A DNA stretch of 64,000 bases. It comes from Vagococcus zengguangii (GTDB taxonomy: Bacteria; Bacillota; Bacilli; Lactobacillales; Vagococcaceae). The stretch spans positions 403,001 through 467,000 of the forward strand of contig NZ_CP039712.1 in assembly GCF_005145005.1 (NCBI RefSeq), written 5' to 3'. The translations under genes and the position numbers were made by a program. Below are positions 1 through 64,000 of the stretch, piece after piece. A model generated the notes under the pieces. That model saw only the letters and a list, made by a program, of their open reading frames with translations, was not told the DNA's origin and searched no databases. The first letter of the stretch is position 1. Each line of letters begins with the position of its first letter.

Positions 1-26
1 GTGGTTCACTAAATAATCGTTTAGTG

Positions 27-55
27 TTGACAGGTTATGTGTGTCGGTGTATTAT
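27..55 (+). promoter_or_regulatory. Sigma-A promoter of the GntR-ABC operon
   Basis: A perfect -35 box TTGACA (27-32) is followed after 17 bases by TATTAT (50-55). Transcription would begin near 61-63. It therefore starts downstream of the GTG at 41 and supports the GTG at 89 as the real start of the regulator gene. Confidence 0.8.
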
Positions 56-68
56 AACGGTAACACAC
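39..68. promoter_or_regulatory. Candidate GntR (YtrA-type) operator
   Basis: An inverted repeat with arms GTGTGT (39-44) and ACACAC (63-68), plus an inner GT/AC pair (49-50/57-58), is centred on the -10 box. Its position over the promoter suggests autorepression by the GntR protein encoded just downstream. The assignment to that protein is inference. Confidence 0.55.
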
Positions 69-88
69 CTAGACAGGAGGCGTCGCCG

Positions 89-445
89 GTGGAATTTAAT
101 AATTCAGAGCCGATTTATTTACAAATAACCCGCTATATTATGTTTCAAATTATGTCGGGTGAATTAGTTTCTGGGCAAAAACTACCGTCAGTGCGCGAGT
201 TGGCAGTTGCGTTACAAACTAATCCCAATACAATTCAGCGCGCGTTTGCTGAATTGGAAGCAAAAGATGTTGTTTATACCAAAAAAGGCTTAGGCCGTTT
301 TGTTACGGAGGATGAGACAGTGATTACTTATTTGCGCAAACAAATGATTCAAGGTGAGGTTAGTGCCTTTATTCAGAAATTATTAGGACTGGGATTCACC
401 AAAGAAGAAATTATCGCGTTAATTGAAGACTATCAAGGGGAGTAG
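89..445 (+). CDS. GntR family transcriptional regulator, YtrA-like
   Basis: A short (118 aa) GntR regulator with an N-terminal winged helix (EPIYLQI, then LPSVRELA and NPNTIQRAF) and only a short C-terminal helical tail. This architecture belongs to the YtrA subfamily, which represses adjacent ABC transporter operons in Firmicutes. A longer reading frame opens at a GTG at 41, but that lies inside the promoter. The GTG at 89 has an AGGAGG eight bases upstream and gives the usual family N-terminus, so I chose it. The gene is followed nine bases later by an ABC ATPase gene and is probably cotranscribed with it. The inducing signal cannot be read from the sequence; cell-envelope stress is common for the family. 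Confidence 0.88.
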   Translation: MEFNNSEPIYLQITRYIMFQIMSGELVSGQKLPSVRELAVALQTNPNTIQRAFAELEAKDVVYTKKGLGRFVTEDETVITYLRKQMIQGEVSAFIQKLLGLGFTKEEIIALIEDYQGE

Positions 446-453
446 GGAGCAGG

Positions 454-1152
454 ATGATGACAAATATTGTAGAACTAAATAACGTGACGTACCGTTATGG
501 GCGTAAAGTCTTTTTCAAAAATCTATCGTTAAATTTAGAACGTGGGAAAATTATTGCTTTATTGGGTGAAAATGGGGCGGGTAAGACGACCTTAATGCGT
601 TTGTTGGCAGGTTTAAGTAAAAATTTTACTGGTGAGGTTAGCATTAACGGTGAGCAGGCATCTGAGAAAATAAAAGCATCGATTAGTTTTTTAGAAAGTG
701 GGTTAGGCTTTGATAAAAGTGAAAAGTTAACACGGATTATTCAATTTTACGTCAATTTATATTCAGACTTTGATTTAGAGAAACAAACGGAATTGATGAA
801 GTTCATGGAATTAGAGGCTAGCGAAAAAATTGGCAATTTATCGAAAGGACAACTTGAGAAGTTCATGTTGACGATTGCTTTATCACGACAAGTACCATTA
901 TATATTTTGGATGAGCCATTAAGTGGCGTTGATATTATGGCGCGGGAGAAAATTATTCAAGCCTTAGTTTCGTGGGTTGATGAAGACGCAACGGTCTTAG
1001 TTTCAACCCATCATATTGGTGAGATGGAGCGCTTAGTCGATGAGGTAGTGTTATTGAAAGAACAAGAAGTGATTGCGCAAATGAGTGCTGATGATATTCG
1101 CGAAGATTATCAATTGTCACTTGAGGATTATTATCGCAAAATGTACCGCTAA
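454..1152 (+). CDS. ABC transporter ATP-binding protein
   Basis: The 232-residue protein has Walker A GENGAGKTT (about 38-46), a signature-like LSKGQ (129-133), Walker B ILDEP (151-155) and an H-loop STHH (184-187). The usual Q-loop glutamine is replaced by Glu near residue 81, and the signature has Lys in place of the first Gly. It is a single-domain ATPase of the ABC-2/YtrB type that would power the permease encoded next (1174-1887). Start at tandem ATGs (454/457) behind AGGGAGC. Its last 40 residues are closely matched by a decayed reading frame at about 2029-2154, showing that this module was once duplicated. Substrate unknown. Confidence 0.88.
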   Translation: MMTNIVELNNVTYRYGRKVFFKNLSLNLERGKIIALLGENGAGKTTLMRLLAGLSKNFTGEVSINGEQASEKIKASISFLESGLGFDKSEKLTRIIQFYVNLYSDFDLEKQTELMKFMELEASEKIGNLSKGQLEKFMLTIALSRQVPLYILDEPLSGVDIMAREKIIQALVSWVDEDATVLVSTHHIGEMERLVDEVVLLKEQEVIAQMSADDIREDYQLSLEDYYRKMYR

Positions 1153-1173
1153 TATGAAAGAAGAGTGAGTAAG

Positions 1174-1887
1174 ATGTTGGCATTAATAAAAAGGTTATAT
1201 ATAGAGCGTGTAGGCTATATCAAAAAAATATTTCTGCTTAATTTGTTGGCTATTAACGGAATAATCATATCCTTATATATGATAAATAGTGGCAAATTAA
1301 GTGGACGTGAAATGATGGAAATCGTCTTTGGTTTTGGAATATCTTCTGTTATAGGCACGTCCTTACTATTAATCATTCGACAAAACTTTGTTTGGTACAA
1401 AGCTCGTTATCGTTTAATTCCACTAAAAGATTGGCAGTTGTTTATGGTTAATCTCATTGCAACGTTTTTATTAGTATGTTCGAATGTGGGATTGTTCTAT
1501 TTGTTACTCGGTTTTGAAAATGTGGGTCTTTCTTTGATTGGTAAGAAGGTCTATTCAGTTAGGTGGCTTATAGAGAATATCCCAACATCAGGATGGTTTT
1601 ATTTAGGATTTCTTTATATTATCTTATTTATTGTTTTATGTGTTTTTTTACTATTTCTACTTTCTTATATCATTTCGAAAACTTACATACCACCAAGAGC
1701 TCAAGGAGTGAGTATTGGGATTCTATTTGTTGTCTTATATAAACTTTATAACTGGATAGTTAGTAGTCAAACGTTGTCATTTGAACTTTCCAATCGTTCA
1801 CTGTCGGTAGCTACTAATGTTTTGATCTTGGCGTGTATGTGTGGTTTTGCCATTATTTTATTAAGTCGAGTTGAGGTGCGTGAATAA
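1174..1887 (+). CDS. ABC-2 type permease, first copy
   Basis: A hydrophobic protein of about 237 residues with roughly six predicted membrane segments and a conserved-looking WYKARYRLIPL stretch after the second one. It lies directly behind the ATPase gene, so it is most likely its membrane partner. A GTG at 1165 is also in frame, but the AAAGAAGAG ribosome binding site sits almost on top of it and is better spaced for the ATG at 1174. It is a diverged paralogue of 2191-2925 (compare WFSTRYRLSSF there). No family function can be named beyond ABC-2-like membrane subunit; the transported substrate is unknown. Confidence 0.75.
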   Translation: MLALIKRLYIERVGYIKKIFLLNLLAINGIIISLYMINSGKLSGREMMEIVFGFGISSVIGTSLLLIIRQNFVWYKARYRLIPLKDWQLFMVNLIATFLLVCSNVGLFYLLLGFENVGLSLIGKKVYSVRWLIENIPTSGWFYLGFLYIILFIVLCVFLLFLLSYIISKTYIPPRAQGVSIGILFVVLYKLYNWIVSSQTLSFELSNRSLSVATNVLILACMCGFAIILLSRVEVRE

Positions 1888-1911
1888 TCAATGAGTTTAT
1901 GAGGGAAGATT

Positions 1912-2154
1912 AGACTATCTTGTTTTGTTTGTAGTAGATGGACTATTTGTCAATGATAAAGTGTCTAGGAGCGAGAAAACTAGTGGCTTTGAGTTATTAC
2001 TTAGTTTTTAACTTATTAAAGGACGTTAGATATAGCCGATAAAGCAAAAACTTTATTGAAAAAACAAACAATTATTAGTCAAATGAGTGCAAATGATATT
2101 CGTGAAGATTATCAATTACCATTGGAGGAATACTACCGCAAGATGTATCGTTAA
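1912..2154 (+). pseudogene. Remnant of a second ABC ATPase gene
   Basis: The reading frame 2029-2154 ends with residues IISQMSANDIREDYQL and then PLEEYYRKMYR before a stop. These match the C-terminus of the intact ATPase at 454-1152 (VIAQMSADDIREDYQL, SLEDYYRKMYR) almost residue for residue. There is no start codon or full domain; stops interrupt the upstream frames. Around 1915-2010 another frame reads LFVVDGLFVND and then RSEKTSGFELL, which resembles a decayed Walker B region (LYILDEPLSGVD, AREK). The fragment sits between the two permease genes, exactly where the ATPase of a second module would be. The C-terminal match is seen directly; the Walker B part is less certain. Confidence 0.8.
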
Positions 2155-2190
2155 AATGGTGAATTTAATAAAATTTAGGAGTGATGATCT

Positions 2191-2925
2191 GTGATAAGTT
2201 TAATAAAAGAGATGTGGTGTGATCGAAAAAAATCGTGGCTTCTTGAGCTAGGCATTGCGCTAATTGCGAATATTGCTTTGTTATCGTTTTATTTGATTAG
2301 TAATAAAATGACTAATAATGATTTAATGATGATAACGTTAGTCTATGGCATAGTGTTTCTGTTTTTCTTGTTGATTCAACAAGTAGTTTATAGCACCAAA
2401 GTGTGGTTTTCAACTAGATATCGTTTAAGCTCTTTTAGAGAAAATAAGTTGTATCTTGCTAATTTAATTTGTTCGATTGGCATGATGATAGCAAGCGTCT
2501 TTTCAATTATTATAATCAATGTGATTAACTATTTTATTCTTCAACCTAAAGACTTTTTTATCTACGAAGGAGAGCCGTACAGTTTATTGGATTCGCTATT
2601 TGTTCAAGCGGGTTTTGTCATATTTGTGACTACTTTTCTAATATATGCTAGTTTTATTGTGTTGGTAGCTAATTGGATTTCATCTTATTTCCCAAAAAAT
2701 TTCCAAAAGTTAGCAATTGTCCTATTTATTTTTTTCAGTTTTCAGTTTTTTAATTTAGTTTTTGGGTTACTCGGCTTATTTTCAAGTGGAATGTTAACAT
2801 CTATCACATCATTTGTTAATGGACCGGGTAGTTTAGCGATTGTGTTAATTATTGGAGATGTATTAATGGGTTTGGTATCATTATATTTATTAAAAAATAA
2901 AATAGAAGTGAAAAATAAACAATGA
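2191..2925 (+). CDS. ABC-2 type permease, second copy
   Basis: A 244-residue protein with about six hydrophobic segments, paralogous to the permease at 1174-1887 (similar N-terminus, similar TRYRL motif after the second membrane segment). The GTG start at 2191 has TAGGAGTGAT upstream. Its matching ATPase is now only a remnant just upstream, so this permease probably shares the intact ATPase of the first module, forming a heterodimeric membrane part. The gene itself has no frameshift or internal stop, which suggests it is still under selection. Substrate unknown. Confidence 0.75.
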   Translation: MISLIKEMWCDRKKSWLLELGIALIANIALLSFYLISNKMTNNDLMMITLVYGIVFLFFLLIQQVVYSTKVWFSTRYRLSSFRENKLYLANLICSIGMMIASVFSIIIINVINYFILQPKDFFIYEGEPYSLLDSLFVQAGFVIFVTTFLIYASFIVLVANWISSYFPKNFQKLAIVLFIFFSFQFFNLVFGLLGLFSSGMLTSITSFVNGPGSLAIVLIIGDVLMGLVSLYLLKNKIEVKNKQ

Positions 2926-2931
2926 AATTTT

Positions 2932-2966
2932 TAGAGGGCTGAAATGAGAATATCAGGCCTCTTTTT
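2932..2966 (+). terminator. Terminator after the GntR-ABC operon
   Basis: Arms AGAGGGCTGA and TCAGGCCTCT (one mismatch) followed by TTTTT form a rho-independent terminator seven bases after the second permease gene. Confidence 0.8.
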
Positions 2967-3034
2967 GTATGATAACTTGAATGTTGTTAAAAACCAACGT
3001 ATAATGCGAGTAATAAATTCAACTGGAGGTTGAG

Positions 3035-3469
3035 ATGATGATTCGAGAGGCTATGAAGTGTGATGGGCTAGCGCTTAATGAAATCAATGAGTTTGCTTTA
3101 GGTTATCCATGTGAATTAGAATTAACCAATCGTTTATTGTCAAAAGTGCTGATGCATCCTGACCATGTGTTACTAGTGTTTGAATTAGATCAACAAGTAG
3201 TGGGTTATGTTCATGCAGAACGATATTTAACGTTATATGAAGAGGAACTCTATAATTTGTTGGGAGTGGCAGTTCACCCGGATTATCAAGGACAAGGCAT
3301 TGGAGGCGCACTATTAAGAGCTATTGAAAACTGTGCTAAAGACCAAGGTGTGGCTGGCGTTCGTTTGAATTCAGGGAGTCAACGTGTAAAGGCCCATCGC
3401 TTTTATGAAAATATGGGATATGATGGCAATAAATTACAAAAACGTTTTGTTAAATGGTTTGAGGATTAA
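3035..3469 (+). CDS. GNAT family N-acetyltransferase
   Basis: A 144-residue GNAT-fold acetyltransferase using acetyl-CoA. The acetyl-CoA pyrophosphate-binding motif is visible as HPDYQGQGIGGALL (about residues 76-90; the R/QxxGxG/A pattern), and the C-terminal NSGSQRVKAHRFYENMGY is the usual motif B region. The start at tandem ATGs (3035/3038) lies behind CTGGAGGT. It is followed 17 bases later by an AAA ATPase gene on the same strand and may be cotranscribed. The acceptor substrate cannot be predicted; members range from antibiotic acetyltransferases to protein acetylases. Confidence 0.85.
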   Translation: MMIREAMKCDGLALNEINEFALGYPCELELTNRLLSKVLMHPDHVLLVFELDQQVVGYVHAERYLTLYEEELYNLLGVAVHPDYQGQGIGGALLRAIENCAKDQGVAGVRLNSGSQRVKAHRFYENMGYDGNKLQKRFVKWFED

Positions 3470-3486
3470 TTGATAAGGAGTAAAGG

Positions 3487-4206
3487 ATGTCATTTATTAA
3501 GCGAGTGAGGATGAAAACCTCTGACAAATTTGAAGTGGAATACTATCATGAATTACCCGTTATTAAGTGGTTTAAACAAAATGAAGGGCTGGTTTTATCA
3601 GATAAGTTGACCATTATTTCTGGTGAGAATGGGCAAGGGAAGTCAACGTTTATTGAGGCGTTAGCAGTAGCGATGGGGATGAATGCCGAAGGAGGGAGTC
3701 AACAGTTTAATTTTGCGACGAAAGCAACCCATAGTCAGTTGTCAGAACAACTAGTTGTTCACAAGACGGGGCGTTTGCCACGTTTGAAGTATTTTTTACG
3801 GGCGGAGAGTTATTACAATTTAGCGAGTGAAATTGAAAAGCTAGCTGTTGGTGGCTATGGTGATAAAAGTTTACATCAGCAGTCGCATGGTGAAGGGGTG
3901 ATGGCCTTAATTGAACACCGTTTTGAAGCGCAGGGGTTGTATTTCTTTGACGAGCCAGAAGCCGGCCTTTCACCAGCTAGACAGATGACCTTGTTGCGGG
4001 TCTTTGATGAGTTGTTGAAAGAAGGCAGTCAGTTAGTCGTTGCGACGCATTCACCGATTTTGCTTGCTCATCCAGAGGCGTTGATTTATCAGTTCGGGGA
4101 AGAGGGGATTAGTGAAGTGGGTTATCGCGAGACGTCTTGCTTTGACGATATGCGCGTTTTTATCGAAAATCCCGAACGAATGGTACATTATTTGCTAGAA
4201 GATTAG
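3487..4206 (+). CDS. AAA family ATPase (RecF/SMC-like ABC-type fold)
   Basis: A 239-residue soluble ATPase with Walker A GENGQGKST (46-54), a signature-like SHGEG (133-137), Walker B LYFFDEPEAGLS (151-162) and an H-loop ATHSP (186-190). This is the compact predicted-ATPase type related to RecF, Rad50 and SMC heads, without a coiled coil and without a membrane partner. It is not a transporter ATPase because it lacks the Q-loop layout and any permease neighbour. The role is not known; relatives occur singly in many lactic acid bacteria. It lies behind the GNAT gene with TAAGGAGT upstream of the ATG. Confidence 0.8.
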   Translation: MSFIKRVRMKTSDKFEVEYYHELPVIKWFKQNEGLVLSDKLTIISGENGQGKSTFIEALAVAMGMNAEGGSQQFNFATKATHSQLSEQLVVHKTGRLPRLKYFLRAESYYNLASEIEKLAVGGYGDKSLHQQSHGEGVMALIEHRFEAQGLYFFDEPEAGLSPARQMTLLRVFDELLKEGSQLVVATHSPILLAHPEALIYQFGEEGISEVGYRETSCFDDMRVFIENPERMVHYLLED

Positions 4207-4246
4207 TCGTTTTATGAAAAAAATATGAGTATTTTAAAAATTTCAC

Positions 4247-4274
4247 TTGTTTTTTTCGTTTTTTCATTCATAAT
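4247..4274 (+). promoter_or_regulatory. Putative promoter of the xpt-pbuX leader
   Basis: TTGTTT (4247-4252) and CATAAT (4269-4274) with 16 bases between them lie about 25 bases upstream of the purine aptamer. The match is moderate, but the position is as expected. Confidence 0.45.
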
Positions 4275-4298
4275 AGAGATACAATCCAATTTGATACA

Positions 4299-4363
4299 AC
4301 TTATATATGGTCATAATACGGTTGACCGTTTCTACCTAACCCCGTAAAGGTTAGACTATAAGT
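4299..4363 (+). ncRNA. Guanine-sensing purine riboswitch aptamer
   Basis: The P1 arms ACTTATA (4299-4305) and TATAAGT (4357-4363) enclose the conserved core TTTCTACC and the L3 loop CCGTAAA. The 3' junction reads GACTATAA, with C at the specificity position that pairs with the ligand, so guanine or hypoxanthine rather than adenine is expected. It precedes xpt-pbuX, the classical target. Ligand binding should stabilise P1 and permit the downstream terminator (4384-4430), switching the operon off. Confidence 0.95.
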
Positions 4364-4383
4364 GGAAAATTCGTCGACGTTTA

Positions 4384-4430
4384 GGAGACCTTTTTTTGCT
4401 TATACGCAAGAAGAGGTCTCTTTTCTTTTA
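4384..4430 (+). terminator. Riboswitch-controlled terminator
   Basis: GAGACC (4385-4390) and GGTCTC (4415-4420) form the closing stem around a small inner hairpin, followed by TTTTCTTTT. It is the expression platform of the purine riboswitch, 40 bases before xpt. Confidence 0.85.
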
Positions 4431-4468
4431 TAGTTGTCATCAGTTGGGCAAAGGAAAGGAAGTTATAC

Positions 4469-5050
4469 ATGGAAGCATTAGTTAACAAAATTAAACAAGA
4501 TGGACGCGTATTAAATCAAGGAGTGTTAAAGGTCGATAGTTTCTTAACGCACCAAGTAGATCCGTTATTGATGGCACAAATTGGCGAAAGTTTTGGTGAG
4601 TTCTTTAAAGAAGCAGGGATTACTAAAATTGTAACGGTGGAAACGTCAGGGATTGCACCTTCTATTTTTGCGGCTAAAGAATTAGATGTACCGTTAATTG
4701 TTGCCCGTAAATCAAAGAGTGTGACGATGGATGAGGAGTTATTAACAGCTCCTGTGTATTCATTTACTAAACAAGAAACGAATCAAGTTTCTATTTCTAA
4801 AAAATTTATTACTGATGAGGATCACATTTTAATTATTGATGACTTCTTAGCAAATGGACAAGCGGCCAAAGGCTTAATTGAATTGTGCGAACAAGCTGGA
4901 GCTACTGTTGCGGCGGTTGGGATCGTAATTGAAAAATCATTCCAAGAAGGTCGTCAATTGTTAGAAGAGATGGGCGTGCAAGTAGTATCTTTAGCGCGTG
5001 TTGCTTCGTTAGAAGATAATTCAGTCACATTTTTAGAAGGAGACGCTTAA
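4469..5050 (+). CDS. xpt: Xanthine phosphoribosyltransferase
   Basis: This cytosolic enzyme converts xanthine and PRPP to XMP in purine salvage. At 193 residues it has the full usual length. The PRPP-binding loop is visible as [13 protein letters not shown] (about 120-132), and the N-terminus [15 protein letters not shown] is typical of Xpt. The ATG at 4469 follows GGAAAGGAAG. The stop codon is directly followed by the ATG of pbuX, so translation is coupled. The operon is under the guanine riboswitch at 4299-4363 and is expected to be expressed when purine bases are scarce. Confidence 0.96.
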
Positions 5051-6385
5051 ATGGAAAATTCAGTAAACATCAAAACGAAAGCAAATCAAGGTTCTCAATC
5101 ATCGGCTCAAACAGATGTTTCAAATGGTCAAGCAGCTGTTTTAGGTTTACAGCATTTATTAGCCATGTACGCAGGAGCGGTTGCCGTTCCGTTATTAATT
5201 GGACAGGCACTTAATTTTACGCCTGAGCAAATGACGTACTTAATTTCAATTGATATTTTCATGTGTGGGGTAGCCACTATTTTACAATTAGTCGTGACGA
5301 AATTCTTCGGTATCGGCTTACCAGTCGTATTAGGTTGCGCGATTCAAGCAGTTTCACCATTAATTATGATTGGTAGCAATAAAGGCATTGGTGCAATTTA
5401 TGGGTCAATTATTGCAGCGGGTGTGTTTATCGTTTTGATTGCGGGAGTCTTCTCGAAAGTCAAAAAATTATTCCCGTCACTTGTTACAGGGACAGTTATT
5501 ACCACCATTGGTTTAACATTGATTCCTGTTGCAATTGAAAAAATGGGTGGTGGTTCAGCAGCTGCACCAACCTTTGGGAGTTCACAAAACTTGATTTTGG
5601 CGTTCTTTACGATTGTCTTAATTTTAGTGACACAAATGTTTTGTAAAGGATTTGTTCGTTCGATTTCAGTTTTAATTGGCTTAGTCGGCGGGACGTTATT
5701 AGCGGCAGCGATGGGCTTAGTGTCAACAGAGATTGTATCGGACTCTCAGTGGGTACATGTGCCAACCCCATTTTACTTTGGGGCACCTATTTTCGATGTG
5801 TCGTCAATTTTATTAATGATTATTATCTCAATTGTGAGCATGGTGGAATCAACAGGTGTGTATTTCGCGTTAGGTGATATTACTGGTAAGAAAATTGGTC
5901 AAGATGAGTTGAAACGTGGTTACCGTGCAGAAGGATTAGCCGTTATTTTAGGTGGTATTTTCAATACGTTCCCGTATACTGGTTTTTCTCAAAATGTTGG
6001 GCTAGTACAACTTTCAGGGATTAAAACACGTAAGCCAGTTGTGTTCTCAGCGATTTTCTTGATTATTTTAGGTCTGTTGCCTAAGATGGGGGCTATTGCC
6101 CAAATGATTCCAGAACCAGTACTTGGTGGTGGAATGTTAGTCATGTTCGGGATGGTTGCTGTTCAAGGTATTAAGATGTTAACGAGGGTTGACTTCAATA
6201 ACGACAAGAACTTATTAATCGTAGCGGTGTCAATCGGATTAGGTTTAGGTTTTGCGATTAAACCCGAATTATTCCAATTTATGCCAGAAACAGTTAAAAT
6301 GTTCGCAAGTAATGGAATTGTCGTTAGTAGCTTAGTAGCAATTGTCTTAAATTTAGCGTTAAATGGTTTGAAAGAAGAAAAATAA
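5051..6385 (+). CDS. pbuX: Xanthine permease (NCS2 family)
   Basis: A 444-residue membrane transporter of the nucleobase:cation symporter 2 family that imports xanthine for the Xpt enzyme encoded just upstream. The first membrane part reads LGLQHLLAMYAGAVAVPLL, a hallmark of NCS2, and the substrate-site segments MVESTGVYFALGD and NTFPYTGFSQNVGL (the family QNxG signature) are intact. Around 12-14 membrane segments are expected. It begins one base after the xpt stop codon. The terminator at 6404-6432 closes the operon. Confidence 0.95.
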   Translation: MENSVNIKTKANQGSQSSAQTDVSNGQAAVLGLQHLLAMYAGAVAVPLLIGQALNFTPEQMTYLISIDIFMCGVATILQLVVTKFFGIGLPVVLGCAIQAVSPLIMIGSNKGIGAIYGSIIAAGVFIVLIAGVFSKVKKLFPSLVTGTVITTIGLTLIPVAIEKMGGGSAAAPTFGSSQNLILAFFTIVLILVTQMFCKGFVRSISVLIGLVGGTLLAAAMGLVSTEIVSDSQWVHVPTPFYFGAPIFDVSSILLMIIISIVSMVESTGVYFALGDITGKKIGQDELKRGYRAEGLAVILGGIFNTFPYTGFSQNVGLVQLSGIKTRKPVVFSAIFLIILGLLPKMGAIAQMIPEPVLGGGMLVMFGMVAVQGIKMLTRVDFNNDKNLLIVAVSIGLGLGFAIKPELFQFMPETVKMFASNGIVVSSLVAIVLNLALNGLKEEK

Positions 6386-6403
6386 TTAATTAATAAGAAA
6401 TGG

Positions 6404-6432
6404 AAGGTATGGCGTATGTGTCATACCTTTTT
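6404..6432 (+). terminator. Terminator after xpt-pbuX
   Basis: AAGGTATG (6404-6411) and CATACCTT (6422-6429) with a ten-base loop and a following T-run. It lies inside a spurious 5' extension of the next reading frame, which helps fix that gene's start. Confidence 0.88.
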
Positions 6433-6543
6433 TTATACGTTTTTTTGTTAATTTTTTCAGAGTGTTGTGAAAAAAATGACCGTAAAATAATCGTTTTATT
6501 ATTTATACTATTATTTGTAAGAACGAGTAGAGGAGTGATGAAA

Positions 6544-9123
6544 ATGATGAAGTGGTACACATATTCAATTAATCAAGTAATGGAAAAATTAGCAGTCGAT
6601 GCGAATGGTTTGAATGAGGCGCATCGTCAAGAACGTTTAACAACATATGGTCAAAATAATTTAACTGAAACCTTACAACTTCCTTTGTGGAAAAAAATTG
6701 GCAAGCATTTTGTTGATTTGTTAATGATTATTTTAATTGTAGCAGGAATTCTAAAAGGAATGACTGGTGATTATGTCGAGATGGGCATTATTTTTGCGGT
6801 TGTAATTATCAATGGTTTAATCGGTTATCTACAAGAACGTAAAGCTGAAGAGTCATTGAATGGCTTAAAGCAAATGATGGGACAAGAAACGACTATTTTA
6901 GTCAAAGGGTTGAAGCAAACGATTGATAATCAACAATTGGTTCCAGGTGATGTGGTCTTTTTACAGTCTGGTGATATAGTCCCAGCTGATTTGATGTTGA
7001 TGGAGGTACATGATTTAGCAATTGAAGAATCAGTCTTAACGGGTGAGTCATTGCCCGTTGAAAAAGAAGTCAGTATCTTAGCTGATAATACGCCACTAGG
7101 TGACCGTCTGAATATGGCTTTTTCGGGAACTTTAGTCCAGTCAGGAACCGGTTTGGGTATTGTGGTTGAAACGGGTGACCGTACAGAAATTGGTCAAATT
7201 AATCAAGCATTACAGACTGTTGAAAAGCAAGAAACACCGTTGATTAAAAAAATGAATCAATTGAATCATCAAATTTTTAAAGGCTTGATATTTTTAGTTG
7301 TTTTCTTATTATTTTTTACAACGCTACGCTTTGGAATGGATGTTAAGACGCTAACCTCAGCTGTTATTGCGTTAATTGTGGCAGTTGTACCGGAAGGCTT
7401 ACCAGCTGTTTTGACTATGATTTTATCGATGGGTGTTAATGAAATGGCTAAAGAACAGGCGATTGTAAAGAGTATGCCAGCTGTGGAAACACTAGGTGCG
7501 ATGACGGTTATCTGTTCTGATAAAACAGGAACATTAACAAAAAATCAAATGTCAGTAGTAGAGGTCATTACAGCAAAAGGCGCGATGACAATCGATGAGT
7601 TAGCAAGTAGTGATGAAGCCATTTTGACTATCATGGCTAATTGTCAGGAGTTACGCTTAGACGCGACACAAAGTATTGACGCATTATCTGGCAACCCTAC
7701 TGAGTTAGCTTTACTAACATATGCAGAGCAAGTAGACACATCGTTTTTACCAATTGAGCAAAAAATTCCATTTAGCTCGGACTATAAGTACATGGCGACG
7801 ACGCATATGGTTGCTGGTAATAAGGAAATCATGTACATCAAGGGAGCGCCGGAAGTTTTGTTAGCGAAAGCTCAGTTAACGGCTATTCAACGTGATTATT
7901 GGTTAGCTCAAGCAGCTACATTAGCACAAAAAGGTCAGCGCGTATTAGGCTTGGCGAAGAAAAACATGGTATTAGGTACTGAGTTAACTCATGATGAAGT
8001 GGTAGATATTGAATTAATTGGGTTAGCTGGTATTATTGATCCACCGAAAGCTTCGGCAATCCAAGCGGTGAAAGAAGCAAGAGAAGCTGGGATTTCAGTT
8101 AAGATGATTACTGGAGATCATCGTGACACGGCACAAGCAATTGGACGAGAAATTGGTCTGGCACACACCTCGCAAGCACTTGAAGGCAAGGATATTGAAG
8201 CGATGGATGATGCAGCGTTACGCGAAATAGTTTCTAAGATTGATGTTTATGCCCGAACAACACCTGAGCATAAGTTGCGTATCGTTAAAGCTTTACAGGC
8301 AAATGGAGAAATTGTTGGAATGACCGGTGATGGAGTCAATGATGCACCAGCCTTAAAGAAAGCCGATATTGGGATTGCGATGGGAATTAAGGGGAGTGAA
8401 GTGAGTAAGCAAGCCGCTGACATGGTATTGGCGGATGATAACTTTGCGACAATTACGAAAGCTGTAAAAGAAGGTCGTCGTATTTTTGATAATTTAAAGA
8501 AGACGATTAATTTCTTCTTGCCAACGGCTTTAGCACAAGGGTTGATTGTTATTGTGGCACTATTAACGAATCATCCGTTACCATTAACACCTGTTCAGAT
8601 TTTATGGGTGAACATGGTAACAACGATCACATTATCTTATGCGTTAGGTTTTGAGCCAGCGCATGAAGAGGTTATGAAGCGTCAACCACGCAATCCAGCT
8701 GAGTCAATTCTATCGAAGTATGCCTTGTTTAGAATTATCTATGTGTCATTGTTAATTACAATACCTTCCTACTTAATAGCAATGAATATCCAAGATATTG
8801 CGGTTCAACAGACCGTCTTATTACAGAGTATTGTGTTGTCACAAGCAGTGTACATGATTAACTGTCGTGAGTTACTAGATTTTTCATTAACAAGAAAAGT
8901 GTTAACTAATAAAGCATTATGGATTTCACTAGGAGCTCTAGCTATTGTTCAAGGAACAGTATTGTTTGTTCCATTTGCTCAACAACTAGTTGGAACAGCG
9001 CGTCTAAGTGGAGCGCAACATCTATTAGTTATTGCTATTGCTGCAATGGTCTTCATTCTCGTTGAAGTAGAAAAGTCAGTCACTAAGAAAATGATGGACA
9101 AAAAAGAAGAAGTAGTCGCTTAA
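6544..9123 (+). CDS. P-type cation-transporting ATPase, PacL/CtpF-like
   Basis: An 859-residue P2-type ATPase. Cation ATPase N-domain first, TGES actuator loop (about 166-169), PEGL in M4 (283-286), phosphorylation motif DKTGT (Asp326), then TGDGVNDAP hinge. The reading frame opens at 6400, but that stretch holds the pbuX terminator. The AGAGGAG at 6529-6535 directs starts at 6544 (or 6547). In M6 the usual calcium-site Asp of the N-x-x-T-D motif is Thr (NMVTT, residues 690-694), as I recall for PacL/CtpF relatives, so calcium specificity should not be assumed. Compare 35664-38342, which keeps the Asp. The gene ends in a terminator shared with the convergent regulator gene. Confidence 0.88.
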   Translation: MMKWYTYSINQVMEKLAVDANGLNEAHRQERLTTYGQNNLTETLQLPLWKKIGKHFVDLLMIILIVAGILKGMTGDYVEMGIIFAVVIINGLIGYLQERKAEESLNGLKQMMGQETTILVKGLKQTIDNQQLVPGDVVFLQSGDIVPADLMLMEVHDLAIEESVLTGESLPVEKEVSILADNTPLGDRLNMAFSGTLVQSGTGLGIVVETGDRTEIGQINQALQTVEKQETPLIKKMNQLNHQIFKGLIFLVVFLLFFTTLRFGMDVKTLTSAVIALIVAVVPEGLPAVLTMILSMGVNEMAKEQAIVKSMPAVETLGAMTVICSDKTGTLTKNQMSVVEVITAKGAMTIDELASSDEAILTIMANCQELRLDATQSIDALSGNPTELALLTYAEQVDTSFLPIEQKIPFSSDYKYMATTHMVAGNKEIMYIKGAPEVLLAKAQLTAIQRDYWLAQAATLAQKGQRVLGLAKKNMVLGTELTHDEVVDIELIGLAGIIDPPKASAIQAVKEAREAGISVKMITGDHRDTAQAIGREIGLAHTSQALEGKDIEAMDDAALREIVSKIDVYARTTPEHKLRIVKALQANGEIVGMTGDGVNDAPALKKADIGIAMGIKGSEVSKQAADMVLADDNFATITKAVKEGRRIFDNLKKTINFFLPTALAQGLIVIVALLTNHPLPLTPVQILWVNMVTTITLSYALGFEPAHEEVMKRQPRNPAESILSKYALFRIIYVSLLITIPSYLIAMNIQDIAVQQTVLLQSIVLSQAVYMINCRELLDFSLTRKVLTNKALWISLGALAIVQGTVLFVPFAQQLVGTARLSGAQHLLVIAIAAMVFILVEVEKSVTKKMMDKKEEVVA

Positions 9124-9145
9124 TGCGCTACTTCTTTTCCTTTTT
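9102..9145. terminator. Bidirectional terminator overlapping two stop codons
   Basis: Arms 9105-9119 and 9125-9138 pair around a five-base loop, with one bulged T (9116). A-rich sequence on the left and T-rich on the right suit termination in both directions. The convergent genes' stop codons (9121-9123 plus, 9120-9122 minus) lie in the loop. Confidence 0.8.
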
Positions 9146-10589
9146 CTAAAATACTAGGTTGAACAGTTTCTTTTATTGTTTGGAGCTCAGAGGGAGTTGG
9201 GATTAGCGATAAATAAATGACTTGTGTATGGTTGATGGGATGATTGGCAATAATGATATCATCACTGTCTAAATTTAAAGACGCTAATTCTGAGAGATTG
9301 GTTTCAATCAAGTTAATATGTGCATCGAATAGGTTGCTTAATTCGCGGTAGACGAAAATTTTCCAAGAAGGCTCGGATTGAAAAATAAAATAAGCATTTT
9401 TCTTTTTAAGTTTTATGGTTGATAGAGCTTCATTAATTAATAATATGAGATTATCAACGATATGCTCACTTAAATTCCATTCTGAATACGGGGCTTCCCG
9501 AGAAAAGGTCTCTCTTAATAAGTCTTTTAGTGTTTCAGAATGATTGAGTTCCATATTTAAGAGTTCAGGGTATTCACTTAAAAATTGTTGAAACAGTTCA
9601 GCTGATTCATAATACTTTAAGAACAAAAGCGCTATATTACGAGATAAATCTGTGTCGTTTAAAGCTGGAATTTGTAATGAATGGCTAATCTTTTTAGTAA
9701 GCGCAACGCTATGGTCAAAAATTTCGCCATAATTTTTTTTCAAAATATTCTTAACAGTGGGGTTAAAGGAATTGTAGTAATTCCAACTTTCTAAATAACA
9801 AAAGAAGGCAAAGAAGCTTTCAGTTGTATCAAGTGTTACACCTTCAGATTGATAGAGTTGGTGTAAATTGATTTGATAAGTATTACGTAATTCATCATGT
9901 TCGTTAGGAATGGTAATGACTATCGGACAATTAGCTTTAATGCGAATTGTATTGATAAAAAACCAACACAGTCCAAATGTTTCTTCGTTTTTGATACCCA
10001 ACCCCTGACGCTCTAAACGTGCCAAAAATCGTTGATAGTTACTCGCATGGATAACGTAATCATCAAAGAAGAAATTGTTTGTTGTGAAAGGCAAAAGTAA
10101 GCGGTGGAAAAATAATCTAATAGATAATTCGCTGCTTGTTATTTGGATAATTCGTGAACTTATATGGAGTTTTAATTTAAATTCTTTAAGCGCTCGGTTT
10201 AATCTTTGAACATGCCTTTTCAGGGTCTCTTTGGAAATACCTACTTTTTGAAGAAACATTTGAACGTTGACTTCATTTGAATAGAGAAGTTCCTTCATTA
10301 ATTGAGTGCCAATGGACATTTCAAAAAAATGCTCCCAAACATCATTTAAGGGCATGGAGTAGTCTGTTATAACTTTAAAGCCTGTTCGTTGTCCGGAGTC
10401 AATTGCCCAACCGTTTGGAAGCATGAATCGTAAAGATTGTATATCACTGAAAACCGTTCGTTCAGATGCGTTAATCATTTTAGCTAATTCTTTTCCAGAC
10501 AATTCTTCATGTTGAACGAGTAATTCAAATAGATTTATTTGACGTAATAAGTCTTTTTCAATAACTAATTTTTTTGCCACTACGTACAT
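9120..10589 (-). CDS. AtxA/Mga-like helix-turn-helix regulator
   Basis: A 489-residue regulator. The N-terminus has a winged HTH (LSGKELAKMINASERTVFSD, about 33-52) followed by a second Mga-type HTH (VGISKETLKRHVQRLN). The long middle is helical as in PRD domains, and the C-terminal 90 residues (AYFIFQSEPSWKIF onwards) look like an EIIB-like fold. This is the plan of the AtxA/Mga family, which couples sugar-PTS status to expression of surface or virulence genes in Firmicutes. The ATG at 10589 has AGAGGTG upstream. The gene is monocistronic: a strong terminator separates it from the esterase gene upstream. Its target is not evident in the window. Confidence 0.78.
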   Translation of the reverse strand: MYVVAKKLVIEKDLLRQINLFELLVQHEELSGKELAKMINASERTVFSDIQSLRFMLPNGWAIDSGQRTGFKVITDYSMPLNDVWEHFFEMSIGTQLMKELLYSNEVNVQMFLQKVGISKETLKRHVQRLNRALKEFKLKLHISSRIIQITSSELSIRLFFHRLLLPFTTNNFFFDDYVIHASNYQRFLARLERQGLGIKNEETFGLCWFFINTIRIKANCPIVITIPNEHDELRNTYQINLHQLYQSEGVTLDTTESFFAFFCYLESWNYYNSFNPTVKNILKKNYGEIFDHSVALTKKISHSLQIPALNDTDLSRNIALLFLKYYESAELFQQFLSEYPELLNMELNHSETLKDLLRETFSREAPYSEWNLSEHIVDNLILLINEALSTIKLKKKNAYFIFQSEPSWKIFVYRELSNLFDAHINLIETNLSELASLNLDSDDIIIANHPINHTQVIYLSLIPTPSELQTIKETVQPSILEKGKEVAH

Positions 10590-10678
10590 TAAGAAGCACC
10601 TCTTTTATACGTTTATTTTAATGGTAGTATAACAAATTGATTAGTTGATGTATGTATTTTTGTATAAATTGTTGTAAA

Positions 10679-10727
10679 AAAACTAAAGACAAGCGAGCTT
10701 TTTCACTCGCTTGTCTTTAGTTTTTTA
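10679..10727 (-). terminator. Strong terminator of the esterase gene
   Basis: A perfect 17-bp stem (AACTAAAGACAAGCGAG at 10681-10697 with its complement at 10706-10722) with T-runs on both strands. It contains the esterase stop codon and blocks read-through into the minus-strand regulator gene. Confidence 0.92.
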
Positions 10728-11709
10728 TTTGCTTATTAATAAATTGGACCACTTGTTCAAATGCTACTTGCGCCTCTGGTTTAGTAAAGTCAAATTGATA
10801 TTCATGACCTAGCTCTTTATTTTCTTCAAAAAATAGTGATTGATTCTCTATACCTAAGGCTTCTAAACGATCAATCAATGTTTTAGCATGATCAGGGAAA
10901 GATAGTTTGTTGCCGTCAGTAATAAAACTAGGTGGGAAATCCTCTGTTAAGTGAGCAGAGATTGACGCCTCATCGATTTGTGGTTCATTTTGCCAATCTT
11001 TTTTACCAATTAAGGCCCAGGCGACTGTTCGGTATAAAAACTTAGCTAATACTGATTTGCCATCTGTCTTTTTTAGTTGATTAATTTCATACGGACCACA
11101 AAATAGTAAGGCGCCTTTTAGCTGTGAATTATCGATTAGTTTGGGTACCCCTAGTTGTTTGCCGTAAACTAAATTTGTTTGGGTTAGGAGATATTGCGCT
11201 GCAATTTGCCCACCAGCAGAATCACCACCCACAAAAATTTTCTCAAGGTCTAGCATGGGAAACTCTTGTGCATTTTCAATAAAATAGCGTGCCATTTGAC
11301 TAGTTTGGAGTAGCTGACTAGGATAGGGGGCACTTGGAGCTAATTCATAGTTCATAGAAATAATTGCGACTTGAGCACTATCCGCCAAATTAGCAGCATA
11401 TTCAGCCACACTGTCTTTACTACTAGCAACATAAGCCCCACCATGTATCCAAAAAACAACGGGATATTTTCCGGGCGTTTTTGGGTAATAAATATCAGCG
11501 ATATTGTTGTCATAGTCCGATGTATATTCGATATCTTTTAGTATATTTATTCTTGTTTGAACGTCTTTCAAGCGTTTTTCATCTGTTACTTCAGGCGTCA
11601 GTGAAAAAATATATTGAATGGCGTTGACGGATAATCCAAGGGAATTAACTGCGATAAAGGGTACTAGAATTATTAAGGGGATTAAGCCCCACTTTAGAAG
11701 CTTTAACAT
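10717..11709 (-). CDS. Membrane-anchored alpha/beta hydrolase (HSL/Aes-type esterase)
   Basis: A 330-residue serine hydrolase. Residues 1-35 include one long hydrophobic segment without a clear cleavage site, so it is probably a signal anchor with an external catalytic domain. The oxyanion motif HGGAY (about 90) and the nucleophile elbow GDSAGG (about 165) define the hormone-sensitive-lipase/acetylesterase family. A late Asp and a His (ELGHEYQFDF) would complete the triad. The start has CAGGAGATA upstream. The gene is flanked by its own terminator and is preceded by the RpiR gene on the same strand, 70 bases away. Substrate probably short-chain acyl or acetyl esters; not known. Confidence 0.85.
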   Translation of the reverse strand: MLKLLKWGLIPLIILVPFIAVNSLGLSVNAIQYIFSLTPEVTDEKRLKDVQTRINILKDIEYTSDYDNNIADIYYPKTPGKYPVVFWIHGGAYVASSKDSVAEYAANLADSAQVAIISMNYELAPSAPYPSQLLQTSQMARYFIENAQEFPMLDLEKIFVGGDSAGGQIAAQYLLTQTNLVYGKQLGVPKLIDNSQLKGALLFCGPYEINQLKKTDGKSVLAKFLYRTVAWALIGKKDWQNEPQIDEASISAHLTEDFPPSFITDGNKLSFPDHAKTLIDRLEALGIENQSLFFEENKELGHEYQFDFTKPEAQVAFEQVVQFINKQIKN

Positions 11710-11779
11710 GATAGGTATCTCCTGTTACATTAGTTTTTTTTATTATAACGTAAATGATTAGAATCATCCGTTTGTTTGA

Positions 11780-12538
11780 TTATTGACTGTCTCGAGTGAT
11801 AAGATGATTAGCATATCTTCCAATCATTTCGATAATATAGGTCACCGGTAGTTGGGACGTGATATTTGTGTTTTTGTACATTTCAGTATTCGTATAGTAG
11901 GGGATATTAACCGTCGATAACTTTGAGATTGTTGAGTTACCACTATTTGTAATCGAGACAATGGTCGTGTTGGTCAAGCTTAATTGATTGATATATTCGA
12001 TAATGTCACGATTTTCCCCAGAAACTGAGATAATCAGCAGACAAACTTTTTTATTTAATTGAGCTGAGATATTTTCAATTGGTAAATTCATGGGGTCAGT
12101 AATGGGTAAAGCCAAATTGAACAATGAGCTAAACAACATCGAAGCATAGCTAGCCATGACACCAGATGTGCCGATACCAATACATAGAATAAGATCGGAA
12201 TCAGCTAAGATATTGGCTGCTTCTTCAATAGGTTGTTGAAAATCAAGCGAATTAGTTCGCTTTAAAAACTCAATATAAGGTAATTCGTCAGCTAACTGAA
12301 TCGCCTCACTACGCTCTTGCTGTTCAGCGACGTACATTTGTAATTTTAATTTAAAATCAGCAAATCCTTGGCAACCAAATTTTTTACAAAATCGTAAAAT
12401 GGTGGTGGTACTAACATGCGTCGCACTAGCTAAATCACGAATGCGCATGTAAATGACTTTATCAATATTTTGGGTGATGTAATGATAAATATCGATTTCT
12501 AATTGATTCAACTCAACTTGATGAGATAAAAATAACAT
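11780..12538 (-). CDS. RpiR/MurR family regulator with SIS domain
   Basis: A 252-residue regulator: N-terminal HTH_6 domain (THVSTTTILRFCKKFGCQGF, about 44-63) and C-terminal SIS phosphosugar-binding domain (LCIGIGTSGVMA near 125-136, SVSGENRD). It is divergently transcribed from a GH4 6-phospho-glycosidase gene, so its effector is probably the phosphosugar handled there. The ATG at 12538 lies behind GGGAGGTAAC. The start region itself (12534-12546) is one half of a long inverted repeat whose other half lies in the GH4 promoter region, which suggests autoregulation. Paralogous to the MurR-like gene at 25279. Confidence 0.88.
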   Translation of the reverse strand: MLFLSHQVELNQLEIDIYHYITQNIDKVIYMRIRDLASATHVSTTTILRFCKKFGCQGFADFKLKLQMYVAEQQERSEAIQLADELPYIEFLKRTNSLDFQQPIEEAANILADSDLILCIGIGTSGVMASYASMLFSSLFNLALPITDPMNLPIENISAQLNKKVCLLIISVSGENRDIIEYINQLSLTNTTIVSITNSGNSTISKLSTVNIPYYTNTEMYKNTNITSQLPVTYIIEMIGRYANHLITRDSQ

Positions 12539-12667
12539 CTTGTTACCTCCCTATTAAATATAACAACTTGTTTTATTATAAATGAGAGGAAAGAAGAGGT
12601 CAAATAAAGGCACAATTCGCCTGTTTAGTGTTGTAACAAGATGTTTTTTGTTTGTAACAAATTACAA
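12534..12667. promoter_or_regulatory. Putative RpiR operator region
   Basis: AACATCTTGTTAC (12534-12546, over the RpiR start codon and ribosome binding site) is repeated exactly inverted as GTAACAAGATGTT (12633-12645). A separate palindrome, TTGTAA-CAAA-TTACAA (12652-12667), shares the TGTAACAA core. Three copies of the core between divergent genes suggest operator sites for the RpiR protein. This is inference from position and symmetry. Confidence 0.5.
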
Positions 12668-12691
12668 CTAATGTGACTTGTTAGTAAAAGG

Positions 12692-12730
12692 TTGCAAACG
12701 GTTTACTTTTGGTACATAACTTCATATAGT
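12692..12730 (+). promoter_or_regulatory. GH4 gene promoter with overlapping cre-like site
   Basis: TTTACT (12702-12707) and TATAGT (12725-12730) are 17 bases apart. TTGCAAACGGTTTAC (12692-12706) matches the core of the CcpA cre consensus (TGnAAnCGnT) but not its last two bases, and covers the -35 box. Carbon catabolite control is likely. Confidence 0.6.
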
Positions 12731-12761
12731 AGAGATAGCAGAACAACTAGGAGGTAAGCAC

Positions 12762-14081
12762 ATGGCAAAAAAATTAAAAATTGTCACAATTGGTGGAGGA
12801 TCAAGTTATACACCGGAATTAGTGGAAGGGTTTATTAATCGTTATGAACAATTACCGTTAAGTGAATTATGGTTAGTCGATGTTGAAGCCGGAAAAGAAA
12901 AATTAGAAATCGTTGGTGAGATGGCCAAACGTATGGTTAAAGCGGCTGGCTTACCAATTGAGGTACATTTAACATTAGACCGTCGTGAAGCCTTAAAGGA
13001 CGCGGACTTTGTTACCACTCAAATGCGTGTTGGGTTACTTGATGCACGTATTTTGGATGAACGTATTCCATTAAGTCATGGTCTAATCGGTCAAGAAACC
13101 AATGGAGCAGGCGGAATTTTTAAAGCGTTAAGAACGGTTCCGGTTATTTTAGAAATTGTGGAAGATATGAAAGAATTATGCCCGGATGCGTGGTTAGTTA
13201 ACTTCACAAATCCAGCAGGTATGGTGACTGAAGCAGTGTTACGTTACGGTAACTGGGATAAAGTGATTGGCTTATGTAATATTCCAGTTAATGCCGTTTA
13301 CCAAGAGACGGAATTATTGGGCGAACAACTAGGCGATGTTTTCTTCCAATTCGCAGGGATTAATCATTTACACTGGCATACGGCGGTGGATAAAAACGGC
13401 GTGGACCGTACCCAAGAGTTAATTAAAAAAATGTACGGTAACGATGAAAACCAATCAATTGTTGCCAATATTAAAGATAACAGCTTGATTTATGAACAAG
13501 TGGAAAACTTAGAAATGATCCCATGTCCATATCATAACTACTACTACTACACCGATAAAATGTTAGCCGAAGAATTAGAAGACTTCAAAGCAAATGGTAC
13601 CCGTGCCGAAAAAGTGAAACAAATTGAGCATGAATTGTTTGAACTTTACAAAGATCCTAATTTAGATTACAAACCACAACAATTAGCTGAACGTGGAGGT
13701 GCACGCTATTCAGAAGCTGCGTGCGAAGTAATCAATTCTATTTACAATGACACACGTAAAGTGATGACCGTTAGCACACGTAATAACGGCACAATTAAAG
13801 ACTTACCAGATGAGTCAGCCGTAGAAGTAACGTGTATGATGACCGGAAATGGTCCTGTGCCATTTAACTTTGGGCACTTCAGTCCAAAACAACGCGGCTT
13901 ACTTCAAGTGATGAAGTCAATGGAAGAGTTAACACTTGAAGCAGCGGTAACGGGTGACCGTGGTACGCTACTACAAGCGTTCACGATGAATCCTTTAATT
14001 ACAAGTGGTGATGTGGCAAAACAAGTCATGGATGAAATGTTAGAAGCACACAAACAATATTTACCAGCTTTTTTCAAATAA
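12762..14081 (+). CDS. GH4 family 6-phospho-glycosidase (6-phospho-beta-glucosidase)
   Basis: A 439-residue NAD+- and Mn2+-dependent glycosidase of family GH4. It hydrolyses phosphorylated disaccharides delivered by the PTS through an oxidation-elimination mechanism. The dinucleotide fold IGGGSSYTPEL is at 10-20; the metal-binding Cys172 (LCNIPVNA) and His202 (GINHLHW) are present. The CNIP rather than CDHP variant fits the 6-phospho-beta-glucosidase (CelF/LicH) branch better than alpha-glucosidases. RBS TAGGAGGTAAG. It stands alone, divergent from an RpiR regulator, with no PTS gene next to it, so the transporter must be encoded elsewhere. Confidence 0.88.
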   Translation: MAKKLKIVTIGGGSSYTPELVEGFINRYEQLPLSELWLVDVEAGKEKLEIVGEMAKRMVKAAGLPIEVHLTLDRREALKDADFVTTQMRVGLLDARILDERIPLSHGLIGQETNGAGGIFKALRTVPVILEIVEDMKELCPDAWLVNFTNPAGMVTEAVLRYGNWDKVIGLCNIPVNAVYQETELLGEQLGDVFFQFAGINHLHWHTAVDKNGVDRTQELIKKMYGNDENQSIVANIKDNSLIYEQVENLEMIPCPYHNYYYYTDKMLAEELEDFKANGTRAEKVKQIEHELFELYKDPNLDYKPQQLAERGGARYSEAACEVINSIYNDTRKVMTVSTRNNGTIKDLPDESAVEVTCMMTGNGPVPFNFGHFSPKQRGLLQVMKSMEELTLEAAVTGDRGTLLQAFTMNPLITSGDVAKQVMDEMLEAHKQYLPAFFK

Positions 14082-14085
14082 AATA

Positions 14086-14125
14086 AAAAGTAGCGCGGCT
14101 CGTTTAGCCGCGCTACTTTGCATTT
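14086..14125. terminator. Bidirectional terminator between GH4 and yitT
   Basis: A perfect 14-bp stem: AAAGTAGCGCGGCT (14087-14100) and its complement (14106-14119), five-base loop, A-rich left flank and T-rich right flank. It serves the convergent genes on both sides. Confidence 0.9.
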
Positions 14126-14134
14126 TACTGTGAA

Positions 14135-14977
14135 TTAAATATCGCTTGGGTGATAGGTTAAACCTAAATCACTGACTTCTGAAACATTGTAAGCCATCAC
14201 GAAGGCTTGTGGATCGATTTGACTAATCGCTTGTTTCAAGACAGGATACTCTTTGTCTGATGTAACAATTAATTTCATCGTGTCGCGTTTGTTTTCTTCA
14301 CCGGATTGGACGGTAAACATCACTAATGTCTGAACAGTGATGGCGTCCATTTTTTCACGGAATTCAGTTGGATCCATGCTAGTAACGATAATAATCGCTT
14401 TTTTGCGGTTAATCCCGGTTTCTAAATAGGTCATCACAACTGACGTAATCGCAATCGAAATAAGGGCGAAGAAGAACGATTCAATCCCGAAAATATATAA
14501 GCTTAGACAAACGACAATGGCATCTGATACTAATAGGCCAATTGATGGGCTAATATGGAAGAATTTTTCAAGAATTAGTGGTGGAATGGTTGTTCCGCCA
14601 ATTGAGGCTTGAATGTTATACAAAATGGATACACCAATAGCCCAACCGATACTTCCAATAATAATTGATAAAAATCGATCACTAACGACCATATATTCCG
14701 GCAACATTCCTAAGAATACTGGGAAAGCAATCGCTCCAATTAAGGTATTAAAAAAGTATTCTTTTCCTAAAAAGAGTGCTGCAAGTACTAATACCACAAT
14801 GTTGAAAATTAATACTGTAATGGAGCGGTCAATATTTAACGCATATTCTATGATAACCCCCAAACCACTTGCGCCACCTGCTGCTACATGATGCGGGCTC
14901 ATAAATAAGTTAACACTGGCTGCTAAAATTAGCGCACTGATTAAAATCAAACCTACTCTTTTAATTTGTTTTACCAT
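14135..14977 (-). CDS. YitT family membrane protein (DUF161/DUF2179)
   Basis: A 280-residue membrane protein. The N-terminal two-thirds has about five hydrophobic segments (VGLILISALILAASVNLF first), with the repeated GG/ASGLGVIIEY and GGTTIPPLILEK stretches of the YitT fold. Residues from about 195 form the soluble DUF2179 domain. B. subtilis has several paralogues; their function is not established. The ATG at 14977 has AAAGGATGAG upstream. It is monocistronic, converging with the GH4 gene. Confidence 0.88.
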   Translation of the reverse strand: MVKQIKRVGLILISALILAASVNLFMSPHHVAAGGASGLGVIIEYALNIDRSITVLIFNIVVLVLAALFLGKEYFFNTLIGAIAFPVFLGMLPEYMVVSDRFLSIIIGSIGWAIGVSILYNIQASIGGTTIPPLILEKFFHISPSIGLLVSDAIVVCLSLYIFGIESFFFALISIAITSVVMTYLETGINRKKAIIIVTSMDPTEFREKMDAITVQTLVMFTVQSGEENKRDTMKLIVTSDKEYPVLKQAISQIDPQAFVMAYNVSEVSDLGLTYHPSDI

Positions 14978-15097
14978 CTACTCATCCTTTATATGTTTAT
15001 TTTTTGACACTTAAAGGTAAATTATACATTAACTTAAGAGTACTTGTTATTTATTTTTATTAATTGCTAAGAAAATTTAATAAATGGATGAGTGATT

Positions 15098-15910
15098 TTA
15101 TTTTTCATGAGCTAAAACAGCGTTCTTAATTTGATGAACCAATGATTCCGTTTCATTTTGGCGTGTGATGAGATAAAGCGGTCGTTGTGCTACAACATGA
15201 TTGATAGGGATTGTACTATCAGTTGGGATAAAAAGTTTTGAAAGAACCGTTTGTCCAATCCCTTCTTTTAGTAAGGCGAGCATCATCTCGTTACTATTGA
15301 CGTGGATAAATTCGGGTTGTAAGTTATTTTTTTTTAAGTAATCATTTTGATAACGGTAAGTGCCTGAACTAGGTTCACGCAGTAGCCAATAAGGTGAGTG
15401 CACTTGACCACAATGGACTAATTGATCTTCATAAAAAAATTCGCGCTTAATCGCTGAATCAAGCAAGTCATCTTCAATAAAGCCAATATCCGCTTGATAG
15501 TGTTTAATCATTTTTTGAGCGGATTGTGAGTTTGTTTCAACTAAATGGAAATTAACTTGTGGAAATTTCTCGAGCAAACGAGTTAATAGTTTTGGAAAAA
15601 CTTTCAGGGCATGGGTATTTGAAAGGGCTATGGTAATGTCTTGCTTAGTTAAAGGCATGTCCTTTGCTTCTAGTTCGAGTTGGTGCCAGGTCTGTTTTAA
15701 GACTTGGAGTTTTGGGTATAAATAATCGGCTTGTTCAGTTGGTATTAATTGATGATTACCTCCTCGCGTGAAGAGGGTGACATCGAAGTGCTGTTCTAAT
15801 TTTTTGATATGGACCGAGACAGCCGGTTGAGAAATGAATAGTTGTTCAGCAGCTTTCGTAAAACTTCTTGTTTCGTATACAGCTAGGAACGTATCAATTA
15901 ATGCAAACAT
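15098..15910 (-). CDS. LysR family transcriptional regulator
   Basis: A 270-residue LysR-type regulator, somewhat shorter than the usual 290-300. N-terminal HTH: SFTKAAEQLFISQPAVSVHI (about 17-36). The C-terminal part is the periplasmic-binding-like effector domain. RBS AGGAGG ten bases before the ATG. It is divergently transcribed from the TDT transporter gene (16024-16992) across a 113-base AT-rich region, the standard arrangement for a LysR protein controlling its neighbour. The short interrupted repeat TAAT-N(10)-ATTA at about 15947-15964 could be its binding site, but this is weak. Effector unknown. Confidence 0.88.
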   Translation of the reverse strand: MFALIDTFLAVYETRSFTKAAEQLFISQPAVSVHIKKLEQHFDVTLFTRGGNHQLIPTEQADYLYPKLQVLKQTWHQLELEAKDMPLTKQDITIALSNTHALKVFPKLLTRLLEKFPQVNFHLVETNSQSAQKMIKHYQADIGFIEDDLLDSAIKREFFYEDQLVHCGQVHSPYWLLREPSSGTYRYQNDYLKKNNLQPEFIHVNSNEMMLALLKEGIGQTVLSKLFIPTDSTIPINHVVAQRPLYLITRQNETESLVHQIKNAVLAHEK

Positions 15911-16023
15911 GGGTAGACGCCTCCTATTATTAATAAATGTAATAATGATTATCGTAATTATTTTCTTTAATAATAACTCTCCTACTTTTATACTTCAAGT
16001 ATACAGAAAAGGAAGTGAGCGGC

Positions 16024-16992
16024 ATGAAAGAGTTATTAAAAATTATTCCGATACCAATGGGCGGCTTGATGTTGGGAATGGCCTCTTTAAGTTCGTTGTT
16101 AATGTCTGGGCCATTGAAAATATTAGCAGAATTATTACTTGTCTTTGCAACGTTAGGTTGTGCATTACTATGGTTAAAAATATTTTGGCTATTACCTGAT
16201 GTGAGAGCAAGTTTAAAAAATCCAGTGATTGCGTCAGTTTTCCCCACGATTATTATGGCATCGATGATTCTAGTTTCACTCTGGGGAAAAGTCTTGTTAG
16301 TAACTACTCAGCCACTAATGAAAAATTTATGGCTAATACTTATAGTAGGGCACTATGTGTGGTTGCTGGCTTTTTTTTATCAACAAGTTATTAAGAAACA
16401 AGTTAAGATAAATGCGATTATGCCAAGTTGGTTTATTGTTTTTGTGGGAATCGGAGTAGCAGCCAGTACAGGCATGGTTTTTTATCCACTAGTTGCCAAA
16501 ATAAGTTTAATCAGCGCTTTAATGGGTTATGTCCTATTGTTACCAGTGATGATAGTAAGAATTTTTAAAATAAAAACATTTGAACCAGAGCAATGGCCAC
16601 TAGTTACGATTTTAGCGGCACCAGGTTCGTTATGTTTAGTAGGCTTACTGACGGTTTATGGCGCTCAATATACGAAGTTAGCGTTAGCGCTATTAGTTAT
16701 TTCTCAAGGTTTATATGTTGTCGCATTATGCTTGCTACGTCTAAAATTTCAACCGACTTTTTATCCAAGTTACGCGGCGTATACATTTCCTTTAGTCATT
16801 TCGGCGATAGCTTTAACCAAATATACAGACTGTTTTCTACAAGGTAGTCGTTATTATTCGTTGATGAGAGTGTGTAGTTTGCTTGAACAAAGTCTAGCAA
16901 TCGTGGCAGTTATTTTTGTGGCAGCTTGTTATGTTAATTATCTAAAAAAACAGTTACGAATAAATAAAAAAACGAAGGTGTCCTATCATTAG
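16024..16992 (+). CDS. TDT family transporter (TehA/SLAC1 fold)
   Basis: A 322-residue membrane protein with about ten hydrophobic segments, beginning IPIPMGGLMLGMASLSSLL, and containing PSWFIVFVGIGVAA and ILAAPGSLCLVGLL, both typical of the tellurite-resistance/dicarboxylate transporter (TDT) family. Family members are anion channels or C4-dicarboxylate carriers; the substrate here is not known. A GTG at 16015 is in frame but overlaps the AAGGAAG ribosome binding site, so I chose the ATG at 16024. Probably regulated by the divergent LysR protein. Its stop codon (16990-16992) lies within the bidirectional terminator shared with the ECF operon. Confidence 0.82.
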   Translation: MKELLKIIPIPMGGLMLGMASLSSLLMSGPLKILAELLLVFATLGCALLWLKIFWLLPDVRASLKNPVIASVFPTIIMASMILVSLWGKVLLVTTQPLMKNLWLILIVGHYVWLLAFFYQQVIKKQVKINAIMPSWFIVFVGIGVAASTGMVFYPLVAKISLISALMGYVLLLPVMIVRIFKIKTFEPEQWPLVTILAAPGSLCLVGLLTVYGAQYTKLALALLVISQGLYVVALCLLRLKFQPTFYPSYAAYTFPLVISAIALTKYTDCFLQGSRYYSLMRVCSLLEQSLAIVAVIFVAACYVNYLKKQLRINKKTKVSYH

Positions 16993-17006
16993 GCACCTTC
17001 GTTTTT
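16969..17006. terminator. Bidirectional terminator overlapping two stop codons
   Basis: Arms AACGAAGGTG (16971-16980) and CACCTTCGTT (16994-17003) extend, past a bulged T, by three more pairs (CCT/AGG). A-rich left and T-rich right flanks. The loop holds the stop codons of both convergent genes (16989-16992). Confidence 0.85.
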
Positions 17007-18413
17007 GGTTTGAATAAGTTGACCATTTTCAAAATGTAACAAACGATCACAAGCTAGGGACATAAATTCTTGGTCGTGACTGATCACTAGGACGAAGACA
17101 CCACGGTCACGGAGCCAGGTCAGTGTTTCACTAAATTCTTTCATGTGACGATAATCAAGTCCACTCGTTGGTTCGTCAAAAATAATCAGTTGTTTACCAG
17201 AAAGAAGTGCGCTAGCAATTGCGACACGCTGTTTTTCCCCACCTGACAAGGTTTGAGGGTGACGTGTTAACAAGTGAACCAAATTTAATTTTTCCACAAC
17301 TTGGTCAAATAAATTCCCGTCAACTGGTGTCAGCGTAAGTTCTTTTTCCACAGTTTCAAAGAATAATTGTAAATTGACATCTTGCATAACTAAGAAACTT
17401 TGATTAATTAAGGCTTTTTTTGACAATTTTTTACCATTTAGGGAAATTTTCCCAGACTTAGGTTTTAATAGACCTGTTAATAACTTTGAAAATGTAGATT
17501 TTCCAGCCCCGTTATGCCCAACAATCCCGATGATTTCTTGGTTACTAAATTCTAAGAAGGGAATAGAAAGTGATCGTTCGCTCTTAGCGTGATAACGATA
17601 GCTAATGCTTTCTAACTGGATAACTTGGGCTTTTTTAGTCTCATTTGTTAGAGCTATATCATCTGTATTGTTTGAAGTAAAGGGATGAATGGCACGTAAG
17701 CCAAGCATATGTAGCTCATGATTGCTTAATTGTTGAAAGTTTTGAGCTGAGAATTCTTTTGTTATTTTTCCATGTTCCATCAAAATAAAACGATCCGCTA
17801 AGGGGAGCAAATAATCCAAGCGATGTTCCGCAATGATGATGGTGACACCAGCAGCTTTCATTTGTTGAAGCGCTACTAGTAGTTTTTGTTGCGTTTGGCT
17901 ATCAAGATTACTTGAGGGCTCATCTAGTAAAAACAGTGAATGTGGCATCATACTACTAGAAGTAAAGGCAATTAATTGCTTTTCCCCACCGGATAAGTTT
18001 AACATCTGACGGTCAATAAACGGCTCTAATCCTAATTCAGCTGTTTTATCAGCTAGACGTTGTAACATGTCCACTCGTTCCATTCCATAATTCTCCATTG
18101 GAAAAGCCAGTTCTGAATATACATCGCTCGTAAAAAATTGTGTTTTTGGATTTTGAAAAACAACCCCAAGCTGTTCGACATAAGCATAAAAATCAGTTGG
18201 TGGAACAGTTTGTTTGCCAACTGTTAGTTTACCTGTTAGTTGCCCGTCATATAATTCTGGAATTAAGCCGGCCAATAGGTTGATTAGCGTAGATTTACCA
18301 CTACCACTCGGACCGGTTATGATGACACATTCGCCCGGTGTAATAGCCAAATTCAGGTCATCTAATATCTTTGTGTTATTCATTGTAACGGAGAGATTGT
18401 GAGCGTTAATCAT
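16989..18413 (-). CDS. ECF transporter ATPase with two fused ABC domains (YkoD-like)
   Basis: A 474-residue protein that fuses two ABC ATPase domains (each half of the EcfA pair). The first has Walker A GPSGSGKST, signature LSGGE and Walker B LFLLDEPSS; the second has GHNGAGKST, signature LSGGE and Walker B LIIFDEPTS. A longer frame starts at 18455, but the ATG at 18413 has GGAGG eight bases upstream and overlaps the EcfT stop codon as ATGA, so it is the coupled start. It drives the S and T subunits encoded upstream. Both nucleotide sites look competent. Confidence 0.9.
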   Translation of the reverse strand: MINAHNLSVTMNNTKILDDLNLAITPGECVIITGPSGSGKSTLINLLAGLIPELYDGQLTGKLTVGKQTVPPTDFYAYVEQLGVVFQNPKTQFFTSDVYSELAFPMENYGMERVDMLQRLADKTAELGLEPFIDRQMLNLSGGEKQLIAFTSSSMMPHSLFLLDEPSSNLDSQTQQKLLVALQQMKAAGVTIIIAEHRLDYLLPLADRFILMEHGKITKEFSAQNFQQLSNHELHMLGLRAIHPFTSNNTDDIALTNETKKAQVIQLESISYRYHAKSERSLSIPFLEFSNQEIIGIVGHNGAGKSTFSKLLTGLLKPKSGKISLNGKKLSKKALINQSFLVMQDVNLQLFFETVEKELTLTPVDGNLFDQVVEKLNLVHLLTRHPQTLSGGEKQRVAIASALLSGKQLIIFDEPTSGLDYRHMKEFSETLTWLRDRGVFVLVISHDQEFMSLACDRLLHFENGQLIQTKNEGA

Positions 18414-19105
18414 AAAGTAAATCCTCCAATCCCTAATAAAATAATGACTAGGCACAGCAGGTAGTCATACCAGGCGAATTTAATGGGATAAATACTTGAT
18501 TGCGGCGCTGGATTTCCTAGACCTCGCGTTAAAGAAGCAGCCGATAAATCGAGTGAAATATTCTCAGTCGACATTAGTAACGGGACGACTAAATGTTCAA
18601 TTGTACGAAACGGATGGCGAATCAAGTCCCAATAAGAATGAACAATCCCTCTAAATTTCATCGCGTTGTGTAGATGTTTGAAATCTTGCATAAAGGTTGG
18701 AAAAAATCGGAATAATACCGCTAGCGGGACAATAATTGAAAAAGGGAAGTGCCATTTTTTTAAAGTGGCAATCCACTGACTGGTTTTGGTCTTGTTAGCG
18801 GCAAACCCAGCGGCCATAATCGTCGGGAAGAAACGTCTTAAGACGATAAATCCAAACGAAATAAAGGTGATAAAGGGTTGGTTAATATAGTTCAACAACC
18901 AGTCACTAAACCATAGGATAAATAAACAACTCAGGTAGTAAAAAAGCCCTCGTTTCCAGCTACCTTCTAAACAGAATAATAGAAAGAGTAGGGTCATAAA
19001 GGCTAGTTCGATTGTTAAGTCAAAGCGAAACATCAAAAGTAAGCTAGCAAATAAAACAGTCACTAGCTTACTGCGGGGATCAAATTTAACGGATAATGTT
19101 CTCAT
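18410..19105 (-). CDS. ECF transporter T subunit (EcfT/YkoC-like)
   Basis: A 231-residue membrane protein with about five hydrophobic segments that links the ATPase to the substrate-binding S subunit. Near the C-terminus it has the EcfT coupling motif in the form SLTRGLG (the A-R-G motif), and the N-terminus KFDPRSKLV is characteristic of the family. The frame opens at 19168, but AAGGAC before the ATG at 19105 and the family N-terminus support 19105. It overlaps the end of the S-subunit gene by 20 bases and ends in an ATGA overlap with the ATPase gene. Confidence 0.87.
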   Translation of the reverse strand: MRTLSVKFDPRSKLVTVLFASLLLMFRFDLTIELAFMTLLFLLFCLEGSWKRGLFYYLSCLFILWFSDWLLNYINQPFITFISFGFIVLRRFFPTIMAAGFAANKTKTSQWIATLKKWHFPFSIIVPLAVLFRFFPTFMQDFKHLHNAMKFRGIVHSYWDLIRHPFRTIEHLVVPLLMSTENISLDLSAASLTRGLGNPAPQSSIYPIKFAWYDYLLCLVIILLGIGGFTL

Positions 19106-19697
19106 TTTTTTGTCCTTTTGTTTTGGCAAAATGTTTTTGGTAAATTTTGTTAGCAAACCATAAACCAATCACGCTACATACAATAATAGATAAAATAATT
19201 AAGATAAACGTTGTCGTGTTAACAGGTTTCAAAATTTCAACAATGTAACTCGCATCTTTTCCTTTGTTTGCTAAGGCTTCTTTGTAAGCATCCTGCATGA
19301 ACCACATTGGCAAAATAGGGCCCGTTAAGCTGAAGTTGAAAATAGTATAGCCTAAAAGAGTACGTGCTTTTTCAGGTAAAGTTGTTTTGTGTTGAATGAT
19401 ATCAGCTAAGAAACCACAAACAATACTTGGAATAAATGACAAGGCAAAATAACCAGAAAACATGAAGAAAGCGGCATTGACTAACCCTAAAATCGTAATG
19501 GCACCAAATTTAGGAATACGGTGAGTCATTAACAAATAAACAATTCCTGCTACAAGTGCTGTGCCACTAGGGATGAAGATGTAACTAAAAATACCAAATC
19601 CCATGTGTAAAGCAAAAACGGCTAGAGCCATTAATAAATAATAAATAGCGGCATAAATACCAACTGAGATTAAATCTTGAACTTTAAAGTGTTTCAT
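19086..19697 (-). CDS. ECF transporter substrate-specificity subunit, MptD/Trep_Strep family
   Basis: A 203-residue membrane protein with about six hydrophobic segments. Segments such as VQDLISVGIYAAIYYLLMAL and MFSGYFALSFIPSIVCGFLADII fit the Trep_Strep (MptD-type) family of S components, whose substrate has not been settled. The ATG at 19697 has AAAGGAG 11-12 bases upstream; an upstream in-frame ATG (19751) has no such site. It is the first gene of a tightly overlapping S-T-A operon on the minus strand. I saw no riboswitch in the 19698-19996 region that might betray a vitamin substrate. Confidence 0.78.
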   Translation of the reverse strand: MKHFKVQDLISVGIYAAIYYLLMALAVFALHMGFGIFSYIFIPSGTALVAGIVYLLMTHRIPKFGAITILGLVNAAFFMFSGYFALSFIPSIVCGFLADIIQHKTTLPEKARTLLGYTIFNFSLTGPILPMWFMQDAYKEALANKGKDASYIVEILKPVNTTTFILIILSIIVCSVIGLWFANKIYQKHFAKTKGQKNENIIR

Positions 19698-19942
19698 AAA
19701 TAAGTGTTCTCCTTTAACAAAATAAATAGTGCACAATCTGTAGTTTAACATAAATCATAAAAAGATAGGCAGTAAAAACGATTGAAATACGAAAAAAATA
19801 TGAACAAAAAAAGTTTTTTTAGTGAACTCAGATGGATAAATCAACTTTTTTTTCAAATATGTCGTTTATAGTTATTAGAAAACCTTGATATCACGGTGCT
19901 TTATTAAAAAGTAATGTGCAAAAAGGTTTGATTTGCACAAAA

Positions 19943-19971
19943 TTGCCATTAACGTTTAATTTTGATAGAAT
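19943..19971 (+). promoter_or_regulatory. Promoter of the amino acid permease gene
   Basis: TTGCCA (19943-19948) and TAGAAT (19966-19971) with a 17-base spacer, ending 25 bases before the start codon at 19997. The rest of 19752-19942 is AT-rich with no further feature I can support. Confidence 0.72.
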
Positions 19972-19996
19972 AACATATCGTTTAAGGGGGAAATCA

Positions 19997-21313
19997 ATGG
20001 ATAAAAAATTAGAAAAGAAAATGTCTACTAAACATATAACGATGCTCGCATTAGGAGGGGCAATTGGTGCTGGTTTATTTAAAGGGAGTGGTGAAGCAAT
20101 TGGAATTGCTGGTCCTGCAGTATTAATTAGTTATTTATTAGGTGGCTTATTATTATTTGTTGTGATGTATGGCTTAGGCCAAATGGTTGTGCACAATAAA
20201 AACGGTGAAGGTGGCTTATCGGGTATCCTGAAACCATATTTAGGTGAGCGAACAGGCGACTTCATCGACTGGACGTATTGGATTGTTTGGATGGTAAATA
20301 TTATCGCTGAAGCAGTCGCTGCTTCAAGTTTCTTGCAATTATGGTTTCCAAGCATTCCAACCTGGGTATTTGTCTTAATCATTGCTTTATTGACGACCAT
20401 GATTAATTTGTATTCAGTTAGAGTATTTGCAGAGACAGAGTACTGGTTAGCAGTCGCTAAAATTTCGGTTATTATTGTCTTAATTGCTCTAGCTATTATC
20501 TTAGTGGTGGGTCAAGTATTCGATGTTGGCGTTCAATCAGCCTTTAGTAATTTGACGAATAATGGTGGCTTTATGCCAACTGGCTTCAAAGGAATCTTAA
20601 GCTCAATGCTGGTCGTGATTTATTCATATGCCGGTTCAGAGATGTTAGCTATTACAGTCAGTGAAACCGAAAATCCTAAAAAAGCTATTCCACAAGCTAT
20701 TCGTGGGGTAATGGGACGTATCGTTTCATTTTATATTTTACCGTTATTATTCTTATTAGTTATTTACCCATGGGAAACATTGGCCACAAGTCCAGAAAGC
20801 CCGTTTGTCTTAGTCTTTGAAAAAATGCGTGTACCGTTTGCAGGTGATTTTGTTAACTTTGTTATTATTTTGGCATTGTTTTCATCAATCAATTCAGGTG
20901 TCTATGCCACGTCACGAACGTTATATTTCCGATTGAAAGATCAAACAGGATTTGGTGGAAAACTAGCACAATTAAACAAACAAAATGTGCCACAGCGTGC
21001 AGTGTTATTTTGTTCTAGTATCTTATATGCTGGTGTTATCTTATCAATGATTGTTGGCGATAACTTATTCAATTATTTAGTAAGTTCGATTTCATATTCA
21101 ATGATCATTGTTTGGTTAATTATTACTGCAGCAAGTTTTAAATTATTTAGCGAATTAAAAGCAACCGCTAAACAATGGATGTCGGGGATTGTCATTTTAG
21201 TATTGTTTGGTTTATTAATTTCAGTTATTTTGACTAATCCAATCGCTATTACGATTTTCACTACAGCTTTATATATTCTTATTTTAGTTCGTTATCAATT
21301 GAATCGAAAATAA
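19997..21313 (+). CDS. Amino acid permease (APC superfamily)
   Basis: A 438-residue transporter with about 12 membrane segments. The N-terminal GGAIGAGLFKGSGEAI is the APC substrate-binding loop, and YSYAGSEMLAITVSETENPKKAIP is the conserved segment around TM6 and the following loop in the amino acid transporter (AAT/GABA permease) family. The exact amino acid cannot be read. The frame opens at 19916, upstream of the promoter at 19943-19971; AAGGGGG at 19984-19990 fixes the ATG at 19997. Monocistronic, with a terminator at 21318. Confidence 0.88.
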   Translation: MDKKLEKKMSTKHITMLALGGAIGAGLFKGSGEAIGIAGPAVLISYLLGGLLLFVVMYGLGQMVVHNKNGEGGLSGILKPYLGERTGDFIDWTYWIVWMVNIIAEAVAASSFLQLWFPSIPTWVFVLIIALLTTMINLYSVRVFAETEYWLAVAKISVIIVLIALAIILVVGQVFDVGVQSAFSNLTNNGGFMPTGFKGILSSMLVVIYSYAGSEMLAITVSETENPKKAIPQAIRGVMGRIVSFYILPLLFLLVIYPWETLATSPESPFVLVFEKMRVPFAGDFVNFVIILALFSSINSGVYATSRTLYFRLKDQTGFGGKLAQLNKQNVPQRAVLFCSSILYAGVILSMIVGDNLFNYLVSSISYSMIIVWLIITAASFKLFSELKATAKQWMSGIVILVLFGLLISVILTNPIAITIFTTALYILILVRYQLNRK

Positions 21314-21317
21314 GAAG

Positions 21318-21351
21318 AAGATCGCATTTTTTTATGCGGTCTTTTTTGTTA
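21318..21351 (+). terminator. Terminator after the amino acid permease gene
   Basis: GATCGCAT and ATGCGGTC (one G-U pair) followed by TTTTTT, five bases after the stop codon. Confidence 0.82.
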
Positions 21352-21371
21352 TTTTTTAATGAGCTTTAAAG

Positions 21372-21400
21372 TTGTTTAAAAAGCATGAATCACTTATACT
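21372..21400 (+). promoter_or_regulatory. Promoter of the pirin gene
   Basis: TTGTTT (21372-21377) and TATACT (21395-21400), 17-base spacer, 45 bases before the start codon. Confidence 0.65.
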
Positions 21401-21444
21401 TACTTTAAGTTAGTTACCTCTTAAAAAGAAAGTAGGAAAATAAG

Positions 21445-22461
21445 ATGATTAAAGGTAAAGTTTATCCAGTTGAAGGTGCAAGAATCCCTGTTCAAAATCC
21501 GTATATTTTAGCGGCGCATCATTTAGATGCCTATCCAGCAGGTAATGGTGAAATGGCACCTATTGAGTTCCCTATTGATTGGGAAAAAGGCAATGATTTT
21601 AGTTCAACAAGAGGTTGGAAAATGTATCATGGTGAATATGTACCAGGATTTCCAGCTCATCCACACCGAGGTTTTCAAACGATTACTTATGCGAAAACAG
21701 GTTATATAGATCATTTTGATTCACATGGGAATTATGGTCGTTATGGTAATGGGGATGTTCAGTGGATGGTTGCAGGTAAAGGCATGCAACATGCTGAGAT
21801 GTTTCCGTTAGTAAATACAGATCAACCGAATCCGTTTGAAATTGTCCAAATTTGGCTTAATTTACCGGCGAAAATGAAAATGGTTGAAGGTTCTTACGAG
21901 ATGCACTGGCGAGAAGAGTTGCCAACTGTAGTATTGGATAAAGAAAAGCCAAGTGAGAATTATTTAAAAGTATTAGCTGGATCATATTTGGATGCGAGTG
22001 CACCCAAACCAAGCGAGGTGTCATACGGACATGATGAAAATCATTACGTTAATATTTGGGAAGGACAATTGGAACAGGGCAAAACCTTAACTATTCCACA
22101 ATTTCCAGAAGAAGTACCGGTTCAATTATTCATCCGTTCAGGTGAAGTAAGCGTTGATGGTAATAAAATTACTGCCCCATCTTTATTGGTTTATACATCG
22201 GATAGTGATGTCGATTTTACAGTAACAGAGGCGCTTGACTTCATGGTGTTTACTGGCAAAACGATTGACGAAGAAGTATTTGCTTATGGTCCATTTGTTA
22301 TGACAACACGTGAAGAAGTCGTTGAAGCGTATAATGATTTTGAGCGTACAGAATTTGGTGGTTGGCTGTGGGAAAGTGGTGCGCCGATTATTCCCGCCGA
22401 TGAAGGAAGATTTTCAGTTAATAACCATGGACAAGAAAGAAGGACACCTCCTACACAATAA
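21445..22461 (+). CDS. Pirin family cupin protein
   Basis: A 338-residue bicupin protein. Metal ligands are visible in the N-terminal cupin: the HPH pair (His72, His74) and the later QHAE (His116, Glu118). Pirins bind iron or another divalent metal; bacterial members have been described as quercetinases or as redox-linked modulators of central enzymes, and none of this can be decided here. It is somewhat longer than the usual 230-290 residues, with a C-terminal tail ending ERRTPPTQ. Monocistronic between its own promoter and terminator. Confidence 0.85.
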   Translation: MIKGKVYPVEGARIPVQNPYILAAHHLDAYPAGNGEMAPIEFPIDWEKGNDFSSTRGWKMYHGEYVPGFPAHPHRGFQTITYAKTGYIDHFDSHGNYGRYGNGDVQWMVAGKGMQHAEMFPLVNTDQPNPFEIVQIWLNLPAKMKMVEGSYEMHWREELPTVVLDKEKPSENYLKVLAGSYLDASAPKPSEVSYGHDENHYVNIWEGQLEQGKTLTIPQFPEEVPVQLFIRSGEVSVDGNKITAPSLLVYTSDSDVDFTVTEALDFMVFTGKTIDEEVFAYGPFVMTTREEVVEAYNDFERTEFGGWLWESGAPIIPADEGRFSVNNHGQERRTPPTQ

Positions 22462-22485
22462 AGGGTAGTAATTTAATAAAAATAA

Positions 22486-22521
22486 AAAAAGTTTGTGATT
22501 TTTATTACACAAACTTTTTTT
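22486..22521 (+). terminator. Terminator after the pirin gene
   Basis: AAAGTTTGTG and CACAAACTTT around a ten-base loop, followed by a T-run; the left flank is A-rich. Confidence 0.88.
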
Positions 22522-22662
22522 ATTTGCTTTTATATAGGAAGAGTTAAATTAAACTTCTACGCTTGTGAAGAAAATCGTCAATTATAGTCTATTTTTTCTG
22601 CTGAATGAGCAAGCATCATCGATGAATCGTTTTTTTTATTTTGTTATAGTCAAGCTCGTTGG

Positions 22663-22693
22663 GGGAATTCAAAAAATATTTGAGGGAATTCAA
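22663..22693. promoter_or_regulatory. Direct repeat upstream of nox
   Basis: GGGAATTCAA occurs at 22663-22672 and again at 22684-22693, 21 bases apart (two helical turns), 27 bases before the NADH oxidase start. It may be a regulator binding site. A TATAGT at 22645-22650 just upstream could be the -10 box, but no good -35 is seen. Confidence 0.4.
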
Positions 22694-22719
22694 CTAATAA
22701 ATATAAGGAGGTAAACAAA

Positions 22720-24069
22720 ATGAAAGTAGTAGTAGTCGGCTGTACCCATGCTGGAACAGCAGCAGTCAAAAATATTTTAGCAAATAATCCAGAAGCAGAT
22801 GTTACCGTTTTCGAACGTAATGACAATGTTTCGTTTTTATCATGCGGTATCGCATTATATGTTGGGGGTGTTGTGAAGAACGCTCAAGATTTATTTTATT
22901 CAAGTCCAGAAGAATTAGCTTCTTTAGGTGCCAAACTTCACATGGAGCATGAAGTAACAGCAATTGATGTGGAGCAAAAAGTTGTCACATCAAAAGATTT
23001 AACTACTGGAGAGGTATCGGAAACAGCATATGATAAATTAGTCATGACAACAGGCTCATGGCCAATCACACCGCCAATTCCAGGACGTGAATTGGACAAT
23101 GTCTTACTATGTAAAAACTACAATCAGGCTAAAGAAATCATCGCCAAAGCTGATAACGCACAAAAAGTCGTCGTTGTTGGTGGGGGTTATATTGGGATTG
23201 AGCTTGTGGAGGCTTTTGTAGAATCGGATAAAGAAGTGACGTTAGTTGATGGTTTAGATCGTATTTTAAACAAATATTTAGATGCGGGTCATACAAATAT
23301 TTTGGAAGAGTTCTTACGTGAAAAAGGTGTAAAGGTCGCGTTGAATGAAACAGTTTCAGAATTTGTAGCAGGCGAGAAAGGGCAATTAACAGCCGTAAAA
23401 ACCAATGAGGGTGCTTATGAGGCGGATTTGGCGATTTTATGTGTAGGTTTCCGCCCACAAACAGAATTATTAAAAGATAAAGTGGAGATGTTACCAAACG
23501 GTGCGATTATCGTTGATGAATTTATGAAAACGAGCCAGCCAGATATTTTTGCAGCTGGAGATAGTGCTGTTGTGAATTACAATCCAACGAATAAGTCAAA
23601 TTATATTCCGCTGGCAACTAATGCTGTTCGACAAGGAATGATTGTTGGCGCTAATATTAGTGGTGATCATTTAGCCTATCGTGGTACGCAAGGAACGTCG
23701 GGCTTGTACTTATTTGGTTGGACAATCGGTTCAACCGGAATGACTTTAGGTAATGCGTTACAAGCAGGGATAAATGCAGAAGCGGTTTGGTTTGAAGATA
23801 ACTATCGTCCGGAATTCATGCCAACCACCGAAAAAGTTTACATGCAATTAGTGTATGACAAAGACACGTATGTGATTTTGGGTGGGCAATTAATGTCTAA
23901 ATATGATATTACGCAATCAGCCAATACCTTATCAGTTGTTGTTCAAAATAAAATGACGGTAGAAGATTTGGCGTTACAAGATTTCTTCTTCCAACCACAT
24001 TTTGATCGTCCGTGGAATTACTTAAATTTGTTGGCACAAGCAGCATTAAAGCAACTGTCAGAAGCATAA
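22720..24069 (+). CDS. nox: NADH oxidase (water-forming), FAD-dependent
   Basis: A 449-residue flavoprotein of the pyridine nucleotide-disulfide oxidoreductase family. It reduces oxygen to water with NADH, regenerating NAD+ and removing oxygen in lactic acid bacteria. The redox-active Cys42 sits in SFLSCGIALYVGG exactly as in streptococcal and enterococcal Nox. FAD binding is shown by VVVGCTHAGTAAVKNI (N-terminus) and FAAGDSA; NADH binding by VVGGGYIGIELVEAF. RBS TAAGGAGGTAAAC. CoA-disulfide reductase is the main alternative, since it has the same Cys. Monocistronic. Confidence 0.9.
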   Translation: MKVVVVGCTHAGTAAVKNILANNPEADVTVFERNDNVSFLSCGIALYVGGVVKNAQDLFYSSPEELASLGAKLHMEHEVTAIDVEQKVVTSKDLTTGEVSETAYDKLVMTTGSWPITPPIPGRELDNVLLCKNYNQAKEIIAKADNAQKVVVVGGGYIGIELVEAFVESDKEVTLVDGLDRILNKYLDAGHTNILEEFLREKGVKVALNETVSEFVAGEKGQLTAVKTNEGAYEADLAILCVGFRPQTELLKDKVEMLPNGAIIVDEFMKTSQPDIFAAGDSAVVNYNPTNKSNYIPLATNAVRQGMIVGANISGDHLAYRGTQGTSGLYLFGWTIGSTGMTLGNALQAGINAEAVWFEDNYRPEFMPTTEKVYMQLVYDKDTYVILGGQLMSKYDITQSANTLSVVVQNKMTVEDLALQDFFFQPHFDRPWNYLNLLAQAALKQLSEA

Positions 24070-24089
24070 TTTAGTCGTTAACCAATATT

Positions 24090-24125
24090 AAAGTGCCTGT
24101 TCTAAACGATGAACAGGCACTTTTT
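24090..24125 (+). terminator. Terminator after nox
   Basis: Perfect 13-bp stem AAAGTGCCTGTTC (24090-24102) with its complement (24111-24123), then TT. Confidence 0.92.
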
Positions 24126-24164
24126 ATGTCATTAATTATTTTTTTAAGTAGGTGGTTATTTTAT

Positions 24165-24210
24165 GAAATATTATTTTCAAAACAATCTATTTATATTGAA
24201 ATATTATTCC
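24165..24210. promoter_or_regulatory. Putative MurR-type operator repeats
   Basis: GAAATATTATTTTC (24165-24178, nearly palindromic) and GAAATATTATTCC (24198-24210) are 33 bases apart, three helical turns, and the second overlaps the -35 box of murQ. A MurR-like repressor gene follows murQ, so it is the likely binder. Confidence 0.55.
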
Positions 24211-24224
24211 TTTTGTCTTATAAT
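24196..24224 (+). promoter_or_regulatory. Promoter of murQ
   Basis: TTGAAA (24196-24201) and a perfect TATAAT (24219-24224) with a 17-base spacer. Confidence 0.85.
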
Positions 24225-24258
24225 AAATGAAAAGAACGTTTTTATTAAGGAGACTAGG

Positions 24259-25149
24259 ATGAATTTAGATAATTTAACAACTGAAAAAAGAAATTCACGA
24301 ACCACTCATTTAGATGAAATGTCGACACAAGAGATTTTAATGATTATGAATGAAGAGGATGCTAAAGTACCATTAGCGATTAAAGAAAGCTTAGCTCAAA
24401 TTGAACAAGTCGTACACAAAATTATTGAGTCTTTTAAACAAGGTGGGCGTCTAATTTATATTGGTGCAGGCACGAGTGGTCGACTAGGTATTTTGGATGC
24501 TGTAGAATGTGTGCCGACCTTTGGAACGAAGCCGGAACAAGTCCAAGGTTTAATTGCAGGTGGCTTAGATGCTATGATGGTTGCGGTTGAAGGAGCTGAA
24601 GATTCTGAATCTTTAGCACAAACTGATTTAGCAGCGATAGGATTGAATGAAACGGATATCGTAATTGGTATTGCAGCAAGTGGCCGTACTCCCTATGTCA
24701 TCGGTGGTTTGGAATATGCCAAAGAAGTCGGCGCGACTCGAGCGACTGTAGCATGTAATAAAAATGCCAAAATCAGCCAATATGCGGAGTTCCCAATTGA
24801 AGTTGAAGTCGGCGCTGAAATCTTAACAGGTTCCACTCGTTTAAAATCTGGTACAGCTCAAAAATTAGTATTAAATATGTTATCAACTGCTTCTATGATA
24901 GGAATTGGAAAAGTCTATAAAAATCTGATGGTGGATGTCCAACCTACCAACGAGAAATTAGTTGAACGTGCTAAACGAATTATTATGGAAGCAACGGAAT
25001 GTTCTTATGAAGTAGCGAGTCAAAAGTATCTTGAAGCTAATCAAGAGGTGAAATTAGCTATTGTGATGATTTTAACGGATAGTACGAAAGAAGTGGCGGC
25101 TGAAAAATTAATCGCGGGTCAAGGTTTTGTTAGAAAAGCGATCAACTAA
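24259..25149 (+). CDS. murQ: N-acetylmuramic acid 6-phosphate etherase
   Basis: This cytosolic lyase splits the lactyl ether of MurNAc-6-phosphate, giving GlcNAc-6-phosphate and D-lactate, a central step of peptidoglycan sugar recycling. At 296 residues it has the full length. The N-terminus LTTEKRNSRTTHLDEMSTQEIL is nearly the family signature; the SIS domain has YIGAGTSGRLGILDA and IGIAASGRTPYV. The frame opens at 24163 inside the promoter; the AAGGAGA at 24247-24253 fixes the ATG at 24259. Its substrate can come from the MupG and AnmK enzymes encoded at 50.8-53 kb. A MurR-like regulator gene follows. Confidence 0.96.
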   Translation: MNLDNLTTEKRNSRTTHLDEMSTQEILMIMNEEDAKVPLAIKESLAQIEQVVHKIIESFKQGGRLIYIGAGTSGRLGILDAVECVPTFGTKPEQVQGLIAGGLDAMMVAVEGAEDSESLAQTDLAAIGLNETDIVIGIAASGRTPYVIGGLEYAKEVGATRATVACNKNAKISQYAEFPIEVEVGAEILTGSTRLKSGTAQKLVLNMLSTASMIGIGKVYKNLMVDVQPTNEKLVERAKRIIMEATECSYEVASQKYLEANQEVKLAIVMILTDSTKEVAAEKLIAGQGFVRKAIN

Positions 25150-25209
25150 TTATTTTTGTTGTTAAAAAAAGTTTTTTTGTATTAATTTTTTTCGAATTTT
25201 AAGAGAAGT

Positions 25210-25249
25210 ACGGTATAATGTTTAGGACTAAAACATTATACCGTTTTTT
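25210..25249 (+). terminator. Hairpin between murQ and the MurR-like gene
   Basis: A perfect 13-bp stem (CGGTATAATGTTT at 25211-25223 with its complement at 25231-25243) followed by TTTTTT. It is a good murQ terminator. Its left arm also contains TATAAT (25214-25219), so the same DNA could hold a -10 box for the next gene, although no good -35 is present. Confidence 0.8.
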
Positions 25250-25278
25250 AGAATATAAATAGAACAAGGAGGGATTTT

Positions 25279-26142
25279 GTGAGTTTAGATGGTAAACATA
25301 TCCATAATCGTGTACTAAGTGTCCAATCAACCTTATCAAAAGCAGAACGTAAAATTGCTGATTATATTTTGAATGAGCCACAAGCAGCGATTACGATGAC
25401 TGCTAGTCAGCTAGCCAAAGCGTCTGATACATCACCAGCATCTGTTATTCGCTTTTGCCGTTCGATTGGGATTAGTAGTTTTACTGAATTAAAAGTAAAA
25501 TTATCGGCTGAGCTAGATGCACCAAGCGTTTCATCCTATTCAGATATTACACCCAACGAATCACCTGATACCATTAAAAATAAATTATTGAACAATGCCA
25601 TTCATACTTTGACCGAAACGGTCCAATTAATGGATGAGTCTGTGAATGCGACAGTTGATGCGCTTTATCAAACGGATATGTTATTTGTGTATGGGATTGG
25701 GGCATCTGGTATTGTAGCAGAAAATATTGCTCAAAAATTTAATCGTGTCGGCAAGACAGCAATGGCCTTTCAAGATCATCACTTACTATTAACGACAATG
25801 TCTTCGTTAGGTAAAAACGGCTTATTAATGGTCGTTTCTAATTCTGGTGAAACATCAGAGATTCTACACATTGTCAAAATCGCTAAACAAATAGGCTGTC
25901 AAACAGTAGGTGTCACACAATTTGGTAAAAGCCCACTAAATCAGCTAGTTGATTGGTCGTTACACACCTATAATGCTAACGAAGGAAACTTCAGAAGTGC
26001 CGCAACAAGTTCATTATTGAATCAATTTATGGTTATTGATATTTTGTTCTATAATTATGTGACGAAGTATTATCAGGAATTTGAAGAGAAAATTGTCAAT
26101 TCACGTGAGATGATTCAATTATTTGAAGATTTAATTAAATAA
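25279..26142 (+). CDS. MurR/RpiR family transcriptional regulator
   Basis: A 287-residue regulator with an N-terminal HTH_6 domain (ASQLAKASDTSPASVIRFCR, about 35-54) and a C-terminal SIS domain (FVYGIGASGIVAENIAQKF; VVSNSGETSEI). Its place directly behind murQ argues that it senses MurNAc-6-phosphate as MurR does and represses murQ through the repeats at 24165-24210. The GTG at 25279 has AAGGAGGG upstream. It is the second RpiR-type regulator in the window. Whether it is expressed from its own promoter or by read-through from murQ is unclear. Confidence 0.9.
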   Translation: MSLDGKHIHNRVLSVQSTLSKAERKIADYILNEPQAAITMTASQLAKASDTSPASVIRFCRSIGISSFTELKVKLSAELDAPSVSSYSDITPNESPDTIKNKLLNNAIHTLTETVQLMDESVNATVDALYQTDMLFVYGIGASGIVAENIAQKFNRVGKTAMAFQDHHLLLTTMSSLGKNGLLMVVSNSGETSEILHIVKIAKQIGCQTVGVTQFGKSPLNQLVDWSLHTYNANEGNFRSAATSSLLNQFMVIDILFYNYVTKYYQEFEEKIVNSREMIQLFEDLIK

Positions 26143-26151
26143 GAATAAAGG

Positions 26152-26180
26152 AGTGGTTGTTGCCAAACGACCACTTTTTG
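26152..26180 (+). terminator. Terminator after the MurR-like gene
   Basis: AGTGGTTGTT and AACGACCACT (one G-U pair) with a four-base loop, followed by TTTTT. Confidence 0.75.
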
Positions 26181-26211
26181 CGTTAAGATTTAACTGAGAG
26201 GAGGGTTAAGT

Positions 26212-26772
26212 ATGAAAATGACCAAGGAAGATATTCATCAAGCAACGAGAAATTTGCTTTTAATTGGAGGGTATGATTACTTAACCTTCGCTAAACTATC
26301 ACAAGAGTTGGGAGTAACGCGTCCAGCTCTATATAAACATTATCCTACTAAAGATGAGTTGATTTTGGCGATGATGTCAGCTGAAATGACGTCATTTCTG
26401 GAGGATATGCCTGCTCTAATTGCTTCGAAGCCTACAGATATTTTGACAGTATTACTCAATAAGTTTTTAGAATTTGCGGATATTCACCGATTGTTAGAAA
26501 GCTTATACCGAATTGACTATGAAACGCGTCAAAAATTCCCTGATAGGATGTTAGCATTAAAACAGGCACATGAGATGTTTAAAGACTATTTAGATCAATT
26601 AATTGATCAAGCTAAAGCACAAAATGTCTTTAATAATGAGCTACCTAATGAATGGATTGTTAAGTTTTTAATGAACGCTATCCATATGATTGAAGACCGT
26701 CAAAACATTGAAGAAATTGATATTGTAAAAAAACTACTATTACATGGTCTAGCAAAACACGAAGATGAATAA
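26212..26772 (+). CDS. TetR family transcriptional regulator
   Basis: A 186-residue regulator. The N-terminal HTH is clear: FAKLSQELGVTRPALYKHYPTKDELI (about residues 26-51) matches the TetR signature. The C-terminal ligand domain is helical and not diagnostic. RBS GAGGAGG. It lies upstream of a MacB-like ABC transporter operon whose promoter is covered by a 28-bp palindrome, the likely operator. Ligand unknown; TetR proteins next to such ABC pairs commonly respond to the exported compound. Confidence 0.9.
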   Translation: MKMTKEDIHQATRNLLLIGGYDYLTFAKLSQELGVTRPALYKHYPTKDELILAMMSAEMTSFLEDMPALIASKPTDILTVLLNKFLEFADIHRLLESLYRIDYETRQKFPDRMLALKQAHEMFKDYLDQLIDQAKAQNVFNNELPNEWIVKFLMNAIHMIEDRQNIEEIDIVKKLLLHGLAKHEDE

Positions 26773-26779
26773 TATTAAG

Positions 26780-26810
26780 AAGTACAGTCTAAATGGGCTG
26801 TACTTTTTGT
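26780..26810 (+). terminator. Terminator after the TetR gene
   Basis: AAGTACAGTC and GGCTGTACTT (one G-U pair) with a six-base loop, followed by TTTGTTTTT. Confidence 0.8.
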
Positions 26811-26875
26811 TTTTATAAGATGACTTGGCTGAAAAACTGTTGGCGAAAAAGTATATAACAGAAAAAACAAAATAA

Positions 26876-26904
26876 TAGACAATGTTATCTTGCTTCTTTA
26901 TAAT
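26876..26904 (+). promoter_or_regulatory. Promoter of the MacB-like ABC operon
   Basis: TAGACA (26876-26881) and a perfect TATAAT (26899-26904), 17-base spacer. The -10 box is overlapped by the palindrome at 26903-26930. Confidence 0.85.
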
Positions 26905-26930
26905 AAAAGTTACGTTATAGTAACTTTTAT
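26903..26930. promoter_or_regulatory. TetR-type operator palindrome
   Basis: Two perfect 11-bp arms, ATAAAAGTTAC (26903-26913) and GTAACTTTTAT (26920-26930), around a six-base centre. It covers the end of the -10 box and the transcription start. The TetR protein encoded at 26212-26772 is the obvious candidate binder (inference). Confidence 0.75.
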
Positions 26931-26949
26931 TTTTATGAGGAGGAAAACA

Positions 26950-28071
26950 ATGTATTTAGCATGGAACGAAATTAAACGCAACAAAGGCAAATATACCATG
27001 ATTACCTTAATCGTCTTGTTGATCACGTGGTTAGTGTTCTTATTAACAGGGCTTGGTAATGGATTAAATGCTTTAAACGCGGCAGCAATTCAAAATATAA
27101 ACGGGGATCATTTAGTATTTGCTAAAGATTCAGATAACAAATTCACCAAATCAACATTTTCTGGTGAAGACTTAACAGAGATTAAAGCAGTTAAGGGTAT
27201 TGAAGATGCAACGTTAATGGGTTCACACATGTCTTCAGCTACTAATGAAACAAACGGTAGCGACAAAAAAGTCGATATAACGGTTGTAGGGATTACTAAC
27301 AACTCATTTATCGAACCTAAGGTCACTGAAGGGGTAGCACTTAATAAAGCAAACCATAACGACGTGATTGTTGCGGATGCCATTAAAAACGAAGGCTACA
27401 AATTAGGCGATGAAATCAAAATTTCAGGTTCTGACGAGATTTTCACCATTGTCGGCTTTGTAGAAAAAAATACGTTCAACCATTTACCAACTGTTTGGTT
27501 ACCGTTAGCAACATGGCAAGAAATGCGTTATGCAGCGCCAGGTTCTGATGATGGTCAAAAAAATCCAGTTAATACGGTTGTCTTACAAACAAATGACGAC
27601 TTTAAACCTGAAAATTTAGAAAAAGAAGTAAAAGGTGTGCAAGTCGCTACAAGAAAACAAGCTGTAGCCTCAATGCCTGGTTATAAAGAAGAAAACGGGA
27701 CCATCATGTTAATGTTAGCTTTCTTAGTTGCTATTTCTGCAGTGATTATCGGGGTATTCTTCTATGTGTTAACAATGCAAAAAATCCCACAATTTGGTGT
27801 CATGAAAGCTATCGGCGCAAGCAATGGCTTCATTTCAAAAATTGTGGTAGGGCAAGTAACCATCATTACCTTAATTGGTATTATCTTAGGTGCTTTAGCA
27901 ACTTATGGTATCGCAGTGATTTTACCAGCCGGTATGCCATTTGCTTTAGATAACAAAATGGTCTTATTATATGGTTTACTATTGTTTGCTATCAGCTTAA
28001 TTAGTACGCTATTTTCTGTTAGACAAATTGTCAAAGTCGATCCTTTAATCGCATTGGGGAGAGTGGAATAA
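26950..28071 (+). CDS. ABC transporter permease (FtsX/MacB type)
   Basis: A 373-residue membrane protein with one N-terminal membrane segment (ITLIVLLITWLVFLLTGLGNGL), an extracellular domain of about 200 residues, then three C-terminal segments including the FtsX-type MKAIGASNGFI coupling motif. This is the type VII (mechanotransmission) ABC plan. The frame opens at 26890 inside the promoter; GAGGAGGAAA at 26936-26945 fixes the ATG at 26950. The stop codon overlaps the ATPase start as TAATG. Probably a multidrug, peptide or lipoprotein-related exporter controlled by the upstream TetR; substrate unknown. Confidence 0.88.
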   Translation: MYLAWNEIKRNKGKYTMITLIVLLITWLVFLLTGLGNGLNALNAAAIQNINGDHLVFAKDSDNKFTKSTFSGEDLTEIKAVKGIEDATLMGSHMSSATNETNGSDKKVDITVVGITNNSFIEPKVTEGVALNKANHNDVIVADAIKNEGYKLGDEIKISGSDEIFTIVGFVEKNTFNHLPTVWLPLATWQEMRYAAPGSDDGQKNPVNTVVLQTNDDFKPENLEKEVKGVQVATRKQAVASMPGYKEENGTIMLMLAFLVAISAVIIGVFFYVLTMQKIPQFGVMKAIGASNGFISKIVVGQVTIITLIGIILGALATYGIAVILPAGMPFALDNKMVLLYGLLLFAISLISTLFSVRQIVKVDPLIALGRVE

Positions 28072-28760
28072 TGTCAAAATCATTAGAATTAATCAATGTA
28101 AGTAAAATTTATCAAGAAGATAATCAAGAACAAGTTATCGCGTTAGATAACGTGTCAATCGAAGTGGAGCCAGGTGAGTTAGTCGCATTAGTTGGTCCTT
28201 CAGGTTCAGGTAAAAGTACCTTCTTGTCAATTGCAGGTGCGTTATTACAACCAACAACGGGTGATGTTAAAATCGATGGTCAAAGTTTAACCAGCTTAAA
28301 TGCTAAACAATTATCAACTTTACGTTTAGATAAAATTGGTTTCATCTTACAATCTTCAAACTTAGTACCTTACTTAACAGTCTTAGACCAATTATTAGTG
28401 GTTAGCCGTATGAAAGGCAAAAAAGCCAAAGAAACGGAAGACTTAGCCAAAGAATTATTAAGTGAGCTAGGTTTAGAAAAGCAATTACATAAATTACCAC
28501 ATGAATTATCAGGTGGTCAAAAACAACGTGTTGCCATTGGGCGAGCGTTAATGAATGACCCAGAATTAATTTTAGCCGACGAACCAACGGCAAGCTTAGA
28601 TTCTAAAAAAGCTTATGAAGTTGTTGAGTTATTAAGAAAAGAAACGAAAAATCGTAATAAAGCCGCGATTATGGTAACCCATGATGAGCGTATGCTAGCG
28701 TTTTGTGACCGTGTTTATTACATGAACGACGGTCAGTTATCAACAAAACCTTCACACTAA
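28071..28760 (+). CDS. ABC transporter ATP-binding protein (LolD/MacB-type)
   Basis: A 229-residue ATPase with Walker A GPSGSGKST (about 42-50), Q-loop FILQSSNLVPYL, signature ELSGGQKQR, Walker B LILADEPTASLD and H-loop MVTHDERM. This set of motifs is characteristic of the LolD/MacB/FtsE group that partners FtsX-type permeases. It overlaps the permease gene by one base and completes the operon. The 3' end runs into a hairpin that also encloses the promoter of the next gene. Confidence 0.92.
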   Translation: MSKSLELINVSKIYQEDNQEQVIALDNVSIEVEPGELVALVGPSGSGKSTFLSIAGALLQPTTGDVKIDGQSLTSLNAKQLSTLRLDKIGFILQSSNLVPYLTVLDQLLVVSRMKGKKAKETEDLAKELLSELGLEKQLHKLPHELSGGQKQRVAIGRALMNDPELILADEPTASLDSKKAYEVVELLRKETKNRNKAAIMVTHDERMLAFCDRVYYMNDGQLSTKPSH

Positions 28761-28766
28761 GCTGTT

Positions 28767-28818
28767 TAAATCGCCTCTTTTTGCTATAATATACATAGTA
28801 AAAGGGGGCGATTTTTTT
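28767..28818 (+). terminator. Terminator hairpin with a promoter in its loop
   Basis: Left arm AAATCGCC-TC-TTTTTG (about 28768-28782) pairs with CAAA-type right arm AAAAGGGGGCGATTT (28800-28815), followed by TTTT. The loop carries TGCTATAAT. The right arm contains the ribosome binding site of the 28817 gene. Confidence 0.65.
28782..28790 (+). promoter_or_regulatory. Extended -10 promoter of the small hypothetical gene
   Basis: TGCTATAAT is a perfect extended -10 element; no good -35 is seen. Transcription would begin near 28797, after the left arm of the hairpin, leaving the GGGGG ribosome binding site unpaired. Confidence 0.6.
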
Positions 28819-29134
28819 GAAACAAACTCAAATTAATTGGTTAAAAGAGCATTTTTCTGAAACAAGTGAATACCTAGGGGATGGCTATTATCGTTTTCGT
28901 AAGAGTGATGAAGCAAGCTACGAGCTAGCATTCCTAGTGCCATGCGCTTGTGGGTCTAATAATGTCCATCCACAAATTACGTTAGAAAATCACGGGAGTG
29001 AATATATTGCGACTAAGCTCATTGATATGGAAGTGACACCACCGATTGTTTTAACACGAAATGGTGAAACCAGTGAGGAAATCGATCAAGCTTTAGCTGA
29101 CTTGTTGAAAAAATTTGAAGACGTAAAAAAATAA
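28817..29134 (+). CDS. Hypothetical protein, 105 aa
   Basis: I do not recognise a named family. The protein is small, soluble and acidic, with a Cys-containing PCACGSNN stretch in the middle and a helical C-terminus rich in Asp, Glu and Lys. Coding character is supported by a strong AAAGGGGGCG ribosome binding site seven bases before a TTG start, absence of a competing frame, and a terminator directly after it. No ATG lies near the start. Two cysteines separated by one residue are too few to claim a metal site. Confidence 0.7.
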   Translation: MKQTQINWLKEHFSETSEYLGDGYYRFRKSDEASYELAFLVPCACGSNNVHPQITLENHGSEYIATKLIDMEVTPPIVLTRNGETSEEIDQALADLLKKFEDVKK

Positions 29135-29167
29135 ACCGTTGGGACTATAAATGTCCAACGGTTTTTT
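29133..29167. terminator. Bidirectional terminator
   Basis: AAACCGTTGGGAC and GTCCAACGGTTT (one bulged G) around a seven-base loop, with A-rich left and T-rich right flanks, between convergent genes. Confidence 0.87.
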
Positions 29168-29175
29168 CTATTCTT

Positions 29176-29895
29176 TTAGTTATTAAAGGCTTCTTCATAT
29201 AAGCCAGGTAAGGCTTCAAAATAGGTATCGTAAACTAAGTTAGCGCGGTCCACTAAATTTTCATCGGTTAGCGTCGTATCTGCTTGGTCAAAACGTAACC
29301 AACGATAATCACCAGTTTCTTGATCTTTTAAATAAATCATATGCATCATACTTGGTACGGCAATTTTATCTAATTTATAGCCGCTGTTGATAATAAAAAC
29401 AGTCAACCAATCGGGTAATTGTCCATCATCCTGAACTTCAAACCACATTGTTTGATGGAAATCTTCACCAAAACTACGATTGATTCGGCCATCAGTCGCT
29501 TCTAATAATTCAGCAGCAACAGTCGGTTCTAATCGATGACAGTTAGTGCAGCCATGTTTACTAATGACTAATGTCACCACACGTGGTAATTCTGCGGGTA
29601 ATTCCGGATTATCTTTAAAATTTACATCTAAGGCGTCACTTAATTTTTCTGGATCATAAGAGATATTCCCATAATTAGCGTGTGTGGTTGCATATTCTTC
29701 AACTGATTGAATTACGTGTTGGATATTATCAGTTTTATTTAATTGTTGGTAAGTTGCGGCAACTTTTACTTCAGATGTACTGGTGTCTGTTGCTGTAACA
29801 CTTGATTCAGTAGTTGTTTCAACAGCGGTAGCACAACCGGTTAATAAAACGGTAATTGTTGCTAAGCTTAGGTACCCTATCCATTTCTTTTTCAT
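29176..29895 (-). CDS. Thioredoxin-like surface lipoprotein
   Basis: A 239-residue predicted lipoprotein. The signal peptide ends in the lipobox LLTGC with Cys21 as the lipidated residue, followed by a Thr/Ser-rich linker (to about 48). The mature part contains VTLVISKHGCTNCHRLEP, a CxxC motif (Cys116, Cys119) after a hydrophobic beta strand, and VPSMM (Pro181) in the place of the thioredoxin cis-proline loop. I infer an extracellular thiol-disulfide or redox-sensing protein. The histidine after the second Cys (CTNCH) also resembles a CxxCH haem motif, but a haem protein is less likely here. No second redox partner is encoded beside it. The two-component genes lie upstream on the same strand, 96 bases away. 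Confidence 0.72.
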   Translation of the reverse strand: MKKKWIGYLSLATITVLLTGCATAVETTTESSVTATDTSTSEVKVAATYQQLNKTDNIQHVIQSVEEYATTHANYGNISYDPEKLSDALDVNFKDNPELPAELPRVVTLVISKHGCTNCHRLEPTVAAELLEATDGRINRSFGEDFHQTMWFEVQDDGQLPDWLTVFIINSGYKLDKIAVPSMMHMIYLKDQETGDYRWLRFDQADTTLTDENLVDRANLVYDTYFEALPGLYEEAFNN

Positions 29896-29991
29896 TATTT
29901 GTTCTCACTTTCTAACTGTTAGTGTCCCGTTATTTAAATAACTTCTATTTTAGAATACCAAATTTGTCAATGGTGTCAATAAATCAGTTTC

Positions 29992-31059
29992 CTAAAGGTT
30001 AGGTTGTGATTTTATAACAGCTTGTTCGAACGGAAGAAGAATGGTAAAGGTTGTTCCGACGTGTTCGGCTGATTCTAAAGAAATCGTTCCATATGACATA
30101 TCAATTATGCGTTTTACTAACGCTAGACCTAGACCATTTCCGAAAGTGTGACGAGTCCTATCACCTTGATAAAATTTATCAAAGGCTTTTTGTCTGACAC
30201 TATCACTCATGCCAATGCCAGTGTCCCGAATCACGACTTTTATTTGCTCGTTTTCGGTGGTTAATTGCACGTAAATCGAGTCATTTTCTTCAGAAAATTT
30301 AATGGCGTTACTAATTAGGTTATTCCAAACTTGAAAAAGAAGAGATTTATTTCCGTAGTAATCGAGGCGGTCCAATTCAAGTTGCAAATCAATTTGTTTT
30401 GCGGACCATTCTGGTTCAAGAAAAACAATGACTTGTCGCAGTTGTTCATCCAAACGGAAAAATTCTTTGTCCAGTGGCATCGTGTTGTTTTCAATTTTTG
30501 ATAATTGTAAAATGTTGCCGGTAAGTGTGGATAATTGATGGACGCTTTGAATAATCATTTGTGTATAATCTTGGCGTTCATAATCTTCAATATGTTCATC
30601 TTGCAAAAGTGTTGCATAGCCTTCGATCGCTGTTAAGGGTGTCTTGAACTCATGTGAGACATTGACGATAAAGTCATCGCGCAATGTTTCGATGCTACTT
30701 AATTCTTTGGTCATTTTGTTGAAATTCGTGTACAGTTCACGAATTTCCTTTGTATGTTGGTGCTCGTTTAATGCTACATCGAAATCACCTTGAGTGACCT
30801 TAGCTAAAGCCGCATTAAAATCTGTTAGCGGTTTTAGAATTTTACGGGCACTACCCGCAGATAAGACAGTCCCTATTAGCACACTGATCGTTAAGATTAA
30901 CGCGATGGGTAAGTAAGGATGCTGTTTATCAGGGTTGAAAACCTCAATCTGATATAAGAAAATAGCAATCGCGCCCACAATAACAGAGGTCATAATTAAT
31001 AGTAGAAAAGTGATGAGCGTATAGTGTAACCAAAGAAATGATCGTGTATTTTTTTTCAT
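29992..31059 (-). CDS. Sensor histidine kinase
   Basis: A 355-residue membrane kinase. Two N-terminal membrane segments (about 14-36 and 51-68) enclose a very short extracellular loop of about 14 residues. Then come HAMP (PLTDFNAALAKVTQGDF), HisKA with phospho-acceptor His136 (VSHEFKTPLTA), and the HATPase domain with N box NLISNAIKFS, DTGIGM and FGNGLGLALVK. The tiny external loop is typical of intramembrane-sensing kinases that respond to envelope stress or to an associated transporter. Its start overlaps the regulator stop codon by one base. A divergent ABC exporter operon lies beyond the regulator gene. Confidence 0.93.
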   Translation of the reverse strand: MKKNTRSFLWLHYTLITFLLLIMTSVIVGAIAIFLYQIEVFNPDKQHPYLPIALILTISVLIGTVLSAGSARKILKPLTDFNAALAKVTQGDFDVALNEHQHTKEIRELYTNFNKMTKELSSIETLRDDFIVNVSHEFKTPLTAIEGYATLLQDEHIEDYERQDYTQMIIQSVHQLSTLTGNILQLSKIENNTMPLDKEFFRLDEQLRQVIVFLEPEWSAKQIDLQLELDRLDYYGNKSLLFQVWNNLISNAIKFSEENDSIYVQLTTENEQIKVVIRDTGIGMSDSVRQKAFDKFYQGDRTRHTFGNGLGLALVKRIIDMSYGTISLESAEHVGTTFTILLPFEQAVIKSQPNL

Positions 31060-31730
31060 TAGTGCTTCACCGCCTTATAACCAAGTCCGCGAACCGTTAG
31101 AATGTCAAAATCTGTAACATCTTTTAGACGCTCACGAATTCGATTAACATGAACATCAATCGTACGCTCATCGCTGTGACTTTCTAGTCCCCAAAATTCA
31201 TCCATCAACTGTTGACGAGTGAAAATTTTATTTGGATAAGAAATTAATTTATATAGTATTTGAAATTCTTTTTGGGGTAAAATAATGGCTTCTCCATTAA
31301 AATGAACGGTTAAAGAATCATATTCTAGAACAGTGTGTTCTAACTCTATTTTTTTCTCTACTGCAATTTTAGCGCGTTTAAGTAGTGCGCGTACGCGTAA
31401 GACGAGTTCGTTGACGTTGATTGGTTTGACCATATAGTCGTCAGCGCCGATGTCAAATCCTTTTTCTAACATTTGATAGGAATCTTTAGCAGTAATCATC
31501 AGTACCGGCGTTTCATATTTTGCATCACGTAAGCTTTCAACTAACTCATAACCATCAATTTTTGGCATCATGATATCTGATATGATGAGATCAATGTGCT
31601 GGTTTTCAAGAATAGATAACGCTTCCTCACCGTTAAATGCTGAATAGACGTTATATTGATGACGTGTTAGAACTGTGCTAAAGAGCTTATTAAGTTGGGT
31701 GTCATCTTCCACAATTAAGATTGAATTCAT
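31059..31730 (-). CDS. OmpR/PhoB family response regulator
   Basis: A 223-residue regulator with a receiver domain (acidic pocket E8-D9-D10, phospho-acceptor Asp52 in ISDIMMP, Lys in VKPIN) and a C-terminal winged helix of the OmpR type (SDERTIDVHVNRIRERL). RBS AAGGAGCG before the ATG at 31730. It is the first gene of the two-gene operon with the kinase. It is divergent from the heterodimeric ABC exporter genes across about 140 AT-rich bases, so those genes are a plausible target. Confidence 0.94.
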   Translation of the reverse strand: MNSILIVEDDTQLNKLFSTVLTRHQYNVYSAFNGEEALSILENQHIDLIISDIMMPKIDGYELVESLRDAKYETPVLMITAKDSYQMLEKGFDIGADDYMVKPINVNELVLRVRALLKRAKIAVEKKIELEHTVLEYDSLTVHFNGEAIILPQKEFQILYKLISYPNKIFTRQQLMDEFWGLESHSDERTIDVHVNRIRERLKDVTDFDILTVRGLGYKAVKH

Positions 31731-31872
31731 AATGGTGCGCTCCTTTTATGTATATTTTAATAAAATTAAGATAACAAATCGCAATATTGTTAATAAAGTT
31801 TATATTCAGTTAATATTATAGGCGTATAGTATAGGATATGCAAAAGCTATGAAAAAGAAGAGGAGGCCTCGC

Positions 31873-33630
31873 ATGTTTAAAGTATTAAGAAAATTTAAAC
31901 CGGCTGAATATTTAATCGCCTTGATTTCGACAGCCTTTATTGTCGCACAAGTATGGTTAGATTTGAAGCTACCTGACTACATGTCAGAAATTACGATGGT
32001 GATGCAAACACCAGGAAGTAAATTATCAGATTTAAAAGAACCAGGAATGTATATGGTGCTATGTGCCCTTGCAAGTTTAGTGGCAGCTATTATCGTTGGT
32101 TACTTTGCTTCTAAGTTAGCTACTAACTTAGCGCATCGTTTACGTCAAGAAGTCTTCGAAAAAGTTAATGCTTTTTCAATGGAAGAGATGCAACATTTTT
32201 CAATTGCAAGTTTAATCACACGTACGACCAATGATACCAGCCAAGTGCAAATGATTATCGCAATGGGGATGCAAGTGATGATCAAAGCGCCAATTATGGC
32301 GGTTTGGGCAATTAGCAAAATCGCTGGTAAAAACAGTGAGTGGTCAATTGCGACAGCGGTAGCCGTAGTGGTGTTATTAATGTTAGTGGGTAGCATTGTC
32401 GTCTTTGCTTTACCAAAATTCAAAATTATTCAAACATTAACAGATAACTTAAACCGTGTCATGCGTGAAGGGCTAACGGGTGTCCGAGTTGTCCGTGCGT
32501 ATAACGCGGAAAAATATCAAGAAGATAAATTTGAAGTAGCTAATGAAGACGTAACGAAAACGAACCTGTTCGTTGGTCGTATGATGGCCTTAATGATGCC
32601 AGGGATGAGCTTAATCATGAGTGGTTTATCATTATCGATTTACTGGATTGGGGCGTACTTAATTGATGCTGCTAAAGCAATGCCAGAAAGAATGCAGTTG
32701 TTCTCAGATATGATTGTATATTCATCTTATGCAATGCAAGTCGTGATGTCATTTATGATGTTAGTGATGATTTTCATCATGTTACCACGTGCCATGGTAT
32801 CGGCTAACCGTATCAATGAAGTACTAGATACAGAGACTAAAATTATAGATGGTACCTTAACACAACAACCATGGGAAATGGGCGAAGTGGAATTTAGAAA
32901 CGTTGATTTCCAATACCCAGATGCGGAAGAAAAAGTGTTAGAAAACATCTCATTTACTGCTTCACCAGGTGAAACAGTTGCCTTTATTGGTTCAACTGGT
33001 TCAGGTAAGAGTACCTTAATTAATTTATTAGCTCGTTTCTATGATGTAACAGCAGGTGGAATTTTAATTAATGGTAAAAACATTAAAGAATATAAATTAG
33101 AAGATTTATACAATAAAATTGGATATGTTTCTCAAAAAGCAACGATTTTCTCAGGTACCATTGAATCTAATGTCGCGTTTGGTGATAGTAAGTCAACTGA
33201 ACCACATAGTGTTGAGGAAGCTTTACGCACAGCGAAAGGATTAGAGTTCGTTGAAAACATGGAAGGCGGCATCGAAGCCAAAGTGGAACAAGGGGGTTCA
33301 AACCTTTCAGGTGGTCAAAAACAACGTTTAGCGATTGCTAGAGCGATTCATAAAAACCCGGAAATCTTTATTTTTGATGATTCATTCTCAGCCTTAGATT
33401 ACAAAACAGATAAAGAATTACGTGCGGAACTTGATTCACAACGTCGTGGGGCAACAACATTTATCGTGGCACAACGTATTGGAACCATCCGTAATGCCAA
33501 CAAAATTATCGTATTAGATGAGGGCAAAATTGTTGGAATGGGTACTCATGATGAATTAATGGAAAACTGTTCAGTGTACCAAGAAATTGCTTACTCACAA
33601 TTATCGAAGGAGGAATTGACTAATGGCTAG
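31873..33630 (+). CDS. Heterodimeric ABC exporter subunit with degenerate ATP site
   Basis: A 585-residue half-transporter: six-helix ABC exporter membrane domain followed by an ATPase domain. Walker A is GSTGSGKST and the signature is a canonical LSGGQ. The catalytic Glu after Walker B is Asp (IFIFDDSFSALD), and the H-loop His is Gln (IVAQRIGTI). This is the degenerate partner of LmrC/EfrC/BmrC-type heterodimers. AGGAGG at 31861-31866 fixes the ATG at 31873; an ATG at 31849 is also in frame. It overlaps its partner gene by eight bases. Likely a multidrug or lipid exporter. Confidence 0.93.
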   Translation: MFKVLRKFKPAEYLIALISTAFIVAQVWLDLKLPDYMSEITMVMQTPGSKLSDLKEPGMYMVLCALASLVAAIIVGYFASKLATNLAHRLRQEVFEKVNAFSMEEMQHFSIASLITRTTNDTSQVQMIIAMGMQVMIKAPIMAVWAISKIAGKNSEWSIATAVAVVVLLMLVGSIVVFALPKFKIIQTLTDNLNRVMREGLTGVRVVRAYNAEKYQEDKFEVANEDVTKTNLFVGRMMALMMPGMSLIMSGLSLSIYWIGAYLIDAAKAMPERMQLFSDMIVYSSYAMQVVMSFMMLVMIFIMLPRAMVSANRINEVLDTETKIIDGTLTQQPWEMGEVEFRNVDFQYPDAEEKVLENISFTASPGETVAFIGSTGSGKSTLINLLARFYDVTAGGILINGKNIKEYKLEDLYNKIGYVSQKATIFSGTIESNVAFGDSKSTEPHSVEEALRTAKGLEFVENMEGGIEAKVEQGGSNLSGGQKQRLAIARAIHKNPEIFIFDDSFSALDYKTDKELRAELDSQRRGATTFIVAQRIGTIRNANKIIVLDEGKIVGMGTHDELMENCSVYQEIAYSQLSKEELTNG

Positions 33631-35422
33631 ACCCATGCATGGTGGCGGAAGACCCGCTGAAAAAATAGACGCTAGTTTCTCCGATACGTGGGGAAAATTA
33701 ATAAATTATTGTAAACAGTATATGCCAGCTATTTCGGTCGCGTTAATTGCGGCAATTGGCGGGGCAATCTTAACATTAATTGGTCCTAATAAATTAAGTG
33801 AATTGACAGACATTATTACTGAAGGCATGATGACCGAGGTTGATATGCCAGGTATTAAAAAAATTGCCATGACACTTTTAATGATTTACGTAGCAAGTGT
33901 GGTCCTATCTTATCTACAAGGTTTCATTATGACGACTATTACGCAACGTGTTTCTAAAAAAATGCGTGGTGATATTGCGACTAAAATCAATCGTTTGCCA
34001 TTAAAATATTTAGATCAAACAAGTTATGGAGATACTTTATCCCGTGTAACAAATGATGTGGATACTATTTCCCAAACATTGAACCAAGGGATTGGTTCAT
34101 TAGTGGCAGCTATCGCTCAGTTTTTAGGTGCGATAGTGATGATGTATTATACCGATTGGAGAATGGCAACAGTAGGGATTCTTTCTTCATTACTAGGCTT
34201 CGTCTTCATGATTACCATTATTTCTAAATCACAAGGTTATTTTGCCAAACAACAAAATTTACTAGGTGAATTAAATGGTCAAATTGAAGAAAGCTACAAC
34301 GGTCATACTAATATCAAAGCCTACAATGCTCAACCAGAATTTATCCAAAACTTCACTCAAGTTAATGACAAGTTACGTAACTCTGCTCAAATGGCACAGT
34401 TCTTATCAGGTTTAATGATGCCATTAATGAATTTCATTGGAAATATTGGCTATGTAGCAGTCTGTGTAACAGGGGCTAGCTTAGTAATCGATGGTAAAAT
34501 TACTATTGGGGTTATTGTAGCGTTTATGTTATATATTCGCTTGTTTACTCAACCTTTATCAAATATCGCACAATCAATGACAAGTTTACAATCAACGGGT
34601 GCTGCTAGTTACCGTGTCTTCGGCTTATTAGAAGAAGCGGAGATGACAGATGAGTCTGACTTGATGCAACACATTGATAACGTCAAAGGTGATGTGACGT
34701 TTGAACATGTTTCATTTGGTTATGACGAAGATAAAATGATTATCAAAGATTTCTCAGCTAATGTTAAATCGGGTCAAAAAATTGCGATAGTAGGGCCAAC
34801 AGGAGCTGGTAAATCAACACTGGTTAATTTATTGATGAAATTCTATGAAGTCAATGAGGGTGAAATCACCATTGACGGTTATCCATTATCAACATTATCA
34901 CGTAAAGCCATTCATGATGCATTTTGTATGGTACTACAAGATACATGGATGTTTGAAGGAACGATTCGTGAGAATTTGATTTACTCAGAAGAAGGCGCGA
35001 CGGAAGAACGCATGCGTGAAGTATGTAAAGCGGTCGGTGTAGAGCACTTCATCAAAACGTTATCGAAAGGTTATGACACAGTCTTAGATGACAATACGTC
35101 ATTATCAGCGGGTCAAAAACAATTAGTAACGATAGCGCGTGCGATGTTGAAAGATTCACCAATGTTGATTTTGGATGAAGCAACAAGTTCCGTTGATACA
35201 CGTACAGAAATCTTAATTCAACAAGCCATGGATAAATTAATGGAAGGCCGTACATCGTTTGTTATTGCCCATCGTTTATCAACGATTAAAGATGCCGATT
35301 TGATTTTAGTCATGAAAGATGGTCAAATCATCGAACAAGGTAATCATGATGAATTGATTGAACAAAAAGGCTTCTATGAAGAGTTGTATAACAGCCAATT
35401 TACCGAAACAGAAATGGCGTAA
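33623..35422 (+). CDS. Heterodimeric ABC exporter subunit with canonical ATP site
   Basis: The 599-residue partner of the preceding subunit. An N-terminal extension of about 30 residues precedes the six-helix membrane domain; the ATPase has Walker A GPTGAGKST, Walker B LILDEATSSVD with the catalytic Glu, and an H-loop VIAHRLSTI. Its signature is LSAGQ, which faces the degenerate site of the partner. Together the pair has one competent site (this Walker B with the partner's LSGGQ) and one degenerate site, as in LmrCD and EfrCD. RBS GAAGGAGG. Confidence 0.94.
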   Translation: MARPMHGGGRPAEKIDASFSDTWGKLINYCKQYMPAISVALIAAIGGAILTLIGPNKLSELTDIITEGMMTEVDMPGIKKIAMTLLMIYVASVVLSYLQGFIMTTITQRVSKKMRGDIATKINRLPLKYLDQTSYGDTLSRVTNDVDTISQTLNQGIGSLVAAIAQFLGAIVMMYYTDWRMATVGILSSLLGFVFMITIISKSQGYFAKQQNLLGELNGQIEESYNGHTNIKAYNAQPEFIQNFTQVNDKLRNSAQMAQFLSGLMMPLMNFIGNIGYVAVCVTGASLVIDGKITIGVIVAFMLYIRLFTQPLSNIAQSMTSLQSTGAASYRVFGLLEEAEMTDESDLMQHIDNVKGDVTFEHVSFGYDEDKMIIKDFSANVKSGQKIAIVGPTGAGKSTLVNLLMKFYEVNEGEITIDGYPLSTLSRKAIHDAFCMVLQDTWMFEGTIRENLIYSEEGATEERMREVCKAVGVEHFIKTLSKGYDTVLDDNTSLSAGQKQLVTIARAMLKDSPMLILDEATSSVDTRTEILIQQAMDKLMEGRTSFVIAHRLSTIKDADLILVMKDGQIIEQGNHDELIEQKGFYEELYNSQFTETEMA

Positions 35423-35431
35423 GTTTTATTC

Positions 35432-35460
35432 TTGCATATTATTAGGGAATAAGTTACACT
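35432..35460 (+). promoter_or_regulatory. Promoter of the Mn2+ riboswitch transcript
   Basis: TTGCAT (35432-35437) and TACACT (35455-35460), 17-base spacer, about 26 bases upstream of the aptamer. Confidence 0.65.
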
Positions 35461-35481
35461 AGTAATATCTTAAATGAACAC

Positions 35482-35583
35482 GTCCTTTAGGGGAGTAACC
35501 AGCATATTCGTGCGATGTTATCAACAGTAAGTAAGTTTTTAAACAAAACTTTCTGGTAGCATATTAAATGGTGAGACCTAAAA
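35482..35583 (+). ncRNA. yybP-ykoY (Mn2+) riboswitch
   Basis: The highly conserved loop GGGGAGTA (35490-35497) follows TTTAG, and the 3' end has the conserved GAGACC. P1 forms between TTTAGG (35486-35491) and CCTAAA (35577-35582). The layout resembles the Lactococcus yoaB Mn2+ riboswitch. P1's 3' strand is also the left arm of the terminator at 35571-35617, so folding of the aptamer and of the terminator exclude each other. Mn2+ binding should therefore turn on the P-type ATPase gene. Confidence 0.88.
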
Positions 35584-35617
35584 CAAGCAGAAGCTTGTTT
35601 TAGGTCTCACTTTTTTT
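35571..35617 (+). terminator. Riboswitch-controlled terminator
   Basis: A perfect 18-bp stem (GTGAGACCTAAAACAAGC, 35571-35588, and its complement 35593-35610) with an AGAA loop and seven T. The left arm overlaps the aptamer's P1 strand. Confidence 0.95.
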
Positions 35618-35663
35618 GCGTGTAAATGGGACATTCTTGAGGACGATAGAAAGGGAAGACAGA

Positions 35664-38342
35664 ATGGAAAAAAAGTATTATCAACAATCACTTGAGGAAG
35701 TAATTCAAAATACTCAAGCTAGTATATCAGGCTTAACGAAAGAAGAGGTACAAAAACGCCAAGAATTAAGTGGGTTTAATGAGTTAGCAGGTAAGAAAAA
35801 AAAGAGTAGTTTAGCGCTTTTTATCGATACCTTTAAAGACGCGATGGTTATTGTATTATTAGTGGTGACACTAGTTCAAGTTATCATGGGGGCGCATATT
35901 GAAGCGATAGTTATTTTTTCTGTTTTAATGCTAAACTCAATTGTTAGTGTTATCCAAGCAAAAAAAGCAGAAGGTTCTCTTGATGCTTTAAAAAATTTAT
36001 CAGCACCTGAAGCTAAAGTATTAAGAGATGGGCAAGAAGTGACGATCCCTGCTAAAGACATTGTTGTGGGTGATATTGTTTTATTAGATGCGGGAGACTA
36101 TGTACCAGCAGATGGGCGTTTAATAGAAGCAGCCTCTTTGAAAGTTGATGAGGGTATGTTGACGGGTGAATCAGTTCCTGCAGAAAAGGAAGTGACTGTT
36201 ATAAATCAGACTGCTCCGATTGGAGATCGTATCAATAGCGTGTACAGCGGAACGATTGTCACTTATGGTCGTGGTCAGTTTGTCGTAACGGGTATTGCTA
36301 ATCAAACGGAAATTGGTCAAGTAGCAGATATGTTAGAGTCGACTGATGAACACAAAACACCTTTGCAACGTGGTTTAGATAAATTCAGCCATAAGTTAAG
36401 CTTTGCAATTTTAGGGTTGTCTTTAGTTATTTTAGCTGTGCAAGTGGCACGTATTTTCTTAGGTAGTGGTTCAGGTAACTTAGTACAAGATATCGTGAAT
36501 GCCTTCATGTTTGCCGTTGCAGTCGCTGTTGCGGCTATTCCAGAAGCTCTGCAATCCATTGTGACAATTGTATTATCAATTGGAACCAAAAAAATGGCCA
36601 AGAAAAATGCCATTATTCGTCAATTGCCAGCAGTTGAAACGTTAGGCTCAGCAAGTGTGATTTGTACAGATAAAACAGGCACACTAACGCAAAATAAAAT
36701 GACAGTAGTCGATTACTATTTAGCTAATGGTGAACAGAATGGCTTGGAAGGGTCGTTTGAAACATCATCAGTAGATGAAGCTAAATTAATGCAAATTAGT
36801 TTATTAGTTAATGATGCCAAAGTAACGGCTGATGGTAAAAAATTAGGTGATCCAACTGAAATTGCTTTAATTGATTATGGTTTGAAACAGCAAGCAGATA
36901 TTGGAAAGTTGTTAACAACATTTCCTCGATTGGCTGAATTACCGTTCGACTCAGAGCGTAAACTAATGTCTACTTCGCATGAAATTAACGGAGAAAGACA
37001 ATTATTAACAAAAGGTGCCCCTGATGTTTTATTGAACCGCTCAACCCAAGCATTAGTCAATGGTGAAGTGGTCCCAATGACTAAAGAGCGTTTAACTGCC
37101 ATTAAGAAGCAAAATGAAGCATTCGCTGAGCGTGCGTTACGTGTATTGGCTTTTGGCTATAAAGTATTAGAAAATCAAAATGAACTTGATTTAGAAGATG
37201 AGTCGGACTTTGTGTTTGTAGGGTTACTAGCAATGATAGATCCGCCGCGTGAAGAAGTTTATGGTGCGATTCAAGAAGCTAAAGAAGCTGGAATTAAAAC
37301 GGTAATGATTACTGGTGACCACAAAACAACGGCAGTTGCCATTGCCAAAGACATCGGTATATTTGCTAAAGGTGACATGGCGTTAACAGGGACAGAACTA
37401 GATTTGTTGAATGATAAAGAGTTAGCTAATTATTTAGAAAAAATTAGTGTCTATGCACGTGTTTCTCCAGAAAACAAAATTAGAATTGTTCGTGCTTGGC
37501 AAGAAAAAGGTCATGTCTCAGCGATGACGGGTGACGGTGTAAACGATGCACCTGCACTTAAACAAGCGGATATTGGTATTGCCATGGGAACAGGAACAGA
37601 TGTTGCAAAAGATGCAGCCGCAATGGTTTTAACAGATGATAACTTTGCTTCAATTATTAGTGCAGTTTCAGTTGGACGTAATGTCTTTGACAATATTAAA
37701 AAAGCTATTGCTTATCTATTTGCCGGAAATCTAGGGGCCATTTTAGCAATTATTTTTGCTTTAATTGTTGGATGGGATAGTCCGTTTACGGCGTTACAGT
37801 TATTGTTTATTAACTTAGTGAATGATTCCTTGCCAGCAATTGCCTTAGGGATGGAAAAAGCGGAGCCAACGATTATGAAGCGTGCCCCTCGTAATCCAAA
37901 CGAAGGGATCTTCTCAGGCGATACCTTTGTCTCGGTTGCTTACCGAGGTGCTTTAATTGGTGTTATGGTTGTGATTGCCCAGTATATTGGGATGCAAACA
38001 TCAGCTCAGCTAGGTGTTGCTATGGCCTTTTCAACATTAATTTGGGCTCGTACGTTGCAAACTTTTGCTGCACGTAGTAATACTGAAACTACAATTCAAG
38101 CTGGTTTCTTTAAAAACAAAGTAGTTGTATGGGCAGTAGTCATTTGTAGCTTATTGTACTTTGTGACATTATTACCGGTGATGCGTCCGATTTTTGCAAT
38201 TCCTGGTAATTTTGGCTTTATGCAAGTTGGAATTAGTTTAGGTTTAGCTCTAGCAGCTGTTTTATTAATGGAAACAACTAAGTATGTATTAAATAAAAAA
38301 GAACATAACGTTTCTGTTAACTCTGCTGTGATGGAAAAATAA
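35664..38342 (+). CDS. P-type Ca2+/Mn2+ ATPase (YoaB/CaxP-like)
   Basis: An 892-residue P2-type ATPase. TGES actuator loop, PEAL in M4 (Leu-rich variant of PEGL), phosphorylated Asp336 in CTDKTGTLT, hinge MTGDGVNDAP, and M6 NLVND (717-721) with the metal-site Asp kept. The frame opens at 35616 inside the terminator; AAGGGAAG at 35651-35658 fixes the ATG at 35664. Control by the yybP-ykoY riboswitch argues for export of Mn2+, possibly also Ca2+, as in L. lactis YoaB and the pneumococcal homologue. It differs from the ATPase at 6544 in both motif and control. Confidence 0.92.
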   Translation: MEKKYYQQSLEEVIQNTQASISGLTKEEVQKRQELSGFNELAGKKKKSSLALFIDTFKDAMVIVLLVVTLVQVIMGAHIEAIVIFSVLMLNSIVSVIQAKKAEGSLDALKNLSAPEAKVLRDGQEVTIPAKDIVVGDIVLLDAGDYVPADGRLIEAASLKVDEGMLTGESVPAEKEVTVINQTAPIGDRINSVYSGTIVTYGRGQFVVTGIANQTEIGQVADMLESTDEHKTPLQRGLDKFSHKLSFAILGLSLVILAVQVARIFLGSGSGNLVQDIVNAFMFAVAVAVAAIPEALQSIVTIVLSIGTKKMAKKNAIIRQLPAVETLGSASVICTDKTGTLTQNKMTVVDYYLANGEQNGLEGSFETSSVDEAKLMQISLLVNDAKVTADGKKLGDPTEIALIDYGLKQQADIGKLLTTFPRLAELPFDSERKLMSTSHEINGERQLLTKGAPDVLLNRSTQALVNGEVVPMTKERLTAIKKQNEAFAERALRVLAFGYKVLENQNELDLEDESDFVFVGLLAMIDPPREEVYGAIQEAKEAGIKTVMITGDHKTTAVAIAKDIGIFAKGDMALTGTELDLLNDKELANYLEKISVYARVSPENKIRIVRAWQEKGHVSAMTGDGVNDAPALKQADIGIAMGTGTDVAKDAAAMVLTDDNFASIISAVSVGRNVFDNIKKAIAYLFAGNLGAILAIIFALIVGWDSPFTALQLLFINLVNDSLPAIALGMEKAEPTIMKRAPRNPNEGIFSGDTFVSVAYRGALIGVMVVIAQYIGMQTSAQLGVAMAFSTLIWARTLQTFAARSNTETTIQAGFFKNKVVVWAVVICSLLYFVTLLPVMRPIFAIPGNFGFMQVGISLGLALAAVLLMETTKYVLNKKEHNVSVNSAVMEK

Positions 38343-38353
38343 TTTTGTATATA

Positions 38354-38400
38354 AAAAAAGGAACTTTCCCCTCAATCAATAAGAGGGGAGAGTTCCTTTT
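38354..38400. terminator. Bidirectional terminator
   Basis: AAAAGGAACTTTCCCCTC and GAGGGGAGAGTTCCTTTT pair with one mismatch around a nine-base loop, between the convergent ATPase and glpF genes. Confidence 0.9.
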
Positions 38401-38417
38401 AGTTTGTTCCTAATTAA

Positions 38418-39131
38418 TTAAAACATCTTAAATACTAATACCGCAATTATTGCGCCGATAATTGGTCCAATGATTGGAACTAAAGCATAGCCCCAGTCAG
38501 AGTCTCCTTTGTTTTTGATTGGTAAAAATGCATGAGCAATTCTTGGGCCTAGGTCACGGGCCGGGTTAATCGCATAACCAGTTGGTCCTCCTAATGAAAG
38601 ACCAACGGCTAAGATAACAGCACCAACGGCAAAGACATTGTTACCAAATTGTAAGTCGTTGTTGCCAAACGCTAATAAAGCTAATACTAACACGAAGGTT
38701 CCAATCGCTTCGGTAATCATATTCGCTGGTAAATTGCGAATAGCAGGACCAGTTGCAAATGTACCTAAAATAGCGCCTTGATCTTCCGTTTCATCCCAAT
38801 GTGGTAAATATGCTAACCAAACTAAAATGGCACCAACAATCGCCCCTAAGACTTGCGCAATAATAAATGGTATCACTAATCCCCACGAAATATTACCATT
38901 CATTGCCATGGCGATTGTCACTGCTGGATTTAAATGAGCAGGCCCCATGAAACCTGAAATAAAGACTGCGATGGTTACGGCCATTGCCCAACCAAATGCA
39001 ATGACGATCCAACCGGCATTTTGCGCTTTACTTTTGTTTAAATTACAGGCCGCACAAACGCCGCCCCCTAATAAAATTAAAATTGCAGTTCCAATAAATT
39101 CACCCATAATTTGTGTCATATCTGCTGACAT
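38418..39131 (-). CDS. glpF: Glycerol uptake facilitator (aquaglyceroporin)
   Basis: A 237-residue MIP-family channel for passive glycerol entry. The two pore motifs are NPA (68-70) and NPARD (189-193). The Asp after the second NPAR is the mark of glycerol-conducting members as opposed to water-only aquaporins. About six membrane segments. It follows glpK on the same strand after 97 bases that carry a 13-bp hairpin without a T-run. Glycerol entering here is trapped by GlpK. No oxidase gene glpO lies between them. Confidence 0.94.
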   Translation of the reverse strand: MSADMTQIMGEFIGTAILILLGGGVCAACNLNKSKAQNAGWIVIAFGWAMAVTIAVFISGFMGPAHLNPAVTIAMAMNGNISWGLVIPFIIAQVLGAIVGAILVWLAYLPHWDETEDQGAILGTFATGPAIRNLPANMITEAIGTFVLVLALLAFGNNDLQFGNNVFAVGAVILAVGLSLGGPTGYAINPARDLGPRIAHAFLPIKNKGDSDWGYALVPIIGPIIGAIIAVLVFKMF

Positions 39132-39160
39132 ATTTCTTCGCCTCTTTCTTTAAATGAGTA

Positions 39161-39206
39161 CAGGTTCAAAGAGACTAACCACTAATTGACGTACTCTTTG
39201 AACCTG
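39161..39206 (-). other. Stem-loop between glpK and glpF
   Basis: Perfect 13-bp arms CAGGTTCAAAGAG (39161-39173) and complement (39194-39206) with a 20-base loop. In the direction of transcription no T-run follows, so a processing, stabilising or attenuating element is more likely than a plain terminator. Confidence 0.65.
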
Positions 39207-39228
39207 CTGTTGCTTGTAAAAAAATTTT

Positions 39229-40782
<1,554 letters not shown>

Positions 40783-40790
40783 CTATCTTA

Positions 40791-40819
40791 ATTCTAAAGA
40801 TAAATCATTAGTTTTTCAA
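40791..40819 (-). promoter_or_regulatory. Promoter of glpK-glpF
   Basis: On the minus strand TTGAAA (40819-40814) and TAGAAT (40796-40791) with a 17-base spacer. The leader to the glpK start is only about 45 bases and has no terminator. Confidence 0.75.
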
Positions 40820-40907
40820 GCTAAAAATAAGAGAACATTTATTTTTATTAGAAAAGTGAATTTTTAGGTGAATAATGTTTTATAATAGATTGTAAAGGAG
40901 GGAGAAC

Positions 40908-41477
40908 ATGAAAGAGCCATCGATTTATGAAAGACTGTCTGATAACCCCATTATCGCAGCAATTAAAGAAGAAAGTGAATTGGACTTGCTACTTGATTCA
41001 GAGGTTGAAGTTATTTTTATTTTACAATCGACTATCTTTAATATTGCCCATATTTCTGAAAAAATTAAGGAGAGTGGCAAGGTAGGTTTTATACATTTTG
41101 GTTTTGTTAAAGGGTTGAGTGAAGATGAAATGGGTTTGAGATATTTGAGAGAACATACACAGTTTCAAGGAATTATTTTAACAAAAGTGAATCAAATAAA
41201 AGCAGCTAAATCTTTAGGATTTTTAACTGTTCATCGTATTTTCATGTTAGATTCGATTTCACTAGAATCCCTTAAACATTTGAAACAAGATACTTCCCCT
41301 GATTTTGTAGAAATTTTACCCAACAGTAGTGGGAAAGTTATCAAATTAGTACAAGGTGTTATTAAGCGGCCATTAATTGTAAGCGGTTTGATACTAGATA
41401 AAGAAGACATTATTAATGCCTTAAGTTTTGGAGCCATCGCGATTTCTTCAACTAATCGTCAAGTCTGGGGAATGTAA
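40908..41477 (+). CDS. glpP: Glycerol-3-phosphate-responsive antiterminator
   Basis: A 189-residue protein of the GlpP family, an RNA-binding antiterminator activated by glycerol-3-phosphate. Characteristic stretches are NPIIAAIKEESELD, HFGFVKGLSEDEMGLRYL, DFVEILPNSSGKVI and the C-terminal GAIAISSTNRQVWGM. RBS AAAGGAGGGAG. It is divergent from glpK and upstream of the dehydrogenase operon, whose leader contains a terminator (41544-41597), the probable target. The promoter shows TATAAT at 40881-40886 with a poor -35. Confidence 0.93.
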   Translation: MKEPSIYERLSDNPIIAAIKEESELDLLLDSEVEVIFILQSTIFNIAHISEKIKESGKVGFIHFGFVKGLSEDEMGLRYLREHTQFQGIILTKVNQIKAAKSLGFLTVHRIFMLDSISLESLKHLKQDTSPDFVEILPNSSGKVIKLVQGVIKRPLIVSGLILDKEDIINALSFGAIAISSTNRQVWGM

Positions 41478-41478
41478 T

Positions 41479-41514
41479 AAAGCGCTTGCATAGTTGCTTC
41501 AATCGTTTTATAAT
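41479..41514 (+). promoter_or_regulatory. Promoter and cre-like site of the glp dehydrogenase operon
   Basis: TTGCAT (41486-41491) and a perfect TATAAT (41509-41514), 17-base spacer. AAAGCGCTTGCA overlapping the -35 box matches the core of the cre consensus in eight of eleven fixed positions. Confidence 0.78.
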
Positions 41515-41543
41515 TAAGTCAATCAAATAAGATGCAAGAGAGA

Positions 41544-41597
41544 GCGTGCACTGAAAAAAGTCTCATTAACGTGAGGCCTGTTCAGTGCACGCTTTTT
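41544..41597 (+). terminator. Leader terminator, probable GlpP target
   Basis: A 12-bp stem (GCGTGCACTGAA, 41544-41555, and its complement 41581-41592) with an inner CTCA/TGAG pairing, then TTTTT. It stands in the 5' leader, 18 bases before the start codon, where only antitermination would let transcription proceed. GlpP is encoded directly upstream. Confidence 0.85.
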
Positions 41598-41614
41598 GCA
41601 ATAGGAGGATAGCG

Positions 41615-43069
41615 ATGTATGATATAACCATTATCGGAGCGGGGATTACGGGTGCTTCGATTGCGTATGAATTAAGTAAATACGACGTAAAAGTATGCGT
41701 GCTAGAAGCTGAAAATGATGTTGCGATGAAGACTACCAAAGCTAATAGTGCGATTCTACACGCTGGGTATGACCCGAAATCAGGTTCATTAAACGCTAAA
41801 CTAAATGTTAAAGGAGCAGCGTTAGCAAAAGAGTTGTGTCGAAAGTTAGATGTCCCAAGAAAACAAATCGGGTCACTTGTGGTAGCTTTTTCAGAAGAAG
41901 ATTTGGCGACTATTCAAGACTTATATGAACGTGGTGTTGCTAATGGTGTACCAGCTATTCAATTATTATCCAAAGAAGAAACATTAGCAAAAGAACCAAA
42001 TTTAAATGAAGAAATTTATGGTGCACTCTATGCACCATCTGCGGCAGTTGTTAATCCATGGGAGTTTACGATTGCTTTAGCCGAAGTGGCAATTAAAAAC
42101 GGGGTGATGTTCCATTTTAATCAAAAAGTCAATGATATCGTTTCTGATAAATCAGGTTTTAGTATCCAAACTCAGAACCAAACCTTCCAGACAAAATGGG
42201 TTATTAACGCAGCTGGCGTGACGGCAGGAGATATTCATGAAATGGTTGCACCGCCAACGTTTAAAATAATTCCCTGTCGTGGAGAGTACTACTTATTAGA
42301 CTTACAAGAGCAAGGGACAGTCAATCATATTGTGTTTCAATGTCCAACTAAGGTCGGTAAAGGGATATTGGTTGCACCAACTACTCATGGCAATATTATA
42401 GTCGGACCAAATGCCGAAGATATTGCTAGTGAGCTAGTCAACACGGGGGAAGATGTGGCAAATACGCGTCACGGTTTAGCCGAAGTGGCAGAGGGCGCAC
42501 GCAAAAGTGTTCCCAATATTAATCTTGCCAATTCAATTCGGAATTTTTCAGGTGTGCGTGCTAATACAGACAGAGAAGATTTTATTATCGAAAAAGTCAT
42601 TGACCAGTTTTACGATGTGGCGGGCATTAAATCGCCAGGTTTAACAGCAGCTCCAGCAATTGCGTTGCATTTATTGAGATTGATGGTTGATGATGGCCTA
42701 TTGTTACCAAAAAAAGACGACTACGTGGATTCTCGTTCGCGTATTCATTTTAATGAAGCGACAATTGAAGAAAAGCAAACCTTGATAAAAGAGAACCCTG
42801 ATTACGGCCGAATTATTTGTCGCTGTGAAAATATAACAGAAGGTGATATACGTCACGCTTTACATCAAACGCTACCCGCTGTATCAGTTGAAGGTGTTAA
42901 GCGTCGGACTATCGCAGGTATGGGGCGTTGCCAAGGTGGTTTTTGTGGGCCACGGGTGGTTGAAATTATCGCAGATGAGTTGAATATTTCACCATTAGAA
43001 GTTGACTTAGATCGCTTTAATAGTCATATTTTAACGGCACCATCTAAGGAGGAAAAGCAATATGTATGA
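41615..43069 (+). CDS. GlpA-like FAD-dependent oxidoreductase with BFD-like [2Fe-2S] domain
   Basis: A 484-residue flavoprotein. N-terminal FAD fold IIGAGITGASIAYELSKYDV (about 5-24); DAO-type domain to about 370; then a C-terminal BFD-like iron-sulfur domain with Cys pattern CRC (in RIICRCENITEGDI) and CQGGFC. This is the build of the large subunit of anaerobic glycerol-3-phosphate dehydrogenase. RBS AGGAGG at 41603-41608 fixes the ATG at 41615; the frame opens earlier, inside the terminator. It overlaps the next gene by eight bases. The glp neighbours and GlpP-type leader strongly suggest glycerol-3-phosphate as the substrate, giving dihydroxyacetone phosphate. Confidence 0.88.
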   Translation: MYDITIIGAGITGASIAYELSKYDVKVCVLEAENDVAMKTTKANSAILHAGYDPKSGSLNAKLNVKGAALAKELCRKLDVPRKQIGSLVVAFSEEDLATIQDLYERGVANGVPAIQLLSKEETLAKEPNLNEEIYGALYAPSAAVVNPWEFTIALAEVAIKNGVMFHFNQKVNDIVSDKSGFSIQTQNQTFQTKWVINAAGVTAGDIHEMVAPPTFKIIPCRGEYYLLDLQEQGTVNHIVFQCPTKVGKGILVAPTTHGNIIVGPNAEDIASELVNTGEDVANTRHGLAEVAEGARKSVPNINLANSIRNFSGVRANTDREDFIIEKVIDQFYDVAGIKSPGLTAAPAIALHLLRLMVDDGLLLPKKDDYVDSRSRIHFNEATIEEKQTLIKENPDYGRIICRCENITEGDIRHALHQTLPAVSVEGVKRRTIAGMGRCQGGFCGPRVVEIIADELNISPLEVDLDRFNSHILTAPSKEEKQYV

Positions 43070-44324
43070 TTTAATAGTCGTCGGAGGTGGACCAGCCGGT
43101 TTAGCAGCCGCTTTAAGTGCTTACGAAAATGGCTGTGACAATATATTAATTATTGAGCGTGATTTAGAGTTGGGTGGTATATTAAATCAATGTATTCACA
43201 ACGGTTTTGGCTTACATTATTTCAAAGAAGAGTTGACAGGTCCTGAGTATGCAGCGCGTTTTATTGAAAAGGTCAATCAAACATCGATTCAAACCCTACT
43301 GGATACTATTGTGTTAAAAATAACCGAAGATAAATCAGTCCATGTGATGAATAAAACAGATGGTTATCAAATTTTACAAGCTAAAGCGATTGTATTGGCG
43401 ATGGGCTGTCGTGAACGTACAAGAGGGGCGATTCAATTACCAGGTGCTCGTCCAGCTGGGATTATGACAGCCGGTGCTGCCCAACGTTACGTCAATATGG
43501 AAGGGTACATGGTGGGAAAAAAAGTCGTGATTCTAGGTTCAGGTGATATTGGGTTGATTATGGCTCGTCGGATGACACTTGAAGGGGCTAAAGTCTTGGC
43601 GTGTATTGAAGTTATGCCATATTCAGGCGGATTAAATCGTAATATTGTTCAATGTTTAAATGACTTTGAAATTCCACTATATCTATCACACAGTATTATT
43701 GATATTAAAGGTAAGGAACGACTAGAGTCGATTACCATGGCAGCGCTTGATGAGCAACGTCAAGTGATCTCAGGAACCGAACAAGAAATTGCTTGTGATA
43801 CGTTGCTCTTATCGGTGGGATTAATTCCTGAAAATGAATTATCTCGTCAAGTCGGTATTGAAATCGATAGCAAAACCAAAGGGCCATTAGTATTTGAAAA
43901 TCGCGAAACGTCGATACCTGGTATCTTTGCCTGTGGGAATGTCTTACATGTTCATGATTTAGTTGATCATGTGAGTGCTGAAAGCCAATTAGCCGGTGAA
44001 GCTGCTGCGCACTATATTAGAGGAATAAATGAAGAACCCCAGCAGCAAACCATTTCAGTTACGAATGGTGAGGGAATTTCATATGTCTTACCCCAAAAAC
44101 TTCGTCCAGAGCAATTGGATAAAAAAGTTGAAATATATTTTAGAGTGAATCGTATCATAGAAAATGGTGAGATTATTGTGTCATATCAAGGGCAAGAATT
44201 AACCACATTTAAGAAAAAAGATTTAGCACCAGGCGAGATGGAAACCATCAAACTTAGGAAAAAACATTTAGGCAACACGCCAATTGATGAACTAACGTTA
44301 ACAGTGAAGGAGGTAGTAAACTAA
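43062..44324 (+). CDS. FAD/NAD(P)-binding oxidoreductase, second subunit
   Basis: A 420-residue pyridine-nucleotide-type flavoprotein: FAD fold VVGGGPAGLAAALSAYENG (about 6-24), second dinucleotide fold VVILGSGDIGLIMARRM, and C-terminal FACGNVLHVHDLVD. It contains NQCIHNGFGLHYFKEELTGPEYA, a stretch repeatedly found in partners of GlpA-like proteins. It probably passes electrons from the first subunit to a carrier or NAD(P). Start overlaps the upstream gene by eight bases and the stop overlaps the DUF1667 gene start as TAATG. Not the same family as E. coli GlpB, although it fills that place. Confidence 0.87.
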   Translation: MYDLIVVGGGPAGLAAALSAYENGCDNILIIERDLELGGILNQCIHNGFGLHYFKEELTGPEYAARFIEKVNQTSIQTLLDTIVLKITEDKSVHVMNKTDGYQILQAKAIVLAMGCRERTRGAIQLPGARPAGIMTAGAAQRYVNMEGYMVGKKVVILGSGDIGLIMARRMTLEGAKVLACIEVMPYSGGLNRNIVQCLNDFEIPLYLSHSIIDIKGKERLESITMAALDEQRQVISGTEQEIACDTLLLSVGLIPENELSRQVGIEIDSKTKGPLVFENRETSIPGIFACGNVLHVHDLVDHVSAESQLAGEAAAHYIRGINEEPQQQTISVTNGEGISYVLPQKLRPEQLDKKVEIYFRVNRIIENGEIIVSYQGQELTTFKKKDLAPGEMETIKLRKKHLGNTPIDELTLTVKEVVN

Positions 44325-44680
44325 TGGCGGATATCATTTGTATCGTCTGTCCTAAAGGTTGTCACCTACAAGTCGATGAAGAAAACGGTTATAAAGTGAC
44401 AGGAAATAATTGTAAAAAAGGGGTTGTCTATGGTCAACAAGAATTAATTAATCCTGTGCGCACGATTACTTCAACATGTAAAATAACGCATGCCATGTTA
44501 CCACGTGTGCCAGTCAAAACAACGGAAGCTATACCAAAAGGGAAAATGATGGATGTGATGCATCAAATTAATCATATCGAACTTGAAGCACCGGTTCATA
44601 TTGGTGATGTAATTATCGAAAATGTTTCAGATACTGGCATTAATGTGGTTGCATGTCGTGATATGGAAGCCGTACAATAG
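44324..44680 (+). CDS. DUF1667 iron-sulfur protein
   Basis: A 118-residue small protein of the DUF1667 family. The N-terminus carries a CxxCxxxC motif (Cys6, Cys9, Cys13) and a fourth Cys30, suggesting one iron-sulfur cluster. The family is almost always the third gene behind the two oxidoreductases seen here and replaces the iron-sulfur subunit GlpC of proteobacteria. The specific role as an electron-transfer subunit is inferred. One-base overlap with the preceding gene; the flavodoxin gene follows after 62 bases with no terminator between. Confidence 0.88.
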   Translation: MADIICIVCPKGCHLQVDEENGYKVTGNNCKKGVVYGQQELINPVRTITSTCKITHAMLPRVPVKTTEAIPKGKMMDVMHQINHIELEAPVHIGDVIIENVSDTGINVVACRDMEAVQ

Positions 44681-44742
44681 AGATAACTAGAAATAGTAAC
44701 AAAAAAAGAGTTCACACAAGGAAAAATTAGGAGGAAATTAAT

Positions 44743-45192
44743 ATGACATTAGTAAAAATCGCTTACGCATCAAATACTGGGAATACGGAAGGCATCTCAG
44801 AACATTTAGAAGAAGCCTTTGAAGCATTAGAAATGGAAGTTGTTAGAGAAATCGCTGATGATATCGATGAAGATTTCTTTGAGGATGCAGATATTGCCGT
44901 GGTTGCTACATTCACTGATGGTGACGGTGAATTACCAACTGATTTTGAAGAATTTTATGAAGATATCGAAGAGGTTGATTTAAGTGGGAAAGTCTTTGGC
45001 GTTGTTGGTAGTGGAGATAGCGAACTGTATGCAGATTACTTCTGTGAGGCAGCAAATATGTTTGAACAAATGTTAGTCAAGACAGGTGCTAAAAAAGGTG
45101 CTGAAACGTTAAAAATAGAAAACGATGCCGATGATGATGATATCGAAGCAATTAAAGCTTTTGCTAAACAATTAGTTGAAGCTACTAATTAA
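44743..45192 (+). CDS. Flavodoxin
   Basis: A 149-residue FMN protein. The phosphate-binding loop SNTGNTEG (10-17) and the isoalloxazine-binding stretches ATFTDGDGELP and GSGDSELYADYFCEA define a short-chain flavodoxin. It is very acidic (many Asp/Glu in the second half), as usual. RBS TAGGAGGAAAT. The lack of a terminator after the DUF1667 gene suggests that it may be cotranscribed and serve as electron acceptor of the oxidoreductase complex; flavodoxin is also needed to reduce the NrdG activase (60838). Both roles are inference. Confidence 0.92.
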   Translation: MTLVKIAYASNTGNTEGISEHLEEAFEALEMEVVREIADDIDEDFFEDADIAVVATFTDGDGELPTDFEEFYEDIEEVDLSGKVFGVVGSGDSELYADYFCEAANMFEQMLVKTGAKKGAETLKIENDADDDDIEAIKAFAKQLVEATN

Positions 45193-45208
45193 AAGATAAA
45201 AAGTTAAA

Positions 45209-45252
45209 AGCCCATGACGTTAGCGTGAAAGCGAAGCGTCATGGGCTATTTT
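45209..45252. terminator. Terminator after the flavodoxin gene
   Basis: AGCCCATGACG (45209-45219) and its complement (45237-45247), then ATTTTGTT. An A-rich left flank lets it also act for the convergent HAD gene. Confidence 0.85.
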
Positions 45253-45253
45253 G

Positions 45254-46096
45254 TTAGTTAAGAAATTTTTCCAAAGCGTGGGCAATGCCGTCCTCATCGT
45301 TAGATTGGGTAATATATTGTGCAACGGCTTTTACTTCTTCTTTGGCGTTACCCATAGCCACACCAATACCAGCATATTCTAGCATGGTTAAATCATTTAA
45401 TCCATCACCAAAAGCTATCACTTCGTGTCGTTTAATGTCTAATGGTTCTAAAACAGCAGCTAGAGCGGCAGCTTTATCAATGTTTTTAGCAGTAAATTCA
45501 AAATAAAATGGTGCGGAAAAAGTACCAGTAACTTGCTCTAAAAACGGTGCATAGATGTCTTGGTGATGTTGTGCTAAGTAGTCCGGATCACCAGCAATTA
45601 ACAGTTTATTCACGGGGAAGTTTACAAAGTCGGCTAAGCTAGATTTCTCAGCTAATAAGAAATTACCACCGCGTGCTTCATATTGAATGATATTAAACAG
45701 TTCTCCATCTTCCATTGTAATGGTGTGATTGAAGACATCATGAACATACATTGTCGTGTCGTCATTAATCATCGGAATAACATCAAATGTTTCTAAATGC
45801 TTAAGAATTTCTTTGGCTATTGTAATCTCAATCGCGCGATCAAAAACCACTTCTTCGTTGGTCATATCAATCACCCGTGAACCATTATAAGAAGCTAGAA
45901 AGCCGTGGTGCTTGGCTAACTCTAATTCTTTTGCAATGTGACGCATACCATTGGTTGGTCGACCAGAAGCCACAATCACTTTGATTCCTTGGGATTGAGC
46001 GTCTAATAAGGTTTGTTTAGTTTTGGCTGAAATCTGACGGTCGCTTGTAAATAACGTCCCGTCAATATCGAGGACAATCGCTTTAATAGTGGTCAT
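45254..46096 (-). CDS. Cof-type HAD-IIB phosphatase
   Basis: A 280-residue HAD hydrolase of the Cof/YidA group. Motif I DIDGTLF (catalytic Asp10, Asp12), motif II ASGRP, and motif IV AFGDGLNDLTMLEYAG are intact. The large C2B cap fits sugar-phosphate or FMN phosphatases; substrate not predictable. It follows the VOC gene on the minus strand after 20 bases and is probably cotranscribed. RBS AAAAGGAG. Confidence 0.9.
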   Translation of the reverse strand: MTTIKAIVLDIDGTLFTSDRQISAKTKQTLLDAQSQGIKVIVASGRPTNGMRHIAKELELAKHHGFLASYNGSRVIDMTNEEVVFDRAIEITIAKEILKHLETFDVIPMINDDTTMYVHDVFNHTITMEDGELFNIIQYEARGGNFLLAEKSSLADFVNFPVNKLLIAGDPDYLAQHHQDIYAPFLEQVTGTFSAPFYFEFTAKNIDKAAALAAVLEPLDIKRHEVIAFGDGLNDLTMLEYAGIGVAMGNAKEEVKAVAQYITQSNDEDGIAHALEKFLN

Positions 46097-46116
46097 ATAT
46101 GTGAACTCCTTTTAGA

Positions 46117-46500
46117 TTAATAACTTGCCATAATTTCGATTAAATTGTTTTCTGGATCGGCAATCACCGCTTCATAATAGCCATCACCGGTTGTTCGCGG
46201 ACCGTTTAATAGCGAATAACCAGCCGCGACTAACTGTTGCACCTTTTGATCCACTGCTTGTTGATCACCGACTTCGAGTGCCAAGTGAGCGTACCCTAAT
46301 GCTTCAGAAGCAGGCGATGTGATATCTTCACGGTTCATAATTTCTAAACGGCCACCTGTTTCAAAAGATAAGAAATAAGAGCGGAAACCCGTCGTTTGAT
46401 TATGATATAGTTCGCCAACTTGGGCATTAAAGAACGTTTCGTAAAAGTGCTTCATTTTTTCTAAATCAGCGACCCATAGGCCAATGTGTTCTATTTTCAT
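46117..46500 (-). CDS. VOC family (glyoxalase/dioxygenase fold) protein
   Basis: A 127-residue metalloprotein of the vicinal oxygen chelate superfamily, with two beta-alpha-beta-beta-beta repeats. Likely metal ligands are His5 (IEHIGLWV), His near 72 (GYAHLALEV) and Glu near 122 (NLIEIMA). The length fits lactoylglutathione lyase-like or fosfomycin-type proteins, and the true reaction is unknown. RBS AAAAGGAG. First gene of a two-gene operon with the HAD phosphatase. Confidence 0.87.
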   Translation of the reverse strand: MKIEHIGLWVADLEKMKHFYETFFNAQVGELYHNQTTGFRSYFLSFETGGRLEIMNREDITSPASEALGYAHLALEVGDQQAVDQKVQQLVAAGYSLLNGPRTTGDGYYEAVIADPENNLIEIMASY

Positions 46501-46592
46501 AAGTAAAAACTCCTTTTAAATGTGATGAATGGTAATGCTTTCATTATAACATATCTTGAGTTGGACACATGTTTTGTTAAGAGATAATAAAA

Positions 46593-46624
46593 AACCAGTA
46601 CCGTTATAACGAACGGTACTGGTT
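46593..46624 (-). terminator. Terminator of the PTS IIC operon
   Basis: ACCAGTACCGTT and AACGGTACTGGT around a short loop; in the minus direction it is followed by a TTTTTT run. Confidence 0.88.
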
Positions 46625-46635
46625 TAAATTTAAAA

Positions 46636-47928
46636 TTATTGTGCTGTTCCGTTTTCTTTGGCTAATTCGTTACGATCGTAAATTTTAACGAATGGGTAGT
46701 AACAAATTACAGAAACGATAATTAAGACAATGTTTAGGACGGCTGCACGCCAGTCACCACCAGTTGCTAAGAAAGCACCGATTGGTCCAGGTAAAGTCCA
46801 AGGAGCTGTGACTGTTACGGGGTTAACTAAACCAGCTTTTGTAACAAACCAAGCGATGGTCGCACAAATCATTGGTGTTATCATGAATGGAATCATTAAG
46901 ACGGGGTTTAATACAATCGGCACACCAAAGATAACCGGTTCGTTGATGTTGAAAATTGATGGCATAATAACGGCTTTACCAAGTTTAGAACCATATTTTG
47001 ATTTCGCAACGAAGGCTAATAAAATAGCTAAACCGATGGTACAACCAGAACCACCAATCCAGATGAACCATTGGAAGAAAGGCTCAGCCGCAATATTTGG
47101 TAATGTTTCACCCGCTGCTTGAGCAGCTGTATTACCATCCAATAATTGTAACCATAAAGGACGAGCGACTGATCCGATAATTGATACACCATGAATCCCA
47201 AATACCCAGAAGAAAGTAATTAAGAAAATTAATAGTAACACACTTGGTAAGCTATCCGCAGCACTAACTAATGGTGTAACGACTTTCGCAATTGCTGTAT
47301 GCCAGTCGAAACCTAAGAAGTAAGTGATAGTAGCCATACCTAAAATAACAACTAAAGTCGGTGTTAATGATTCAAATGAACGTGCAACTGAAGGCGGTAC
47401 TTGTTCAGGCATCGTAATTTTGAATTTAGATTTGTCCATGATGCGATAAATTTCAACGGCGATGATTGAAGTAATAATCGCTACGAACATACCGCCACCA
47501 CCTAAGTTAGCCATCGGTAAAACAAAACCAACAGCACCAGCAGCATCAGCAGCTTCAGCTGGAATGTTAACTGGAACAAAGGTTAATAAGAAAGCAATTG
47601 TCGCTAGGATACCACCAGAGATAACATCTAAGCCATATGTTTTAGATAAGCTAGCCCCAATTCCAAAGGTTGCATATAGTGACATGATATACATCGTCAT
47701 ACGATAAGGTAATAAAATAGTTGCTGCATTTTCTTGTAAGAATTGTGTGATTCCCCATGATTCAGGAAGTGGTGGGAAAGCGACAATTAAGAAAAATGAT
47801 CCGATAATAATTAAGGGTAAAGTAGCGATAATCCCGTCACGAATCGCTCTTAAGTGACGTTGATTCGCTAATTTTGCCATCGGCCCAGCTAGATTCGTTT
47901 CGATAAAAGCTGTAAATTTGTCTAACAT
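46636..47928 (-). CDS. PTS sugar transporter subunit IIC (lactose/cellobiose family)
   Basis: A 430-residue membrane protein with about ten hydrophobic segments. The N-terminus FIETNLAGPMAKLANQRHLRAIRDG and the NINEPVIFGVPIVLNP motif are diagnostic of CelB-type IIC proteins that move beta-linked disaccharides. No IIA or IIB gene lies in the window, so they are supplied from elsewhere. RBS TAGGAGAG. It is encoded behind a small membrane protein gene and is divergent from the GH1/kinase/MupG/AnmK operon. The neighbours make a beta-linked GlcNAc- or MurNAc-containing disaccharide a reasonable, unproven substrate. Confidence 0.9.
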   Translation of the reverse strand: MLDKFTAFIETNLAGPMAKLANQRHLRAIRDGIIATLPLIIIGSFFLIVAFPPLPESWGITQFLQENAATILLPYRMTMYIMSLYATFGIGASLSKTYGLDVISGGILATIAFLLTFVPVNIPAEAADAAGAVGFVLPMANLGGGGMFVAIITSIIAVEIYRIMDKSKFKITMPEQVPPSVARSFESLTPTLVVILGMATITYFLGFDWHTAIAKVVTPLVSAADSLPSVLLLIFLITFFWVFGIHGVSIIGSVARPLWLQLLDGNTAAQAAGETLPNIAAEPFFQWFIWIGGSGCTIGLAILLAFVAKSKYGSKLGKAVIMPSIFNINEPVIFGVPIVLNPVLMIPFMITPMICATIAWFVTKAGLVNPVTVTAPWTLPGPIGAFLATGGDWRAAVLNIVLIIVSVICYYPFVKIYDRNELAKENGTAQ

Positions 47929-47956
47929 TTTTTTCTCTCCTATTTAATATATTTTT

Positions 47957-48262
47957 TTAAAAAATAACCCCGACAAATAACCATAGATAAGAAGCAATTT
48001 CTAAGACAAGTGTCATCGCCACTAACGAGATGACAAATTGTTTGTTGAATCCGCGGTTAGTTTCAATGAAATATTGTCCGTAAGTAACTGCTAGTGCGAC
48101 CAAAAGTGGCAAGAATAACATCACAGCTAATTTTAAATTTAATCCAATTAAATAGAAAAGGTACGGAAGTAAGATACCTCCGACAATGATAGCTAAGAAT
48201 AGCAGTAATGAACTCTTCCATGAAAAGCGTGGAATGTAGTGACTTGGTGTTTCCGGTTTCAT
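47957..48262 (-). CDS. Small membrane protein, 101 aa, unknown function
   Basis: I do not recognise a named family. The 101-residue protein has a short polar N-terminus followed by three hydrophobic segments (LLLFLAIIVGGILLPYLFYL; LAVMLFLPLLVALAVTYGQYF; ISLVAMTLVLEIASYLWLFVG). An upstream ATG (48301) exists, but AGGAGGCC sits before the ATG at 48262. It is the first gene of the two-gene operon with the PTS IIC gene, 28 bases apart, so a role in uptake of the same sugar or as an accessory to IIC is plausible. Confidence 0.72.
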   Translation of the reverse strand: MKPETPSHYIPRFSWKSSLLLFLAIIVGGILLPYLFYLIGLNLKLAVMLFLPLLVALAVTYGQYFIETNRGFNKQFVISLVAMTLVLEIASYLWLFVGVIF

Positions 48263-48287
48263 TTTTTGGCCTCCTATAGAATTTAGT

Positions 48288-48299
48288 GAAATCATTTTC
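48288..48299. promoter_or_regulatory. GAAA-N4-TTTC palindrome near the PTS promoter
   Basis: GAAATCATTTTC, extended to TGAAAT/ATTTTCA, lies just downstream of the PTS promoter's -10 box. It resembles the repeats at murQ (24165-24210). Possible MurR-type operator. Confidence 0.4.
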
Positions 48300-48307
48300 A
48301 TAACTAG

Positions 48308-48336
48308 AGTATAGTATCTTGGGAATAAAATTTCAA
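48308..48336 (-). promoter_or_regulatory. Promoter of the small membrane protein-PTS IIC operon
   Basis: On the minus strand TTGAAA (48336-48331) and TATACT (48313-48308), 17-base spacer. Confidence 0.78.
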
Positions 48337-48352
48337 GTATTTTTTTACGCGT

Positions 48353-48381
48353 TTGAAAAATAATTTCTGAAATGGTATGAT
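48353..48381 (+). promoter_or_regulatory. Promoter of the GH1-kinase-mupG-anmK operon
   Basis: TTGAAA (48353-48358) and TATGAT (48376-48381), 17-base spacer, with an extended TGG before the -10. GAAA-AATAA-TTTC (48355-48367) overlaps the -35 box and resembles the murQ repeats. Confidence 0.78.
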
Positions 48382-48410
48382 GGAGTCAAAATAAAACGGA
48401 AAAGGAGTAA

Positions 48411-49847
<1,437 letters not shown>

Positions 49848-49863
49848 GACAGGGAGTGAAACG

Positions 49864-50763
49864 ATGAAGTACATAATGGGCGTTGACTGTGGTGGTACGA
49901 AAACCGAAGCGATTGCTTATGATAAAAAGGGCCACGTCCTAAAACAAACGGTGACAGGGTTTGGCAATTTAGTAATTGCTTACGAACAAGCGTTGGGACA
50001 TATTAAAGAAGCAGTCACCACTTTGTTTCAAGAACTAGGACAAGAAAATTGTCAGCATATTGTGTTAGGGATTGCGGGTATTGATGCGGGTGGCTTAAAA
50101 GAACGTGTACAAGCTGATTTACAAGGTTGGCCATGTCCAGTGACTTTAATGAATGATGGACAATTAGCGCAATATGCGATTTTAAAAGGAGCTAACGGTG
50201 CGATTATTATTGCTGGAACAGGTTCGGTCATGATTGGTCGAGTTGAAAATCAGTGGTATCGTGTTGGTGGTTGGGGTCATTTATTTGGTGATGACGGTAG
50301 TGCTTACGGCATTGCCCGAGCTGCAATACAGCAGTGCTTAGCTGAATATGATCAGGGACAAGAGCCTAGTGCTTTGAGTCAAGCCGTCTTAAATTTTTTC
50401 AAAGTGGGGGATGTGTTGGCGTTAACCCGTCAAGTCTATGCAATGAACAAAGGGCAAATTGCTGAAGTTGCGGTCGTAGTGGCTGATTTGGCTGCAACTA
50501 ATCAAGATGCTCAACGACTGCTAGTTGAAGCGGGCCAAGCATTAGCACAACAAGTCAGTCAATTAGCTAGCAAAATGTCAGACAATCAGGGCCCTTTTAA
50601 TATTGGCTTAAATGGCTCAGTTATCGAAAAAAATCCGCTAGTTTACCAAGCATTTAATGACTATTTAGCGGAGCACTTTAATCAAGACTATCAATTAATT
50701 AAAAAAACTGCCTCATGTGCTAGTGGGGCATACTATTATCAAAAAAGGATGGAAGCAAAATGA
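49864..50763 (+). CDS. BadF/BcrA-type N-acetylhexosamine kinase
   Basis: A 299-residue kinase of the BadF/BadG/BcrA/BcrD ATPase family, ASKHA fold. The phosphate loops are GVDCGGTKTEA (near the N-terminus) and GTGSVMIGR, and the GGWGHLFGDDGSAYGIAR stretch is typical of N-acetylglucosamine kinases and of clostridial MurK. The frame opens at 49675 within the GH1 gene; the ATG at 49864 behind CAGGGAGTG is the real start. It overlaps mupG as ATGA. It would phosphorylate the free GlcNAc (or MurNAc) released by the operon's glycosidases. Confidence 0.85.
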   Translation: MKYIMGVDCGGTKTEAIAYDKKGHVLKQTVTGFGNLVIAYEQALGHIKEAVTTLFQELGQENCQHIVLGIAGIDAGGLKERVQADLQGWPCPVTLMNDGQLAQYAILKGANGAIIIAGTGSVMIGRVENQWYRVGGWGHLFGDDGSAYGIARAAIQQCLAEYDQGQEPSALSQAVLNFFKVGDVLALTRQVYAMNKGQIAEVAVVVADLAATNQDAQRLLVEAGQALAQQVSQLASKMSDNQGPFNIGLNGSVIEKNPLVYQAFNDYLAEHFNQDYQLIKKTASCASGAYYYQKRMEAK

Positions 50764-51851
50764 GAAAATTAGGTGTATCAATTTATCCGAATCACAGCAG
50801 TGTTGAAGAAATTAAAGCATATTTAGATTTAGCGGCTAGCTATCAATTTAAACGTGTGTTTACGTGTTTATTATCAGTTGACGCCGAGAAGAAAGATAAA
50901 ATTGTAGAAGAATTTACTGAAACTATCAACTATGCAACCAGTTTGGGGATGGAAGTCATTGCCGATGTGAGTCCGAAAGTTTTTAATGAATTAGGAATTA
51001 GCTACAATGATTTGTCCTTCTTTAAAGAAATTGGCGCTGATGGTATTCGTTTAGATATGGGCTTCACTGGTAATGAAGAATCGATTATGACGTTTAACCC
51101 ACAAGACTTATTAATTGAGTTAAATATTAGTTCGGGGACTAGATATTTAGAAAATATTATTAGTTATCAAGCTAATACGTCTAATTTATTAGGTTGTCAT
51201 AATTTTTATCCACATCGCTACACGGGTCTAAGCTATAAACATTTTATTGAGACAACAAAAGTTTATAAAGAACATGGTATTCGTACGGCGGCGTTTGTTA
51301 ATTCACCAAGTGCTTCGATTGGACCTTGGCCAGTTGAGGAAGGGTTATGTACGCTAGAGATGCACCGTGAGTGGCCGATTACCACTCAGGCGAAGCATTT
51401 ATGGGCAACTGAATTAATTGATGATGTGATTATTGCCAATGCGTTTGCTTCTGAAGAAGAATTAAAGGCCTTGAGTGAAATTTCGCCTTACCAATTGACG
51501 TTAGATTGTATTCTTAATGAAGAAACGCCTGAATTAGAGCGTAAGATTGTCTTAGAAGAATTTCACTTTAACCGTGGAGACGTGTCGGATTATGTGATTC
51601 GTTCGACTCAAAGTCGTGTGAAATATAAAGGCCATCATTTTGCACCGTTCAACACACCGAATATGCAAACAGGTGACATTATTGTGGAAACATCTTTATA
51701 TGCTCATTATGCAGGTGAATTGCAAGTGGCACTTTTACCTATGGAAAACTCAGGTAAAACCAATGTGGTCGGTCAAATTACTAAAGCGGACCAACAATTA
51801 TTGCCGTATATTAAACCATGGCAAAAATTTCAATTTAGAGAAGTGAAGTAA
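50760..51851 (+). CDS. mupG: 6-phospho-N-acetylmuramidase (MupG/DUF871 family)
   Basis: A 363-residue TIM-barrel protein of the DUF871/MupG family. The N-terminus GVSIYPNHSSVEEIKAYLDL and DGIRLDMGFTGNEES, CHNFYPHRYTGLSY are characteristic. The Staphylococcus MupG hydrolyses MurNAc-6-phosphate-GlcNAc to MurNAc-6-phosphate and GlcNAc. A cyclophilin-like C-terminal domain follows the barrel from about 250. ATGA overlap with the kinase gene and 10 bases before anmK. MurNAc-6-phosphate would go to MurQ (24259-25149). Assignment to MupG is by family and context. Confidence 0.87.
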   Translation: MRKLGVSIYPNHSSVEEIKAYLDLAASYQFKRVFTCLLSVDAEKKDKIVEEFTETINYATSLGMEVIADVSPKVFNELGISYNDLSFFKEIGADGIRLDMGFTGNEESIMTFNPQDLLIELNISSGTRYLENIISYQANTSNLLGCHNFYPHRYTGLSYKHFIETTKVYKEHGIRTAAFVNSPSASIGPWPVEEGLCTLEMHREWPITTQAKHLWATELIDDVIIANAFASEEELKALSEISPYQLTLDCILNEETPELERKIVLEEFHFNRGDVSDYVIRSTQSRVKYKGHHFAPFNTPNMQTGDIIVETSLYAHYAGELQVALLPMENSGKTNVVGQITKADQQLLPYIKPWQKFQFREVK

Positions 51852-51861
51852 GGTGAGCGTC

Positions 51862-52986
51862 ATGGAATATGCGATTGGCTTAATGTCAGGCACTTCATTA
51901 GATGGAATTGACGTGGCATTAGTTGAAATTAAACCAGATGACTTAACGTTTTATCGTTTGCATGATTTTATTTCGGTGCCGTTGACTCTGGAGATGAAAC
52001 AATCTATTAAAGAAGCACTCGCACCGGAAACATCCGATGTACGTCAATTATGTAGCTTAAATTTTGAATTAGGCTATTTATTTGCAGATGCGGTTAAGAC
52101 ATTATGTGATAAACATGGATTAGCGACCGCCTCTCTGAATTTTATTGCGTCTCATGGGCAAACGGTCTATCATTTACCAGACGCGTTGCCAGGTTTGATT
52201 CCCTCCACCTTGCAAATTGGTGAATCAAGCGTGATTGCTGAAATGACAGGAACAATGGTTGTGTCTGATTTTCGTTATCGAGATATGGCGGCTAATGGTC
52301 AGGGAGCACCAATTGTACCATTTTCTGAATATATTTTGTATCGGACAGAGAATACACAGCGTATCTTACAAAATATTGGCGGTATTTCGAATGCAACCAT
52401 TATTCCAGCAGGTGCGAGTCTTGAACAGGTCCTGGCGTTTGATACGGGACCGGGTAATATGATTATAGATGAACTCTGTCGTCATTTTTATCAAACCGAG
52501 TATGATGCAGACGGAGCGTATGCAGCAGCAGGACAAGTGAATCAAGCATTACTGGCTACTTTTATGTCGCATCCATTCATCCAAAAAGTTGGACCTAAAA
52601 CTACGGGGCGTGAAGAATTTGGGCAACAGTATGTTGAAGAATTACTTCAAACATTCCCGAATGTCTCAGCCAACGATTGGTTACATACGGCAACACTTTT
52701 TACGGCGAAAGCGATTAGTACCTCATTAGCACCGTTAATTGAGGGGCAGTGTGAGTTGATTGTTGGTGGTGGGGGTAGTTATAATGCGACCTTAATCGCC
52801 ATGTTACAGGCAGAATTACCAAATGTGAAGGTGATGATTCAAGAAGATTTAGGCCACTCTTCTGAAGCTAAAGAAGCGATGGCGATGGTGGTATTAGGTC
52901 ATCATACCTTACACCGTTTGCCAAGTAATGTTCCTAGCGCAACGGGCGCTAGTCATCCAGTTATTTTAGGAAAAGTTACGTATTAA
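51862..52986 (+). CDS. anmK: Anhydro-N-acetylmuramic acid kinase
   Basis: A 374-residue kinase that opens 1,6-anhydroMurNAc and phosphorylates it to MurNAc-6-phosphate. The N-terminus IGLMSGTSLDGIDVALVEI, ASHGQTVYHLP, the LQIGESSVIAEMTG stretch and DTGPGNMIID are all family signatures; the C-terminal GGGGSYN is also present. A GTG at 51853 is in frame, but the AAGGTGAG site is better placed for the ATG at 51862. It is last in the operon; the terminator is at 53003. AnhydroMurNAc arises from lytic transglycosylases (own wall or foreign muropeptides). Confidence 0.95.
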   Translation: MEYAIGLMSGTSLDGIDVALVEIKPDDLTFYRLHDFISVPLTLEMKQSIKEALAPETSDVRQLCSLNFELGYLFADAVKTLCDKHGLATASLNFIASHGQTVYHLPDALPGLIPSTLQIGESSVIAEMTGTMVVSDFRYRDMAANGQGAPIVPFSEYILYRTENTQRILQNIGGISNATIIPAGASLEQVLAFDTGPGNMIIDELCRHFYQTEYDADGAYAAAGQVNQALLATFMSHPFIQKVGPKTTGREEFGQQYVEELLQTFPNVSANDWLHTATLFTAKAISTSLAPLIEGQCELIVGGGGSYNATLIAMLQAELPNVKVMIQEDLGHSSEAKEAMAMVVLGHHTLHRLPSNVPSATGASHPVILGKVTY

Positions 52987-53002
52987 ACATTCATAAATAT
53001 CA

Positions 53003-53040
53003 TAAAAAACCTCTGAAATCTTAATAATTTCAGAGGTTTT
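53003..53040. terminator. Bidirectional terminator between anmK and asnB
   Basis: AAACCTCTGAAAT and ATTTCAGAGGTTT around a short AT loop, with A- and T-rich flanks. Confidence 0.9.
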
Positions 53041-53048
53041 GTTTGTTC

Positions 53049-54956
53049 TTAATATTCGTTTAAATCTAAGTTGCTTGTATCCGTATATGGTAAGCCTTCG
53101 TTTTCGAAGTAAACATTATACCAAACTAAGAACGTATAGATTGTCCAAATTTTACGTTGAACGTCCGCTTGATTATTGTAGTGATCATCTAATAATTTAA
53201 CAATCGCAGCGGTGTTGAAAAACTCAGCGGCTGTGTCTGATGTGAATAATGATTTTAATTCATTATAAATTTTTTCTTCACGTAACCATTGTTTAATAGG
53301 AACCGGGAAGCCTAATTTTTCACGGTTACCCCAGTCGGTTGGAATATGTTTATTGGCTGCTTCACGGAAAACTTCTTTACTGTTATGTTGGTTAATTAAA
53401 TACTTATCAGGAATCACTTGCGCCACTTCTAATAATTTTGTATCTAATAATGGTACACGTAGTTCTAAGGAATGCGCCATTGACATTTTATCTGCTTTTA
53501 GCAAGATATCTTTTGCCATGAATTGATGGAAGTCAACATATTGCATTTTATTGATTTCACTCTTAATAGGTCTAGCAGCTTTGAAGTGAACGGCCATAAT
53601 ATCGTTAACCGTTGGACCGTTTAAGTAATCATCTTGTAAATAGTCAGCCACTTCATTTTCATCGAAAATTTTAGCTTGGCCAATAAAGTGTTTACTTGCA
53701 TCACCTAGTGACGTTACGACATGAGCTTTACCTGGGAAATTGCCAGCTTTTTCTAACACATTAGATAAAGAATAGCGCGCGTTTCTTGGTAATTTTTTCA
53801 AGACTTGTGTGGCTACACGAATCGCTTTTGATTTGGTTAAGAAACCATAAGATTGATAACCCGCAAATAATTCATCCGCACCTTCACCTGATAACACCAC
53901 GCGATGTTTCTTAGACGCTAAGTGTGATAAGAAGTAAAGAGGAACACATGACGGATTTGAATCAGGCTCATCTAAATGATATTGAATGGCTGGGAAATAC
54001 TTGAAAGCCATATCGCCATCAATAACGGCCGCTGTGTTATTCAATCCTAAGGCATCGGTTAAACGACGAGCTTCACTTGCTTCATTATAAGTTTTGTCAT
54101 CAAAACCGATTGAGTACGTCATACTTGGACGTAGAACAGAAGCAACGTAACTTGAGTCAACCCCACTTGATAGGAATGAAGCGACTTCAACGTCACTAAC
54201 GGTGTGCGTTTGAATTGATTCATGAACGGCTTCGTCGATGGTTTCAATCCATTCTTGACGTGATTTTTTTTCTTTTTTAGTAAAATCAGCATCCCAGTAT
54301 TTTTTAATTGTTAATTCATTGTTGTATAAAATGAAGAAATGGCCTTCAGGTAATTTGAAGACATTTTTGAAAAACGTTTCATCATTTAGCGCTGGATATT
54401 GGAAGGTTAAATAAGAACGTAATGCACGTTTATTTAATTCTTTTTTAAACGCTGGATGAGGTAAGAAACTCTTGATTTCTGAACCATAAATAAACGTTTC
54501 ATTTTCATGATAGTAGTAAAAGGGTTTAATCCCAAAATGGTCACGCGCGCCAAATAATTCGTTTGTTTCTTTGTCCCAAATGACAAAGGCAAACATTCCG
54601 CGTAATTTTTTAACCACGTTAGTTCCCCATTCTTCATAACCGTGTAAAATAACTTCGGTATCGGCAGAAGTTGAGAAGACGTGTCCCGCTGCAATTAATT
54701 GTTCACGTAATGCTTGGTAGTTATAAATTTCTCCGTTAAAAGTAATAACTTTTGTATTTGTTTCATTATAGATAGGCTGTGTTCCACCTTCTAAGTCAAT
54801 GATACTTAGACGTCGGAATCCTAGAGCTGCTTGGTCATCAATATATTCACCCTCGCTATTAGGTCCGCGATGGATAATTCTATTTTTCATTTCAGTTAAA
54901 ACGGCATCTTGATCATAGTTTATTTTTGGGCTAACAAAGCCGACAATACCACACAT
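53049..54956 (-). CDS. asnB: Asparagine synthase (glutamine-hydrolysing)
   Basis: A 635-residue AsnB. The N-terminal glutaminase begins MCGIVGFVS with Cys2 as nucleophile; RGPNSEGEY and NGEIYNYQ are the glutamine-site motifs. The synthetase part has the ATP-binding SSGVDSSYVA and SGEGADELFAGY. It makes asparagine from aspartate, glutamine and ATP. The B. subtilis AsnB-type enzymes also amidate diaminopimelate in the wall, but this sequence looks like the free-asparagine type. RBS AAGGAGGATG. Possible promoter at 54993-55021 on the minus strand (TTGTTT, 17, TTTAAT). Confidence 0.95.
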   Translation of the reverse strand: MCGIVGFVSPKINYDQDAVLTEMKNRIIHRGPNSEGEYIDDQAALGFRRLSIIDLEGGTQPIYNETNTKVITFNGEIYNYQALREQLIAAGHVFSTSADTEVILHGYEEWGTNVVKKLRGMFAFVIWDKETNELFGARDHFGIKPFYYYHENETFIYGSEIKSFLPHPAFKKELNKRALRSYLTFQYPALNDETFFKNVFKLPEGHFFILYNNELTIKKYWDADFTKKEKKSRQEWIETIDEAVHESIQTHTVSDVEVASFLSSGVDSSYVASVLRPSMTYSIGFDDKTYNEASEARRLTDALGLNNTAAVIDGDMAFKYFPAIQYHLDEPDSNPSCVPLYFLSHLASKKHRVVLSGEGADELFAGYQSYGFLTKSKAIRVATQVLKKLPRNARYSLSNVLEKAGNFPGKAHVVTSLGDASKHFIGQAKIFDENEVADYLQDDYLNGPTVNDIMAVHFKAARPIKSEINKMQYVDFHQFMAKDILLKADKMSMAHSLELRVPLLDTKLLEVAQVIPDKYLINQHNSKEVFREAANKHIPTDWGNREKLGFPVPIKQWLREEKIYNELKSLFTSDTAAEFFNTAAIVKLLDDHYNNQADVQRKIWTIYTFLVWYNVYFENEGLPYTDTSNLDLNEY

Positions 54957-55057
54957 ACTTTTTCATCCTCCTTGGATTTTCCTTACCCTCCTATTAAAAC
55001 AAATCGCGAACAAAAAAACAAATTCCAGAGCAATAAAATGAAGATATTTAGTAAGAT

Positions 55058-55495
55058 TTAATTTAGTAAGCGTTTCATTGCTTGGTGTGGGATCCCTGCT
55101 TCCGAAAAAACTTCTCCGTATGTTTGATAACCAAGAGCTTGGTAAAAACCAATAGAAGGTTGTTGGGCGTTGAGTGTTAAGCACGTAATTCCTTGTTCGT
55201 ATGCTAAATCAGTGATGGACTGTAGTAGTTGTTGCCCCATTGTTTGTCCGCGCCATGCTTTTTTTACTGCAACACGCTGAATTTTCCAAGTCGTTTCATC
55301 CAGTGGGAGAATTCTTGTGGTTGCAATCGGTTGATGATCATCTGAGTATAGCACCACATGTTGGCATAACGTTTCCAAGTGATCAATTTCAATTGTTTCG
55401 GGTATGTGTTGTTCTTCGACAAAAACATCACGCCTAATGGATAAGGCATCTTGATAGGTTTGAGAATGCGTATTTTGGGTTATGATAATGTTCAT
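55058..55495 (-). CDS. GNAT family N-acetyltransferase (ElaA/YjcF-like)
   Basis: A 145-residue acetyltransferase. The N-terminal IRRDVFVEEQHIPETIEID is the typical ElaA/YjcF-type opening, and VAVKKAWRGQTMGQQLLQS (about 75-93) is the acetyl-CoA loop. Acceptor unknown. The start at 55495 lies behind AGAAAGTGAG. No operon partner: asnB downstream has its own leader. Confidence 0.87.
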   Translation of the reverse strand: MNIIITQNTHSQTYQDALSIRRDVFVEEQHIPETIEIDHLETLCQHVVLYSDDHQPIATTRILPLDETTWKIQRVAVKKAWRGQTMGQQLLQSITDLAYEQGITCLTLNAQQPSIGFYQALGYQTYGEVFSEAGIPHQAMKRLLN

Positions 55496-55550
55496 TTCAT
55501 GCTCACTTTCTTGATTTAGTTAAATTTATGTTCAAACTTTGCGCATTTTT

Positions 55551-55579
55551 TTGACAAATCTTTTAAAAAAAAGGATACT
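55551..55579 (+). promoter_or_regulatory. Promoter of the AI-2E family gene
   Basis: A perfect TTGACA (55551-55556) and GATACT (55574-55579) with a 17-base spacer, about 60 bases before the start codon. Confidence 0.65.
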
Positions 55580-55639
55580 ATTCTATAATTAGTAGTATAA
55601 CGATAAATATAAATAATATGAAGTTAAAGGAGTTAGTGA

Positions 55640-56782
55640 ATGTTTGAAAAAATGAAAAATTCAAAAGTAATGTTTTGGTCATTAGAATTATTGATTTTGG
55701 CGACGTTAGTATTTGTCTCAACCAAAATAGATTTCTTGTTTTCTCCTATTTTTACCTTTGTTAGTACCTTGTTTGCGCCAATTTTAATTGCAGGATTTTT
55801 ATTTTATATCTTAAATCCGATTGTCGGTTTTATTGAAAAGAAGGGGAACATTAAGCGGATTTGGGCGATTATTATTGTGCTAATTTTATTAGTCGGAATT
55901 TTAGCATTAAGTATTGGCATTTTACTGCCAGCCTTACTCAACCAAATCAAGGCCCTGGTCGAAAATTTACCACAGTTTATTAAATCAGTAGAGGATTGGA
56001 CCAATCAATTATTGGCACATCCTAAATTACAAGGATTAGACTTATCTGAAACACTTGAAAAATTAAACCTCGATTTTGGGACAATGGCGAAAAAATTTGT
56101 GGATAACTTATATAATGGTGTTGGATCAATCATCGGTAAAATTGTCGGTGCAGCACTCTTAATTATTACCGTACCATTTATATTATTCTACATGTTGAAA
56201 GATGGTCATCGTTTGATGCCAACTTTGAAGAAGGTCATGCCGGAAAACTATCGTGATGAGATGAGTGAATTAGTTGAAAAGATGAACAAAACGATTTCAA
56301 AATACATTTCAGGTCAAACGATTGAGTGTTTATTTGTCGGTGCTGCAACGGCAATTGGCTATGCTTTATTAGGCGTTGATTATGCGATTTTATTTGGAAC
56401 TATTGCCGGAATAACTAATATGATTCCTTATTTAGGCCCTTATCTAGGCTTGGCACCAGCTATTGTGGCAACACTTTTTAGCGGTCAAGAAGATGCGGTA
56501 CTTAAAGCGATTCTGTGCTGTGTATTAGTGTTAGTCGTTCAACAAATTGATGGTAATATTATTTACCCTAATATTATCGGTAAAAGTTTAGATATTCATC
56601 CGTTAACTATTATTATCATCCTATTAGTAGCGGGTAACATTGCGGGACTTTTAGGAATGATTTTAGGAGTACCATTTTATGCCATCGTTAAGACGATTGT
56701 CGTTCATATTTATCACATGGTGAAGCTAAATCGGACGGAAAAAAGTTTATTGGAAATTACTGAAGGTGAGAAAAAAGATTAA
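55640..56782 (+). CDS. AI-2E family transporter (YtvI/YueF-like)
   Basis: A 380-residue membrane protein of the AI-2E (UPF0118) family with about eight hydrophobic segments in a 3+5 pattern separated by a long amphipathic region (about 120-165). Conserved stretches: FILFYMLKDGHRLMP, ITNMIPYLGPYLG and HPLTIIIILLVAGNIAGLLGMILGVP. Family members export ions or small molecules (Na+/H+ antiport for some); the AI-2 role does not apply to most, so no substrate is claimed. RBS AAAGGAG. Monocistronic. Confidence 0.9.
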   Translation: MFEKMKNSKVMFWSLELLILATLVFVSTKIDFLFSPIFTFVSTLFAPILIAGFLFYILNPIVGFIEKKGNIKRIWAIIIVLILLVGILALSIGILLPALLNQIKALVENLPQFIKSVEDWTNQLLAHPKLQGLDLSETLEKLNLDFGTMAKKFVDNLYNGVGSIIGKIVGAALLIITVPFILFYMLKDGHRLMPTLKKVMPENYRDEMSELVEKMNKTISKYISGQTIECLFVGAATAIGYALLGVDYAILFGTIAGITNMIPYLGPYLGLAPAIVATLFSGQEDAVLKAILCCVLVLVVQQIDGNIIYPNIIGKSLDIHPLTIIIILLVAGNIAGLLGMILGVPFYAIVKTIVVHIYHMVKLNRTEKSLLEITEGEKKD

Positions 56783-56802
56783 CGGTAATATCATATATCT
56801 AG

Positions 56803-56848
56803 AACACGAGAAATAAATCTGTGAATGGTTTAGTTCTCGTGTTTTTTT
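56803..56848 (+). terminator. Terminator after the AI-2E family gene
   Basis: AACACGAGAA (56803-56812) and TTCTCGTGTT (56834-56843) with a 21-base loop, then TTTTT. Confidence 0.82.
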
Positions 56849-56959
56849 ATCATTTTAATAACTAGTAAATCGCTTTGACTCTATATATTGCCTAATAAAC
56901 CCTTTTGTGATACGATTTGAATTGACTAAATATTTTATACAACAAGGAGAGAATAGCTT

Positions 56960-58300
56960 ATGAACGCTGACCCTGAAAGTCAGTCTTTAGTGATTTTAAT
57001 TTTAACACTGGTTGTACTGACCTTATTAAACGCGTTTTTTGCTGCAGCGGAGATTGCCGTTGTATCATTGAACAAAAACCGAGTACAACAAAAGGCTGAT
57101 AATGGTGACAAGTCTGCCATCAAATTAGCCAAATTATTGAAAAACACAGGTAACTTTTTATCGACTATCCAAGTAGGGATTACTTTGGTAAACATCTTAT
57201 CAGGTGCCTCTTTAGCCGATAGCTTTGCACAAAAATTAGCGCCAGTATTTGGTGGCCAACCATGGGCATTAAAAGTTGCGAATATTATTGTGTTGATTAT
57301 GTTAACGTATGTTTCAATCGTCTTTGGGGAGTTATATCCAAAACGAATTGCGATTGCGAAATCTGAAGAGGTCGCTAAATTTGCGGTAGGACCGATTCAA
57401 GCCATTGGTGTGATTGCTCGACCATTTGTTTGGTTGTTGTCAGTTTCGACTGATATTTTAGGTAAATTAACGCCGATGAAATTTGATGATGAAGATAACC
57501 GCATGACGCGTGATGAAATGCGTTATATTTTGGAATCTGAAGGTGTGTTAGAAGAGGATGAACTTGGCATGGTTCAAGGAGTTTTCTCATTAGACACAAC
57601 GGTAGCACGTGAAGTCATGGTGCCTCGTACGGATGCATTCATGATTGATATGACGACACCGATTGAAGAAAACTATGAAAAAATTATGGCACAAAACTAC
57701 TCACGTATCCCTGTCTATGAAGTAGATAAAGATAAAGTGATTGGTGTGCTGCATCTTAAAAACTTACTAAAAGCTGCTTTTGAAAAAGGCTTTGATCAAA
57801 TTGATTTAATGGACATTATACAAGAGCCATTATTTGTTCCAGAAACAATTTTTACGGATGATTTGTTATTAGAATTACGTCGTACGCAAAATCAAATGGC
57901 GATTTTATTAGACGAATATGGTGGTGTCGTTGGTTTAGTTACGTTAGAAGATTTATTAGAAGAAATCGTGGGCGAAATCGATGATGAATCTGATGAAGTC
58001 GAAAATTTAGTACTGAAAGCATCAGAAACAGAATATTTTGTTCAAGGTCGTATGTTGATTGATGAATTCAATGAGATGTTTGAAACAAATTTAGAGATGA
58101 ATGATGTGGATTCGATTGCTGGTTACTTAATTACAGCTTTAGGAACAATTCCTGATGAAGGTGAAAAATTAAGTTACCATGTTGAAAATCTGACATTGAT
58201 TTCTGAAGAGATGGAAGGTTCACGAGTGTTGACAGTTCGCGTTATTTTTGATAACCCAATTGTCGATGATATGAATGAAGAATTAGCTGAAGAAGAATAA
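56960..58300 (+). CDS. CNNM/CorC (hemolysin C-like) transporter family protein
   Basis: A 446-residue membrane protein: N-terminal DUF21/CNNM domain with about four hydrophobic segments (LNAFFAAAEIAVVSLNKNRV; ILSGASLADSFAQKL; FGELYPKRIA), then a pair of CBS domains (REVMVPRTDAFMIDM; LDEYGGVVGLVTLEDLLEEIVGEI), and a C-terminal CorC/HlyC domain. Homologues are Mg2+ exporters (MpfA/YhdP type) or affect Mg2+/Co2+ resistance; the old hemolysin name is misleading. RBS AAGGAGAG. Monocistronic with its own terminator. Confidence 0.93.
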   Translation: MNADPESQSLVILILTLVVLTLLNAFFAAAEIAVVSLNKNRVQQKADNGDKSAIKLAKLLKNTGNFLSTIQVGITLVNILSGASLADSFAQKLAPVFGGQPWALKVANIIVLIMLTYVSIVFGELYPKRIAIAKSEEVAKFAVGPIQAIGVIARPFVWLLSVSTDILGKLTPMKFDDEDNRMTRDEMRYILESEGVLEEDELGMVQGVFSLDTTVAREVMVPRTDAFMIDMTTPIEENYEKIMAQNYSRIPVYEVDKDKVIGVLHLKNLLKAAFEKGFDQIDLMDIIQEPLFVPETIFTDDLLLELRRTQNQMAILLDEYGGVVGLVTLEDLLEEIVGEIDDESDEVENLVLKASETEYFVQGRMLIDEFNEMFETNLEMNDVDSIAGYLITALGTIPDEGEKLSYHVENLTLISEEMEGSRVLTVRVIFDNPIVDDMNEELAEEE

Positions 58301-58316
58301 TTTAGAATGATAATAA

Positions 58317-58348
58317 AGAGTTGTGAGTAATTCACGGCTCTTTTTTTT
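58317..58348 (+). terminator. Terminator after the CNNM gene
   Basis: AGAGTTGTGA and TCACGGCTCT (two G-U pairs), followed by eight T. Confidence 0.83.
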
Positions 58349-58487
58349 GCTTATTATTTGAAAAGTGTCTGTATAATTTTTATAGGGAGAATTTATCGTA
58401 CAATTTTTAAAAATGATTTATTGGCAAAAAAAATAAAATTATTTATAGTCTTACAAAACAAGGTAGGACAAAGCTTAAGCGTTTTAC

Positions 58488-58604
58488 TGATTGGTTTTAT
58501 TTGTGAAAACATGTTTAAAATGTACTGTAAAAATCTATATATTGTGGTATATTGTTATAAGTAGTCGCAAAAAAAACTATATATTGATTGGTTTTATTTG
58601 TGAA
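58488..58604 (+). repeat. 20-bp direct repeat pair upstream of nrdD
   Basis: TGATTGGTTTTATTTGTGAA occurs exactly at 58488-58507 and again at 58585-58604, 97 bases apart, flanking the predicted promoter. The flanks differ on both sides. I cannot assign it to a known regulator; its TTTGTGAA end resembles half of a Rex or FNR/CRP-type site. Confidence 0.85.
58535..58586. promoter_or_regulatory. Two NrdR-like boxes and nrdDG promoter
   Basis: CTATATATTGT (58535-58545) and CTATATATTG (58577-58586) match the core of the NrdR box (ACACTATATATTGTGT type) and are 42 bases apart, four helical turns. Between them lies an extended -10, TGGTATATT (58545-58553). NrdR repression of the anaerobic reductase operon is the standard expectation. 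Confidence 0.78.
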
Positions 58605-58636
58605 TTTTAGATATAAAGATGGAGGTCAGGGTTATC

Positions 58637-60829
58637 ATGTTAAGCGATATTGGGGTAATTAAAGAAGTAACAGCAAACTATGATGCATTGAAGAAAGTGA
58701 AAGTAGTTAAGCGTGATGGCCGCATGGTAGAATTTAACGATCAAAAGATTTACGAAGCGTTACTAAAAGCTGATAAAAAAATTCATGGTGAATTACGTCC
58801 CTTCATTGAGCAGAAAATAAAAGAGGTCGTTTTTAAAGTCGATCAAGAAATTATGGCGCGTTTCCCAGTCGATATTAAAATTTCGGAAATTCAAAATATT
58901 GTTGAACAAACATTATTAGATGAACGTGAATATGAGTTAGCCGAAGAATACATTAATTATCGTACGAAACGTGATTTCGAACGACGCAAAGCAACGGATA
59001 TCAATTTTACGATTGGAAAGTTGATTAATAAGGATCAAACGGTCGTAAATGAAAACGCTAATAAAGACAGTGATGTGTTTAATACGCAGCGTGATTTAAC
59101 AGCTGGGATTGTTGGGAAGTCAATCGGATTAGAGATGTTGCCACCACATGTAGCAAACGCGCATCAAAAAGGTGATATTCACTATCATGATCTTGATTAT
59201 CATCCCTATACTCCGATGACTAACTGCTGTTTAATTGATTTTGACGGCATGTTAAATAATGGCTTTAAAATTGGTAATGCCGATGTTGAACCGGCTAAAT
59301 CTATTCAGACAGCGACTGCTCAAATATCGCAAATTATTGCGAATGTGGCGTCAAGTCAATATGGTGGTTGTTCTGCTGACCGCATTGATGAATTACTTGC
59401 ACCATTTGCTAAGAAGAACTATCAAAAACATTTAATGGATGCGCGTGAGTGGATTGAGGATGAAAGTAAACACGAAGCCTATGCTGAGAAGAAAACGGCA
59501 AAAGACATATACGATGCGATGCAAAGTTTAGAATATGAAATCAACACATTATTTACTTCAAATGGTCAAACACCTTTTACCTCAATTGGTTTTGGTTTGG
59601 GAACGAACTGGTTTGAGCGTGAAATTCAACGCGCGATTTTTAATATCCGCATTAAAGGATTAGGAAAAGAAAAACGTACAGCGATTTTCCCTAAATTAAT
59701 CTTTACGATTAAGCGTGGTGTGAACCTATCACCAGCAGATCCGAACTACGATATTAAGCAATTAGCGTTAGAATGTGCTACTAAACGTATGTATCCAGAT
59801 ATTTTAAGCTACGATAAAATTGTTGAGTTAACGGGTAGTTTCAAGGTGCCAATGGGGTGTCGTTCATTCCTTCAAGGATGGAAAAATGAAGCAGGCGAAG
59901 ATGTGACAGCTGGACGTATGAATTTAGGCGTTGTGACGCTTAATATGCCACGTATTGCTTTAGAAGCGGAAGGAAACAAGGAGAAGTTCTGGACGCTGTT
60001 AGAGGAACGTTTAGAGATTATGAAGGATGCGTTAGTTTATCGTGTCGAACGATGTCGACAAGCAAAACCTGAAAACGCACCGATTCTTTATCAATACGGA
60101 GCGTTTGGTGAGCGCTTGAAAAAAGGTGAGGATGTTGATCAGTTATTTAGAAATAAACGTGCCACGATTTCAATGGGCTATATCGGTTTATACGAAGTCG
60201 CAACGAGCTTCTATGGACCAAATTGGGAAAATAAACCTGAAGCGAAAGCTTTTACGTTAGAGATTATGAAATTTATGAAAAAACATGCAGATGACTGGGG
60301 AAATCAATACGGTTATCACTTTAGTGTCTATTCAACGCCAAGTGAAAGTTTAACCGATCGTTTCTGTCGCATGGATAAGGAAAAATTTGGAGAAGTGGCG
60401 GATATTACCGATAAAGATTACTACACTAACAGTTTTCATTATGATGTCCGTAAAGACCCAACACCGTTTGAAAAATTAGATTTTGAAAAAGATTATCCAC
60501 AATATTGTTCAGGGGGGTTCATCCATTACTGTGAATACCCAGTGATTCAACAAAATCCGAAAGCCTTAGAAGCCGTTTGGGATTACGCCTATGACCGTGT
60601 TGGGTACTTAGGGACTAATACGCCAATTGATCATTGTTACGAGTGTGGATTTGAAGGGGATTTTGAACCGACTGAACGAGGCTTTAAGTGTCCTAACTGT
60701 GGCAATACGAATCCGAAAACAAGTGACGTCGTGAAACGTACCTGTGGCTATTTAGGAAATCCTCAAGCTCGTCCAATGGTACATGGTCGTCATAAAGAAA
60801 TTTCAGCACGTGTTAAACATATGAAATAG
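58637..60829 (+). CDS. nrdD: Anaerobic (class III) ribonucleoside-triphosphate reductase
   Basis: A 730-residue glycyl-radical enzyme that makes dNTPs without oxygen. N-terminal ATP-cone (VVKRDGRMVEFNDQKIYEAL), barrel with the active-site region, then a zinc site of four Cys (CYECGFEG and CPNCGN) and the radical Gly (about 704) in RTCGYLGN close to the C-terminus. GGAGGTCAGGG sits before the ATG at 58637; an ATG at 58619 lies upstream of it. Followed by the activase gene after eight bases. Controlled by the NrdR-like boxes. Confidence 0.96.
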   Translation: MLSDIGVIKEVTANYDALKKVKVVKRDGRMVEFNDQKIYEALLKADKKIHGELRPFIEQKIKEVVFKVDQEIMARFPVDIKISEIQNIVEQTLLDEREYELAEEYINYRTKRDFERRKATDINFTIGKLINKDQTVVNENANKDSDVFNTQRDLTAGIVGKSIGLEMLPPHVANAHQKGDIHYHDLDYHPYTPMTNCCLIDFDGMLNNGFKIGNADVEPAKSIQTATAQISQIIANVASSQYGGCSADRIDELLAPFAKKNYQKHLMDAREWIEDESKHEAYAEKKTAKDIYDAMQSLEYEINTLFTSNGQTPFTSIGFGLGTNWFEREIQRAIFNIRIKGLGKEKRTAIFPKLIFTIKRGVNLSPADPNYDIKQLALECATKRMYPDILSYDKIVELTGSFKVPMGCRSFLQGWKNEAGEDVTAGRMNLGVVTLNMPRIALEAEGNKEKFWTLLEERLEIMKDALVYRVERCRQAKPENAPILYQYGAFGERLKKGEDVDQLFRNKRATISMGYIGLYEVATSFYGPNWENKPEAKAFTLEIMKFMKKHADDWGNQYGYHFSVYSTPSESLTDRFCRMDKEKFGEVADITDKDYYTNSFHYDVRKDPTPFEKLDFEKDYPQYCSGGFIHYCEYPVIQQNPKALEAVWDYAYDRVGYLGTNTPIDHCYECGFEGDFEPTERGFKCPNCGNTNPKTSDVVKRTCGYLGNPQARPMVHGRHKEISARVKHMK

Positions 60830-60837
60830 GTGATTAA

Positions 60838-61431
60838 ATGAGAAATCCGCAGCCTAAAGAATGGCTATCTTCCGATTATAGTCAGTGTTATTATGCCGAT
60901 TACAAACCGTTTAACTTTGTGGATGGTGAAGGTGTTCGTTGCAGTTTGTATGTGAGCGGCTGTTTATTTGCTTGCGAAGGTTGCTACAACAAAGCCGTCC
61001 AAAGTTTTCGCTACGGCCAGCCATACACCGCAGAAGTTGAAGTCCAAATTTTGTCCGACTTAGAGCAAACATATTGTCAGGGGCTAACTTTGTTAGGTGG
61101 TGAACCGTTCTTGAACACGGATATTTGCTTGCCGTTAGTCAAAAAAGTTCGTGAGCAGTTTGGAACAAGCAAAGATATTTGGGCGTGGTCTGGCTATACG
61201 TTTGAAGAACTAATGAAGGAGTCAGATGATAAACTAGCGTTACTATCTGAAATTGACGTTTTAGTCGATGGACGCTTTGAACTAAGTAAGAAAGATTTGA
61301 AGCTACAATTTAGAGGAAGTAGCAACCAACGAATTATTGATGTCCCTAAGTCACTAGCCCAAAAGCAAGTGGTCATTTGGGAGAAGTGTTTCGATGCTAA
61401 CGAAAATTATGAACAAATTAAACGAGTATAA
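60838..61431 (+). CDS. nrdG: Anaerobic ribonucleotide reductase activating protein
   Basis: A 197-residue radical SAM enzyme that installs the glycyl radical on NrdD. The cluster motif CxxxCxxC is Cys42, Cys46, Cys49 (CLFACEGC), followed by LGGEPFL, the SAM-binding GGE motif. The electron donor is probably a reduced flavodoxin such as that at 44743. Same operon as nrdD; a strong terminator follows at 61440. Confidence 0.95.
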   Translation: MRNPQPKEWLSSDYSQCYYADYKPFNFVDGEGVRCSLYVSGCLFACEGCYNKAVQSFRYGQPYTAEVEVQILSDLEQTYCQGLTLLGGEPFLNTDICLPLVKKVREQFGTSKDIWAWSGYTFEELMKESDDKLALLSEIDVLVDGRFELSKKDLKLQFRGSSNQRIIDVPKSLAQKQVVIWEKCFDANENYEQIKRV

Positions 61432-61439
61432 ATAACAAT

Positions 61440-61477
61440 AAAGAGTAATAAAATCAAGTGATTTTATTACTCTTTTA
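61440..61477 (+). terminator. Terminator after nrdDG
   Basis: A perfect 16-bp stem (AAAGAGTAATAAAATC, 61440-61455, with its complement 61460-61475), AAGT loop, T-rich tail. Confidence 0.92.
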
Positions 61478-61510
61478 TTTTTGTTTTATGTATAAACAAC
61501 CTCGCATTAG

Positions 61511-61519
61511 TGCTATACT
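61511..61519 (+). promoter_or_regulatory. Extended -10 promoter of the M42 peptidase gene
   Basis: TGCTATACT is a near-perfect extended -10 element, 33 bases before the TTG start codon; the -35 region is poor. Confidence 0.55.
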
Positions 61520-61552
61520 AATAGGTATAAAAATAATTAGGAGGGTATTCAT

Positions 61553-62641
61553 TTGTTAGATAATAAAGAAGAAAAAATGTTAAAAGAATTAACAGATGCG
61601 CGTGGCGTTCCTGGTAATGAAGATGAAGTGAGAGAACTATTTGTTAAATATGCAACGCCTCATGCTGATCGTATGATGTTTGATGGTTTAGGTGGGGTAA
61701 TGGCTCGCCGTAATGGTGATTTAGAAGGTCCGCGTGTGATGATTATGGGACACATGGATGAAGTTGGTTTCATGGTTACTCAAATTACTGACAAAGGTTT
61801 CTTAAAATTCCAAACGCTAGGTGGTTGGTGGAACCAAGTCATGTTAGCACAACAAGTGCAAATCAAAACAGCTAAAGGCGAAATTATTCATGGGGTAATT
61901 GGTTGCAAACCACCACACGTTTTATCTGCTGAAGCACGCAAGAAACCTTACGAAATCTCAGATATGTTCATTGATATCGGTGCGACAAGTGAAGAAGAAG
62001 TGAAAGCTTGGGGCGTACGTCCTGGCGACATGGTAACACCATACACTGAATACCGTCGTTTAAATGGTTCTAAATACTTATTAGCAAAAGCATGGGATAA
62101 CCGTATTGGAACGGCTGTTTCACTAAAAGTTTTAGAAAACTTAGCAGCTGAAGGCCATCCAAATGTCTTGTTTGCAGGTAGCAACGTCCAAGAAGAAGTT
62201 GGCTTACGTGGTTCACGCACAAGTACACACTTAGCAAATCCTGATATCGCATTTGCTTTAGATACAGGGACAGCCGGTGATACACCAGGTATGACAGCTA
62301 AAGAATCAATGTCTGAACTAGGTAAAGGACCACAAATTTTAATCTTTGATGCGTCAATGATTCCACATCGTAAATTACGTGATTTCGTGATTGATGTAGC
62401 GGATGAATTAAATATCCCTTACCAATTAGAAGTAGTAGCCGGTGGCGGGACAGATGCTGGAACAGCACACATTACACGTGATGGTATTCCATCATTAGCA
62501 ATCACTGTTTCAACACGTTACTTACATTCTCACACTTCAGTTATTCACGAAGATGACTATTTAAACACAGTTAAATTAGTGACAGAAGTTGTGAAACGAT
62601 TAGATAAAGAAACAGTAGAAAAAATTCGTTCATACGAATAA
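61553..62641 (+). CDS. M42 family metallopeptidase (glutamyl aminopeptidase PepA-like)
   Basis: A 362-residue cytosolic aminopeptidase with a two-metal site. Metal ligands and catalytic residues: His67 and Asp69 (MGHMDEVGF), Asp in AWDNRIG, the Glu pair in VQEEVGLRG, Asp in LDTGTAGD and a late His (HSHTSVIH). The Lactococcus PepA prefers N-terminal Glu/Asp; the family also includes de-blocking aminopeptidases and endoglucanase-annotated proteins. The start is TTG at 61553 with AGGAGGG eight bases upstream; no ATG is suitably placed. Confidence 0.92.
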   Translation: MLDNKEEKMLKELTDARGVPGNEDEVRELFVKYATPHADRMMFDGLGGVMARRNGDLEGPRVMIMGHMDEVGFMVTQITDKGFLKFQTLGGWWNQVMLAQQVQIKTAKGEIIHGVIGCKPPHVLSAEARKKPYEISDMFIDIGATSEEEVKAWGVRPGDMVTPYTEYRRLNGSKYLLAKAWDNRIGTAVSLKVLENLAAEGHPNVLFAGSNVQEEVGLRGSRTSTHLANPDIAFALDTGTAGDTPGMTAKESMSELGKGPQILIFDASMIPHRKLRDFVIDVADELNIPYQLEVVAGGGTDAGTAHITRDGIPSLAITVSTRYLHSHTSVIHEDDYLNTVKLVTEVVKRLDKETVEKIRSYE

Positions 62642-62650
62642 ATAGTCATC

Positions 62651-62685
62651 AAAAAATCCTCTCTGTTAATTGAGAGGATTTTTTT
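62651..62685 (+). terminator. Terminator after the M42 peptidase gene
   Basis: AAAAATCCTCTC and GAGAGGATTTTT around an eight-base loop, ending in a T-run. The remaining 62686-62866 is AT-rich with no further feature I can support. Confidence 0.9.
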
Positions 62686-62866
62686 AGCCGATATAAAATA
62701 AAAACAATTAGGGACAATAAAACCAAACAATATTGTATGTTAATTGATTGTTAAATAAGCATTTTTTTAAGAAATACGTTATGATGAGTGTATAAAAAAT
62801 TTAATAATAGTCAGATAAACGAAAGAAGTGTAAATTATTATATGTAGAACTGAAAGGAGCTTTATC

Positions 62867-63604
62867 ATGGAATTAACAGTTTTAGGTTATTGGGGAGCGT
62901 ATCCTTGGAATGATGAAGGCACGTCAAGTTACCTCTTAACTTCGGGCGATTTTTCTTTATTAATTGATGCAGGTAGTGGCACATTCAATCAATTAAGAAA
63001 ACACATCGATCCCTTAACATTAGACGCGGTGATTTTATCGCATTATCATCATGATCATATTGCTGATTTAGGCGTTTTACAATTTTATCGTCAGTTGAAT
63101 CAGCAAGTAGATCAACCACTTTTACCAATTTATGGCCATACGGAGCATGAGTTTTATTATTCATCGCTTACGATGCCTAACGTTAGTGAAGGTCATGCGT
63201 ATGCCGAAGGAGATACGACTGAAATTGGCCCATTTAGTATTACTTATTTAAGAACGAAACATCCCGTTCCGTGTTTTGCGATGCGGATTACTGAAAAGGA
63301 AACAGGTAAGTCGTTAGTTTATACCGCGGATTCTGGTTGGATGGATGCTTTTGATGAGTTTGTTAAAGACACCGATTTATTAATTGCCGATAGCTATTTT
63401 TTAAGTGGCACGGAAAATCATCCCGTCCATTTTAGTGTCAAAGAAGTCGCTGAAATGACCGTTCGTGGGAACATTCCAACGGTGATTTTAAGTCACTTGC
63501 AACAACGTATTGACTTAGAGGAATTATTACGACAAGCGAAAGCCATTACTCAAGAGCAGGCGCAAGCGCTACTAGCTAAAACAGGTTTAACCCTAACTAT
63601 TTAA
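62867..63604 (+). CDS. Metallo-beta-lactamase fold hydrolase (YhfI-like)
   Basis: A 245-residue MBL-fold protein. The metal motif HYHHDH is at His59, His61, Asp63, His64; later ligands are seen in TKHPVPCFAMRI, TADSGW and SHLQQ. It resembles the RNase Z/YhfI-type cytosolic MBL proteins, with no RNA-binding exosite visible, so the substrate is unknown. RBS GAAAGGAGC. The lipoate ligase gene follows after 22 bases and may be cotranscribed. Confidence 0.88.
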   Translation: MELTVLGYWGAYPWNDEGTSSYLLTSGDFSLLIDAGSGTFNQLRKHIDPLTLDAVILSHYHHDHIADLGVLQFYRQLNQQVDQPLLPIYGHTEHEFYYSSLTMPNVSEGHAYAEGDTTEIGPFSITYLRTKHPVPCFAMRITEKETGKSLVYTADSGWMDAFDEFVKDTDLLIADSYFLSGTENHPVHFSVKEVAEMTVRGNIPTVILSHLQQRIDLEELLRQAKAITQEQAQALLAKTGLTLTI

Positions 63605-63626
63605 TGAGACTAAAGGAGAATGTCAA

Positions 63627-64000
63627 ATGATTTATGTACCTAACGAAAACAATGACCCACGTGTTAACCTAGCAATCGAAACGTTTTTATTACAAGAGAT
63701 GAAAGTCGATGAGCCTATTTTATTATTCTATATTAACGAGCCATCAATTATTATCGGTCGTAACCAAAATACGATTGAGGAAATAAACTTAGATTATGTG
63801 GAAGAAAATAATATTCATGTTGTGCGCCGCTTAAGTGGTGGTGGTGCGGTTTACCATGATTTTGGTAACTTGAACTTCAGCTTTATTATGCCAGATGATG
63901 GTGAGTCATTCCGTGATTTCAAAAAATTAACAAGCCCAATTATCGAAGCGCTACATTCAATGGGGGTAACGGGCGCTGAATTAAAAGGTCGTAATGACTT
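63627..64000 (+). CDS. Lipoate-protein ligase, N-terminal part (cut by window end)
   Basis: The first 124 codons of a lipoate/octanoate-protein ligase A family gene. The ATG at 63627 has AAAGGAGA upstream. Translation begins MIYVPNENNDPRVNLAIETF and contains PSIIIGRNQNTIEEIN and the substrate-site motif RRLSGGGAVYHD (about 67-78), which is diagnostic of LplA. The gene continues past the window. The enzyme attaches free lipoate to 2-oxoacid dehydrogenase and glycine-cleavage subunits in the cytosol. Confidence 0.93.
   Translation, partial: MIYVPNENNDPRVNLAIETFLLQEMKVDEPILLFYINEPSIIIGRNQNTIEEINLDYVEENNIHVVRRLSGGGAVYHDFGNLNFSFIMPDDGESFRDFKKLTSPIIEALHSMGVTGAELKGRND

Follow-up and report, generated by a model that had tools for sequence, protein, structure and literature searches.

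The murQ-murR gene pair at 24 kb and the gene cluster at 46–53 kb of the window (the whole 64-kb stretch of Vagococcus zengguangii DNA analyzed here) probably constitute one MurR-type regulon for the salvage of peptidoglycan disaccharides, with GlcNAc-anhMurNAc as the most likely substrate. Judged from sequence and gene context, this reading is assigned a probability of roughly 55%.

The genes predicted for the cluster were present and intact, with ORFs at the expected positions (Table 1); this included the kinase gene, the ATG of which, however, had to be corrected. MurQ scored 390.2 bits against a cut-off of 302 for its family model, and AnmK passed the cut-off of its equivalog model (491.6 versus 435 bits). 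Matches to the MurQ family begin near residue 31–38 of the ORF, and the start listed is the likely one. An in-frame ATG at 51862 lies inside the AnmK ORF, downstream of the GTG start, and the probable start of the small membrane protein is preceded by a stretch resembling a ribosome-binding site.

Table 1. Genes and operator-like sites of the putative salvage regulon, in window coordinates.
Feature	Position	Strand or location	Basis and remarks
Lactose/cellobiose-family PTS EIIC	46636-47928	(-)	TIGR00410; clade found beside mur genes
Small membrane protein, ~100 aa	47957-48301	(-)	Probable start near 48262
GH1 6-phosphoglycosidase (predicted), distinct mur-linked subfamily	48414-49847	(+)	Family assignment, residues, gene context
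BadF-type amino-sugar kinase (predicted), GlcNAc or MurNAc	49864-50763	(+)	Family assignment; ATG at 49864
GH170 6-phosphoglycosidase ("MupG"; predicted), side II, 1X7F-like	50760-51851	(+)	Family assignment and tree
AnmK, anhydro-N-acetylmuramic acid kinase	51853-52986	(+)	NF007142; GTG start
MurQ, MurNAc-6-phosphate etherase	24259-25149	(+)	TIGR00274; ORF open from 24163
RpiR/MurR-type regulator	25279-26142	(+)	Follows MurQ
Operator-like palindrome GAAATNNNATTTC, 1 mismatch	24165-24177	Before murQ	Motif search
Second operator-like palindrome copy, 1 mismatch	24198-24210	33 bp from first, before murQ	Motif search
Operator-like palindrome, 1 mismatch	48322-48334	Divergent promoter of cluster	Motif search
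Second operator-like palindrome copy, 1 mismatch	48355-48367	33 bp from first, divergent promoter	Motif search

A palindrome pair common to both loci

The murQ promoter and the 46–53 kb cluster have in common a paired palindrome, GAAATNNNATTTC, with a spacing of 33 bp. With at most one mismatch, the motif occurs six times in the 64-kb window, and four of these sites are the two pairs. It was read from the promoters of four relatives' loci (L046, L047, L199, and L200) and tested first on 34 hand-picked AnmK loci, then on all 61 others apart from the window. These 61 loci, all outside the derivation of the motif, contained 34 exact copies versus 6.6 expected, and for 30 of the copies a cluster gene began no more than 400 bp downstream, whereas 67 control loci contained 10 versus 6.4 expected; an exact copy was absent from 33 of the 61. 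Another candidate operator, ATTTCNGAAAT, was discarded (nine matches versus 7.7 expected). The same palindrome pair at both loci suggests one regulon. In relatives, MurQ sits inside the same operon as the salvage genes, and in two Vagococcus relatives the RpiR regulator follows AnmK in that operon. Together with the common operator pair, the in-operon position of MurQ supports the original prediction that the distant MurQ belongs to the set.

Conserved neighborhood of AnmK

Linkage was surveyed in 395 Lactobacillales genomes, using all 66 AnmK genes above cut-off and their neighbors within 9 kb; several species per genus were counted, so the loci are not independent. A lactose-family EIIC was present at 62 of the 66, and GH170 at 54, in every case (54/54) together with the EIIC; at 52 of these 54 loci, the best-matching GH170 of the genome itself was of the side-II type (see below). 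The RpiR regulator (44/66), the kinase (31/66), MurQ (26/66), GH1 (9/66), and NagZ (3/66) followed; as the AnmK context of the window was taken as a 12-kb slice, its own MurQ and RpiR at 24 kb do not contribute to these counts. Only three loci had none of the seven tallied genes, one of the three being cut off by the end of its contig, and 10 (including these three) had neither GH170, NagZ, nor GH1. In 14 genomes, the EIIC, GH170, and AnmK occurred with no other tallied gene. Linkage of MurQ, the RpiR regulator, and AnmK to the gene set extends beyond the Lactobacillales. The linkage counts show a grouping beyond chance, and the use of anhydro sugars gains support from AnmK almost always adjoining a lactose-family EIIC. 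AnmK could also be fed with free anhMurNAc via another route.

A lactose-family EIIC as the likely entry route

The EIIC passed the cut-off of the lactose/cellobiose family model (381.1 versus 236 bits) but remained below that of the cellobiose equivalog (TIGR00359, 434.45 bits). Neither the ORF list nor a family search revealed EIIA, EIIB, or DUF3284 ORFs between 44 and 56 kb. Elsewhere in the genome, IIA matches lie at 1.21 (below cut-off), 1.36, and 1.88 Mb, and IIB matches at 0.16, 1.36, and 1.88 Mb. The small membrane protein matched no Pfam family; among 73 distinct clusters, 61 have a small membrane ORF next to the EIIC, compared with none of 14 control EIICs.

In a tree of 46 EIICs (96 rows thinned at 80%), the window EIIC falls into a 25-row clade (SH-aLRT 98). 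In 24 of its rows, AnmK, MurQ, or a GH1 of the subfamily lies no farther than 8 kb away and serves as the mur tag. The 25th is that of Priestia megaterium, where the cluster, located on a plasmid, also contains murQ and anmK. Of the 29 mur-tagged rows, five fall outside the clade. Thinning had dropped the EIICs of the Enterococcus thailandicus type, which are 82% identical to that of the window and have no MurQ, AnmK, or GH170 nearby. No MurP was found beside the cluster genes, nor was any seen in the genome, in which the four matches to a MurP-like protein (glucose family, at most 28% identity) best fit the models for sucrose, β-glucoside (two), and trehalose transporters. That the EIIC belongs to a clade occurring almost only beside mur genes makes an entry route different from MurP, as originally proposed, well supported; the linkage to AnmK and the lack of a visible MurP agree with it.

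GH170 lies opposite its MurP-linked relatives

For the GH170 tree, 104 rows were thinned at 88% identity to 74; removal of L161_16802 (long branch) and ten near copies and addition of nine rows, the tags of which were set by hand from annotation (those of L307 and L315 were later checked), resulted in 72. The tree has two sides (support 100/100). On side I (18 rows), 12 rows adjoin a gene for a MurP-like glucose-family PTS, seven of them also with MurQ, whereas none of the 54 rows of side II has a MurP-like gene without an EIIC; many of the loci in the trees carry just 1.5-kb flanks, so absent neighbors there mean little. The window GH170 lies on side II, across this fully supported split from the MurP-linked proteins, which, rather than the sequence of Staphylococcus aureus MupG, define the "MupG side". 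Of the AnmK-linked rows, 26 of 28 are on side II; the remaining two are accompanied by NagZ, a GH3 enzyme that could release anhMurNAc there. A third side-I row near AnmK, L221_6892, is part of a double cluster. Some side-II GH170s have no AnmK beside them, such as those found with dga genes, and side II is therefore not specific to anhMurNAc. While the place of GH170 in an amino-sugar salvage cluster is supported, its position away from the MurP-linked members of the family makes its designation as a MupG that forms MurNAc-6P doubtful. The co-occurrence with AnmK and without MurP makes GlcNAc-6P-anhMurNAc its likeliest substrate.

Were GH170 a true MupG nonetheless, the lactose-family EIIC would replace MurP in the uptake of MurNAc-GlcNAc, AnmK would handle a separate minor flux, and GH1 or another enzyme would free anhMurNAc. 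MurQ and the RpiR regulator do belong to the set, and the GH170 of S. aureus was shown to cleave MurNAc-6P-GlcNAc (Kluj 2018, PMC6262408). One locus, L307, carries MurQ and a lactose-family EIIC together with a GH170 of side I, so the type of EIIC does not strictly go with one side of the GH170 tree. Against this stand the tree position, two genomes (G022 and G156) that hold both GH170 types side by side, each route with its own MurQ, and the 14 genomes with just EIIC, GH170, and AnmK, which would be left unexplained. We regard this alternative as unlikely.

Even less probable is a chitobiose/cellobiose PTS operon beside cell-wall genes, in which the EIIC would import chitobiose, GH170 and GH1 would cleave the phosphorylated disaccharide, the kinase would act on GlcNAc, and AnmK would be incidental. 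Precedents come from Lacticaseibacillus paracasei, in which GH170 occurs with a lactose-family chitobiose PTS (ChbC) and ChbE is required for growth on chitobiose (PMC12791066), and from Bacillus coagulans, in which a role in the use of cellobiose was ascribed to the GH170 CELO2 (PMC6271610). In addition, a side-II GH170 adjoins the chitobiose PTS in the chb locus on Borrelia cp26, and the only solved EIIC structure matched, 3qnq, is annotated as cellobiose-specific. However, Borrelia ChbC falls outside the mur-linked EIIC clade, and the linked MurQ, RpiR regulator, and AnmK, also present beyond the order, are not needed for chitobiose use. Two tentative ChbE assignments were withdrawn: that for G151, G158, and G164 (four loci without a DUF3284-like neighbor by eye), and that of an L. 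paracasei plasmid match, which proved to be a GH170 encoded next to murQ.

GH1 as a probable accessory member, and the kinase

The GH1 of the window shares fold family, catalytic glutamates, and phosphate-site Lys/Tyr with 6-phospho-β-glucosidases (PDB 6wgd and 4ipl; we take the roles of the Glu pair and of Lys/Tyr to be those usual for GH1) but represents a distinct subfamily below the NCBIfam subfamily cut-off (453.8 versus 639 bits). The subfamily rests on score, identity (at least 56%, versus ∼46% and below for ordinary rows and 46–53% for nine intermediates), and the residues A138, P179, S13, D26, and G71. All 23 subfamily rows inspected conserve NEIN, K-R-Y, and the EN of the nucleophile motif, with ENS in place of ENG in L061; a phosphate-loop Gly was dropped as a subfamily mark, as it also occurs in ordinary GH1 enzymes. 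Contexts were compared, after removal of identical copies, for 22 distinct-sequence subfamily loci besides the window, nine intermediate, and 67 ordinary ones; only 4–9 kb of sequence was available for four of the intermediate loci and for a few contigs of the subfamily.

GH1 does belong to the cluster, but not as a core member: it is absent within 9 kb of AnmK at 57 of 66 loci, among them that of a genome of the same genus (G017) with an otherwise matching operon. Conservation of the EIIC and GH1 without mupG/anmK, which would speak against a coherent set, was encountered in part, as E. thailandicus has the EIIC, membrane protein, GH1, and kinase together and nothing else of the set. GH1 and GH170 might be redundant, both acting on one substrate with GH1 as a spare, as its presence at only 9 of 66 AnmK loci and a similarly placed GH4 enzyme in Priestia would allow. 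Considering that both co-occur in 12 of 22 subfamily loci and that the subfamily has conserved residues of its own, we consider this the least probable of the alternatives. GH1 is predicted to act as a second, accessory 6-phosphoglycosidase and belongs to a separate subfamily linked to such clusters.

The BadF-type kinase remained far below the cut-off of the NagK equivalog (NF046058, 106.8 versus 370 bits); it scored 95 bits against the solved MurNAc/GlcNAc kinase 8zo3 and 101 bits against an archaeal hexokinase, 2e2n.

Proposed pathway and implications

In the proposed pathway, the EIIC of the dedicated clade, with EIIA and EIIB presumably encoded elsewhere, would import the disaccharide, with phosphorylation at C6 of its non-reducing sugar. 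Side-II GH170 would split GlcNAc-6P-anhMurNAc into GlcNAc-6P and anhMurNAc, AnmK would convert the latter into MurNAc-6P, and MurQ would remove the lactyl group to yield GlcNAc-6P. GH1 may be an optional second 6-phosphoglycosidase that acts on a related disaccharide with GlcNAc-6P, such as GlcNAc-6P-MurNAc, the kinase may phosphorylate the free sugar released, and the RpiR/MurR regulator would act at the palindromes. More tentatively, and with somewhat less than an even chance, side-II GH170 and the EIIC clade together form an anhydro-disaccharide PTS route, with the mur-linked GH1 as a second enzyme of the same specificity. Of the original prediction, amino-sugar salvage, the entry route, MurQ, and anhydro sugars are retained, while the MupG label is doubtful and GH1 is not a core member.

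The S. aureus MurP-MupG-MurQ-MurR system (PMC6262408) likewise comprises PTS import of a disaccharide, a GH170 6-phosphoglycosidase, MurQ, and an RpiR regulator, but its transporter is the glucose-family MurP. With the MurP-linked members as reference, the window GH170 belongs to the opposite side of the tree, and AnmK, the BadF kinase, the small membrane protein, and GH1 are added. With the chb cluster of L. paracasei, the window shares a lactose/cellobiose-family EIIC and GH170 (PMC12791066); MurQ, the RpiR regulator, AnmK, and the kinase are additional, whereas DUF3284, EIIA, and EIIB genes are missing from the cluster. As in the Gram-negative AmpG-NagZ-AnmK-MurQ pathway (PMC5061867), anhMurNAc would reach AnmK and MurQ, but the places of AmpG and NagZ would be taken by a phosphorylating PTS and a phospho-specific glycosidase.

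The open-access literature searched yielded no description of this gene set, nor of an anhydro-sugar source for AnmK in Gram-positives. Peptidoglycan recycling in Gram-positive bacteria is known mainly from MurP/MupG. The set recurs in many of them, apparently as a second way of recycling in addition to that of Staphylococcus. Combining EIIC, GH170, and AnmK in 54 of 66 AnmK genomes, it offers an anhydro-sugar source for AnmK, cautions against giving the name mupG to every GH170 gene, and supplies a testable transporter, two enzymes, and an operator. If the proposed route is true, with a phospho-specific N-acetylglucosaminidase acting on GlcNAc-6P-anhMurNAc, it would correspond in Gram-positives to AmpG-NagZ-AnmK, and the mur-linked GH1 would act on a 2-acetamido substrate, which is unusual for GH1.

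Results and Discussion

All genes of the window's cluster were found, and all are intact in the 2.19-Mb, single-contig genome; those for the kinase and for the GH170 6-phosphoglycosidase (MupG in the original prediction) overlap by 4 bases, with AnmK immediately after GH170. Two Vagococcus relatives, V. fluvialis among them, have a single block (GH1-MurQ-kinase-GH170-AnmK-RpiR) that is divergent from the membrane protein and the EIIC, and the operon of another genome of the genus (G017) matches the window's, but without GH1. Searches of open-access papers for this set, for GH170 and for action of GH1 on phospho-sugars of this type retrieved MupG, ChbE and CELO2; the present system was not described there.

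Positions of the features discussed (window coordinates, or locus handle and coordinates)
Feature	Position	Strand or orientation
MurQ and RpiR (MurR-type) regulator	24-26 kb	
Palindrome pair before murQ	24165/24198	
Lactose-family EIIC		minus
Small membrane protein, adjoining EIIC	47957-48301	minus
Palindrome pair in the divergent promoter	48322/48355	
GH1, BadF-type kinase, GH170, AnmK		divergent from EIIC and membrane protein
Second set, own genome (382 kb)	L048:3533-8414	
Third GH170 and gene set, own genome (766 kb)	L049:3446-9367	
Both GH170 routes	L221:4457-15147	
Both GH170 routes	L161:4572-17857	
GH170, Borreliella burgdorferi cp26	L308:4769-5866	
GH170/AnmK, Mycoplasmopsis columboralis plasmid record	L309:18-2202	
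GH4, Priestia megaterium plasmid	L310:4216-5535	

AnmK linkage across genomes

Among 395 genomes of the order Lactobacillales, 68 matched AnmK, and all 66 above the cut-off were inspected. Within 9 kb of AnmK, EIIC was present at 62 loci, GH170 at 54, RpiR at 44, the kinase at 31, MurQ at 26, GH1 at nine (eight of the subfamily treated below, one intermediate) and NagZ at three. At 14 loci, EIIC and GH170 were the only ones of these seven neighbours, and at three, one of which sits at a contig end, none of the seven lay within 9 kb. Beyond the order, the set including AnmK occurs in one Erysipelotrichaceae genome, and a P. megaterium plasmid carries it with murQ and anmK; in Traorella, a Tissierellia genome and Lachnoanaerobaculum, the set is present and no AnmK was seen. 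Cutibacterium namnetense has MurQ, a MurP-like gene, the kinase, GH1 and EIIC in one group, from which GH170 and AnmK are absent. For Enterococcus cecorum, excerpts of PMC13391275 place the EIIC LicC3 and AnmK in 84 versus 85 of 113 isolates, and in 14 versus 14 of 33; this near-equal distribution hints at one common island, a reading that goes beyond those excerpts. In the M. columboralis record, a GH170-coding stretch overlaps the start of the AnmK gene, which suggests that this wall-less mycoplasma scavenges wall sugars of other bacteria.

A GH1 subfamily tied to the clusters

The GH1 subfamily, that is, relatives of the window's enzyme at an identity of at least 56%, is tied to these salvage clusters. 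Within 8 kb of its 22 loci lay MurQ (15), EIIC (20), kinase (18), RpiR (16), GH170 (12) and AnmK (8); the respective counts for 67 ordinary GH1 loci were 0, 7, 0, 0, 1 and 0 (Fisher tests on MurQ, EIIC, GH170 and AnmK gave P values between 4e-12 and 5e-6, the loci not being independent). Two subfamily loci, L155 and L163, had none of the tallied cluster neighbours within 8 kb. At an identity of at least 61%, the subfamily was present in 17 of the 395 genomes, ten of which also have AnmK (P 7e-5). Nine intermediate loci all had a glucose-family PTS gene, and L168 alone had the whole set minus the kinase. No fewer than 22 of 23 subfamily rows carry the marker residues A138, P179, S13, D26 and G71; the first four are shared with some intermediate rows, G71 is not. 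The intermediate loci L062, L065 and L169 (49-51% identity), which adjoin glucose-family PTS genes, have the subfamily's P179. On the P. megaterium plasmid, a GH4 6-phosphoglycosidase occupies the place held by GH1 in other clusters.

The EIIC and its small neighbour

In a quick tree, a mur-linked EIIC clade comprised 25 of 46 rows (SH-aLRT 98), namely, Priestia and 24 rows tagged within 8 kb by AnmK, MurQ or the GH1 subfamily (L154 by GH1 only). Outside it fell five of the 29 tagged rows, the sampled ordinary EIICs and the Borrelia chitobiose EIIC. Thinning removed from this tree the E. thailandicus type of EIIC (82% identity to the window's), which has GH1 and the kinase in its vicinity but not MurQ, AnmK or GH170. 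No MurP was seen in the own genome, because its four glucose-family matches best fit models for sucrose, beta-glucoside (two) and trehalose.

A small membrane ORF (70-150 aa, at least two hydrophobic stretches, same strand, no more than 600 bp from EIIC) was present in 61 of 73 distinct clusters versus 0 of 14 control and other own-genome EIICs. As these ORFs comprise several unlike sequence types, they may not be of common descent. At 0.01, Pfam gave no match for the window's protein nor for two of three other kinds scanned, the third and fourth kinds having weak matches only, below the cut-off. Our guess is that the protein serves as an EIIC helper.

Two sides of GH170

The GH170 tree (72 rows) split in two with support of 100/100. 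Side I holds 18 rows, 12 of which adjoin a MurP-like gene (seven of these also with MurQ); the single MurP-adjoining member compared with solved structures matched PDB 2P0O best. Side II holds 54 rows including the window's, whose best match was 1X7F. Of 28 rows classed as AnmK-linked, 26 are in side II, and the other two, in side I, are accompanied by NagZ. In genomes G022 and G156, a lactose-family EIIC lies with AnmK, a side-II GH170 and one MurQ, next to another group made up of a MurP-like gene, a further MurQ and a GH170 of side-I type (in G156 on a very long branch); two such adjacent routes would be hard to explain if the GH170s shared one substrate. Such double stretches (L221 and L161) each hold both routes and two MurQ genes, adjacent to one another.

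A PTS of this EIIC's kind puts the phosphate on the non-reducing sugar and AnmK requires free anhydro-N-acetylmuramic acid (anhMurNAc), so that the simplest substrate of side-II GH170 would be GlcNAc-6P-anhMurNAc. Excerpts of PMC12791066 describe PTS phosphorylation of the non-reducing sugar for chitobiose and, from mutant growth, a requirement of L. paracasei for the GH170 ChbE when it grows on chitobiose. The Borrelia GH170 adjoins chitobiose PTS genes (evidence from position), and both cases agree, by analogy, that a GH170 with a lactose-family EIIC could act on GlcNAc-6P compounds. The narrow substrate reading is weakened because side-II GH170s occur in dga gene sets too, and because a GH170-containing operon of B. 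coagulans is tied to cellobiose in excerpts of PMC6271610.

On B. burgdorferi cp26, the annotated alpha3-beta1 integrin-binding protein is a GH170 (46% identity to the window's) encoded directly after chitobiose PTS genes, and may be a chitobiose-6P hydrolase. The own genome has a second set (L048) of lactose-family EIIC, side-I GH170, NagZ-type GH3 and RpiR-like regulator, and a third GH170 (L049), which is accompanied by a GntR-like regulator and by a gene set, headed by an amidohydrolase, similar to the dga genes known from E. faecalis and C. difficile.

A paired palindrome

The palindrome GAAATNNNATTTC, derived from the promoters of four relatives, was not in excess over the window as a whole (six sites at up to one mismatch versus 7.5 expected). 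Four of the six form two pairs, each spaced 33 bp; in the two intergenic stretches concerned (301 bases), picked on account of the motif's presence there in relatives, ∼0.035 sites were expected (Poisson P ∼6e-8). Spacing at the other loci inspected was 32-33 or 52-53 bp, near three or five helical turns. Across 61 AnmK loci, a set leaving out the window and the four loci that supplied the motif, 34 exact copies were present in 1,080,477 bases versus 6.6 expected from first-order resampling; 28 loci had a copy, 32 copies lay outside recognised ORFs, and 30 were located upstream of a cluster gene at a distance of no more than 400 bp. In 67 control loci (1,300,239 bases), 10 copies were present versus 6.4 expected. 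We infer that the RpiR protein binds the palindrome, and the paired sites suggest that the murQ/RpiR locus and the EIIC-to-AnmK cluster of V. zengguangii form one regulon.
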